Source: Deltaproteobacteria bacterium (GTDB lineage: Bacteria; Desulfobacterota; Desulfomonilia; UBA1062). From it: a DNA stretch of 38,572 bases. Positions within the stretch are counted from its first letter, which is position 1, and each line of letters begins with the position of its first letter. The notes under the pieces were generated by a model that searched no databases, was not told the origin of the DNA, and was given only the letters and a program-made list of their open reading frames with translations. Shown piece by piece: positions 1 to 38,572 of this stretch. The position numbers were made by a program, and so were the translations under genes. The DNA is taken from contig JAJFUP010000290.1 in the NCBI GenBank assembly GCA_021372395.1, positions 1 through 38,572 on the forward strand, written 5' to 3'.

Positions 1-234
1 GGCGGAAGGCGCCTGCTGGGCACCAGCCTGCTGGACTGCCACCCCGACCAGGCCCGGGCAAAGCTCAGGCAGCTCATGGAGCAGAGGCTGACCAATGTGA
101 ACACCGTGGAGAAAAACGGCGTCAAAAAAATGATCTACCAGGCCCCCTGGTACAGCGACGGCCAATACCAGGGGTTTGTGGAGATAGCGGTCGAGCTTCC
201 CGAGGCCGTTCCTCACTATATCCGCCCGGGGTGA
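1..234 (+). CDS. PAS-fold sensory protein, C-terminal fragment
   Basis: The reading frame is open from the left edge to a TGA at 232-234, so only the last 77 residues are visible. They read like the second half of a PAS-like sensory domain: a DCHPDQAR segment, then TVEKNGVKKMIYQAPWY, then a beta-strand pattern DGQYQGFVEIAVELPEAVPHY. The family is known as a small-molecule or redox sensing fold, but no ligand residue can be assigned from this fragment. The rarD-like gene starts four bases after the stop, so the two are probably co-transcribed. The upstream part, which could hold other domains such as DUF438 or a kinase, lies outside the window. The PAS call is by pattern and is moderately secure. 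Confidence 0.6.
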   Translation, partial: GGRRLLGTSLLDCHPDQARAKLRQLMEQRLTNVNTVEKNGVKKMIYQAPWYSDGQYQGFVEIAVELPEAVPHYIRPG

Positions 235-238
235 CGGC

Positions 239-1129
239 GTGAAGAAGGGGATCTGGCACGCCATCGGGGCCTATGGCCTGTGGGGCCTGCTGCCCGTGTA
301 CTGGAAATTACTCCAGCACGTCGCGGCGCCGCAGCTGCTCTGCCACCGGATCGTCTGGTCGTTCGTCTCGCTCCTTGCGGTCATCCTGGTCACGCGCAAG
401 TGGTATGCCTTCCGGCTCGCCATGGCCAGCAGGAAAGTGCTGCGGGCCTACACCGTGGCGGCCGTGCTGATCAGCATCAACTGGTTCACCTACATCTGGT
501 CGGTGAATGCCGGGTTCATCGTGGAGACCAGCCTCGGATACTTCATCAACCCGTTGCTCAGCGTGCTGCTGGGCGTCATCTTCTTCCGCGAGCGCCTCCG
601 GCCGTGGCAGTGGGCCTCCATCGCCCTGGCGGGAGCCGGCGTCGTGTACCTGACGGTCGCCTACGGGTCTTTACCCTGGATCGCTCTCGTCCTGGCCTTC
701 ACCTTCGCCGCCTACGGCATGGCCAAGAAGTCCGCCCCGCTGGGCTCGCTGTACGGGCTCACGCTGGAGACAGGCGTCCTGCTCGTGCCGGCCGTCTTCT
801 TCCTGGCCTATTCCGACCACGTAGGCCACGGCGCGTTCCTCCGCGCCGGCGTCGCCACGGATGTCCTGCTCCTGGGCGCGGGTGTCATCACCGCGGTCCC
901 GCTGCTGCTGTTTTCCTCTGCAGCCAGGCGCATCCCGTTGTCGCTGGTGGGCATCCTGCAGTACATCGCGCCCACCCTCCAGCTCATCCTCGGGGTCTTC
1001 CTCTACCGGGAACCCTTCTCCTCCGTGCAGTTCGTGGGCTTCGGCATGGTGTGGGTCGCGCTCATCATCTATGGCGTGGAAGGGCTCCTGGTCTACCGGT
1101 CCCACACCTTTCCCGTGGTCTCGGAGTAG
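239..1129 (+). CDS. rarD: RarD-type EamA family permease
   Basis: This 296-residue protein is almost entirely hydrophobic, with about ten predicted membrane helices, as expected of the EamA/DMT transporter superfamily. The N-terminus MKKGIWHAIGAYGLWGLLPVYWK and the stretch SLGYFINPLLSVLLGVIFFRERL match the RarD subgroup, first named for chloramphenicol sensitivity in E. coli. The second repeat contains IQYIAPTLQLILGVF-like sequence (here LQYIAPTLQLILGVF), also typical of RarD. The start is a GTG at 239 in the usual RarD position, behind a weak GGGGTGA. It sits in the inner membrane; its substrate is unknown. It lies four bases after the PAS gene and is convergent with purQ, with the repeat cluster between them. 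Confidence 0.85.
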   Translation: MKKGIWHAIGAYGLWGLLPVYWKLLQHVAAPQLLCHRIVWSFVSLLAVILVTRKWYAFRLAMASRKVLRAYTVAAVLISINWFTYIWSVNAGFIVETSLGYFINPLLSVLLGVIFFRERLRPWQWASIALAGAGVVYLTVAYGSLPWIALVLAFTFAAYGMAKKSAPLGSLYGLTLETGVLLVPAVFFLAYSDHVGHGAFLRAGVATDVLLLGAGVITAVPLLLFSSAARRIPLSLVGILQYIAPTLQLILGVFLYREPFSSVQFVGFGMVWVALIIYGVEGLLVYRSHTFPVVSE

Positions 1130-1181
1130 AGAGTCTGCGCGAGGAATCGAACAGGCTATTGAGCAGAGGATAAAAACCGTA

Positions 1182-1248
1182 CCTCATCAATCCGGTCGGC
1201 TCGCATGGTTTTCGCCTCAAGAGGAGCGAGCCGACCGGATTGATGAGG
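1182..1248. repeat. 23-bp perfect inverted repeat
   Basis: Positions 1182-1204 and 1226-1248 are exact reverse complements, separated by a 21-base loop. The right arm is also the first 23 bases of the first direct-repeat copy. As RNA it would form a long uninterrupted hairpin on either strand. It is not followed by a T-run, so it is not a classical intrinsic terminator. Confidence 0.9.
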
Positions 1249-1291
1249 CCAGTTTCGAAGAAACTGCAATATCGGATATGGCCCAGGCACA

Positions 1292-1316
1292 CCCCCTGTA
1301 GACAAGGGGGCATTTT
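1292..1316 (+). terminator. candidate terminator hairpin downstream of rarD
   Basis: CCCCCT at 1292-1297 pairs with AGGGGG at 1305-1310 around a 7-base loop and is followed by CATTTTCT. It is one of the hairpins inside the repeat units. The stem is short and the T-tract is broken, so its efficiency is uncertain. Confidence 0.4.
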
Positions 1317-1463
1317 CTCCCCTGCGAGCCGACCGGATTGAAGAGGCCAGTTTCGAAGAAACTGCAATATCGGGCAAGCCACAAAGCTCACCCTGCAGAT
1401 AAAGTGGGGTTTTTCCCTGCGTGAGGACCGTTTCGAAGAAACTGCACTCTCGGACAGAACCAT

Positions 1464-1498
1464 GCATGCCCCTGTATTTACTTGGGGGATGCTTTCTC
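1464..1498. terminator. candidate terminator hairpin between rarD and purQ
   Basis: GCATGCCCC at 1464-1472 pairs with GGGGGATGC at 1484-1492, with one internal mismatch and an 11-base loop. On the plus strand it is followed by TTTCTCTC. On the minus strand it lies 12 bases past the purQ stop, so it could end transcripts from both sides. Confidence 0.5.
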
Positions 1499-1503
1499 TC
1501 TGA

Positions 1504-2319
1504 TCAGAGTATTCCGGTGAGGAACTGCACCGCGTTGTCGAAGATGGCCATGCCCTCGCCTTTTTCCGGCAGGGTCTCGAGCCTGGTCCAGGAGGGGTGG
1601 TTGGTGGGGTGCGTGAAGGCCTCGGGGTGCGGCATGAGGCCGAAGATGCGCCCCGACCGGTCGCAGATGCCGGCGATGGCGCCTGCCGAGCCGTTGGGGT
1701 TGCACGGGTACTCCATGGTGGGGGACAGGCTCGCGTCGGCATAGGACAGCGCATTGAGGTTCGCCTGCGTTATTTCCCGGAGCGTTTCTTCGCTGTCGCA
1801 CACGAACTTTCCCTCGCCGTGGCGCACCGGAACGGTCAGGCTCTCGAGCCCCCGGGTGAAGATACAGGGGCTTTCCCTGTTCACCTTGAGCCTCACCCAG
1901 CGGTCCTCGAACTTGGCGGAGTCGTTGAAGGTGAGCGACACCCGGCGCTTGCCCAAAGGGTTGCCGGGGAGGATCCCCGATTTCACGAGCACCTGGAAAC
2001 CGTTGCACACCCCGAGGATGATCATGCCCCGGCCGATGAAGGCCTGGATCTCGTCGAAGAGGGTACGGCCCGTGGTCTTTATCCGGGCATACTTGAGACG
2101 GACGTTCTCCACCTGGGCCGAACCGAGGTCGTCGCCGTCGAGGAACCCTCCTGCGAGGTTGAGAAAGTGGTAATCCGCGACGGCATATTTCCCGCTGAGG
2201 ATCTCGCTCAGGTGGACGATGTCGGCCGCTGCCCCGGCCTTTCTGCACGCATGCGCCATCTCCATCTCGCAGTTCGTTCCGTAGCCCGTTATGACGAGTG
2301 AGCGTATCTGCTGTGTCAT
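1504..2319 (-). CDS. purQ: FGAM synthase glutaminase subunit PurQ
   Basis: PurQ is the class I glutamine amidotransferase subunit of phosphoribosylformylglycinamidine synthase, step four of purine synthesis. It releases ammonia from glutamine and passes it to PurL. The 271-residue protein shows the nucleophile motif GVCNGFQ with Cys105 and the C-terminal His-Glu pair in MPHPE (His231, Glu233), so the catalytic triad is complete. It is longer than the roughly 225-residue Bacillus-type PurQ and resembles the longer form that accompanies PurL proteins with a fused N-terminal domain. The ATG lies one base after the purL stop, so it is almost certainly translated from the purL message. No strong Shine-Dalgarno is visible, which suits translational coupling. 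Confidence 0.95.
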   Translation of the reverse strand: MTQQIRSLVITGYGTNCEMEMAHACRKAGAAADIVHLSEILSGKYAVADYHFLNLAGGFLDGDDLGSAQVENVRLKYARIKTTGRTLFDEIQAFIGRGMIILGVCNGFQVLVKSGILPGNPLGKRRVSLTFNDSAKFEDRWVRLKVNRESPCIFTRGLESLTVPVRHGEGKFVCDSEETLREITQANLNALSYADASLSPTMEYPCNPNGSAGAIAGICDRSGRIFGLMPHPEAFTHPTNHPSWTRLETLPEKGEGMAIFDNAVQFLTGIL

Positions 2320-2320
2320 G

Positions 2321-5269
2321 CTAGAAGTCCAGTGTCGCCTTCCAGGCGCTTTTCAGCGCCGTCAAGTCTTCGTCGATGATGACCGAGGAGTCCTGGCTGC
2401 GGATGGTGAGCCTGCCCTGGGGGGTGATGCTTCCGATGCACGCGGCATCGCCCCCGAAGAGTGCTTCCACGCGGGAGGCGTCTTCAGGCTTCACCTCGAT
2501 GACGATCCTGCTGGCCGTCTCGGAGTAGAGGATCTCCGTGTCCAGAAGGCCCGGGTCGGCACTGATTTTTCCGAGGTCGATCTCCATGCCGAACCCCCCG
2601 GCAAAGGCCATCTCGGCCAGGCACACGGCCAGACCGCCGTCCGAGATGTCGTGGGCCGCCCGGATGAGGCCTCCGCTGATGGCCCGGTGGAGCGTGCGGT
2701 AACGTTCCAGGGCGGTTTTCGCGTCCACCTCCGGCACCACGGTGCCCGTCATACCCAGGGAGGCGAGGTACTCGCTCCCGCCGAGCTCTCTTTTCGTCCG
2801 GCCCAGGACATAGACGAGGTCGCCGGGGAGCTTGACGTCCATGGTGACGGCGGTAAAGACGTCGTCTATCCTGCCGATGACCGAGACCAGGAGCGTGGGC
2901 GGGATGGAGATCTTGATGTCTCCGCCGATGTAGTCGTTCTTCATGCTGTCCTTGCCCGAGATCAGGGGACACCGGAAAGCCCTGGTGTAGGCCGACAGGG
3001 CCTGGTTCGCCCGCACGAGCTGGGCGAGCTTGAACTCGCCGTCCGGGTTCTTCTCGCTCTGCACCGGGTCGCACCAGCAGAAGTTGTCGAGGCTGGCCCA
3101 GCGGTCCGGGTTGCCCCCCACGCACACGTAGTTCCGCAAGGCCTCGTCCAGCGCACAGGCGGCCATGTGATAGGTGTCGAGGTCCGAGTACCTGGGCACG
3201 ATGCCGTTTGCCACCACCACGCCCTCGGTTGAATCCAGGAGCGGGCGAATCACGGCCGCGTCCGACGGCCCGTCGCAGGAGAGCCCTACCAGAGGTTTTA
3301 CCACGGAGCCTCCCTGGACCTCGTGGTCGTACTGCCGGATCACGAACTCTTTCGAGCAGATGTTCAGGCGGCCCAGCATCTCGCAGAGTTTCCCCGCGTG
3401 GTCGGCGGGCACAGGGGTGGGGAGATCCTCGTGTATCACCGGGTTCCAGCGGGCCGTGAGCTGCATCTTCGGCAGGCCGTCGTGGAGGAAGTCCAGGTGC
3501 AGGCAGCAGACGGTCCGGCCGGCATAGGTGCAGTGGAAGAAACCGGAGTCGGTGAACGTGCCGATCACCGTGGATTCCACGTCCATCTGGGACGAGAGCG
3601 CGAGGAACGCCGGCACCTGCTCCTCGGGCACTGCGAGCGTCATGCGCTCCTGGGCCTCGGAGAGCAGGATCTCCCAGGGGCTCAGGCCCACGTACTTGAG
3701 CGGGGGCTTGTCGAGCTCGATGGTGCAGCCGCCCGAGAGCGTGGCCATCTCTCCCACCGAAGACGAGAGCCCGCCTGCGCCGTTGTCGGTGATGGCCCGG
3801 TAGATGCCCAGGTCCCGCGCCTTGAGCAGGAAATCGGTGAGCTTTTTCTGGGTGATGGGGTCCCCGATCTGCACCGCGGAGGTGGGGGATGCCTCGTGGA
3901 GTTCCTCGGAGGAGAAGGTCGCCCCGTGGATGCCGTCCTTGCCGATCCTGCCTCCGGACATGACGATGCGGTCGCCCGGCTTGATCTTTTTCAGGTGGGA
4001 GGGCTCGCCGCCGACCTCCCGGGGCATGATCCCGGCTGTCCCGCAGTAGACCAGCGGCTTGCCGAGGTACCTCTCGTCGAACACGATGCACCCGTTGACC
4101 GTGGGGATGCCCGACTTGTTGCCGCCGTGCTCGACGCCTTCCCGGACGCCTTCGAAGATCCGGCGCGGGTGGAGGATCTTGGGCGGAAGCTCAGACGTGT
4201 AAAAGGGGCTCGCAAAGCAGAACACGTCGGTGTTGAAGATGAGCTTGGATCCCATCCCGGTGCCGAAGGGGTCGCGGTTGACCCCGACGATGCCGGTGAG
4301 CGCCCCGCCGTACGGGTCCAGGGCGGACGGGGAGTTGTGGGTCTCCACCTTGAACACCAGGTTATAGTCTTCGTTGAAACGGATGACGCCGGCATTGTCC
4401 GTGAAGACGCTCACGCAGATGTCTTCCGGGCCTAAAAGACGCCGTATCTCAGAGGTGGAGCCCTTTATGTAGGTGGAAAAGAGCGAGGATATTTCGGTGA
4501 TGTGCCCCTGCTCCTCGTAGCGGATGTCCGCGTTGAAGATCTTGTGCTTGCAGTGCTCCGACCAGGTCTGTGCCAGGGCCTCGAGCTCCACGTCCGTGAT
4601 GGTTTCCGTGAGCCCGACGCTTCTGCGGTGAGCGCGCACCTCCCTGTCCTCCAGGTATCGCGCAATGACCTTGAGCTCTTCCACGGTGAGCGCCAGCGTC
4701 CTTTCCTGGGAAAGCTTCAGCAGCGCCTCGTCGGACAGAGCCAGGGAAACGGTCTCGACTTCTGCCTTGTGGAGCATGGTGACCCGCGGGATATACGGTT
4801 CTATGGCAGGGCACTCATCAACCGGGAAGACCCGGATGTGCTGGATGAGCTCGTTCGCCAGGCAATCCTCGGCGATCGACTCTACGAGATCCCTGGGGAG
4901 GGATCCGTGAAGCAGGTAGGCCCGGGACGAAAACACGGGGATATCTTTCCCGGAGATCAGCTTCAGCGCGTACCGGGCGCTGTTCCCCACGTTGTCCGTG
5001 ACCCCGGGCTTGTATCCGATCTCGATGTACCAGCAAAAATCGCTGCGCAGGAGGGAGCCCACGGATATGTCCTGGATGACGGGGTCGCAGAAGGCCTCTT
5101 CGAGCCATTCCCCCTTCAGCCCGTCGGAGTCTATGCTGTAGATGTCCAGGCAGGAGATCTTTTCAAGGGGGGAAAGCTGTGGAAAGGCGTGGAGGATCTG
5201 ACGCTTCACCCGTTCGCCGCGGGCATCGAAGAGATGCGGCTTGAGGCCTACCTCCACGCGGGTAGCCAT
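2321..5269 (-). CDS. purL: FGAM synthase subunit PurL with PurS-like N-terminus
   Basis: This 982-residue protein is the synthetase subunit that converts FGAR plus ammonia and ATP to FGAM in the cytoplasm. Residues about 1-160 form two PurS-like halves, one starting VEVGLKPHLFDARG and the other YIEIGYKPGVTDNVGNSA. The linker motif TWSEHCKHK follows at about 236-243. Next come the first AIRS-type ATP-binding half (VETHNSPSALDPYGGALTG, then SGGRIGKDGIHGATFSSEE), AITDNGAGGLSSSVGEMA, and a second AIRS-type half. It lacks the C-terminal glutaminase of the ~1300-residue E. coli enzyme; that role falls to purQ next door. It is preceded by the DksA-like gene with a 5-base gap, and AAGGGTAGG upstream serves as ribosome binding site. 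Confidence 0.95.
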   Translation of the reverse strand: MATRVEVGLKPHLFDARGERVKRQILHAFPQLSPLEKISCLDIYSIDSDGLKGEWLEEAFCDPVIQDISVGSLLRSDFCWYIEIGYKPGVTDNVGNSARYALKLISGKDIPVFSSRAYLLHGSLPRDLVESIAEDCLANELIQHIRVFPVDECPAIEPYIPRVTMLHKAEVETVSLALSDEALLKLSQERTLALTVEELKVIARYLEDREVRAHRRSVGLTETITDVELEALAQTWSEHCKHKIFNADIRYEEQGHITEISSLFSTYIKGSTSEIRRLLGPEDICVSVFTDNAGVIRFNEDYNLVFKVETHNSPSALDPYGGALTGIVGVNRDPFGTGMGSKLIFNTDVFCFASPFYTSELPPKILHPRRIFEGVREGVEHGGNKSGIPTVNGCIVFDERYLGKPLVYCGTAGIMPREVGGEPSHLKKIKPGDRIVMSGGRIGKDGIHGATFSSEELHEASPTSAVQIGDPITQKKLTDFLLKARDLGIYRAITDNGAGGLSSSVGEMATLSGGCTIELDKPPLKYVGLSPWEILLSEAQERMTLAVPEEQVPAFLALSSQMDVESTVIGTFTDSGFFHCTYAGRTVCCLHLDFLHDGLPKMQLTARWNPVIHEDLPTPVPADHAGKLCEMLGRLNICSKEFVIRQYDHEVQGGSVVKPLVGLSCDGPSDAAVIRPLLDSTEGVVVANGIVPRYSDLDTYHMAACALDEALRNYVCVGGNPDRWASLDNFCWCDPVQSEKNPDGEFKLAQLVRANQALSAYTRAFRCPLISGKDSMKNDYIGGDIKISIPPTLLVSVIGRIDDVFTAVTMDVKLPGDLVYVLGRTKRELGGSEYLASLGMTGTVVPEVDAKTALERYRTLHRAISGGLIRAAHDISDGGLAVCLAEMAFAGGFGMEIDLGKISADPGLLDTEILYSETASRIVIEVKPEDASRVEALFGGDAACIGSITPQGRLTIRSQDSSVIIDEDLTALKSAWKATLDF

Positions 5270-5274
5270 GAAGC

Positions 5275-5667
5275 CTACCCTTTTTCCTCAACGTACAGCG
5301 GTGCCGATGCCAACCCTTCCACGCTTTCGCGTTCGGATTTGCACTTCACGCACAGCGTTGCAAAGGGCATGGCCTTCAGTCTCCCGGCGGGTATGTTTTC
5401 GCCGCAGTCTTCGCAGAAGCCGTATTCCCCGTGCTCCATCCTCGCCAGGGCGCTCTCTATCTGATCGAGTTTCTGACGCTCTCTTGTTCCGAGCAGGAGA
5501 TTGAACTCCCGTGTTTGCTCGAGGTCGGCATCGTCAAAGATGTCGCCGATCTCTCTCTGGGCAGATATGTCGTTCGATTTTATCCTCTCTTCAAGGGCCT
5601 TGAGGATCTCTCTCTTCATCTGGAGAAGGATCTCTTTGATTTCAAGGAGTTCATTCTTTCTCAACAT
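5275..5667 (-). CDS. DksA/TraR-type zinc-finger transcription regulator
   Basis: The 130-residue product has a long helical N-terminal region and a C4 zinc finger, CEDC-x17-CVKC (Cys85, 88, 106, 109), in the DksA/TraR pattern. Family members enter the RNA polymerase secondary channel and, with ppGpp, adjust promoter activity. The coiled-coil tip reads GDIFDDADLEQ: acidic, but not an exact copy of the E. coli DxxDxA tip. I chose the ATG at 5667 because GGAGG (5673-5677) lies five bases upstream; a longer frame starting at 5736 would cross the promoter. It is the first gene of a dksA-like/purL/purQ operon. Whether it acts generally or on purine genes cannot be read from sequence. Confidence 0.88.
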   Translation of the reverse strand: MLRKNELLEIKEILLQMKREILKALEERIKSNDISAQREIGDIFDDADLEQTREFNLLLGTRERQKLDQIESALARMEHGEYGFCEDCGENIPAGRLKAMPFATLCVKCKSERESVEGLASAPLYVEEKG

Positions 5668-5701
5668 CCTGTCCTCCATGTAAAAATTTAAAAGTAGGCT
5701 A

Positions 5702-5729
5702 CTTATACTTATTGGACCCGCCATGTCAA
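5702..5729 (-). promoter_or_regulatory. sigma70-type promoter of the dksA-like/purLQ operon
   Basis: On the minus strand a perfect -35 TTGACA (5729-5724) is followed after 16 bases by TATAAG (5707-5702), a 5/6 match to the -10 box. Transcription would start near 5695, giving a leader of about 28 bases that includes the GGAGG at 5677-5673. No riboswitch fits in so short a leader. Confidence 0.75.
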
Positions 5730-5778
5730 CAAACAAATCAACCCGCCACTGCTCAGAGAAACGCCCTCCTTTCCGGTC

Positions 5779-5805
5779 GTGAAGGCCCTGTCAAAAAGGC
5801 CTCAC
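5779..5805 (-). terminator. candidate hairpin downstream of moeA
   Basis: GTGAAGGCC (5779-5787) pairs with GGCCTCAC (5798-5805) with one bulged base. On the minus strand the T-run falls in the loop rather than after the stem, so this is at best an imperfect terminator between moeA and the next promoter. Confidence 0.3.
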
Positions 5806-5814
5806 TCGTCATCG

Positions 5815-7017
5815 CTATGAGAATTCATGATACAGCTCGCACTCGACGAACTCGCCCTGACTGAAGTTCGTCTTTCCCTGCGGCAGGATGATGTAGCAGT
5901 TGCCGCTTGCCATGGAGGTGAGGACCCCGGATCCCTGGGGACCGGTTGGCCCCACAAAGAGGTCGTCGCCCTGCCTGACCAGGATGCCCCTCATGAACTC
6001 GGGACGGTCGGCCTTGTGCTCAAGGGCAACGGACAGCCGGGCCCTGGCACGGGGGAGCAGGATGCTGTGAGCACCCATCATCTTGAGGATGGCCGGCCTG
6101 GCGAACTGGTAGAAGGCGGTCATGGTGGATACGGGGTTCCCCGGCAGCCCGAGGGTCGGTATGCCCCTGATCATGCCGAAGGCCAAAGGCCTTCCCGGCT
6201 TCATGTCGACCTTCCAGAAAACCAGGGAGTTTCCCTCTTCCGCCATGACGGTCTTCACGAGATCGTAATCGCCCATGGAGACCCCTCCGGAGGTGAGGAG
6301 CAGGTCCGCCTTCCTTGCCGCCGAGAGCTTCTTTTCCAGGTCTTCCCGGGTATCCCGCGCGATTCCCAGGTACAGAGGGATCCCCCCGGCAGCCTTCACC
6401 AGGCTGATCATGGTGTAGGAGTTCGATGAGGTGATCTTCCCTCCCGACGGAACTTCGTCGATATCCAGGATCTCGTCCCCCGTGGCGAGCACGGCCACCA
6501 GCGGGCGCTGACGCACGGGCACAACCAGGCGGCGCATGGATGCGAGCACGCCGATCTGGGCAGGGCCTACGAGGTCTCCCTCGTGGAGGATGGTGGTGCC
6601 GATCCGGATGTCCTCCCCGCGGAAGCGGATGTTCTCGTGTTTTTTCGGCACCTTGTTGATGGTGACCGTCGCGGCTCCCTCCGTGGTGTCCTCGCGCTTG
6701 ACCACGGCCTCTGCACCCGGAGGGATGGGGGCTCCTGTCATGATCTTGATGGCCTGGCCTTTTTCGAGGGCATGGTCGGCGGTATATCCCGCCGGGAGCA
6801 CGGAGGCGATGGCGAGCGTCGCGCCGGGGGACGAGACGTCCTCCAGGCGAACCGCATACCCGTCCATGGCCGAGTTGTCCGTTGAGGGGATCTCCAGGGG
6901 GGAGACGATATCTTCTGCCAGGTATCTTCCCAGGGCCTTTTCCAGGGAGACCTTCTCTTGCGGCAGCGTCTTTATGTACGACAGGATGATTTCCCGGGCT
7001 TTTTCTACTGATGGCAT
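5815..7017 (-). CDS. moeA: molybdopterin molybdenumtransferase MoeA
   Basis: MoeA inserts molybdate (or tungstate in some relatives) into adenylylated molybdopterin, the last step of Mo-cofactor synthesis. The 400-residue length is normal. Family motifs appear in order: NSAMDGYA at 48-55, MTGAPIPPGAEAVV at 93-106, TGDE at 179-182, SGGVSMGDYD at 243-252, KPGRPLAFG at 273-281 and LPGNPVS at 291-297. The ATG at 7017 has AAGGAA upstream. It is a single-gene unit with its own promoter; the other cofactor gene in the window, moaA, is more than 20 kb away. Nothing indicates whether molybdenum or tungsten is the natural metal. Confidence 0.95.
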   Translation of the reverse strand: MPSVEKAREIILSYIKTLPQEKVSLEKALGRYLAEDIVSPLEIPSTDNSAMDGYAVRLEDVSSPGATLAIASVLPAGYTADHALEKGQAIKIMTGAPIPPGAEAVVKREDTTEGAATVTINKVPKKHENIRFRGEDIRIGTTILHEGDLVGPAQIGVLASMRRLVVPVRQRPLVAVLATGDEILDIDEVPSGGKITSSNSYTMISLVKAAGGIPLYLGIARDTREDLEKKLSAARKADLLLTSGGVSMGDYDLVKTVMAEEGNSLVFWKVDMKPGRPLAFGMIRGIPTLGLPGNPVSTMTAFYQFARPAILKMMGAHSILLPRARARLSVALEHKADRPEFMRGILVRQGDDLFVGPTGPQGSGVLTSMASGNCYIILPQGKTNFSQGEFVECELYHEFS

Positions 7018-7052
7018 CTCAATTTCCTTACCCTTTAATATGGATGTCGCCT

Positions 7053-7082
7053 ATTGTAGTGGCAGCACACGTTCGAAGTCAA
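7053..7082 (-). promoter_or_regulatory. candidate moeA promoter
   Basis: On the minus strand TTGACT (7082-7077) is followed after 18 bases by TACAAT (7058-7053). Both boxes are 5/6 matches to consensus. The start would fall near 7046, about 30 bases before the moeA ATG. Confidence 0.55.
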
Positions 7083-7113
7083 GAATCACTCGCGGATTGT
7101 CGATAGAACGGCT

Positions 7114-8547
7114 ATGGAAATCAAGGAGTCGCTTGCGCCGCTGGAGCTCGAGCTGAAGAAGGTTTCAGCCCTCCAGGGAAGCATGGCCTTCGTGGTGGTT
7201 CCCTTCGAGCAGGCCGACATGGCCTTGAGGGCGAGGCGGGAGATGGACACCGCGGTGAGGTACAAGGACCACCTCGTCATCGGCGTCTTCGGGATGGGAG
7301 CGGACGAGGCTTCGGCGCATTTTCTCTCCATACCCAAGGGCATCGCGGTATACCCTGGCGACGGCACGGACGTGCAGGCGCTCATCTCCGAGGCGCTCGA
7401 ACGGTTCAAACACAGCAGGGGAAGCTCTCCGTGGGTGAAAAGCCTCTGGGAGAGCATCAGGGAGAAGGGCCCGAGCACAAGCGAGGCGGACGGCGAGGGG
7501 AAGTTCCTGGTCTCCACCTTCTACCAGTTCTATGCCTTCCTCGGGTCTCACCTCGGGGAGCTCCGTGCGGTCGAGGGCGTGATGGCGCCGGCCGACCGGC
7601 GCTGGCTGGAGGATCTCCTCCCCCTGGGCAGCGTCTCTTCCCCCGGGGAACCCCAGGATCGGGTCTCCGGAGATTTCTTTACGCTCATGGATCAGTGGCC
7701 GTACCGCGAGATGATGGAGGCCAAGCAGGAGCTCGGGAAGAAAACGCTCAGGCGGTTCCGGAACATCGAAAATCTCTTCACCCTGCCGTCAATCTCGCAG
7801 GAGGTCATTGCGCTTGCCGGAGACGACCTCGTGGCCGCTTCCCGGATGGCAAAGGTCATCGAGAAGGACCCGGTGCTCACCTCCCGGCTGCTCAAGGTGG
7901 TGAATTCCGCCTTCTACGGGTTCCGCCGGCAGATTGACTCGGTGGAGCACGCCGTGGTCATCCTCGGCAACGACGAGGTCGTCAACCTCGCGTTTTCCAT
8001 AGCCATCCACCAGATCATGGATCGGATCGCCCCGAGAAAGGCGCAGCTGCTCTGGGAGCACTCGCTGCTGGTAGCCCACCTCTCCCAGTGGCTGGGTCCC
8101 GTCCTGGGCTGTTCCGGGGGGAACATGCTCTACACCCTGGGGCTTCTCCACGACTTCGGCAAGATCATTTTCCTGCAGCGGGGGTGCGGATTCGGGGACC
8201 TGACGCAGGTGTCCTCCCTCGAGGGCCTCGCTGCAGAAGAGAGGGAAACCGGGGTTTCCCACGCAGAGATGGGGGCCTTTGTGGCAGAGCGGTGGAATCT
8301 CCCCGAAACCATCGTGGACGGGCTCCAGAGCCATCACCAGCCATCCAAGGCAGCCGACCCCGCCACCGCCGTCACGGTTCATGTGGCCGATATCATCGCC
8401 CACACCGGCGGCATCGACATGGGAGCGATCAACACGGCGGCCGCACGATACCTCCTGGAGGGGAGGATGGACAGCATATCCCCGGAGATCGTCTCCAGGC
8501 GTTTCGAAGACACGAGGACACGGGTGAAAAACCTGCTGGACGCATAA
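7114..8547 (+). CDS. HDOD signalling protein with degenerate GGDEF-like N-terminus
   Basis: The C-terminal half (about 210-400) of this 477-residue protein is an HDOD domain: LPSISQEVIALAG, then KVIEKDPVLTSRLLKVVNSAFYGF, SVEHAVVILGNDEVVNLAFSIA and LGLLHDFGKIIF. HDOD proteins are HD-superfamily relatives usually thought to be non-catalytic scaffolds in signalling. The first ~115 residues (SMAFVVVPFEQADMALRARR, then IPKGIAVYPGDGTDVQALISEAL) resemble the end of a GGDEF domain, but no GGDEF motif is present, so diguanylate cyclase activity is unlikely. The ATG at 7114 has only a weak ribosome site. The stop is three bases before the adenylate cyclase gene, implying joint expression. Its signal and partner are unknown. 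Confidence 0.85.
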   Translation: MEIKESLAPLELELKKVSALQGSMAFVVVPFEQADMALRARREMDTAVRYKDHLVIGVFGMGADEASAHFLSIPKGIAVYPGDGTDVQALISEALERFKHSRGSSPWVKSLWESIREKGPSTSEADGEGKFLVSTFYQFYAFLGSHLGELRAVEGVMAPADRRWLEDLLPLGSVSSPGEPQDRVSGDFFTLMDQWPYREMMEAKQELGKKTLRRFRNIENLFTLPSISQEVIALAGDDLVAASRMAKVIEKDPVLTSRLLKVVNSAFYGFRRQIDSVEHAVVILGNDEVVNLAFSIAIHQIMDRIAPRKAQLLWEHSLLVAHLSQWLGPVLGCSGGNMLYTLGLLHDFGKIIFLQRGCGFGDLTQVSSLEGLAAEERETGVSHAEMGAFVAERWNLPETIVDGLQSHHQPSKAADPATAVTVHVADIIAHTGGIDMGAINTAAARYLLEGRMDSISPEIVSRRFEDTRTRVKNLLDA

Positions 8548-8550
8548 GTC

Positions 8551-9783
8551 ATGGATCACGATATCTCATCCACTCTCATGAAACGCATCGTCTCTCTGGA
8601 AGAGCGATACGAGCAGAAGATCGCCGAACTCTCCCTCCTGAAGGAGCTCGGCGAGGCCCTCAAGGGCACCAGCCTCTCCCTGTGGAACCAGCTCTTTTTA
8701 AAACAGCTGGATATCATCAAGCATGCCACCGGCATCTACAGCATATCCGTGATGCTCATCGACGAGCAGACGCAGTCGCTCCACGTGGTGAGCGCCTCCC
8801 TCATGAGCAATTCGCCGATCCGGCCGCCGGTCTTTCTCAAGAGAGGGGAAGGCATTGCGGGCAGCGTGGTGGAAACAGGCAAGACCATCTATATCCCGGA
8901 TGTGACCAAGGACCCGAATTTTTCGAACCGGGGGACGAACCAGGCGGGTTCCCTGGCCTGCGTGCCCATTATCTCGGAGGGAATGTGCATCGGGGTCATC
9001 AATTTCCGCGACAATGTCCAGGACTCCTTCGGGCCGAACGACCTGAGGTTCTTCGAGCTCATCGCAGATCAGCTCTCGATTACCGCCTCCCTGGTCAGGA
9101 CCTACCAGGATCTCCTCGATCTCGAGAAGAAGAGGATGAACCTGAGCCGGTACTTCTCCCGGGGGCTCGCCGAGCACCTCGTGGCGGACGACCGCATGAC
9201 GGGTCTCGGCGGGCAGAAGAAGACCGTCACCGTCGTGTTTGCGGACATCTCCGGGTTCACCACGCTCGTGGACGGCAACCCGGTGGAGCAGGTGGTGGAC
9301 GTGCTCAACCGGTTCTTCGAGACCGTGGTCCCGGTCATCTTCAAGCACGGGGGCATGCTCGACAAGTTCCTGGGCGACGGGGTGATGGCGGTGTTCGGGA
9401 TCCCGGACGAGTCCGAGATGGACCCGGTCAAGGCCATTTCATGCGCCGTGGATATGCAGCAGGGGGTGAAGCTGCTGAAGCACAAGCTGCTTGAGGAGGG
9501 CCGGTTCCCCATCGATGTGGGCATCGGGGTGGCCACGGGGGTCGTGGTGGCCGGGAATATCGGGACCCAGGAGCAGATGAATTACACGGTCATCGGCGAG
9601 CCCGTGAATCTTGCCCAGCGTCTCGAGTCCATCTGCAAGCCGGGAGAGATCGTTGTCAGCAGCCTCACCACATCGGTGATACCGGGCCGTGCAGACCTCG
9701 CGGTCGACTTCGAGCCCATGGGCTCGATCCGGGTAAAAGGGATCCAGCGCGAGATAAACCCCTTCAGGGTCAGGTACGGATGA
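8551..9783 (+). CDS. class III adenylate/guanylate cyclase with GAF domain
   Basis: This 410-residue protein has a short coiled coil (10-40), a GAF sensor domain (about 45-185, ending FGPNDLRFFELIADQLSITAS) and a class III nucleotide cyclase domain (about 222-400). Metal-binding aspartates are in FADISGF (Asp232) and FLGDGVMAVFG (Asp276). The purine-specifying positions look like Lys272 and Thr346 (NYTVIG), the Lys/Thr pair of many bacterial adenylate cyclases. The transition-state residues Asn353 and Arg357 are in VNLAQRLES. It should therefore be active and make cAMP, though GTP use is not excluded. No membrane segment is seen, so it is cytoplasmic. It follows the HDOD gene by three bases and is followed by a terminator. 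Confidence 0.9.
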   Translation: MDHDISSTLMKRIVSLEERYEQKIAELSLLKELGEALKGTSLSLWNQLFLKQLDIIKHATGIYSISVMLIDEQTQSLHVVSASLMSNSPIRPPVFLKRGEGIAGSVVETGKTIYIPDVTKDPNFSNRGTNQAGSLACVPIISEGMCIGVINFRDNVQDSFGPNDLRFFELIADQLSITASLVRTYQDLLDLEKKRMNLSRYFSRGLAEHLVADDRMTGLGGQKKTVTVVFADISGFTTLVDGNPVEQVVDVLNRFFETVVPVIFKHGGMLDKFLGDGVMAVFGIPDESEMDPVKAISCAVDMQQGVKLLKHKLLEEGRFPIDVGIGVATGVVVAGNIGTQEQMNYTVIGEPVNLAQRLESICKPGEIVVSSLTTSVIPGRADLAVDFEPMGSIRVKGIQREINPFRVRYG

Positions 9784-9799
9784 TCGGGCAGGAGTTTTT

Positions 9800-9824
9800 A
9801 CAGGTCCAACCCGCCTGTTTTTTT
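9800..9824 (+). terminator. intrinsic terminator after the cyclase gene
   Basis: ACAGGT (9800-9805) pairs with GCCTGT (9813-9818), including one T-G wobble, around a 7-base loop. The stem runs directly into seven T residues (9818-9824). It closes the HDOD-cyclase unit 17 bases after the stop. Confidence 0.7.
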
Positions 9825-9857
9825 GACCTAAAAAATGAACCGTCATTCAGATAAACC

Positions 9858-9887
9858 TTGACAGCACCTCCCCCGTACGGTTATACC
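9858..9887 (+). promoter_or_regulatory. candidate promoter of the thiolase/fadB operon
   Basis: TTGACA (9858-9863) is followed after 18 bases by TATACC (9882-9887). The -35 is perfect and the -10 is 4/6. The leader to the ATG at 9977 is about 80 bases and holds an AAGGAGG ribosome site at 9965-9971. I recognise no operator for a fatty-acid regulator in it. Confidence 0.5.
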
Positions 9888-9976
9888 ATTTAGGTGGAAC
9901 CGGAATTTCTCACACCCAAACGAAGAATAAGTCCGCAGAACTTTGGTCATGTATACACACAAACAAGGAGGGTTGT

Positions 9977-11185
9977 ATGGATTTAAGAGATGCCTATTTT
10001 GTCGACGGCGTTCGTACGTGGTTCGGAAAAGCTCGGCCCGATGGCGCATACTGGACCACACGAGCGGATGACATGGTCACCAAGATCATGCGCGAGCTCA
10101 TGAGAAGGAATCCCACGGTGCCGTGGAATGAGGTTGATGACAGCATCTGGGGCGCAACGACCCAGTCCGGAGACCAGGGTACCACCATGGGCAGGACGGT
10201 CGTGTTCACCGCAGGCCTCTCCGAAAAGGTCCCCGGGTTTTCCGTTGACAGGATGTGCGCCGGCGGCATGACCTGCCAGACCATCGGCTCCTCGTTCATC
10301 AAGACGGGCGTCGCGGACATCATCATTGCAGGCGGCGTGGAGCACATGGGACATCACCCCATGGGGCAGGGTGCAGACCCGAACCCGAGGATCGTCACCG
10401 AGAAGATGGTGGAGCCGAAATACTTCAACATGGGCGTCACGGCCGAGAAGCTTCACGACTGGCTCGTGGAGAACGGCGAGCAGCCCGTCACCAAGGAAGA
10501 GGCGGACGAGTACGCCTATCATGTCACCAAGCGGTATTTCAAGGCGCTGGATGCAGGCTATTACCACAAGCACTGCGTGGACATGGCGGTGTTCACCCCC
10601 ACCGGGTGGAAGGTTGCCGATCGCGACGAGCAGGCCAGGCGAGACACCTCCCTGGAGAGCATAAGGGGCCTCAGGAAGTTCCCGTTCAAGGCCGAAGGCC
10701 GGGTCACGGCGGCGAACTCCTCGGGGTTGAACGACGGCGCAACGGTTTCGCTCCTCATGTCCGGGCAGAAATGCAAGGAGCTGGGGATCAAGCCGAAAAT
10801 GAAGTTCGTCGGCGCAGCCTTCATGGGCGTGGATCCGTCCATCATGGGATGGGGTCCGGTTCCGTCAACGGAAAAGGTCCTCAAGAACTACGGCCTGAAA
10901 TTCTCGGACCTCGACATCATCGAGCTCAACGAGGCCTTCGCCGTTCAGGCTGTGGGTTTCATGAAGCACTTCGGCATGACGCCCCCCGAGGACCCACGGC
11001 TCAATCCGTACGGCGGGACCATCGCGGTCGGCCACCCGCTGGCGAGCTCCGGCGTCCGCCTGAGCATGCAGCTTGCACAGGATTTCGAGATGAATCCGAA
11101 GGCAAAGTACGGGCTCACCACCATGTGTGTCGGTCTCGGCATGGGTGGATCGATGTTGTGGGAAAACGCTGTAGGGAAATTTTAG
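9977..11185 (+). CDS. acetyl-CoA acyltransferase (3-ketoacyl-CoA thiolase)
   Basis: A 402-residue thiolase that cleaves 3-ketoacyl-CoA with CoA to acetyl-CoA and a shortened acyl-CoA. The nucleophilic Cys94 is in DRMCAGGMT, His353 is in GGTIAVGHPLASSG, and the second catalytic Cys384 is in TTMCVGLGMGG, so the active site is complete. The stretch AGGVEHMGHHPMGQGADPNPR is of the type I recall from actinobacterial FadA proteins. The ATG has a strong AAGGAGG six bases upstream. The stop codon overlaps the ribosome site of the FadB-like gene 12 bases downstream, making a two-gene beta-oxidation operon. The reaction is reversible, so butyrate-type synthesis is possible in an anaerobe. Confidence 0.93.
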   Translation: MDLRDAYFVDGVRTWFGKARPDGAYWTTRADDMVTKIMRELMRRNPTVPWNEVDDSIWGATTQSGDQGTTMGRTVVFTAGLSEKVPGFSVDRMCAGGMTCQTIGSSFIKTGVADIIIAGGVEHMGHHPMGQGADPNPRIVTEKMVEPKYFNMGVTAEKLHDWLVENGEQPVTKEEADEYAYHVTKRYFKALDAGYYHKHCVDMAVFTPTGWKVADRDEQARRDTSLESIRGLRKFPFKAEGRVTAANSSGLNDGATVSLLMSGQKCKELGIKPKMKFVGAAFMGVDPSIMGWGPVPSTEKVLKNYGLKFSDLDIIELNEAFAVQAVGFMKHFGMTPPEDPRLNPYGGTIAVGHPLASSGVRLSMQLAQDFEMNPKAKYGLTTMCVGLGMGGSMLWENAVGKF

Positions 11186-11197
11186 GAGGTTCATGCC

Positions 11198-13282
11198 ATG
11201 GCTAAGTACATAACTGAATGCAAACTAAACTACTTTCAATCGAAGAAGGCTGGCAAGATAGCGATTGTCACCATGGACAACGGGCAGTTCTACAACGTCC
11301 CGAACACCTGGGGCACCGAGGCACTCGAATCGTTGAACAAGGTCATCGATATCGTGGAGAAGGACGCGGACGTCAAGGGATGGATCCTCACGGGCAAGCC
11401 CTTCATCTTCAACGTGGGCGCCGACATCATGAGCGTCGACACGAGCGTGACCAGGGATAAGGCCCTCGAGATCGGCCATGTGGGCCATGCGACCTTCAAG
11501 CGCATCATGGGCCTCAAGATCCCGACGCTCGCCGCCATCAACGGCGCGGTCATGGGCGGAGGCGTCGAAGTGGGGCTCTACCACAACTACCGCACCATCT
11601 CCAAAAGCCCGGGCGGGTGCGATCACTATGCGCTGCCCGAGTGCTTCCTCGGTCTCGTGCCCGGATGGGGCGGAACCCAGCTCGTGACAAAGCTCTGCGG
11701 GCCCGAAAAGGCCATCGAGCTCATCATCACCAACCCGCTCAACCAGAACCGCATGATCAACTCCAAGAAGGCCTTCGAGATGGGGCTGGCAGACAAGCTC
11801 ATCGCCCCGGCCGAGTTCATGGATGAATCGCTGGCCCTGCTCGAGCGCATCATCACGGGCGAGGAGAAGATCGAGCGCAAGGCCGTCGATCCCAAGATGA
11901 CGGACGAGCTCTACAACCAGACCAAGTTCGCCATCGCCGGCAGGGTACATTCCGGAGCGCTGGGACCCTACAGGGCCCTGGACCTCATCAGGGGCGCAGG
12001 CACCTGGTCTCTGGATGAAGGGTTCGAGCAGGAGAGCCAGACGCTGGCGGACATGATCATGTCCGAGCAGTTCATGTGCGGCGTCTACTCCTTCGACCTC
12101 ACGCAGCGCAGGGCAAAGAAGCTCCCCGGCAGACCGCCGAAAGAGGTCAAGGGCAACAAGATCGGCAAGATCGGCGTCATCGGCGCAGGCCTCATGGCCT
12201 CCCAGATGGCCCTGCTGTTCGCACAGCGTCTCCAGTGCCCGGTCGTCATGAAGGACATCAAGCAGGAGTTCGTGGACAAGGGTCTTGCCTACGTTCGCGA
12301 GCAGCTCGGCAAGTCTGCCAAGAAGGGCAAGATGAGCGCGGCCGATGCCACGTGGATGGGCGAAGAGCTCATCACCGGCACCGTCACCTATGACGGCTTT
12401 GCGGACTGCGACTTCGTGATCGAGGCTGTCTTCGAAGAGATCGGCATCAAGCAGAAGGTCTTCGCCGAGCTCGAGGCCATCTGCAAGCCGGAGTGCCTGT
12501 TCCTCACCAACACCTCGTCTCTGAACATCGCAGAGATGGGCAAGTTCCTCAAGGATCCGTCCCGCGTGATCGGCTTCCACTTCTTCAACCCCATCGCCGT
12601 TCTGCCGCTGGTCGAGATCATCAAGACGGACACCACGAGCGAAGTGGCCCTGGCAACGGCCTTCGACCTTGCAAAGAAGATCAAGAAGACACCCGTTCTC
12701 GTGAAGAACGCCCCCGGGTTCCTGGTCAACAGGATTCTGCTTGCGTGGATGGACGGGATCTTCCAGTGCATCAACGAGGGTGCCGGATTCATGCAGGTGG
12801 ACAACGCCGTGGTGGAGCTCGGCTTCCCCATGTCCCCGTTCACGCTTGCCGCCCTGGTGGGCCCCGCCATTTCACTGCACGTCCAGGAGACGCTGAACGC
12901 CGCCTGGCCCGAGAGATTCCCGGTAAGCGAAGGGCTCAAGAACCTCGTGGCAAAGGGAAAGAGGGGCCTCGTGGTGTTCACCGAAACGGGCGTGGACATC
13001 GATCCGGAGATCGCAGCAGGCTGGCCGCAGGGGAACAAGAAGTTCACCGACGAGGAGATCCGGCAGCGTGTGCTGGAGCGGGTTGCCCTCGAGGTCGACA
13101 CCATCCTCAAAGAGGGTGTGGTGGCTGACCCCAGGGATGTGGACACCGGCGTCATCATGGGTGCAGGCTGGCCGTTCTTCATGGGCGGCATCACCCCGTA
13201 CCTGGATCAGAAGGGCATCTCCGTAAAGGTCACGGGCAAGAAGTTCCACCCGAACGGATTTTTGCCCAAACAGGAAAACTAG
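11198..13282 (+). CDS. fadB: multifunctional enoyl-CoA hydratase/3-hydroxyacyl-CoA dehydrogenase
   Basis: The 694-residue protein carries a crotonase domain (about 10-200), an NAD-binding dehydrogenase domain (from about 320) and a C-terminal dehydrogenase helical region. It hydrates 2-enoyl-CoA and oxidises the L-3-hydroxyacyl-CoA product, feeding the thiolase encoded just upstream. Crotonase acids are Glu124 (GGGVEVGL) and Glu148 (LPECFLGLVPGWGG). The dehydrogenase histidine is His461 in HFFNPIAVLPLVE. The Rossmann loop reads GAGLMASQ, with Ala at the third glycine of GxGxxG, which is unusual for E. coli-type FadB but similar to actinobacterial versions I recall. TAGGAGG upstream sets the ATG. 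A strong terminator follows. The assignment to fadB is by architecture. Confidence 0.92.
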   Translation: MAKYITECKLNYFQSKKAGKIAIVTMDNGQFYNVPNTWGTEALESLNKVIDIVEKDADVKGWILTGKPFIFNVGADIMSVDTSVTRDKALEIGHVGHATFKRIMGLKIPTLAAINGAVMGGGVEVGLYHNYRTISKSPGGCDHYALPECFLGLVPGWGGTQLVTKLCGPEKAIELIITNPLNQNRMINSKKAFEMGLADKLIAPAEFMDESLALLERIITGEEKIERKAVDPKMTDELYNQTKFAIAGRVHSGALGPYRALDLIRGAGTWSLDEGFEQESQTLADMIMSEQFMCGVYSFDLTQRRAKKLPGRPPKEVKGNKIGKIGVIGAGLMASQMALLFAQRLQCPVVMKDIKQEFVDKGLAYVREQLGKSAKKGKMSAADATWMGEELITGTVTYDGFADCDFVIEAVFEEIGIKQKVFAELEAICKPECLFLTNTSSLNIAEMGKFLKDPSRVIGFHFFNPIAVLPLVEIIKTDTTSEVALATAFDLAKKIKKTPVLVKNAPGFLVNRILLAWMDGIFQCINEGAGFMQVDNAVVELGFPMSPFTLAALVGPAISLHVQETLNAAWPERFPVSEGLKNLVAKGKRGLVVFTETGVDIDPEIAAGWPQGNKKFTDEEIRQRVLERVALEVDTILKEGVVADPRDVDTGVIMGAGWPFFMGGITPYLDQKGISVKVTGKKFHPNGFLPKQEN

Positions 13283-13309
13283 TACGAACTAGGGATTGAA
13301 AAACACGAG

Positions 13310-13345
13310 CGCCGGGCGGGCAGACAGGCCGCCCGGCGTGTCTTT
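13310..13345 (+). terminator. intrinsic terminator after the fadB-like gene
   Basis: CGCCGGGCGG (13310-13319) pairs perfectly with CCGCCCGGCG (13329-13338) around a 9-base loop and is followed by TGTCTTTT. It separates the beta-oxidation operon from rho. Confidence 0.8.
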
Positions 13346-13350
13346 TGCTC

Positions 13351-13379
13351 TTGACTTCTCTTTTGGTTTCATTTAGTCC
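13351..13379 (+). promoter_or_regulatory. weak candidate rho promoter
   Basis: TTGACT (13351-13356) lies just past the terminator. At 17 bases spacing the -10 position holds only TAGTCC, a poor match. A promoter must exist between the terminator and rho, but its -10 is uncertain. The leader to the rho ATG would be about 70 bases. Confidence 0.25.
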
Positions 13380-13456
13380 AATTCATACCGATACTCTGTT
13401 TCGTGGGCCCTCACACAAAACACCCCACATCACTCATAGAGCCGAAAGGAAACAAT

Positions 13457-14704
13457 ATGCATCTGGAAGATTTAAAAACAATGGATCCCAAGCTGCTCCT
13501 CGAGACCGCGAACTCGCTGGAGATAGAGGGTTCAGCCACCATGACCAAGCAGGAGCTCATCTTCGCCATCCTCCAGGCCCAGTCTGACAAGGATGTCTAC
13601 ATCTCGGGACAGGGTGTTCTCGAGATCCTGCCCGACGGGTTCGGGTTCCTGCGCTCCGCAGACTACAGCTACCTCCCCGGTCCGGACGATATCTACGTTT
13701 CACCGTCCCAGATCCGGAGGTTCAATCTCAAGAACGGCGATGAGGTGAGGGGTCAGATCAGGCCGCCGAAAGACAACGAGCGCTACTTTGCCCTGCTCAA
13801 GCTCGAGACCATCAGCAACGAGGACCCTGAGGAGGCCAAGCACCGGGTATCCTTCGACAACCTCACACCGCTCTATCCCATGGAGAAGTTCAAGCTCGAG
13901 ACCGCCACCGATCACCTCACCGGGAGGGTCCTGGACCTGCTCGTCCCCATCGGGAAAGGCCAGAGAGCCATGATCGTTTCCCCGCCCAAGGCAGGAAAGA
14001 CCATGATGCTCCAGAGCATTGCCAACAGCATCACGGCAAACCACCCCGACGTGGCGCTCATGGTGCTGCTCATCGATGAGCGGCCGGAAGAGGTCACCGA
14101 CATGCAGCGCTCCGTCAACGGCGAGGTCGTGGCTTCCACGTTCGACGAGCCTGCCTCACGGCACGTGCAGGTGGCCCGCATGGTCATGGAGAAGGCAAAG
14201 CGCCTGGTGGAGTATAAAAAAGACGTGGTGATCCTTCTCGACTCCCTCACCAGGCTCGCGCGCGCCCACAACACCGTGTGCCCGCCATCCGGGAAGCTCC
14301 TCTCGGGCGGTATCGACGCCAATGCGCTCCAGAAGCCGAAGAGGTTCTTCGGTGCGGCCCGCAACATCGAAGAAGGCGGCAGCATAACCATTATCGCCAC
14401 CGCGCTCGTCGATACGGGGTCGCGCATGGACGAGGTCATCTACGAGGAATTCAAGGGAACGGGAAACCTCGAGATCCACCTGGACCGTTCTATCATGGAG
14501 CGCAGGGTTTTCCCGGCCATCGACATATCGAAATCAGGCACGCGGAAAGAGGAGCTGCTCATGCCCAAGGATCAGCTGGATCGGATCTGGATCCTGCGCA
14601 AGCTCCTGAGCCCGCTCAACCCCATCGACAGCATAGAATTTCTGCTGGACAAATTGAGCAAGACGAGTAATAATGCCGAGTTTCTGGAATCCATGAATAA
14701 GTAG
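13457..14704 (+). CDS. rho: transcription termination factor Rho
   Basis: Rho is the hexameric RNA helicase that ends transcription at unstructured C-rich RNA. The 415-residue product has the N-terminal helical domain, the RNA-binding cold-shock-like domain ([25 protein letters not shown], 58-82) and the ATPase domain. Its Walker A is SPPKAGKT (175-182), followed by [13 protein letters not shown] and [14 protein letters not shown] start at ATG 13457 ([12 protein letters not shown]), with GAAAGGAA upstream. An in-frame GTG 54 bases earlier would add a tail not typical of the family. Length and sequence are normal, with no long N-terminal insertion as in some high-GC lineages. It heads a long translation and cell-wall operon, with rpmE 11 bases downstream. 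Confidence 0.97.
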
Positions 14705-14715
14705 GAGTAGATACG

Positions 14716-14934
14716 ATGAAAAAAGACATCCATCCGGATTACTTCGAGACAACGGTCACCTGTGCGTGCGGGAACAACTTCGCCACGCGATCCACGAAGA
14801 AGGATATCCGCGTTGAAATCTGCAGTGCATGCCACCCCTTCTACACGGGGCAGCAGAGACTCACCGCCACGGCCGGAAAGGCTGAGCTGTTCAGGAGAAA
14901 GTACGGCGAATACCTGAACAAGGGAAAGAAATAA
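14716..14934 (+). CDS. rpmE: ribosomal protein bL31 (zinc-binding form)
   Basis: A 72-residue L31 protein of the large ribosomal subunit. It keeps the zinc ligands, with a CxC-type pair near the start (TCACGN) and CSAC before HPFYTGQQR, so it is the C+ form rather than the zinc-independent paralogue. The start [10 protein letters not shown] is standard. The order rho-rpmE-prfA is common in proteobacteria and Gram-positives. Being the zinc-dependent type, it could also act as a zinc reserve, as known in Bacillus. Confidence 0.97.
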
Positions 14935-14949
14935 CGCATCCCCATCGAC

Positions 14950-16017
14950 ATGATTGAACGATTGAAGGAGATCGAGGATCGTTACCACGAACTTTCCGAT
15001 CTCCTCGCCGATGAAAAGGTTCTCGCGGATCGCGCTCAGTACGCTGCCCTTGCCAAGGAACATGCCTCGCTCGAGGAGATCATGGTCCCCTCCCGTCGGC
15101 TCAAGAACGTTGAAGAGGACATCGGCGAGCACGAGTCCATGCTCTTAGACCCGGACCCTGAGATCAGGGCCCTCGTGAAGGTCGAGCTCGCCACGCTGCA
15201 GGAGGAAAAGGATCGCCTCGAGCAGCAGATCAAGACGATGTTCCTCCCCAAGGACCCGAATGACGGACGCGATGTCATCCTCGAGATCCGGGCCGGAACG
15301 GGGGGCGACGAGGCGGCGCTGTTCGCTTCCGACCTCTTCCGGATGTACTCCCGCTATGCCGAGGAAAAGCGCTGGGCCATCGAGATCCTCTCCATCCACG
15401 AGACGGGCATCGGAGGCATCAAGGAGGTCATCGCGGGCATCAAGGGGAAAGGAGCCTTTTCCCGTCTCAAGTACGAGAGCGGCGTCCACCGGGTGCAGCG
15501 CGTTCCCGCCACCGAGGCGAGCGGCAGGATCCATACCTCGGCGGTGACCGTGGCGGTCCTGCCCGAGGCCGAAGAGGTCGAACTGGAGATCGACGCCGGC
15601 GACCTGCGCATCGACACCTTCCGGTCTTCCGGCGCCGGCGGCCAGCACGTGAACAAGACCGAGTCGGCGATACGCATCACCCACCTCCCCACCGGGATCG
15701 TGGTCTCCTGCCAGGACGAGAAATCCCAGCACAAGAACAAGGCCAAGGCCATGAGGGTGCTGCGGTCGCGGGTCCTCCACAAGATGCAGGAGGACAAGGA
15801 TCGGGAGATCGCCTCCCAGAGGAGATCCCAGGTGGGCACCGGAGACCGGAGCGAGAGGATCCGCACCTACAACTACCCCCAGGGGAGGGTGACGGAGCAC
15901 CGGATCAACCTCACCCTGCACAGGCTCCCGCTCATCCTCGAAGGGGACCTCGACGAGCTCATCGACGGCCTCACCACTTATTTCCAGGCGGAGGCGATGA
16001 AGAAGACCGGGAGCTGA
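14950..16017 (+). CDS. prfA: peptide chain release factor 1
   Basis: RF1 reads UAA and UAG stop codons and releases the peptide. The 355-residue protein has the codon-recognition motif PAT (186-188, in [11 protein letters not shown]) and the catalytic GGQ (230-232, in [14 protein letters not shown]), whose glutamine is methylated by the neighbouring PrmC. It starts with ATG 15 bases after rpmE and ends three bases before prmC. Everything looks intact. Confidence 0.98.
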
Positions 16018-16020
16018 GGT

Positions 16021-16872
16021 GTGGCGCAGACCGTCCAGACGGAGCTTGCCCGGGCAAAAGACCTGCTCCGGGCTGAGGCCATACCCACGCCCGGGCTCGA
16101 TGCCGGGCTCCTCCTGGCTCACGCGCTCGGGATTTCCCGGATAGACCTCATCATCCACCGGGACCGGGAGCTCTCTGAGCAGGAGGTCGTCACCTTCGAC
16201 GCCTTTCTCGCCAGGAGGCTCCGCAAAGAGCCTATCGCCTACATTCTCGGGGAAAAGGAATTCTTCGGCAGGCCCTTTCAGGTCTGCCCCCACGTGCTGA
16301 TCCCCAGGCCGGAAACCGAGGCCCTGGTCGAGCTCTCCCTCCCCCTCGCTCCCGAAGGGGGCAACGTCCTGGAGCTCGGGGTGGGGTCCGGGGCGGTGCT
16401 TGTCTCTCTCTTGTGCGAGCGGGCCGATCTCACGGGCTACGGCCAGGACATCAGCCCAATGGCCGTGAGGGTGACCCGTGCCAATGCACAGGCCCACGGT
16501 GTTTCGAACAGGCTCCACCTTTACGCCGGGGACGTCTTCGCCGGCCTCAATGCATCTTTTCCCCTGATCCTGGCAAACCCCCCGTACATTGCCCGGGTAG
16601 AAGCGGACAGCCTGGATGACGACGTCAGGCTCTACGAACCGGTCAATGCCCTTTTCGGTGGAAAAGACGGGCTTGATATTGTAAAAGAAATCATCGGAGA
16701 GGTTCCGGGACACCTTACCGCCGGGGGTCTGCTCATCATGGAGGTGGGCCAGGGGCAGCAGCACGCCGTCGACCGGATGGTTTCCTGCCGGGATGGGTTG
16801 CGGGTGAGGTGTTGGGCGAACGACCTGGCAGGGATTCCACGGACAGTCGTCATAGAGAGGGTGCATGGATAA
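16021..16872 (+). CDS. prmC: release factor glutamine N5-methyltransferase PrmC
   Basis: PrmC (HemK) transfers a methyl group from SAM to the GGQ glutamine of RF1 and RF2. The 283-residue enzyme has an N-terminal helical domain with EPIAYILGEKEFFGRPF, the SAM-binding motif LELGVGSGAV (118-127) and the glutamine-binding NPPY (186-189). The start is GTG at 16021, three bases after the prfA stop, so translation is probably coupled. The 3' end overlaps murA by eight bases. The pairing with prfA is the usual one. Confidence 0.95.
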   Translation: MAQTVQTELARAKDLLRAEAIPTPGLDAGLLLAHALGISRIDLIIHRDRELSEQEVVTFDAFLARRLRKEPIAYILGEKEFFGRPFQVCPHVLIPRPETEALVELSLPLAPEGGNVLELGVGSGAVLVSLLCERADLTGYGQDISPMAVRVTRANAQAHGVSNRLHLYAGDVFAGLNASFPLILANPPYIARVEADSLDDDVRLYEPVNALFGGKDGLDIVKEIIGEVPGHLTAGGLLIMEVGQGQQHAVDRMVSCRDGLRVRCWANDLAGIPRTVVIERVHG

Positions 16873-18130
16873 GTTCATCATACACGGTGGTTCTCCGCTT
16901 CGTGGAGAGGTCACCATATCGGGATCCAAGAATGCGGCCCTGCCCATTCTCTGTTCGGCCATCCTGGCCGATGGCGACTGCACCTACACCAATGTGCCGC
17001 GGCTCAGGGACATCGACACCATCACCGAGGTCCTCTCCCAGCTCGGGGTGCGGGTGAACAGGCCGGACAAGAACACCATCGAGATGGATCCGACCAATAT
17101 CTGCTCCTTTGAGGCAACGTACGACCTGGTCAAGAGCATGAGGGCCTCCATCCTCGTTCTCGGGCCGCTGCTCGCCAAGTACGGCCACGCAAAGGTCTCC
17201 CTGCCCGGCGGGTGCGCCATCGGGGTCCGTCCCATCGATCTGCACCTGAAGGCCTTTGCCAAGATGGGGGCGGACATCGACCTCTCCCACGGGTATGTCA
17301 TGGCAACCACGAAAGGGCTCAAGGGTGCGAAAATCGTGTTCGACACGACAACCGTGGGCGGCACCGAGAACGTCCTGATGGCTGCGGCCCTGGCCGAGGG
17401 GCAGACCGTCATCGAGGGTGCGGCCATGGAGCCGGAGGTGGTGGACCTTGCCAATGCGCTCATTGCCATGGGGGCACACATCGAAGGGGTGGGAAAGAGC
17501 ACGGTGACCATCGAAGGGGTGAAGTCCCTCCATGGCCTCGACTATGCGGTCATCCCCGACCGGATCGAGCTGGGCACCTTTCTCGCGGCTGCACCCATCA
17601 CAAAAGGAGAGCTCACCATCAGGGGCGGCCGGGCCGACCACATCACCGCCGTATCGGAGAAGCTCCTCGAGATGGGCGTCCGGATTTCCGAGCTCCCCGG
17701 CGGGGTGATACACGTGAACGGGGATTGCGATCTGAAGCCGGTCAGTGTCCACACCGTCCCTTACCCGGGGTTTCCCACCGACATGCAGGCGCAGATCATG
17801 GCGCTCGCCTGTGTCGTCGACGGGGTCTCGAGCCTGACGGAGAACATCTTCGAGAACCGGTTCATGCACGTGCCCGAGCTCAAGCGCCTGGGGGCGAACA
17901 TCGAGGAGAAGGGCCGCACCGTCATCGTCCGCGGAATCCCTCAGTTCCAGGGGGCCTCGGTCATGGCTACCGACCTGAGGGCCTCGGCGAGCCTGGTGCT
18001 GGCAGCGCTCAATGCGAAGGGGTACACCGAGATCAGGCGCATCTACCACCTCGACCGAGGGTACGAGTCCCTCGACCAAAAGCTCCTGGGCCTCGGTGCG
18101 GTCGTATCCCGGGAGAAGGGCGGTCTGTGA
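16865..18130 (+). CDS. murA: UDP-GlcNAc 1-carboxyvinyltransferase MurA
   Basis: MurA adds enolpyruvate from PEP to UDP-GlcNAc, the first committed step of peptidoglycan synthesis. The 421-residue protein begins with the usual hairpin sequence MDKFIIHGG and GEVTISGSKNAALPI. It has the catalytic and fosfomycin-target cysteine at Cys117 in LPGGCAIGVRPID. Because Cys rather than Asp is present, fosfomycin sensitivity at the target is expected. It overlaps prmC by eight bases, and its TGA overlaps the ATG of hisD by one base (TGATG). Confidence 0.97.
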   Translation: MDKFIIHGGSPLRGEVTISGSKNAALPILCSAILADGDCTYTNVPRLRDIDTITEVLSQLGVRVNRPDKNTIEMDPTNICSFEATYDLVKSMRASILVLGPLLAKYGHAKVSLPGGCAIGVRPIDLHLKAFAKMGADIDLSHGYVMATTKGLKGAKIVFDTTTVGGTENVLMAAALAEGQTVIEGAAMEPEVVDLANALIAMGAHIEGVGKSTVTIEGVKSLHGLDYAVIPDRIELGTFLAAAPITKGELTIRGGRADHITAVSEKLLEMGVRISELPGGVIHVNGDCDLKPVSVHTVPYPGFPTDMQAQIMALACVVDGVSSLTENIFENRFMHVPELKRLGANIEEKGRTVIVRGIPQFQGASVMATDLRASASLVLAALNAKGYTEIRRIYHLDRGYESLDQKLLGLGAVVSREKGGL

Positions 18131-19428
18131 TGCTCCTGATCAGGACAAACAGCCAGGGCTGGAAAGAGAAGCTCAGCGGCCTGCTCGACCGCATGAGGAC
18201 GACGCCCCCCGAGGTGGACATCCGGGTCAGGGAGATCATCTCCGGGGTAAAAGACCGCGGAGATGTTGCTCTGTTCGAATACACCAAGGCCTATGACGGG
18301 TTCGACCCGGAACACGAAGGCCTGTGCATCACCGGAGACGAGATAGCGGCAGCCGCGCTGCGCGTTCCCACAGAGATCACGGAGGCGCTTCAGGTGGCAG
18401 CCGGAAGGATTTCGGCCTTCCACTCCCACCAGAAGGAGCTCTCCTGGTTCATCACGGATGAGACCGGCACCCTCCTGGGGCAGAAGGTGACCCCTGTCGG
18501 GAGCGCCGGCATCTACATCCCGGGAGGACGCAACGCCTTCCCTTCCACGGTCCTCATGAACGTCATCCCGGCGAAGCTCGCGGGCGTGGAGGAAATCGTG
18601 GTGGTATCGCCCACGCCGGGGGGCGTGCTGAACGAGACGCTGCTCGCCGCCGCCCATGTAGCGGGCGTCGACCGGATATACCGCATCGGCGGCGCACAGG
18701 CAGTTGCCGCCCTGGCGTATGGGACGAAGAGCGTCCCGAAGGTGGACAAGGTGGTGGGCCCCGGGAACATCTACGTGGCGCATGCCAAGCGGCTGCTCCA
18801 GGGCGTCATCGGCATCGATGCGTTCGCCGGTCCCTCGGAGATCCTCGTCATCGCCGACGACGGGGCCGACCCGGGAACGATCGTCTGCGACCTCCTTTCC
18901 CAGGCCGAGCACGATGTCATGGCCTCCTCCATCCTGATCACGGCCTCCGAGAGGCTTGCCCGGGAGGTGCTCGGACGTCTGGATGCCGCCGTCGATGCGC
19001 TGCCGAGGAAGGACACCATCCGGGCGTCGCTCCACGATCACGGGGCGTGCATCGTGGCAAAAGACCTGAACGAGGCCATTGACATTGCAAACTCTGTGGC
19101 GCCGGAGCACCTCGAGCTCATGCTCAAGGACGCCCACGAGTACCTGGGCAGGATACGCAATGCCGGGGCTGTCTTCCTGGGATACCAGTCCCCCGAGGCC
19201 ATGGGGGATTACATCGCCGGGCCCAATCATACCCTGCCCACCGGTTCCACCTCGCGGTTCTCTTCCCCTCTGGGTGTCTATGATTTCACCAAGAGGACAT
19301 CCATCATCTCGCTGACCGCTCAGGCCATCGATCTCCTCGGCCCCATGGCTTCCCGCATCGCCCGGGCAGAGGATCTGGAGGCGCATGCACGATCTGTGGA
19401 ATGCCGTCTCAACAAACAGCGTTCTTGA
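18130..19428 (+). CDS. hisD: histidinol dehydrogenase
   Basis: HisD carries out the last two NAD-dependent oxidations of histidine synthesis, histidinol to histidine. The 432-residue protein has the PVGSAGIYIPGG and VVGPGNIYVAHAKRLL signatures, zinc ligands in SQAEHD, and the catalytic Glu-His pair in SVAPEHLELM. The ATG at 18130 shares its A with the murA TGA; a much longer upstream frame is only the shadow of murA. No other his gene is in the window. In several deltaproteobacteria hisG sits between murA and hisD, so it may have been lost or moved here. The 3' end overlaps the next gene by 44 bases. Confidence 0.96.
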   Translation: MLLIRTNSQGWKEKLSGLLDRMRTTPPEVDIRVREIISGVKDRGDVALFEYTKAYDGFDPEHEGLCITGDEIAAAALRVPTEITEALQVAAGRISAFHSHQKELSWFITDETGTLLGQKVTPVGSAGIYIPGGRNAFPSTVLMNVIPAKLAGVEEIVVVSPTPGGVLNETLLAAAHVAGVDRIYRIGGAQAVAALAYGTKSVPKVDKVVGPGNIYVAHAKRLLQGVIGIDAFAGPSEILVIADDGADPGTIVCDLLSQAEHDVMASSILITASERLAREVLGRLDAAVDALPRKDTIRASLHDHGACIVAKDLNEAIDIANSVAPEHLELMLKDAHEYLGRIRNAGAVFLGYQSPEAMGDYIAGPNHTLPTGSTSRFSSPLGVYDFTKRTSIISLTAQAIDLLGPMASRIARAEDLEAHARSVECRLNKQRS

Positions 19429-20686
19429 GCCGATCCTGCCCATCCTCACGCCGGGCACCTGCCTCGTGGGGGGGTGCGTGCGCGACCTGCTGCTCGGCAG
19501 ACCGACCACGGATTTCGACCTCGTCACCTTTTCCGATGTCTGGGACCTGACAGGACGGATCGGGGCCGTCCTCGGCGGAAAGGCCTTCTGGCTGGATCGG
19601 GAGCGGCAGGTGGCACGGGTGGCGCTCAAGAGGGGGGCTCTCACCGTCGACGTGTCGCCTCCCCGGGGGCCCGACATCGCCTCCGATGTCAGCGAGCGCG
19701 ACATCACCATCAACGCAATGGCCCTGGATGCGAGGGAAAGGCGGTTCATCGACCCGCTCCAGGGCATGGAGGACCTCGATCACGGCATCATCCGGCTCAT
19801 TGCAGAAAAAAATCTCCTGGACGACCCCTTGCGTGGCCTGCGGTGCCTGCGCTTCGCCGTGACGCTCGGCTTCACCCTTTCAGGGGAGACCGGTGCCCTT
19901 GTCAGGGCTCACGCGGGGCTGATCCGGGGGGTCACCCCGGAGAGGGTCAAGCAGGAGTTCCTCAAGTCCCTGGAATCACCCCGGGGCGGGGCCTTCTTTG
20001 GCCTCCTGGCCGAAACAGGATATGTCCACGAGCTCTTTTCCTCCGGAACCCGGGAGGGGTTCCCGGTCGATGGTGACGGGCTGAACCGTGCTTTGGACGT
20101 TTCGGCCTGGCTGGACGAGCTGCTCTGCCATGCGAATGAGCTCCTGCCCGGGATCGGGGATCTCTTCAGCCAGGAGTTGGAGCACGGTCTCTCCCGGGCT
20201 GCGGCGCTTCGCCTCGCCGCCTTCCTTGCCGGGATAACCGCGGTTCCCGGCATCGGACCTCTGTGCCGGAGGCTCTCCCTCTCCTCCCGGGCGGCACGCC
20301 TGGTGGGCGACTCCATATCCGGTCACCTGGCAGTGCTCGCTCTGGCGGGAAAGGAGCACCCTGACAGGAGGGACATGCACCTGATCCTCCGGGACTATCC
20401 CGGGAGCGTCCCCGAGATGTTGATCCTGGCCGCGGCCTCGTCAGGGGATGCCCGCGATACCTGCGAGCGCCTGTGGGCGTACTATCTTGGCGAGTTCCTG
20501 CCTCAGCAGGAAACCCCCCTGGTCACCGGAGACGACATCATGACAGTGTTCGCGCTGGGCCAAGGACCCCGGATCGGCGAATGCCTCGAGCAGGTGGAGA
20601 CCGCCCGCGCGTCAGGCCTCGTGTCAAGCCGGGAAGATGCGATCGAGTATCTCAGGCGGATCATCTCCGAGCACGGCGCCGCGTAA
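19385..20686 (+). CDS. CCA tRNA nucleotidyltransferase / poly(A) polymerase family
   Basis: A class II nucleotidyltransferase of 433 residues. The head domain has CLVGGCVRDLLLGR (GG at 29-30), the metal-binding DFD at 43-45, RDITINAMA and DDPLRGLRCLRFA, all hallmarks of the CCA-adding/PcnB family. CCA addition and poly(A) addition cannot be told apart by these motifs. I see no C-terminal HD phosphohydrolase motif. GGAGG precedes the ATG, which lies 44 bases inside hisD, so the overlap is real unless a downstream alternative start is used; none would keep the full nucleotide-binding fold better. A hairpin overlaps its stop. Confidence 0.88.
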   Translation: MHDLWNAVSTNSVLEPILPILTPGTCLVGGCVRDLLLGRPTTDFDLVTFSDVWDLTGRIGAVLGGKAFWLDRERQVARVALKRGALTVDVSPPRGPDIASDVSERDITINAMALDARERRFIDPLQGMEDLDHGIIRLIAEKNLLDDPLRGLRCLRFAVTLGFTLSGETGALVRAHAGLIRGVTPERVKQEFLKSLESPRGGAFFGLLAETGYVHELFSSGTREGFPVDGDGLNRALDVSAWLDELLCHANELLPGIGDLFSQELEHGLSRAAALRLAAFLAGITAVPGIGPLCRRLSLSSRAARLVGDSISGHLAVLALAGKEHPDRRDMHLILRDYPGSVPEMLILAAASSGDARDTCERLWAYYLGEFLPQQETPLVTGDDIMTVFALGQGPRIGECLEQVETARASGLVSSREDAIEYLRRIISEHGAA

Positions 20687-20718
20687 CCCTCCCCGGCCCG
20701 GGAGGGTCGGTGCGGGCT
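20686..20718 (+). terminator. hairpin at the end of the murA-hisD-cca operon
   Basis: ACCCTCCC (20686-20693) pairs with GGGAGGGT (20700-20707) around a 6-base loop, beginning at the last base of the cca-like TAA. No immediate T-run follows, although a T-rich stretch occurs about 10 bases on, so termination may be partial. Confidence 0.4.
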
Positions 20719-20763
20719 TCTTTGAAGTTCCCTTTGATGCAGATATTTGGTATATCCTTATGC

Positions 20764-21363
20764 ATGAAGGTCGAATCGTGGATGATCAAGGACATCTTCT
20801 CCATCGGGTATGATGCGGGCATCAGGGATGCCCTGGTGGCGATGAAGAAACATTCGGTGAGGCACCTTCCCGTGGTGGAGAACGGACAATTCCTCGGGCT
20901 GGTAACCCTGGGAGATCTCAAGCAGGCCATCATCGCGTCCATGATCGAGCAGCTCAAAGTCAGCGACGTCATGATCAGGGAGCCCTATACGATCACCCGG
21001 GAGACATCGCTGGAAAAGGCGGCGGAGATCATCTACGAAAAGCGCATCGGCTGCCTGCCCGTGGTGGAGGACGAAAAGATCGTGGGCATCCTCACGGTCA
21101 ACGATATCCTGAAGGCCTTCATCGACATCATGGGCGTCCTCAAGGGCGGATCGAGGATCGACGTCATCCTGAAGAACGTCCACGGGTCCTTCGATGAGGT
21201 GGTCTCCATCATCGAGGCCACAGGAGGCTACATCATCAGCGCCGGCATGACCATGAACGACGAGGAGAACATCCACCATTTCCGCATCTCGGGCGGGGAT
21301 ACCGCCGAGATCGCGCGGGAGCTGGCGGACACGGGATACCGCGGCATAAAGGTCATTGATTGA
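20764..21363 (+). CDS. tandem CBS-domain protein with ACT-like C-terminus
   Basis: The 199-residue protein has two CBS domains (about 1-58 and 65-120), with patterns HSVRHLPVVENGQFLGLVTLGDL and KRIGCLPVVEDEKIVGILTVNDIL. An ACT-like region follows (about 125-199, ending DTAEIARELADTGYRGIKVID). This is the AcuB-like architecture, in which CBS pairs bind adenine nucleotides or SAM. I start at MKVESWM (20764), the usual beginning of the family, though no Shine-Dalgarno is visible. An in-frame ATG at 20737 is an alternative. It stands alone on the plus strand, and its last 11 bases overlap the end of the convergent DUF167 gene. Its target is unknown. Confidence 0.8.
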   Translation: MKVESWMIKDIFSIGYDAGIRDALVAMKKHSVRHLPVVENGQFLGLVTLGDLKQAIIASMIEQLKVSDVMIREPYTITRETSLEKAAEIIYEKRIGCLPVVEDEKIVGILTVNDILKAFIDIMGVLKGGSRIDVILKNVHGSFDEVVSIIEATGGYIISAGMTMNDEENIHHFRISGGDTAEIARELADTGYRGIKVID

Positions 21364-21643
21364 TCTTGAGGCAGGAAGCGACTTCGGAAGGGTCCATCCC
21401 CTCGATTGCCACCACCTTGTTCCTGTTCTTTCCCCCCTGGATGAGCGAGATGCGGGATTTTGCCACCTTGAGCCGCTTGGAGAGGAACCTGACAAGGGCC
21501 TCGTTCGCCTTTCCTTCGACGGCCGGCGCACTCAGGTTGATCACGAGCTGATCGTCCCGGACTTCCTTGACCGCGTCTCTTCCCGTGTTCGGGTGAACCC
21601 TGCAGGTGATGATTGCGGCGTCTCCCCTGGCCTTAATCCACAT
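21353..21643 (-). CDS. yggU: DUF167 (YggU) family protein
   Basis: A 96-residue DUF167 protein. The conserved core is VHPNTGRDAVKEV, INLSAPAVEGKANEALVRFLSKRL and ISLIQGGKNRNKVVAIEG. No function is established for the family. I start at the ATG at 21643 (MWIKARGDAAI), inside the last codons of divIVA, with CAGAGG just upstream; the upstream extension is divIVA sequence in another frame. It is the third gene of the yggT-divIVA-yggU operon and converges with the CBS gene. Confidence 0.85.
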   Translation of the reverse strand: MWIKARGDAAIITCRVHPNTGRDAVKEVRDDQLVINLSAPAVEGKANEALVRFLSKRLKVAKSRISLIQGGKNRNKVVAIEGMDPSEVASCLKINQ

Positions 21644-22151
21644 GCCTCTGGTCTCTGATCCAGCCCTGGTACGATTCGAGAATGGCATGGAGCTCGGAAA
21701 AGAGGGTCGCCTTCCTGTCCCTGAGCTCCGAGATCCCCCGGTCGAGGTCGGTCTTGGCCAGTTCCGATTCCTTGACGATCTCGCGGGCCTTCTGCGTTGC
21801 CTGGGTCAGCATTTCCTGGGTCTTCTGCTCGGCCTCCCGGAGCTTCCGTTCTGCCGCGAGATGGATCTCGGACGCCTTTTTCTCGGCTTCGGCCAGGAGG
21901 TTGCGGGCTTCGAGGTCTGCCCTCTTCATCCTCTCGTCGGAGAACTGCTTCACCGAAAGGAACAGGTCCTCGAGGTCTTTCTGCCTGCGTTGCACGGATT
22001 CGATCTCGCCCTTGAGGAGGCGGTTTTCCTCCATGAGCGCGTCCATGTCCTCGGCGATGTCCATGAGGAACGTGATCACCTCATTCTTGTCATAGCCGGA
22101 AATCTTCACCTTGAAGCGCTGTTCCCGCACCATTTCAGGCGACAGGTTCAT
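21633..22151 (-). CDS. divIVA: DivIVA-domain coiled-coil protein
   Basis: The 172-residue protein begins MNLSPEMVREQRFKVKISGYDKNEVITFL, the DivIVA membrane-curvature-sensing N-terminus, and continues as a long, charged coiled coil. In Gram-positives DivIVA marks poles and septa. In deltaproteobacteria the homologues are less studied, with chromosome-segregation or growth roles suggested. Its ATG overlaps the yggT stop (TGATG), and it overlaps yggU by 11 bases. The neighbouring smc gene is divergent. The family call is firm; the cellular role is inference. Confidence 0.85.
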   Translation of the reverse strand: MNLSPEMVREQRFKVKISGYDKNEVITFLMDIAEDMDALMEENRLLKGEIESVQRRQKDLEDLFLSVKQFSDERMKRADLEARNLLAEAEKKASEIHLAAERKLREAEQKTQEMLTQATQKAREIVKESELAKTDLDRGISELRDRKATLFSELHAILESYQGWIRDQRHVD

Positions 22152-22459
22152 CAGACACCCCCTTTCAGTCTATACCCGGTTTCAATGATGGTCCTGGCCA
22201 GGGCATACCTGAGAAAGACGATGGCTGCAATGACGATGATGGGAGAGAGGTCAATGCCGCCGAATGCGAGGGGGATCCGCCTGCGAAGCCAGGAAAAGAG
22301 GGGGTAGGTGGCGGCCCTGAGAAAACGGACAATGGGATTGTAAGGGTCTGGATTTACCCAGGAGATGAGCGCTCCGACAATGACGATCCACATGTAGACG
22401 CTCAGGAGGATATCCAGCACATTGCCCAATCCGATCATGATATTACCGAGGATGTACAT
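22151..22459 (-). CDS. yggT: YggT family membrane protein
   Basis: A 102-residue protein with two main hydrophobic segments. The typical YggT sequence is IVGALISWVNPDPYNPIVRFLRAATYPLFSWLRRRIP, followed by GGIDLSPIIVIAAIVFL. The family is linked to cell division or membrane protein complexes, and in chloroplasts to cofactor insertion, but is not well defined in bacteria. I start at ATG 22459 because a purine-rich GGGAGAGGGAGAGG lies just upstream; a longer frame to 22570 is not conserved-looking. It is the first gene of the divIVA operon. Confidence 0.85.
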   Translation of the reverse strand: MYILGNIMIGLGNVLDILLSVYMWIVIVGALISWVNPDPYNPIVRFLRAATYPLFSWLRRRIPLAFGGIDLSPIIVIAAIVFLRYALARTIIETGYRLKGGV

Positions 22460-22612
22460 CGCCTCTCCCTCTCCCTTTCCGGGATACTCATCTCCCTTTT
22501 TGCAGGTTTCATCAAGAGAATGCAAGGGATATTCGTGCCATGGCGCAGGCCCCTCCCCCCGGGTCCACAAGGATGCTTGCGGTGTCCATCAAGCTCTGAT
22601 AAACCTTTCTAT

Positions 22613-25600
22613 GTGAAATTATCCAGGGTTGAGATCAGAGGGTTCAAGTCCATTGCAAAAAAGACCGCGCTCTCGCTCGCAGATGGTATCACCTGCGTTG
22701 CGGGGCCGAACGGGTGCGGCAAGAGCAACATCATCGATGCCATCAGGTGGGCCCTGGGCGAGCAGTCCGCACGGTCGCTGCGCGCTTCTTCCATGAGCGA
22801 CGTGATCTTCTCCGGAACCCAGGACGTGGGGCCCAACTCCCTGGCGAGCGTCACGCTGGAACTGATCCGGGACAAGGGATACTTTCCCGCGACCCTCGAC
22901 GGCTTCGCCAGCGTCTCCGTCACCCGGAGGCTCTTCCGCTCGGGCGAGAGCGAGTACCTGATCAACAACGTCAAGTGCCGCCTGAAGGATGTCGCGGACC
23001 TGTTCCTGGACACGGGCCTCAACCGGAACGGATACGCCATCATCGAGCAGGGGCGGGTGAAGGACATCATCCAGGCAAAGCCCGACGAGATCCGGTATGT
23101 CATCGAAGAGGCGGCCGAGGTGGGCAGATTCAGGATCAAGAGGGCCGAGGCGTTGAAGCGCCTGGAGGCCACCTCGAAGAACCTGGAACGGATCAGGGAT
23201 CTCCTGAACGAGGTCACCAGGCAGAGAAACGATCTGAAGTCGCAGTCCCACAAGGCCAGGAGATACCAGGACCTGCGCGCGGCGGCCAATGAACTGACAA
23301 AGACCCTCGCTGCCTGTGATCTCCGGAGGATCGCCTCGGGAAGGGAGGCTCTGGAGGCGGAGCTCCAGGGATACGAGGCCCGGATCGCAGGGTATGAGAA
23401 GGACGTGGCCTTCCTGAACGAAAAGGCCCAGGCCCAGGAGGGCACCGGCTCACGGCTCAAGGCCGAGATGGAGAAGCTGGCCTCCTCCCTGGGCGCGGCA
23501 GAATCCCGGGAGCTTCTCGCACGGCGTGAGATCGAATCCTCGAACACGAGGCTCAAGGACCTCGGGTCCACCATCGAGATGCTCACCCAGGGCATGGAGG
23601 AGGACAAACGCCTCTCCGAGGAGGAGTTAGAAAAGGCCCTGGCGCTCGGGCAGGAGATGGAACGCCTCTCCGGTGAGCTGCAGGGCATCCTGACGCTCGT
23701 CGAGGCTGACGAGGCAGCCCATGGCGGCCTTGAGCGGGAATATGAGACCCTCGAGCAGGAATACAACGAGAAGAGGACCGAGCTGTTTCATGCCATCGGG
23801 GAGGTGCGCTCGCTCGATCAGCGAGTCGCGGAAATCCGGGGCAGGCACCAGGAGGTGGCATCCACGCTCAGAAAACGCGGGCAGGACCTCTCCTCGTTCG
23901 CCGCGTCCGCGCAAAACCTGGCAAGGGATCTTCTCCCCCTGGATGCGGAGATCTCTTCCAAGCGCGGGGAAATCCCCCTGGTGCAGGAGGAGACACAGGG
24001 ACTTGAGCGTTCGCTGGAGGAGGGGCTGTCCCGCATTGAGGTCGACACCCAGAGGATCATCGTACAGGAGAAGAGCCATGCGGAGATCCGCGCCAAGCTC
24101 TCCGTGCTCGCCAGGATCGTCGACCCTGCCGGATCCCCTGAATCGACCAGGCCCCACCCGAACGGCACCAGGAAGGTCTCGGACATGCTCTGTGTCCGCG
24201 CAGGATTCGAGGAGGCCGTCGGCAGGTCCATGGGGACAGCTCTCGACTTCCTGATCTTCCGTGACCACGGTGAGATCCTTGCTCAGGATGGATTCGAGAC
24301 CAGAGGCCCGGGCTTTGTCATCGAGCGTCCCCATGTCGGTCATAGGGTGCAGGGCCCCCCGGCGGGGAGTACCGGTGTGCTGGGAGAGCTCTCGGAGTTC
24401 ATCGATGCTAAGGAGGGCTACCGGGACGTTGCAGAGGCTCTGTCCCGGAACATGTGGGTGGTGGAAGACCTCAAGAGCGCTCTTGTGCTGTGGGAGCAGG
24501 GCCACCGCTCGTGCAGCTTCGTCACCAGGCAAGGGATGATCCTTGAGCCCACGGGGTTTATCAGGACGACGAGAGAGCTCGCGAAGTACGCAGAAGTGCT
24601 CAAGGCCAAGGCCGAGATCAGGGAGCTTTCCGAAAGGATGCGCTCTCTCGAGGAACAGATCCCTCAGCTTCGGACGAGCCTCGCCGAGGCGAAGAAGGGG
24701 CTCCAGGCACTGAAGGCCCGCCATGCCGACAGGACGGCCCGGCTGCGCACCCTGGAGCGAGAGATTGCGTCCCTCCAGGAGAACCGGGGGGGGATCGTCG
24801 CCCAGCAGGGGCGCCTCATCGATCAGGAGACCTCGCTCAAGGCGGAGATGGCGCAGATGGAGGCGCTTACTGCGAAGTTCGATGCCGAGCTGGCAGCCCT
24901 CACAATGCAAAAAACAGCGCTCGAGGAGGACCGGGCCGGTAAGGAATCGCTGGTAAAGGAGCTCGACGGGAGAAAGCAGGCCGCCAAACAGGGCCTTCTG
25001 AAGTCACAGGAGGAGAAGCAGGCCAGGGCCACCCGTCTGAGCGACCTCAAGGTGCTCCAGGCAACCAGGGGGGAACGCCTCCGTACCCTGGAGGCGGCAC
25101 GCTCGAAGCGCCTCGAGGATATCGAGAAGGATGTCCGGAGGATCGAAGAGCTCACCGGCACCAGGCTCGCCGTGGAGCTCTCCATGGGCAAGGCGCGGGA
25201 GACCCTGGAAGGTGCATCGGCCGAGATAGCGAGCCTCAAATCCGCCTATGACCGTCTTGTGGCAGAATACGAGACCACCCTGAGCCTCCAGAGGACCTTT
25301 CAGGAAGAAGCGAGAACGCTTCGAAGTGCCCTGGAACAGGAAGAGAGGGCCCGCAGCGAGGCCCAGCTGAAAAAGAGGGAGCTCGAGATCGCCTATGCCA
25401 TGAACCTCGAGAGGCTCTCTGCCCGTTTCGGAGAAGGCATGCCCGAGATCCCCGGGACCTTCGACGCCGAAGGCGCCAGACAGGAGGTCGCCTCCATCGA
25501 GGAACGCATAGAGAAGATGGGCCAGATCAACTTCGCCTCCATCGAGGCCTTTGAGCATGTCCAGCAGCGGTGGGACGATCTGCACCGGCAGTACGAGGAT

Positions 25601-26119
25601 ATCGTCCGGGCGAGCACCCGGCTCAAGGAGGTGATCGCCAACATCGAACGCCAGAGCATCAAGGCATTCATGGCCACCTTCACCCAGGTGAAGCAGAACT
25701 TCCAGGAGATCTTCACCACCATGTTCGGAGGGGGAAAGGCCGACATCGTCTTCACGGAGGGCGACGAGCTGGAGGCCGGCGTGGAGATCTTCGCCTCTCC
25801 TCCCTTCAAGCGCCTGAAGGCAATGAGCCTCCTCTCCGAAGGGGAGAAGACGCTGTGCGCCATCAGCTTCATGTTCGCCCTCTTCAAGGTGAACCCCTCG
25901 CCGTTCTGCATCCTCGACGAGGTGGATGCGCCGCTGGACGATGCGAACGTCATCCGGCTCAACCGCCTGATCAGAACCTTTTCCCGAGACTCGCAGTTCA
26001 TCATCGTGACCCACAACCGGCACACCATGGACATGGCCGACATCCTCTACGGGGTCACGTTCGATGTGCCGGGCATCAGCAAGGTCGTTTCCATGGTCCT
26101 GGAAGGAGATCGGGGATAA
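22613..26119 (+). CDS. smc: chromosome segregation ATPase SMC
   Basis: SMC is the condensin ATPase that organises the chromosome. From the GTG at 22613 it is 1168 residues, a normal size. The Walker A GPNGCGKSN is at 31-39. Two long coiled-coil arms flank a hinge at about 510-650 (SDMLCVRAGFEEAVGRS through LGELSEFIDAKEGY). The signature LLSEGEKTL is at about 1070 and Walker B CILDEVDAPLDDAN at about 1099. An upstream in-frame ATG at 22520 would add 31 residues unlike any SMC. The GTG has no clear Shine-Dalgarno, so its initiation is unusual. The hinge lacks the common GG of the VITGG motif. It is divergent from yggT. ScpA and ScpB are not in the window. Confidence 0.96.
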   Translation: MKLSRVEIRGFKSIAKKTALSLADGITCVAGPNGCGKSNIIDAIRWALGEQSARSLRASSMSDVIFSGTQDVGPNSLASVTLELIRDKGYFPATLDGFASVSVTRRLFRSGESEYLINNVKCRLKDVADLFLDTGLNRNGYAIIEQGRVKDIIQAKPDEIRYVIEEAAEVGRFRIKRAEALKRLEATSKNLERIRDLLNEVTRQRNDLKSQSHKARRYQDLRAAANELTKTLAACDLRRIASGREALEAELQGYEARIAGYEKDVAFLNEKAQAQEGTGSRLKAEMEKLASSLGAAESRELLARREIESSNTRLKDLGSTIEMLTQGMEEDKRLSEEELEKALALGQEMERLSGELQGILTLVEADEAAHGGLEREYETLEQEYNEKRTELFHAIGEVRSLDQRVAEIRGRHQEVASTLRKRGQDLSSFAASAQNLARDLLPLDAEISSKRGEIPLVQEETQGLERSLEEGLSRIEVDTQRIIVQEKSHAEIRAKLSVLARIVDPAGSPESTRPHPNGTRKVSDMLCVRAGFEEAVGRSMGTALDFLIFRDHGEILAQDGFETRGPGFVIERPHVGHRVQGPPAGSTGVLGELSEFIDAKEGYRDVAEALSRNMWVVEDLKSALVLWEQGHRSCSFVTRQGMILEPTGFIRTTRELAKYAEVLKAKAEIRELSERMRSLEEQIPQLRTSLAEAKKGLQALKARHADRTARLRTLEREIASLQENRGGIVAQQGRLIDQETSLKAEMAQMEALTAKFDAELAALTMQKTALEEDRAGKESLVKELDGRKQAAKQGLLKSQEEKQARATRLSDLKVLQATRGERLRTLEAARSKRLEDIEKDVRRIEELTGTRLAVELSMGKARETLEGASAEIASLKSAYDRLVAEYETTLSLQRTFQEEARTLRSALEQEERARSEAQLKKRELEIAYAMNLERLSARFGEGMPEIPGTFDAEGARQEVASIEERIEKMGQINFASIEAFEHVQQRWDDLHRQYEDIVRASTRLKEVIANIERQSIKAFMATFTQVKQNFQEIFTTMFGGGKADIVFTEGDELEAGVEIFASPPFKRLKAMSLLSEGEKTLCAISFMFALFKVNPSPFCILDEVDAPLDDANVIRLNRLIRTFSRDSQFIIVTHNRHTMDMADILYGVTFDVPGISKVVSMVLEGDRG

Positions 26120-26148
26120 AATCTTTCCCCCGTGAGGGAAATAAACTT

Positions 26149-26188
26149 CTCTTTCTTCGCGTCCCGTGCGGGAAAGAGGGCCTTTTTT
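26149..26188 (+). terminator. candidate terminator after smc
   Basis: TCCC-GTGC-GGGA (26162-26173) is flanked by CTCTT (26149-26153) and AAGAG (26174-26178), with an unpaired left-side bulge. It is followed by GGCC and six T residues (26183-26188). A second hairpin, TTTCCC/GGGAAA, lies at 26124-26141. Together they may end smc transcription before the next gene. Confidence 0.4.
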
Positions 26189-26242
26189 CCCTGTTGGGCT
26201 TTGCATGTATATTGCAGGGATAACGCGAGAGGTACGACAGAT

Positions 26243-27226
26243 ATGACACGGGTCATTGCAGTAACATCCGGCAAGGGCGGGGTCGGCAAGAGCAATTTCG
26301 TGCTCAATGTGGGCATCAGCCTTGCGATGATGGAGTCGAGCGTCATGATCCTTGATGCAGACCTGGGGCTTGCGAATCTCGATGTCCTCCTGGGAATCAG
26401 GCCCAGCATGAACCTCGAGGACGTGCTCCTCGGCAGGGCTCAGCTCAGAGACATCATCGTCAAGACGGATTACCACGTGAACCTGATACCCGGCTCCTCC
26501 GGCACCCAGGATATGGCCGACATCGACAGGGACCGGATAGCGGCCCTCATCGGGGCAGTAAAGGACTCCTGCCGCGAGACGGACTTTCTCCTCGTGGATA
26601 CCGCAGCCGGCATCTCGAGCGGCGTGGTGGCGTTTCTCCTGGCCGTCCCCGAGGTGATCGTCGGGGTGAGCCCCGAGCCTACGAGCCTCACCGACGCCTA
26701 TGCCCTCATCAAGGTCCTCAAGCGAAACGGCTACCAGGGCAGGATCTCGATGTTTGCCAGCATGGTAAAGAACAGCTCGGCCGGGCATGGGCTGTTCAAG
26801 AAGATATCGTCCGCAACCCAGAGATTCCTGGACATTCAGGTGGAATACCTCGGGAGCGTCTACAGCGACGAGAAGCTGACCCGGGCGGTATCCGACCAGG
26901 TCCCAGCCATCGTGAGGTTTCCCACCTCGGACATCTCCCGGTGCTACCGGGTCATCGCGCTCACCATGCTCGGGCAGAAGAGCGTGAGCGCGGACTTCGA
27001 AAAATTCTGGTCGCGGCTGGTGTCCATGATCATGAAGGGGGCCAAGCCCAAGGCCGTTCGGGCAGAGGCTCTCAAAGGGGAGGCCCCGGGGGCCTCGATG
27101 GAGCAGATCTTCCATGAGATCCTGGACGAGCAGCGAAGGACGCGGCTCCTCCTGGAGCGTCTTGTCACCAGGATCGAACGGCAGGACCTCACGGAAAACC
27201 TCGGGAAGAAGGGATATTCTGCGTGA
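26243..27226 (+). CDS. MinD/FlhG-like ParA-family ATPase
   Basis: The 327-residue protein has the deviant Walker A GKGGVGKSN (10-18), the switch region ILDADLGLANLDVLLGI, PGSSGTQDMAD and LVDTAAGIS, the pattern of FlhG/YlxH ATPases. These place or count flagella or other polar structures. FlhG usually has GKTN, so Ser replaces Thr here, which still binds Mg-ATP. After about residue 260 there is an extra tail with the helical ILDEQRRTRLLLERLVTRIE. I start at ATG 26243, since the longer frame reads through the candidate terminator. No flagellar gene is present in the window. Its stop overlaps the ogt start (GTGA). A role in polar or chromosome positioning next to smc is possible but unproven. 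Confidence 0.82.
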   Translation: MTRVIAVTSGKGGVGKSNFVLNVGISLAMMESSVMILDADLGLANLDVLLGIRPSMNLEDVLLGRAQLRDIIVKTDYHVNLIPGSSGTQDMADIDRDRIAALIGAVKDSCRETDFLLVDTAAGISSGVVAFLLAVPEVIVGVSPEPTSLTDAYALIKVLKRNGYQGRISMFASMVKNSSAGHGLFKKISSATQRFLDIQVEYLGSVYSDEKLTRAVSDQVPAIVRFPTSDISRCYRVIALTMLGQKSVSADFEKFWSRLVSMIMKGAKPKAVRAEALKGEAPGASMEQIFHEILDEQRRTRLLLERLVTRIERQDLTENLGKKGYSA

Positions 27227-27708
27227 TCGCTACCCTCGATTCCCCAAGCGGACCCCTGTGGATATCCGGCAATCACGATGCCATCGACATCATATCCTGG
27301 GAGCCCCTCGTCGGGGCACTGCACCAGGGCGAGCTGGACTGGATGCTTCGCCCCCTTGATGCGTACTTCGCGGGTAGCGGCCAACCCTTTCCCGGGGGGC
27401 TTGTGTTTTTGAAAGGGCAGACTCTCTGGGCACGCACCCGCCGGGAGCCGGTCCCAGAAACACGCTCCCAGGAGATCATGGTGTCCATGACGCGGATACC
27501 CTATGGCGCCACCACGACCTACGGTGATCTGGGGGCATCGGTGGGGAACCGCAACCTCGCCCGCGCGGTAGGGGCCGTGTGCAGGGCCAACCCGCTGCCC
27601 GTCCTCGTGCCCTGCCACCGGGTGGTGGGCCGTGCCACGCTGGGAGGGTTCAGCGCGGGCATCTCCCGCAAGGAATTCCTCCTGAGGCTCGAGGGCAGCC
27701 TGACCTGA
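27223..27708 (+). CDS. ogt: methylated-DNA--protein-cysteine methyltransferase (Ogt type)
   Basis: A suicide DNA-repair protein that moves an alkyl group from O6-alkylguanine to its own cysteine. The 161-residue protein ends in the expected domain: MTRIPYGATTTYGDLGASVGN with the helix-turn-helix arginine-finger region, then LVPCHRVVGRATLGGF with acceptor Cys131. There is no AraC-type Ada domain. It starts with GTG at 27223, overlapping the previous stop by four bases, so it is translationally coupled to the ParA-like gene. That coupling has no obvious functional logic. Confidence 0.92.
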   Translation: MIATLDSPSGPLWISGNHDAIDIISWEPLVGALHQGELDWMLRPLDAYFAGSGQPFPGGLVFLKGQTLWARTRREPVPETRSQEIMVSMTRIPYGATTTYGDLGASVGNRNLARAVGAVCRANPLPVLVPCHRVVGRATLGGFSAGISRKEFLLRLEGSLT

Positions 27709-27770
27709 GTCGCCCAGGGCTTTCCCGGCCGCTCCCTGGAGTAATCTTCCGGGGGACGGAATGAATCCGG

Positions 27771-27797
27771 TTGACAATATGTACGCCATCACATAAT
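27771..27797 (+). promoter_or_regulatory. candidate promoter of DUF364-moaA
   Basis: A perfect TTGACA (27771-27776) is followed by CATAAT (27792-27797), 5/6, at a short 15-base spacing. Transcription would begin about 27804, one or two bases before the GTG start of the DUF364 gene, implying an almost leaderless message. Confidence 0.45.
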
Positions 27798-27805
27798 GAG
27801 GACGG

Positions 27806-28552
27806 GTGCTCCAGAAGATTGCCAACACGATAGCGTATGCAGCAGAAGATCACCGGGTGGGCAGGGCGCTTGTCGGTCCAGGGTTCATCGCCGTTGAGCT
27901 CGAGAACGGGACAGTCGGCCTGTCTGCCAACATCGCCCTTTCCCAGACCCAGGGCTGCACCATCTTCCCCGACGCAGGCACCCTGGCGGGTTCGCGTGCG
28001 AGTGACGTGCTGAAGCTGGTATCCAGGGGCGATTTCCTCTCACGGGAGCTCGCACTGGCAACGGTGAATGCCTTGATCAACACCCTTCATCCGGCCCCTT
28101 TCGGGGATGCCTTCGACCACATCGAGATACGGCCACGGCAGCGGGCCGTCATCGTGGGTCTCATCGAGCCGGTGGCGAGGATGCTCACCGAGAAGGGATG
28201 CACGGTCTCGATCTTCGAGAACAGGCCGGTTTTGCACCCTCAGGTTGAGTCGCACGAGATGATGCCGGCACGCATCCGGGAGGCGGACATCGTGGTCCTG
28301 TCCGGAACGACGCTGATAAACGCTACGATCGAAGAGATTCTTGCCATGCCGAGCCCTGCGAAGGCATGGGTCCTCATGGGACCGAGCACGCCGATGATCC
28401 CCGAAGCCTTCTCCCGGACGCCCGTCACGCATCTTGCCGGGGCACGCATCCTTGACAATGAGAGGGCCTTCACCCTACTCATGGAGGGAGGGGGGACGAA
28501 AGAGCTCTATCACAGCGGCACCATGAAAAAAGTCACCCAGGAGGTACGATGA
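27806..28552 (+). CDS. DUF4213/DUF364 putative heavy-metal chelation protein
   Basis: A 248-residue protein of the family annotated as a heavy-metal chelation domain. The N-terminal part (VAVELENGTVGLS-like, here IAVELENGTVGLSANI) is a DUF4213 fold. The C-terminal part has VIVGLIEPVARMLTEKGCTVSIFE and ADIVVLSGTTLINATIEEIL, a Rossmann-like pattern. No biochemical function is established. It starts at a GTG (27806); GAGG lies four bases upstream. Its last four bases overlap the moaA ATG (ATGA), so the two are coupled. The pairing suggests a link to metal or molybdenum/tungsten handling, which is inference. Confidence 0.8.
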   Translation: MLQKIANTIAYAAEDHRVGRALVGPGFIAVELENGTVGLSANIALSQTQGCTIFPDAGTLAGSRASDVLKLVSRGDFLSRELALATVNALINTLHPAPFGDAFDHIEIRPRQRAVIVGLIEPVARMLTEKGCTVSIFENRPVLHPQVESHEMMPARIREADIVVLSGTTLINATIEEILAMPSPAKAWVLMGPSTPMIPEAFSRTPVTHLAGARILDNERAFTLLMEGGGTKELYHSGTMKKVTQEVR

Positions 28553-29547
28553 AGCCACTCGTGGACCTACACCAGAGGCGGATCAAGTATATGAGGATTT
28601 CCATCACCGACAGGTGTAACCTCCGCTGCAGGTACTGCATGCCGAGCACCGGGGTCGAGTGGGTTCCCCACGAGCAGATCATGAGTTACGAGGAGCATCT
28701 GCGCATCCTCAGGATATGCGTTCCCCGGGGCGTGGAAAAGGTGCGGGTGACAGGAGGAGAACCGCTGCTCCGCAAGGACCTCCCCGAGTTCCTCGCATCG
28801 ATCCGGGCCATCCCCGGGCTCAAGGACCTCTCTTTGACCACGAACGGTATCATGCTCGCCCCCATGGCGCCTCTGCTCAAGAGCTCCGGCCTGGTGAGGG
28901 TCAATGTGAGCCTCGACACCCTGGACAGGGAGAAGTTCGCCTACATCACGAGGAGCGATGCCATGGACAGGGTCGTCGAGGGGATAGAAAGCGCCCTGGA
29001 AAACGGACTCTCCCCGGTGAAGATCAACGCGGTGGCCATCCGCGGATTCAATGACGACGAGATCCCTGCGTTTGCCGAGATGACGATCTCCAAGCCCGTG
29101 GAAGTGCGTTTCATAGAGCTCATGCCTCTCGGATGCGTCTCCAGGTACCCCGAGCAGGAGAAAATCACTGCCCCGGAAATTAAGGAAGCCATCGAGCAGG
29201 TCTACGGACCCCTCGAGCCGCTTCAGGGAGGACTCGGTCCTGCCCTGATCTATCGGATCCCGGGTGCCCTGGGCAGGATCGGACTGATCGGCGCTATGAG
29301 TGAGCACGGGTTCTGCGGAAAGTGCAACCGGATACGGATCACGGCGAAAGGCGCGCTGCGGCCGTGTCTGTTCTCTGAAAACGAGATCGATCTCGTGGGC
29401 CCCATGAGACAGGGGATCACGGACGAGGAGCTCGAGGGACTGATCGAGGAAGGCGTGAGGAAGAAGCCTTCCAATCACGGGTCCTGCGCGGGGCAGCAGA
29501 TCGCCCACGAAGGCCAGGGAACGATGATGTTCGATATCGGGGGATAA
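28549..29547 (+). CDS. moaA: GTP 3',8-cyclase MoaA
   Basis: MoaA is the radical SAM enzyme that rearranges GTP in the first step of molybdopterin synthesis. The 332-residue protein has the SAM cluster CNLRCRYC (Cys23, 27, 30) and the second cluster ligands in FCGKC-x13-C (Cys256, 259, 273). The C-terminus is the expected GG, after GTMMFDIGG. TGGEPLLRKDL is also standard. Its ATG overlaps the end of the DUF364 gene. It converges with the PilZ gene across eight bases. MoaC, MoaD and MoaE are not in the window. Confidence 0.97.
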   Translation: MKPLVDLHQRRIKYMRISITDRCNLRCRYCMPSTGVEWVPHEQIMSYEEHLRILRICVPRGVEKVRVTGGEPLLRKDLPEFLASIRAIPGLKDLSLTTNGIMLAPMAPLLKSSGLVRVNVSLDTLDREKFAYITRSDAMDRVVEGIESALENGLSPVKINAVAIRGFNDDEIPAFAEMTISKPVEVRFIELMPLGCVSRYPEQEKITAPEIKEAIEQVYGPLEPLQGGLGPALIYRIPGALGRIGLIGAMSEHGFCGKCNRIRITAKGALRPCLFSENEIDLVGPMRQGITDEELEGLIEEGVRKKPSNHGSCAGQQIAHEGQGTMMFDIGG

Positions 29548-29555
29548 CGCCCCGG

Positions 29556-29912
29556 TCAGGGATTCAGCTGACTCTGCACCAGCTGGAGCAGCTTTCCATA
29601 AGAGACGAGATCCTGCTTGAAGAGGATCCTGTTCGTGTTCAGGAAGGACAGGCCCGCGCGCTTTTCATGCTCGTTCTCCCCCGATGCCCACGCCACCTTG
29701 CAGTAGAGCGAGAAGTTTTCGATGTCCTGGTGGGGGGCTATTGCGAGGCGGACCACGGACCCCTCCTCGATCCAGACCCCGGAGATGCATACCCCTTCTT
29801 CACTCGCATTCACCACGGTGATGGGTTTCACTGTTTCGCTTAACTCGACGGTTCCCTGCACATCGGGCATGGGGATGCGCTCGAAAAGCCTCTTTTCTTT
29901 GTTTTTCCGCAT
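29556..29912 (-). CDS. PilZ-domain protein
   Basis: A stand-alone 118-residue PilZ domain, a c-di-GMP receptor. The two binding motifs are present: RxxxR at Arg8-Arg12 (RLFER) and NASEEG at 35-40, fitting [D/N]xSxxG. C-di-GMP binding is therefore likely. There is no other domain. The ATG at 29912 has no Shine-Dalgarno and sits only a few bases behind a candidate promoter. It is divergent from glpD. No diguanylate cyclase is in the window, so its effector pathway is not evident. Confidence 0.88.
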   Translation of the reverse strand: MRKNKEKRLFERIPMPDVQGTVELSETVKPITVVNASEEGVCISGVWIEEGSVVRLAIAPHQDIENFSLYCKVAWASGENEHEKRAGLSFLNTNRILFKQDLVSYGKLLQLVQSQLNP

Positions 29913-29921
29913 GGTACGCTA

Positions 29922-29951
29922 AAAATACAGGGAAAACCCAGGTCGTGTCAA
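29922..29951 (-). promoter_or_regulatory. candidate pilZ promoter next to the start codon
   Basis: On the minus strand TTGACA (29951-29946) is followed after 18 bases by TATTTT (29927-29922). The expected start, near 29915, is about three bases before the ATG at 29912, which would make the message almost leaderless. Confidence 0.45.
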
Positions 29952-29970
29952 GGCCGTATGCCGTTCATGA

Positions 29971-30032
29971 CCTCAAGCGGTTGCACAGGAGTGCGACCGC
30001 CTTCAGTGGCCCGTACGCAACCTGAGGTTTTT
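29971..30032 (+). promoter_or_regulatory. two mutually exclusive hairpins before a T-run in the pilZ-glpD gap
   Basis: Hairpin A pairs 29977-29986 with 29991-30000 (ten pairs, one a T-G wobble, AGGA loop). Hairpin B pairs CCTCA (29971-29975) and GGTTGC (29979-29984) with GCAACC (30017-30022) and TGAGG (30023-30027), and is followed by five T residues. GGTTGC is used by both, so they exclude each other. It may be an attenuator, the end of a small RNA, or simply a dyad operator. Confidence 0.45.
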
Positions 30033-30066
30033 CTCCATGGATCAGCCTCTACATCCTTTGTCCCTG

Positions 30067-30097
30067 TTGCACATGCTCAGGTGCGCATTATTATAAA
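30067..30097 (+). promoter_or_regulatory. weak candidate glpD promoter
   Basis: TTGCAC (30067-30072) and TATAAA (30092-30097) are separated by 19 bases, longer than ideal. The -35 overlaps a TTGCAC-N8-GTGCGC dyad (30067-30086), so it could be regulated. The leader to glpD would be about 70 bases. Confidence 0.35.
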
Positions 30098-30174
30098 AAG
30101 AGAATTGATTTGCTGCCGTTATGCAGATTCCTTGCGGGCAACCGCTGAAAAGCACTGGCTCTCCTGGAGGGACT

Positions 30175-31818
30175 ATGATCAGGGACATCGAAAGGATGGC
30201 GAAAAAGCCCCATGACGTGCTCGTGATCGGCGGCGGAATCACCGGTGCGTTCATTGCGTGGGACTGCGCCCTCAGGGGCTTGCGTGCAGCCCTCATAGAC
30301 AAGGGTGACTTCGGGGCGGCCACGTCTGCGGCCACGTCCAAGCTCATCCACGGGGGACTGCGCTACCTGAAGACCCTCGAGGTGGGCCTGGTGAGGGAGT
30401 CGCTCCAGGAGCGCAGGGTCATGGAGATCATCGCCCCCCACCTCGTGTACCCGCTGCCCTTTGTCTTTCCCGCATACGGGTGGGGGATGAGGGGCCTGCC
30501 GGCGGTCGTGTCGGCCATGGTGTTCTACGACACGCTCTCCTATGACAGGAAGTGGATCAATGATGACGACAAGAAGATCCCCGGGCATGAAACGTATTCC
30601 GCAGAGGAGGTCCTCGAGCTCGAGCCCGTCCTGAATGCGGACGAGCTCAAGGGCGGGGTCATCTACTATGACTGTCAGATGTACAGCCCCGAGAGGCTCA
30701 CCCTCGAGCCCATCCTCTCTGCAGCGGAATACGGGGCGGAGGTGGCCAACTACGTCAAGGCGGAAGACCTGATCCTCGAGGGCGACCGCATCTTGGGGGC
30801 TCACGTGAGAGACCTCCTGACCGGCACCCGGTACGACCTGAAGGCAACGGTCACGGTGAACGCCGCAGGCCCGTGGGCCGACCTCATTCTCGGGAAGATC
30901 CGTGGCAAAAAGCACCACGGGCTCCTCCGTTCCAAGGGCATCCACCTCATTACCCGGCCTCTCCACAAGGATCACGCCGTTGTCCTCCAGACCAAGAGCG
31001 GCAGGCACTTCTTCATCATCCCCTGGAGAGGGTACAGCCTCATCGGGACCACCGACGTGATCTACAAGGGGGATCCGGACGACTTCAAGGTCACCGAAGG
31101 CGACATCAGGGACTTCCTCCAGGAGATAAACACCACGGTCACGGCAGCAAACCTGAAAAGGGAAGACGTGAGATTCCATTACGGGGGGCTGCGGCCCATC
31201 GTGGAGAAGGAAACGAGCGTCGAGGTGGAGGTGTACGACGCCTCGCGGAAATACGAGATCTACGATCACGAGGAAGACGACAGGATCAAAGGCCTCATGA
31301 CCGCCATCGGCGGCAAGTACACCACATCCCGGAACATGGCACGGCAGCTGGTGGATACCATCATCAGAAAGCTCTGCCGGGAACCCGAGGCATGCCAGAC
31401 CCACACGACCCCCCTGTATGGAGGGGAGATCGGGAGATACGAGAGCTTCGTGGCGCGTGCACGGATCTTAAGGCCGGCAGGTCTTGACGAGGAGATCGTG
31501 GGCAACCTCTGCAGGAACCATGGCTCCCGATACCTGGACGTCATCGCGTGTGCCGGAAAGAAGAAGCATCTCGAGCGGGTGTGCGGTCAGTTCCCCGACA
31601 TCCACGCGCAGATACTCCACGCCATGAGCGCCGAGATGGCCAAATGCCTCGATGACGTGCTCTTCCGGAGGACGGGGCTGTGCACCCTCGGAAATCCGGG
31701 TGACGATGTCATCGAGCAGGTCGCCGACACCATGGCGAAAGAGCTCGGCTGGAAGAAGGCCAGACGGAACGCCGAGATCGAGAAGGTCCTGAATGCCTTT
31801 GTCCCGCTGGCCGGGTGA
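30175..31818 (+). CDS. glpD: FAD-dependent glycerol-3-phosphate dehydrogenase
   Basis: GlpD oxidises sn-glycerol-3-phosphate to dihydroxyacetone phosphate at the membrane and passes electrons to quinone. The 547-residue protein opens with the FAD-binding VLVIGGGITGAFIAWDCALRG and ATSKLIHGGLRYLKTLEVGLVRE, diagnostic for GlpD. It also has FHYGGLRPIVEKETS, IGGKYTTSRNMAR and a C-terminal helical domain. I start at ATG 30175, five bases after GGAGG; an in-frame ATG at 30121 would add 18 poorly conserved residues. No glpK or glpF is present, so it may serve glycerophospholipid or imported glycerol-3-phosphate turnover. It is divergent from the PilZ gene. Confidence 0.92.
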   Translation: MIRDIERMAKKPHDVLVIGGGITGAFIAWDCALRGLRAALIDKGDFGAATSAATSKLIHGGLRYLKTLEVGLVRESLQERRVMEIIAPHLVYPLPFVFPAYGWGMRGLPAVVSAMVFYDTLSYDRKWINDDDKKIPGHETYSAEEVLELEPVLNADELKGGVIYYDCQMYSPERLTLEPILSAAEYGAEVANYVKAEDLILEGDRILGAHVRDLLTGTRYDLKATVTVNAAGPWADLILGKIRGKKHHGLLRSKGIHLITRPLHKDHAVVLQTKSGRHFFIIPWRGYSLIGTTDVIYKGDPDDFKVTEGDIRDFLQEINTTVTAANLKREDVRFHYGGLRPIVEKETSVEVEVYDASRKYEIYDHEEDDRIKGLMTAIGGKYTTSRNMARQLVDTIIRKLCREPEACQTHTTPLYGGEIGRYESFVARARILRPAGLDEEIVGNLCRNHGSRYLDVIACAGKKKHLERVCGQFPDIHAQILHAMSAEMAKCLDDVLFRRTGLCTLGNPGDDVIEQVADTMAKELGWKKARRNAEIEKVLNAFVPLAG

Positions 31819-31963
31819 GTTCTCACCGGCGCGTCCATCCCGGGTGTATTCCCTTCCGCCGGCAGGCCGCGAGAAGAGTTCCTGCTTGATCCGTTCACCC
31901 GCCTGATCTAGGATGACCCCAGGCCGAAGCGGGCCAGACCCCCCTGGAGAGAGAGTGCATCCG

Positions 31964-33295
31964 ATGACAGGCAGAAGGATTCTCCTGGTAAATCCCTGGA
32001 TATACGATTTTGCCGCCTATGACCTGTGGGCGAAGCCTCTGGGGCTCCTGAGCCTCGGGGCAATCCTCAGAAAGAACGGGTGCCGGGTGGATTTCCTCGA
32101 CTGCCTGAGGTCGAGCCGTCCCCTCGTGGGAGAGGCCGGGCCTGCTCCCAAGGCGTGGGGCCAGGGGAAATTCCTCCGCCGGGTGATCGACAAGCCCCCC
32201 CAGCTCAGAGGTGTCCCCCGGAACTACAGCAGGTACGGGATCAGCGTCGAGGCCTTCACCCGTGACCTGGAGATGCTGCCCAGGCCCGATGCGGTTCTGG
32301 TCACCTCCATGATGACCTACTGGTACCCCGGAGTGTTCGAGGCCATCCGGCTCATCAGGGAGCAGTTCCCGGGAGTGCAGGTCATCCTGGGCGGGGTGTA
32401 TGCCACGTTGTGCACGGAGCACGCCCGGCGCTTCTCCGGTGCGGACCGGGTGATCACCCATGAAGGGGAGAGGAGCGTCCTGGCTCTCCTGGCAGGCATC
32501 TGGGGGGAATCCTTCGGCTATGTCCCGGACGAGTCCTGCCTCGATGCGCTGCCGTACCCGTGCTTCGACCTGATCGAGGACCTCCGGTACGTCTGCATCC
32601 AGACCTCCAGGGGGTGTCCGTACCGGTGCACCTACTGCGCGTCTCATTACCTGTGCGGCCATGCGCGCCGGAGGGATCCCGCCGGGGTCGTGGAGGAGAT
32701 CCTGTTCTGGAACCGGGAGCACAAGGTGGAGGATTTCGCCTTTTACGACGATGCCCTGCTTGCCGGGCCCGCTGCACAGACCCTCCTGAGAGAGATCGCA
32801 CAAAAGGTGCCGGGGGTCAGGTTCCACTGCCCGAACGGGCTTCACGGCCGGGAGATTACCCGACCGGTCGCAGGGCTCATGAGGGATGCGGGGTTTGCCA
32901 CCATCAGGCTCGGCCTCGAGACCACCGACCCCTCACGGCAGCGTGAGACGGGCGGGAAGGTGACCAGCGACGAGTTTGCCCGGGCCATGGAAAACCTCCA
33001 CCGGGCCGGCTACGACTCAAACGACATCGGGGCCTACATCCTCTGCGGCATGCCCTTCCAGGAGGCGAAAGAGGTGTCCGATGCCGTGAGCTTTGTGAAG
33101 GAGCACGGCGGCAGGCCGCTGCTCTCCGAGTACTCGCCCATCCCGCACACCCGCGACTGGGAAAAGGCCGTGGGCATGAGCAGGTACCCCCTCCGGGAAG
33201 AGCCGCTCTTCCACAACAACACGCTCCTCCCCTGCAGCTGGGAGGGGTTCACCCTGGAGATGTACCGGGAGATCAGGCGGGCAGTGCGGGTATAA
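31964..33295 (+). CDS. B12-binding radical SAM protein
   Basis: The 443-residue protein has an N-terminal cobalamin-binding-like Rossmann domain (MTGRRILLVNPWIYDF through QVILGGVYATLCTEHARRF). A radical SAM domain follows, with CPYRCTYC (Cys218, 222, 225). This architecture is shared by methyltransferases, cyclases and lipid- or tetrapyrrole-modifying enzymes such as BchE and HpnP/HpnR types, so the reaction cannot be named. No DxHxxG cobalamin motif is obvious, as in many of these proteins. The start is uncertain: ATG 31964 is preferred, but GTG 31955 lies five bases after GGAG. It is 145 bases downstream of glpD and ends nine bases from the convergent panE-like gene. Confidence 0.8.
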   Translation: MTGRRILLVNPWIYDFAAYDLWAKPLGLLSLGAILRKNGCRVDFLDCLRSSRPLVGEAGPAPKAWGQGKFLRRVIDKPPQLRGVPRNYSRYGISVEAFTRDLEMLPRPDAVLVTSMMTYWYPGVFEAIRLIREQFPGVQVILGGVYATLCTEHARRFSGADRVITHEGERSVLALLAGIWGESFGYVPDESCLDALPYPCFDLIEDLRYVCIQTSRGCPYRCTYCASHYLCGHARRRDPAGVVEEILFWNREHKVEDFAFYDDALLAGPAAQTLLREIAQKVPGVRFHCPNGLHGREITRPVAGLMRDAGFATIRLGLETTDPSRQRETGGKVTSDEFARAMENLHRAGYDSNDIGAYILCGMPFQEAKEVSDAVSFVKEHGGRPLLSEYSPIPHTRDWEKAVGMSRYPLREEPLFHNNTLLPCSWEGFTLEMYREIRRAVRV

Positions 33296-33304
33296 ACCGG
33301 AACC

Positions 33305-34243
33305 TCAGGACTGCCGTCTTTGAAGGCCCTTGATGATGGCCGTGATCACGTCGTTGACCGGGGTGGGTATGCCCAGCTGCCTGCCGTAGGCGCCGATGGC
33401 CCCGTTCAATGCATCGATCTCGGTGCGCCTGCCCTTCTCCATGTCCTGGAGCATGGAGGAGCGATGCGATGCCGTGGGCGGAAGCAGGTCGTCCACCAGG
33501 GTCCGGAAGTAGGCAGCGGGGCGCTCGTAGCCCAAACGCACCCCCTTTGCCCCGGCAACCGCGAAGATCTCGTCGATGATGCGGTGCACCACCTCCATGA
33601 CTTCCGGCGCCTCCCGCAGGGCACCGTAGGGGACATTGAGGATGGCGCCCATGGGGTTGAGCGCGCAGTTGTAGAGGACCTTGCCCCACAGGGAGGTCTC
33701 GATGTCGTCGCTCAAAAGGGTGGGGATGTGTGCTTCATTGAAGGCATCGCAGACCGGCTGCATCCTTTCTTGCTCAACGCTCCCGGAAGGCGAGCCGAGG
33801 AGCACCTTGTCCGCGTACACGGTCACCCGGGCCGTTCCGGGCGCTTCGATGGCGGCGCCGAAGATGACACGGGCACCCACGGTCCTGTCCCACCCCACCG
33901 CGGCGGCGATGGCTTCCCAGTTTCCGAGGCCGTTCTGGAGGGAGACGACAAGGGATCCCTGCTCCATGAAAGGGAGGGCCTGGGAAATGACCTGGGCGGT
34001 ATGGTAGGACTTGACGCTCAGGAGGATCACGTCGAAGGTCCCGGAGAGCCCTTCGGTGCCGTAGTACGCTTTCACGCGCTCGAGCCGGTGTTCCCCCCAG
34101 ATCCCGGTGATGGTGAGTCCCTTTTCCCGCATCGCCAGGAGGTGATCGTCTGTTCCCACGAAGGTCACCTCCTGGCCGCGCTCCTGAAGCAGGCCCCCGA
34201 AGACGCTTCCCAGCGAGCCTGCACCCATGACCAGGTACCGCAT
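33305..34243 (-). CDS. panE: 2-dehydropantoate 2-reductase (ketopantoate reductase family)
   Basis: A 312-residue ApbA/PanE-family reductase that makes pantoate with NADPH in the pantothenate/CoA pathway. The N-terminus MRYLVMGAGSLGSVFGG has the GxGxxG loop (7-12). The catalytic lysine is in SLWGKVLYNCALNPMGAIL. Family members also act on other 2-keto acids, and no panB or panC is nearby, so the substrate is not certain. GGAGG is upstream of the ATG. It lies 51 bases after the CoA-binding protein gene on the same strand and is probably in its operon. Confidence 0.85.
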   Translation of the reverse strand: MRYLVMGAGSLGSVFGGLLQERGQEVTFVGTDDHLLAMREKGLTITGIWGEHRLERVKAYYGTEGLSGTFDVILLSVKSYHTAQVISQALPFMEQGSLVVSLQNGLGNWEAIAAAVGWDRTVGARVIFGAAIEAPGTARVTVYADKVLLGSPSGSVEQERMQPVCDAFNEAHIPTLLSDDIETSLWGKVLYNCALNPMGAILNVPYGALREAPEVMEVVHRIIDEIFAVAGAKGVRLGYERPAAYFRTLVDDLLPPTASHRSSMLQDMEKGRRTEIDALNGAIGAYGRQLGIPTPVNDVITAIIKGLQRRQS

Positions 34244-34294
34244 TGTTGCCTCCTCATGCCGCCGCGTTTTGTCTCAGGCGTGAGGGATACCACA

Positions 34295-35770
34295 TCAGAG
34301 GCGGGGCTGCCAAGAGGCAGGAGGGTCTGCCTGTGAACGGGCAAGGGATGCACTGTCCGCACCCTGGTCCCGGGAACGGGCCAGCTGCCACGCGAGGAAG
34401 CCATGGATCGAGGCGATGGCGTCCTGAGGGGTCCGGTAGACCGCCATGTCCGCTTTCCTGAACAAAGAGAACATCCTGATGCGGACATCCTCGAGGTCGA
34501 GCATGTTCTCCGTGAACTGGGAAAGGATGGGGATGACGGGCTTGTGGATCTTTCGGGCGATCTCCACGATGGCATGGGGCCCGGTCTCCAGCTGGCCCTT
34601 CTGGAAGGAGGTGATGAAGTCCAGGGAGAAGTAGGGGATGATGACATCGATGTTGTCGTCAGCCGCCATGGCCTCGATGGTGTGGGCCATGATGGTGAAA
34701 TCGAAACCGTAGAATCCGAGATCAACGGGGTTTGTCGTGCTCGTGTTCACGCTGGCGATCCGTTCGCTGATACGGCTCTGTGTCGCTGCACAAAGCTCGG
34801 GAAGGTTGAGCCCGCACTGCGAGGAGAGGTCGGTGAACAGCACCGAGGTCCCTCCGCCGGCGCCCAGGAACCCGATCCTCGTGCCCCAGGGCAGAGGGTC
34901 GGAGACGGCCATCATGGTGAGATCCACCATGTTCTCGAAGTTGTCCGCCACGATGCAGCCGGATTGCTTCATGACGGCGGCCCATATCTCGTGGCTCGCC
35001 GCCATGGCCCCGGTGTGGGAGGCCGCGGCCCTTGCCCCCTGCGGGGTGGTTCCCCCCTTGAGGACGACCACGGGCTTTCTCGGCGTGGTCTTCTTCAGGA
35101 CCTCGATGAACCTTCTGCCGTCCTTGATGTCTTCGATGTATGCGGCAATCACCCTGACCGTGTCGTCTTGGGAGAGGTATTCCAGATAGTCTTCCACCTT
35201 CAGGTCGATCTGGTTGCCGTACGAGACGATCTTGTTCAACGCGAGGTACCGGGAGTGGGCCATGCGCATGAAGTTGTGGGTCATGCCCCCTGACTGGCCG
35301 AGAAAGGCGACGTTTCCGATTCCCGTGATGGGGGTCTTGGGGATGTCGCAGGTGACGCCGGACCGGGTGCAGTGGATGCCGATGCAGTTCGGGCCCACGA
35401 TCCGTGTGCCTCCTGCGCGCGCAGCGGCAAGCATGGCCGCCTCGAGCGCGAAGTCCCCGACCTCGGAAAAGCCCGAGGTGAAGAAGTGGAGGAACTTCAC
35501 CTTGCGGCGCGCCGCCGCTTCCACCATTTCGAGGGCCCTGCCCGCCGGTACGGAGGCAATGGCGAGATCCACGGATTCCGGAAGGTCATCGATCGACGGG
35601 TACACCTTCACGCCGCTGATCTCTGTGTACTTGGGATTGACGGGATACAGCCTCCCCTTGTATCCTGCCATCTGGAGCACCTGATAGTAGGGCATCTTTC
35701 CCCCGCCCAGGTGCGGGGATGCCCCTATCACTGCGATGCTTTCCGGATGAAAAAGCCTGTTCAGGTCCAT
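34295..35770 (-). CDS. ADP-forming acyl-CoA synthetase alpha-type CoA-binding protein
   Basis: The 491-residue protein resembles the alpha subunit of ADP-forming acetate-CoA ligases. A CoA-binding Rossmann domain is first (SIAVIGASPHLGGGKMPY, YPVNPKY). Succinyl-CoA-synthetase-like domains follow, with IVGPNCIGIH and AFLGQSGG. The phosphorylated histidine is probably His252 in ASHTGAMA. The ATP-grasp beta part, normally fused or adjacent, is absent: the next gene downstream is panE-like, and the upstream gene is divergent. It may work with a beta subunit encoded elsewhere, or be a non-canonical member. I start at ATG 35770, with GGGGAGA upstream, rather than at 35794. Confidence 0.82.
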   Translation of the reverse strand: MDLNRLFHPESIAVIGASPHLGGGKMPYYQVLQMAGYKGRLYPVNPKYTEISGVKVYPSIDDLPESVDLAIASVPAGRALEMVEAAARRKVKFLHFFTSGFSEVGDFALEAAMLAAARAGGTRIVGPNCIGIHCTRSGVTCDIPKTPITGIGNVAFLGQSGGMTHNFMRMAHSRYLALNKIVSYGNQIDLKVEDYLEYLSQDDTVRVIAAYIEDIKDGRRFIEVLKKTTPRKPVVVLKGGTTPQGARAAASHTGAMAASHEIWAAVMKQSGCIVADNFENMVDLTMMAVSDPLPWGTRIGFLGAGGGTSVLFTDLSSQCGLNLPELCAATQSRISERIASVNTSTTNPVDLGFYGFDFTIMAHTIEAMAADDNIDVIIPYFSLDFITSFQKGQLETGPHAIVEIARKIHKPVIPILSQFTENMLDLEDVRIRMFSLFRKADMAVYRTPQDAIASIHGFLAWQLARSRDQGADSASLARSQADPPASWQPRL

Positions 35771-35945
35771 ATGTTCTCCCCATCTTGGTTGCACAGTATG
35801 TGTTATGATCAGTGTATATTATCAAAATACTGGCTGGACTACCAGCCTTTTCCCGGAGGTGAAAGGCCGGGTGAAGGGTGATGCCTTCGGGGCAGGGCGA
35901 GAAAATTGCTTGAAACTTTCTCGGTTAGCATCTAGATCTTACGGC
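35771..35945. promoter_or_regulatory. divergent regulatory gap before the MetH activator
   Basis: This 175-base gap holds a TTGCACAGTATGTG motif (35789-35802). A perfect hairpin, GGCTGG-ACTA-CCAGCC (35832-35847), runs into TTTT (35848-35851). An A/T-rich stretch (35803-35825) could hold -10 boxes for either direction. Codons in the frame reading through from 35805 (TTA, AGA, TCT) are unlike the neighbouring genes, so I treat it as non-coding. I do not recognise a SAM, SAH or cobalamin riboswitch. Confidence 0.45.
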
Positions 35946-36587
35946 ATGTTTGGCGAACCGGTCCATTTCACATCTATGCGGATACCTGTGCCGAGGAAGG
36001 CTGTCTACGCGCGCATGGGATTCAGAAAAGGCCTCACCAGGGTCAGGCCGGAGGAGCACGAGAAGGTGGAGCGGTACATGGACGAGGCTGCAGGCATCAT
36101 AACGCTCAAAGGGGCAGCCTGTGCCCTCCCGATCGTGCGGATCGGCGAGGCGGGAACCGAGCTTTCAGGCGGACGGCTCCTGCCGGGGAGAGCTCTCTCC
36201 CGGATGCTCTCCGGCAGCTCTCATGTCCTGCTGATGGGGGCCACCGCCGGTCCCGACATCATGGAGGCCATCACCGCGGCTTCGGCAGGGGAGGATCTCA
36301 CGCGGGCGGTTGTGCTCGACGCCACGGCAAGCGAGATGACCGATGCCGCGCTGGACTGGATCATGAGCTATGTTGACCAGGAGCTGAGGCGGAGCGCACA
36401 AAGGCTCACCAAGAGCCGTTATTCCGCCGGGTATGGAGATTTCCCGCTCGAGAGCCAGAGGGAGCTTTTCACCCTCCTGCGGTTGGAGAGCATCGGTGTG
36501 GCCATTACCGAAAGCTGCATCCTCGTGCCGGAAAAGAGCGTCACGGCCGTTGCGGGGATCGTGAGAACCGTGCAGGATGCACAGTAA
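35946..36587 (+). CDS. stand-alone MetH reactivation-domain-like protein
   Basis: The protein resembles the C-terminal SAM-binding activation domain of cobalamin-dependent methionine synthase, here as a free polypeptide. The key stretch is RYSAGYGDFPLESQRELFTLL, the counterpart of the RxxxGY SAM motif in E. coli MetH. IGVAITESCILVPEKSVTAVAGI follows. The first part (IPVPRKAVYARMGFRKG, ALPIVRIGEAG) resembles the N-termini of free activator proteins such as that of Thermotoga. The start is uncertain: ATG 35946 gives 213 residues, while GTG 35871 has GGAGGT ten bases upstream and ATG 35976 is the shortest choice. It lies 15 bases upstream of metH. Such proteins supply the electron- and SAM-dependent remethylation of oxidised B12. 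Confidence 0.8.
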   Translation: MFGEPVHFTSMRIPVPRKAVYARMGFRKGLTRVRPEEHEKVERYMDEAAGIITLKGAACALPIVRIGEAGTELSGGRLLPGRALSRMLSGSSHVLLMGATAGPDIMEAITAASAGEDLTRAVVLDATASEMTDAALDWIMSYVDQELRRSAQRLTKSRYSAGYGDFPLESQRELFTLLRLESIGVAITESCILVPEKSVTAVAGIVRTVQDAQ

Positions 36588-36602
36588 GCAAGAGAGGTGG
36601 CT

Positions 36603-38572
36603 GTGAACACAAAGCAGAGGATACAGAGCCTGTTCCGCCGGAAGATCGTCATCCTTGACGGCGCCACCGGCACCGAGCTCCAGGCGCGGGGCATGCCCCT
36701 GGGGGTGCCGCCGGAGCTCTTCAGCGTGGAGAACCCGCGGACCATACAGGCCGTTCATGGAGAATACCTGGACGCCGGGTCCGACATCGTCTACACGTGC
36801 ACCTTCGGGGCGAACCGATACAAGCTCTCGGAGTATGGCGTCACCGATGTGCGCGAGGTGAACAGGAAGCTCGCGGCCGTCGCCCGAAAGGCCGTGGGAC
36901 GAAAGGCGTTTGTGGCGGGCGATATCGGGCCCACGGGCAGGTTCGTGGAGCCTTTCGGCGACCTCGGGTTCGAGGAGGCGGTGGCGTGCTATAAAGAGCA
37001 GGTTCGGGGTCTCCTCGAGGGGGGGGTCGATCTGTTCGTGATCGAGACCATGATCGACATCCAGGAGACCCGGGCGGCATTGATCGCTGTCAAGGAATGC
37101 TCGGACCTCTTCTCTCTCGTCACCATGACCTTTGACGCGTCGGGACGCACCCTGAACGGGACCGACCCCGTCTCGGCACTGGTCACCCTGCAGTCCCTGG
37201 GGGCGGATGCCGTGGGGTGCAACTGCTCAGTCGGTCCAGGGGAGATGATAGGGCTGATCAGGGCAATGAAGCCCTATGCGACGGTGCCTCTGGTGGCCAA
37301 GCCGAATGCCGGGCTCCCCCTGCTGAAGGAGAACAGGACATGCTTCGAGATGGGGGCGACCGAGTTCTCGGGTTTTGCCGGGGATCTGGTGGAGGCAGGA
37401 GCAAACGTTCTCGGGGGCTGCTGCGGCACCACGCCCGCACACATCAGGGAGCTCAGAGAGCGTTGCGTGAGACTCTCCCCGAAGCCGCCCGCGAGGAAAT
37501 CGCTGAGCGCGCTCAGCTCTCACGCGCACACGGTGGTGCTCGAGAAGGGGCGGCCGCTCGTCGTCATCGGAGAGAGGATAAACCCCACGGGCAAGAAGGA
37601 CCTCCAGCAGGAGCTCCTCCAGGGGAAGACGTCGCTCATTGCGTCCTTTGCCCGGGAACAGGTGAGGAAGGGGGCCTCGATCCTCGATGTCAACATGGGC
37701 ATGCCGGGCATCGACGAGGCCGCCGCCATGAGGGAAGCCCTCAAGCGGCTCGCCATAGCCACGGATGCGCCCCTGTGCATCGACACCACGCAGATCGTGG
37801 TACTGGAGGCCGCCCTGAGGCTTTACCCGGGAAGGGCCCTGATCAATTCCATAGCAGATGATGAGGGGGCCATCGATACGAAGTTGAAGCTCGCAGCCTC
37901 CTACGGCGCCATGTTCATCCTCCTGCCGCTGTCCGGGAGCACCCTGCCCAAGACGTTCCCGGCCCGGAAAGAGATCATCGCCCGTGTATATGCACAGGCG
38001 ATGAAGTATGGCTTCACCAAGGACGACATCGTCGTCGATGCCCTGACCATGGCGGTCTCAGCCGACGGGGAGGCTGCCCTGGAGACGCTCAGAACGGTTC
38101 AGTGGTGTGCCGAACGGTTCAAAACCCACACCGTGCTCGGGCTCTCGAACGTGTCCTTCGGGCTGCCGGAGCGAAAGTGGATCAATGCGGCGTTCCTGGC
38201 AATGGCAGCCTCCGGCGGTCTCTCGCTCGCCATCGCGAACCCTTCGAGCGAAGAGTTCATGAACATCAAGAGGGCTTCGGACGTGCTTACCGGAAGGGAC
38301 AGGAATGCCGCAGCCTTCATCGGCCATTTCAGCGCCCTGAAGGGAGAACCGCAGACACGCAAACCCCCTTTGGCGGGAATGACCGTCGAGGAGAGGCTCC
38401 ATGAAGCCATCCTCGGGGGTGACCGGCAGGCCGTCGCCGCCCTGATCGAGGAGGCGAGGGCCGGGAAGGTGAGCGCACGCAGGCTCGTGGACGAGTACAT
38501 GGTCCCTGCCATAAGGAAGGTGGGAGAGCTCTACGAACACAAGACCTACTTTCTCCCCCAGCTCATCGCCAG
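36603..38572 (+). CDS. metH: cobalamin-dependent methionine synthase MetH, N-terminal part
   Basis: MetH transfers the methyl group of 5-methyl-tetrahydrofolate to homocysteine through cobalamin. The frame runs open to the right edge (656 codons visible). The homocysteine domain (1-290) has VILDGATGTELQARG and the zinc cysteines Cys207 (GCNCSVGP), Cys273 and Cys274 (GGCCGTTP). The folate-binding domain (from about 325) begins IGERINPTGKKDLQQ. The last ~60 residues enter the helical cap of the B12 module (DEYMVPAIRKVGELYEHKTYFLPQL). The start is a GTG at 36603, with AGAGAGGTGG upstream. The B12-binding domain, and whether a C-terminal activation domain exists, lie beyond the window. Confidence 0.93.
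   Translation, partial: MNTKQRIQSLFRRKIVILDGATGTELQARGMPLGVPPELFSVENPRTIQAVHGEYLDAGSDIVYTCTFGANRYKLSEYGVTDVREVNRKLAAVARKAVGRKAFVAGDIGPTGRFVEPFGDLGFEEAVACYKEQVRGLLEGGVDLFVIETMIDIQETRAALIAVKECSDLFSLVTMTFDASGRTLNGTDPVSALVTLQSLGADAVGCNCSVGPGEMIGLIRAMKPYATVPLVAKPNAGLPLLKENRTCFEMGATEFSGFAGDLVEAGANVLGGCCGTTPAHIRELRERCVRLSPKPPARKSLSALSSHAHTVVLEKGRPLVVIGERINPTGKKDLQQELLQGKTSLIASFAREQVRKGASILDVNMGMPGIDEAAAMREALKRLAIATDAPLCIDTTQIVVLEAALRLYPGRALINSIADDEGAIDTKLKLAASYGAMFILLPLSGSTLPKTFPARKEIIARVYAQAMKYGFTKDDIVVDALTMAVSADGEAALETLRTVQWCAERFKTHTVLGLSNVSFGLPERKWINAAFLAMAASGGLSLAIANPSSEEFMNIKRASDVLTGRDRNAAAFIGHFSALKGEPQTRKPPLAGMTVEERLHEAILGGDRQAVAALIEEARAGKVSARRLVDEYMVPAIRKVGELYEHKTYFLPQLIA

Follow-up and report, generated by a model that had tools for sequence, protein, structure and literature searches.

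A scattered family of REP-like hairpins and a local three-unit array between convergent genes in a Desulfobacterota genome

ERIC elements are intergenic and have a conserved core with a central palindrome. The sizes of RU repeats are given in an excerpt of PMC2759123. REPs are reported between convergent and tandem genes in passages of PMC3733652, and published RAYT genes are described as flanked by REPs in part of the text of PMC2817692. Excerpts of the REPIN work report compensated changes (PMC3116915), so compensation is not in itself new. Template switching has been proposed, in passages of PMC8794818, to create and maintain the hairpins of RNA genes. We describe here a locus in a stretch of 38,572 nucleotides (hereafter referred to as the window) from a Deltaproteobacteria bacterium, in which a long hairpin adjoins a three-unit tandem repeat. 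We consider it likely that this locus is one copy of a dispersed REP-like hairpin family of gene 3' ends, the right half and 3' flank of which were amplified into three terminator-like units.

The three-unit array and its long hairpin

The array lies between two convergent genes, an EamA-family ORF (+ strand) and a GATase_5 ORF (- strand), as the original prediction had it (Table 1). The three-copy repeat proposed there was also recovered: repeat finding identified in-register copies, those at 1226 and 1324 being identical at 49 of 50 bases. The spacings between the three copies are 98 and then 80 bases, with the third core lying at the shorter distance; the third in-register copy (1404-1453) is 64% identical overall, with an intact core.

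Table 1. Positions of the hairpin, repeat units, terminator-like sites and neighbouring ORFs in the window
Feature	Position	Strand	Basis
Hairpin element of the family (5' flank AAAAACCGTA, A-rich; long stem; 3' flank GGCC)	1170..1262	+	R1, 85.7 bits, E 1.9e-15
Left arm of perfect 23-bp inverted repeat	1182..1204	+	100% complementary, 21 nt between arms
Right arm of inverted repeat, also start of unit 1	1226..1248	+	Inverted-repeat finding
Repeat unit 1, conserved 50-base block (right arm and GTTTC-GAA-GAAAC core)	1226..1275	+	Repeat finding
Repeat unit 2, conserved block (second right-arm copy without its own left arm, and core)	1324..1373	+	49/50 against unit 1
Unit 3 (core, most of right arm lost)	1422..1454	+	88% over 33 bases against unit 1 (blastn)
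Terminator-like hairpin of unit 1, then CATTTTCTCC	1292..1310	+	Consensus scan; -11.9 kcal/mol for 1288-1320
Terminator-like hairpin of unit 2, then TTTTCCCTGC	1390..1410	+	Consensus scan; -8.7 kcal/mol for 1386-1416
Terminator-like hairpin of unit 3, then ATGCTTTCTC	1469..1488	+	Consensus scan; -14.6 kcal/mol for 1462-1500
EamA-family transporter ORF, 3' end toward array	239..1129	+	PF00892, E 8.6e-17
GATase_5 ORF (PurQ-like), 3' end toward array	1504..2319	-	PF13507, E 4.9e-85
PurL-like ORF, beyond GATase_5 ORF	2321-5269	-	AIRS_C, E 1.7e-53

Units 1 and 2 are near-identical over their first 50 bases only, the remainder aligning at 30 of 49 columns, and this restriction to 50 bases indicates that they did not arise by a simple recent duplication of 98 bp. 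The recent duplication or gene conversion suggested earlier is thus tenable for the 50-base block, but not for the whole unit. The alignment score of the stretches between cores was reached by none of 500 mononucleotide shuffles; a CRISPR reading was rejected, because these stretches are akin to each other rather than being unrelated spacers. An alternation of orientation, as in BIMEs, was not found, the units being direct repeats of a half-element.

The core 16-mer GTTTCGAAGAAACTGC is exact at 1252, 1350 and 1430 and at no other site in the own genome (2,994,680 bases, 306 contigs). It occurs with two mismatches at three further places in this genome, around which no trace of the repeat unit was visible by eye, and a single diverged relative was detected at C47:8250-8293 (82%, E 5e-4). 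Searches with the 371-base region found nothing at E ≤ 0.001 among 59 other relatives, and plasmids and phages likewise gave nothing at E ≤ 0.1. The core, which the original prediction named in its title, is local to the array by that prediction's own criterion, its exact copies being confined to the array. We read the three-unit repeat as a local by-product of a scattered hairpin family.

The key feature of the locus, absent from the earlier account, is the 23-bp inverted repeat at the left edge of the array (1182-1204/1226-1248). The interval 1170-1260 folds with a z-score of -8.36. No Rfam match reached the cut-off in positions 900-1800; two mir-1420 matches on the palindrome (28.5 and 26.3 bits, against a cut-off of 70) and an HCV_SL1412 match in the same interval (E 5) were read as chance.

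Each core is followed by one + strand terminator-like site, in line with the segment predicted for each unit. On pattern and energy, all three units are predicted to carry an intrinsic terminator (a GC-rich hairpin with a T-rich run directly after it), and positions 1100-1560 contain three such + strand sites, against a mean of 0.4 (sd 0.6) in shuffles. EamA transcripts would end at these sites. In the computed fold, the large hairpin exits on the - strand into TACGGTTTTTAT, and this hairpin with its T-rich exit could end the purine-synthesis transcript. A consensus scan found no promoter-like sites in the array, but just 0.3 were expected by chance. Elsewhere in the window, positions 101-378 are 96% identical to the end of another contig of the own genome (C242:3054-3331), possibly through strain variation or a collapsed assembly overlap.

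Copies in the own genome and in related genomes

Blastn of the hairpin stretch against the own genome identified similar sequences on contigs C65 (E 0.004), C47 (0.0075), C190 and C152 (both 1.19), which by eye all show a long stem between an A-rich lead and a GG exit. These matches were weak. The six exact AAAACCGTACC sites in this genome comprise five such hairpins and one site inside an ORF. Covariance model R1 was built with five copies from blastn and pattern matches as seeds, two of them with a blastn E of about 1. The R1 match of the array hairpin (Table 1) is partly by construction, because this copy is among the five seeds; it had been linked to other copies by blastn before the model was made. 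At E ≤ 10, R1 yielded 99 matches in the own genome, with the best 150 of 699 candidates scored; these reduce to at least 52 distinct places, because the palindrome is matched on both strands. A scan of fetched loci with R1 added two more, giving at least 54 in total, and a second model (R2; 16 rows, four of them from the same-genus genome G004) suggests two further candidates (C257 and C37). The weakest of the 54 places is near chance (C35:9045, 21.3 bits, E 0.6), and the 54 do not represent 54 independent loci, because some lie on near-identical contig pairs (C190/C109 and C99/C235, about 96%).

An approximate consensus is GGCAGGGGAAAACCTGACCTGTTCATTTTGGTCATCTCGCC-loop-GGCGAGATGACCAAAATGAACAGGCC; conservation is weaker over about 50 bp to either side of the hairpin (flank profile, 53 of the 54 copies). 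The copy at C47:8194 has the hairpin type, 21-base loop and 3' flank of the array copy and also lies between convergent ORFs. Another copy, on C79 (L018, 1481-1562), has a partial internal duplication of its stem, resulting in two alternative pairings. No Rfam match reached the cut-off at seven loci with other family copies. We found no published account of this hairpin family; our coverage of the literature is incomplete, and absence from print is not claimed. It is best read as a new, untagged, REP-like family.

Gene context was determined with a home-made ORF caller. Both neighbours were identified for 47 of the 54 places (19 convergent, 25 tandem, 3 divergent), six lack a neighbour, and one overlaps a called ORF, at its start. 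In 45 fetched stretches, gaps of at least 60 bp with an element were convergent in 18 cases, tandem in 22 and divergent in 3, versus 2, 17 and 13, respectively, for element-free gaps (1, 11 and 11 when the window is left out), these control gaps lying close to elements rather than forming a random sample. The difference between convergent and divergent gaps, with and without an element, was significant (Fisher p = 2.2e-5): the hairpin family favours convergent over divergent gaps, i.e. the 3' ends of genes. The tandem gaps displayed no strand preference (14 same, 11 opposite). The suggestion of a REP/BIME-like element at convergent 3' ends therefore holds through the adjoining long hairpin, which is scattered and placed at 3' ends, but not through the GTTTC-GAA-GAAAC core.

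Among 24 genomes of the taxonomic family, R1 at E ≤ 1e-4 matched the own genome, G004 (six matches) and G003 (three matches), and gave no match in the other 21 (best 150 candidates per genome). Two of the three G003 matches look unrelated by eye, and the third has its counterpart in G004. These two loci (L093, G004:C32; L094, G003:C56) have the same hairpin and the same flanks in opposite orientation, and constitute a shared orthologous hairpin. In 395 genomes of the phylum, R1 at E ≤ 1e-6 matched the own genome and G004 alone, under stricter filters and with the best 11 candidates per genome, so that even the own genome gave 11 matches only. With R2 (E ≤ 0.01, both strands), the five genomes of the genus gave 99 matches (own genome), 23 (G004), 5 (G002), 5 (G003) and 0 (G001); outside the own genome these counts are upper bounds for the family, because some of the matches, in G003 for example, look unrelated by eye. 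Among the hairpins read, three of G004 and one of G002 contain GCATCTCG in the stem. Related hairpins are present in at least two of the four other genomes of the genus, and none was found outside the genus at the thresholds used. Scoring was confined to the best 150 candidates per genome, and to the best 11 in the phylum search, so that copy counts are lower bounds and absences weak. A single scan of a contig collection with the inner hairpin pattern, from which the own genome was possibly left out, returned three candidate stretches, in Mycobacterium sp., Mycolicibacterium sp. and Candidatus Galacturonibacter soehngenii.

The same convergent EamA-PurQ pair is found in G002, with 75 bp between the stop codons, versus 374 bp in the window. 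This shorter gap is free of family elements and contains only a short inverted repeat, GTGTC/GACAC. In G001, G003 and G004, the DNA fetched beside PurQ does not match the EamA end (bar one 17-base match in G001), and these genomes therefore say nothing on the empty site. The one empty site is between species, and corresponds to a gain or a loss rather than to proven transposition.

Matched arms and competing explanations

At the 54 places, the arms have a median length of 24 bp; 25 are perfect, and 57 mismatches occur in 1286 pairs. Loops are of at most 10 nt in 49. Among the 50 copies that could be anchored, left-arm identity over 20 nt averages 64%, and 48 of these left arms are distinct: the stems have drifted, yet their arms remain matched. 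In the 16-row alignment, changes were two-sided in 79 cells and one-sided in 2, with 97.6% paired; none of 500 shuffles reached any of five measures, slid controls paired at 33-46%, and the first five rows alone behaved likewise in the same pairing test. Such high pairing is partly due to ascertainment, because the models used to collect the places score pairing favourably. Covariance-type models treat G-U more kindly than A-C. This bias should have favoured G-U, but no excess was seen: the mismatches comprise 17 G-U, 21 A-C and 19 others, with no preference for wobble. For two-sided changes from the commonest base in the 50 copies, 128 of 204 were double transversions, which cannot arise by way of a single G-U intermediate. 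More wobble would be expected under RNA-level selection alone, and we infer that a DNA-level process fits better.

Contigs C190 and C109 are about 96% identical, and one hairpin of C190 is missing from C109; at the next hairpin, T/A is replaced by A/T in both arms, beside one single-arm difference. These contigs may represent strains or paralogues. In a second pair of contigs, also about 96% identical (L084, C99:339; L085, C235:9046), the hairpins differ, one being perfect and the other having two mismatches; the left arm of the perfect hairpin departs from the family consensus, yet matches its own right arm. Also missing from C109 is an insert of about 124 bp in C190 (L088, about 1883-2006), containing GTGTCACCCCCGCGAAAGCGGGGGTCC and an inverted partner, which together resemble a CGTC-type REP pair. 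Similar sequence follows the match at L078:7213.

On the reading that we prefer, a non-autonomous REP-like palindrome arrived or arose at the locus, as at other gene ends, and the family would have spread as a small non-autonomous element. The right arm and 3' flank would have been copied in place, giving three tandem units, each with a terminator-like hairpin, and units 1 and 2 were probably homogenised over their 50-base block later than over the rest. The arms were probably kept matched by the rewriting of each mismatch from the opposite arm (template switching at a hairpin formed in replication), by DNA-level selection, or by both. The more specific proposal of a new hairpin family whose arms are continually rewritten from each other in replication, such that palindromes persist without RNA selection, is put forward tentatively. 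About as plausible, and likewise short of an even chance, is that the hairpins are kept, with no mutational mechanism, by selection on transcribed 3' ends for termination or mRNA protection. Such roles are proposed for REPs in part of the text of PMC3733652, and the placement at 3' ends is as this explanation would have it, but G-U is not in excess of A-C among the mismatches, double transversions predominate among the paired changes and tandem gaps lack an orientation bias. Selection may instead act on both strands, or on DNA hairpins.

The conserved flanks, of about 50 bp per side, and the presence and absence of a hairpin between C190 and C109 would be consistent with a MITE that has terminal inverted repeats and is moved by a DNA transposase. 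Terminal inverted repeats were first seen in four copies, but were not borne out by eye when 23 of 53 copies, including the weakest match (C35:9045), were aligned. With no convincing terminal inverted repeats or target duplications readable by eye, and with conservation fading gradually, we consider a MITE unlikely. Slightly less probable still is a plain local duplication beside an ordinary terminator, in which the hairpin and repeats would have no family and no wider meaning. The restriction of the exact core to the array and the failure to match the 371-base region elsewhere (59 other relatives, plasmids, phages) within the limits applied are in its favour, but the adjoining hairpin recurs at 53 other places in the own genome, with a common stem consensus and flanks, and the C47:8194 copy reproduces its type, loop, 3' flank and convergent setting. 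Local duplication is thus largely refuted for the hairpin, but still stands for the three-unit array. We consider it very improbable that the units are a tandem series of three small RNA genes with one hairpin and one terminator apiece: each unit does have a hairpin core that is conserved, with a terminator-like hairpin after it, and unit 3 folds better than shuffles (z -2.53), but units 1 and 2 fold no better than shuffles (z -0.71 and -0.35), the only notable Rfam matches are those to mir-1420, below the cut-off and on the palindrome, and no match was found in relatives. The lack of a promoter-like site is a weak point against such genes.

Long perfect palindromes should decay quickly unless restored by something. 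The presence in one genome of about 50 related copies, far drifted yet self-matched, therefore provides a natural data set for weighing arm-to-arm repair against selection, and the near-identical contig pairs of the own assembly already show candidate single events. If template switching is responsible, the family would preserve a record of copying between arms at about 50 sites in a single genome. The locus also indicates that a dispersed hairpin can seed a local multi-terminator-like array between convergent genes. We consider the family moderately interesting for palindrome evolution, its function and mobility being what we infer.

Comparison with known repeat systems

The hairpin family resembles the GTAG-superfamily REP/BIME/REPIN sequences, as described in excerpts of PMC3733652, PMC2817692 and PMC3116915, in consisting of dispersed intergenic palindromes, mostly in convergent or tandem gaps, with compensated stem changes. 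It has the many-copy intergenic palindromes characteristic of REPs (54 places, one overlapping an ORF start). Its stem is about 24 bp long, whereas whole REPs are given as 20-40 bp in a passage of PMC3733652. In the 10-12 nt of each outer flank at the 54 places, a search for a GTAG-type head found one GTGG, no GTAG and no GGAG. BIMEs are alternating REP clusters, whereas the array consists of direct half-element repeats and all three hairpins of C190 have their best score on one and the same strand. The own genome (98.68% complete) contains two Y1_Tnp (IS200/RAYT-like) genes, at C235:1583-1909 and C131:8153-8479. Within about 0.6-0.9 kb on each side of both, neither a long spaced inverted repeat nor a family hairpin was found; each of these contigs has one family hairpin, about 7-8 kb from the Y1_Tnp gene. 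Mobilisation by a RAYT in cis is therefore not supported, as neither gene is flanked by family hairpins, and no mobiliser of the family was found in this genome.

A likeness was also identified to the CGTC-tagged REPs, which are presented in part of PMC3733652 as dispersed palindromes without a dedicated transposase, with a ..GTC tag followed by a stem beginning AT. GTCAT occurs inside the left arm in 36 of the 54 copies, preceded by G in 22, C in 8, A in 3 and T in 3, and CGTC occurs in the left part of just 13 of the 54. In CGTC-tagged REPs, the tag is unpaired and the stem is of 8-9 bp, according to the same partial source, whereas here GTC lies within the stem of about 24 bp; as an unpaired outer tag, 108 flank readings gave no CGTC and two TGTC. 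The family may have a common origin with CGTC-type REPs.

The likeness to ERIC/RU-type repeats of 100-170 bp is by description alone, and consists of a conserved core of about 150 bp, a central palindrome and an intergenic position; the hairpin family differs from these repeats in that its arms stay matched while its flanks decay. Paired changes and perfect stems are features shared with the template-switching hairpins of RNA genes, in the part of PMC8794818 that describes them, but the hairpins reported here are dispersed, bacterial and apparently non-genic, with little wobble signal. As it has no outer tags and a far longer stem, and as the Y1_Tnp genes are unflanked, the family is not filed with the GTAG or CGTC REPs. 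It is REP-type in manner, and is set apart by its stem length, its missing outer tag and its missing wobble.
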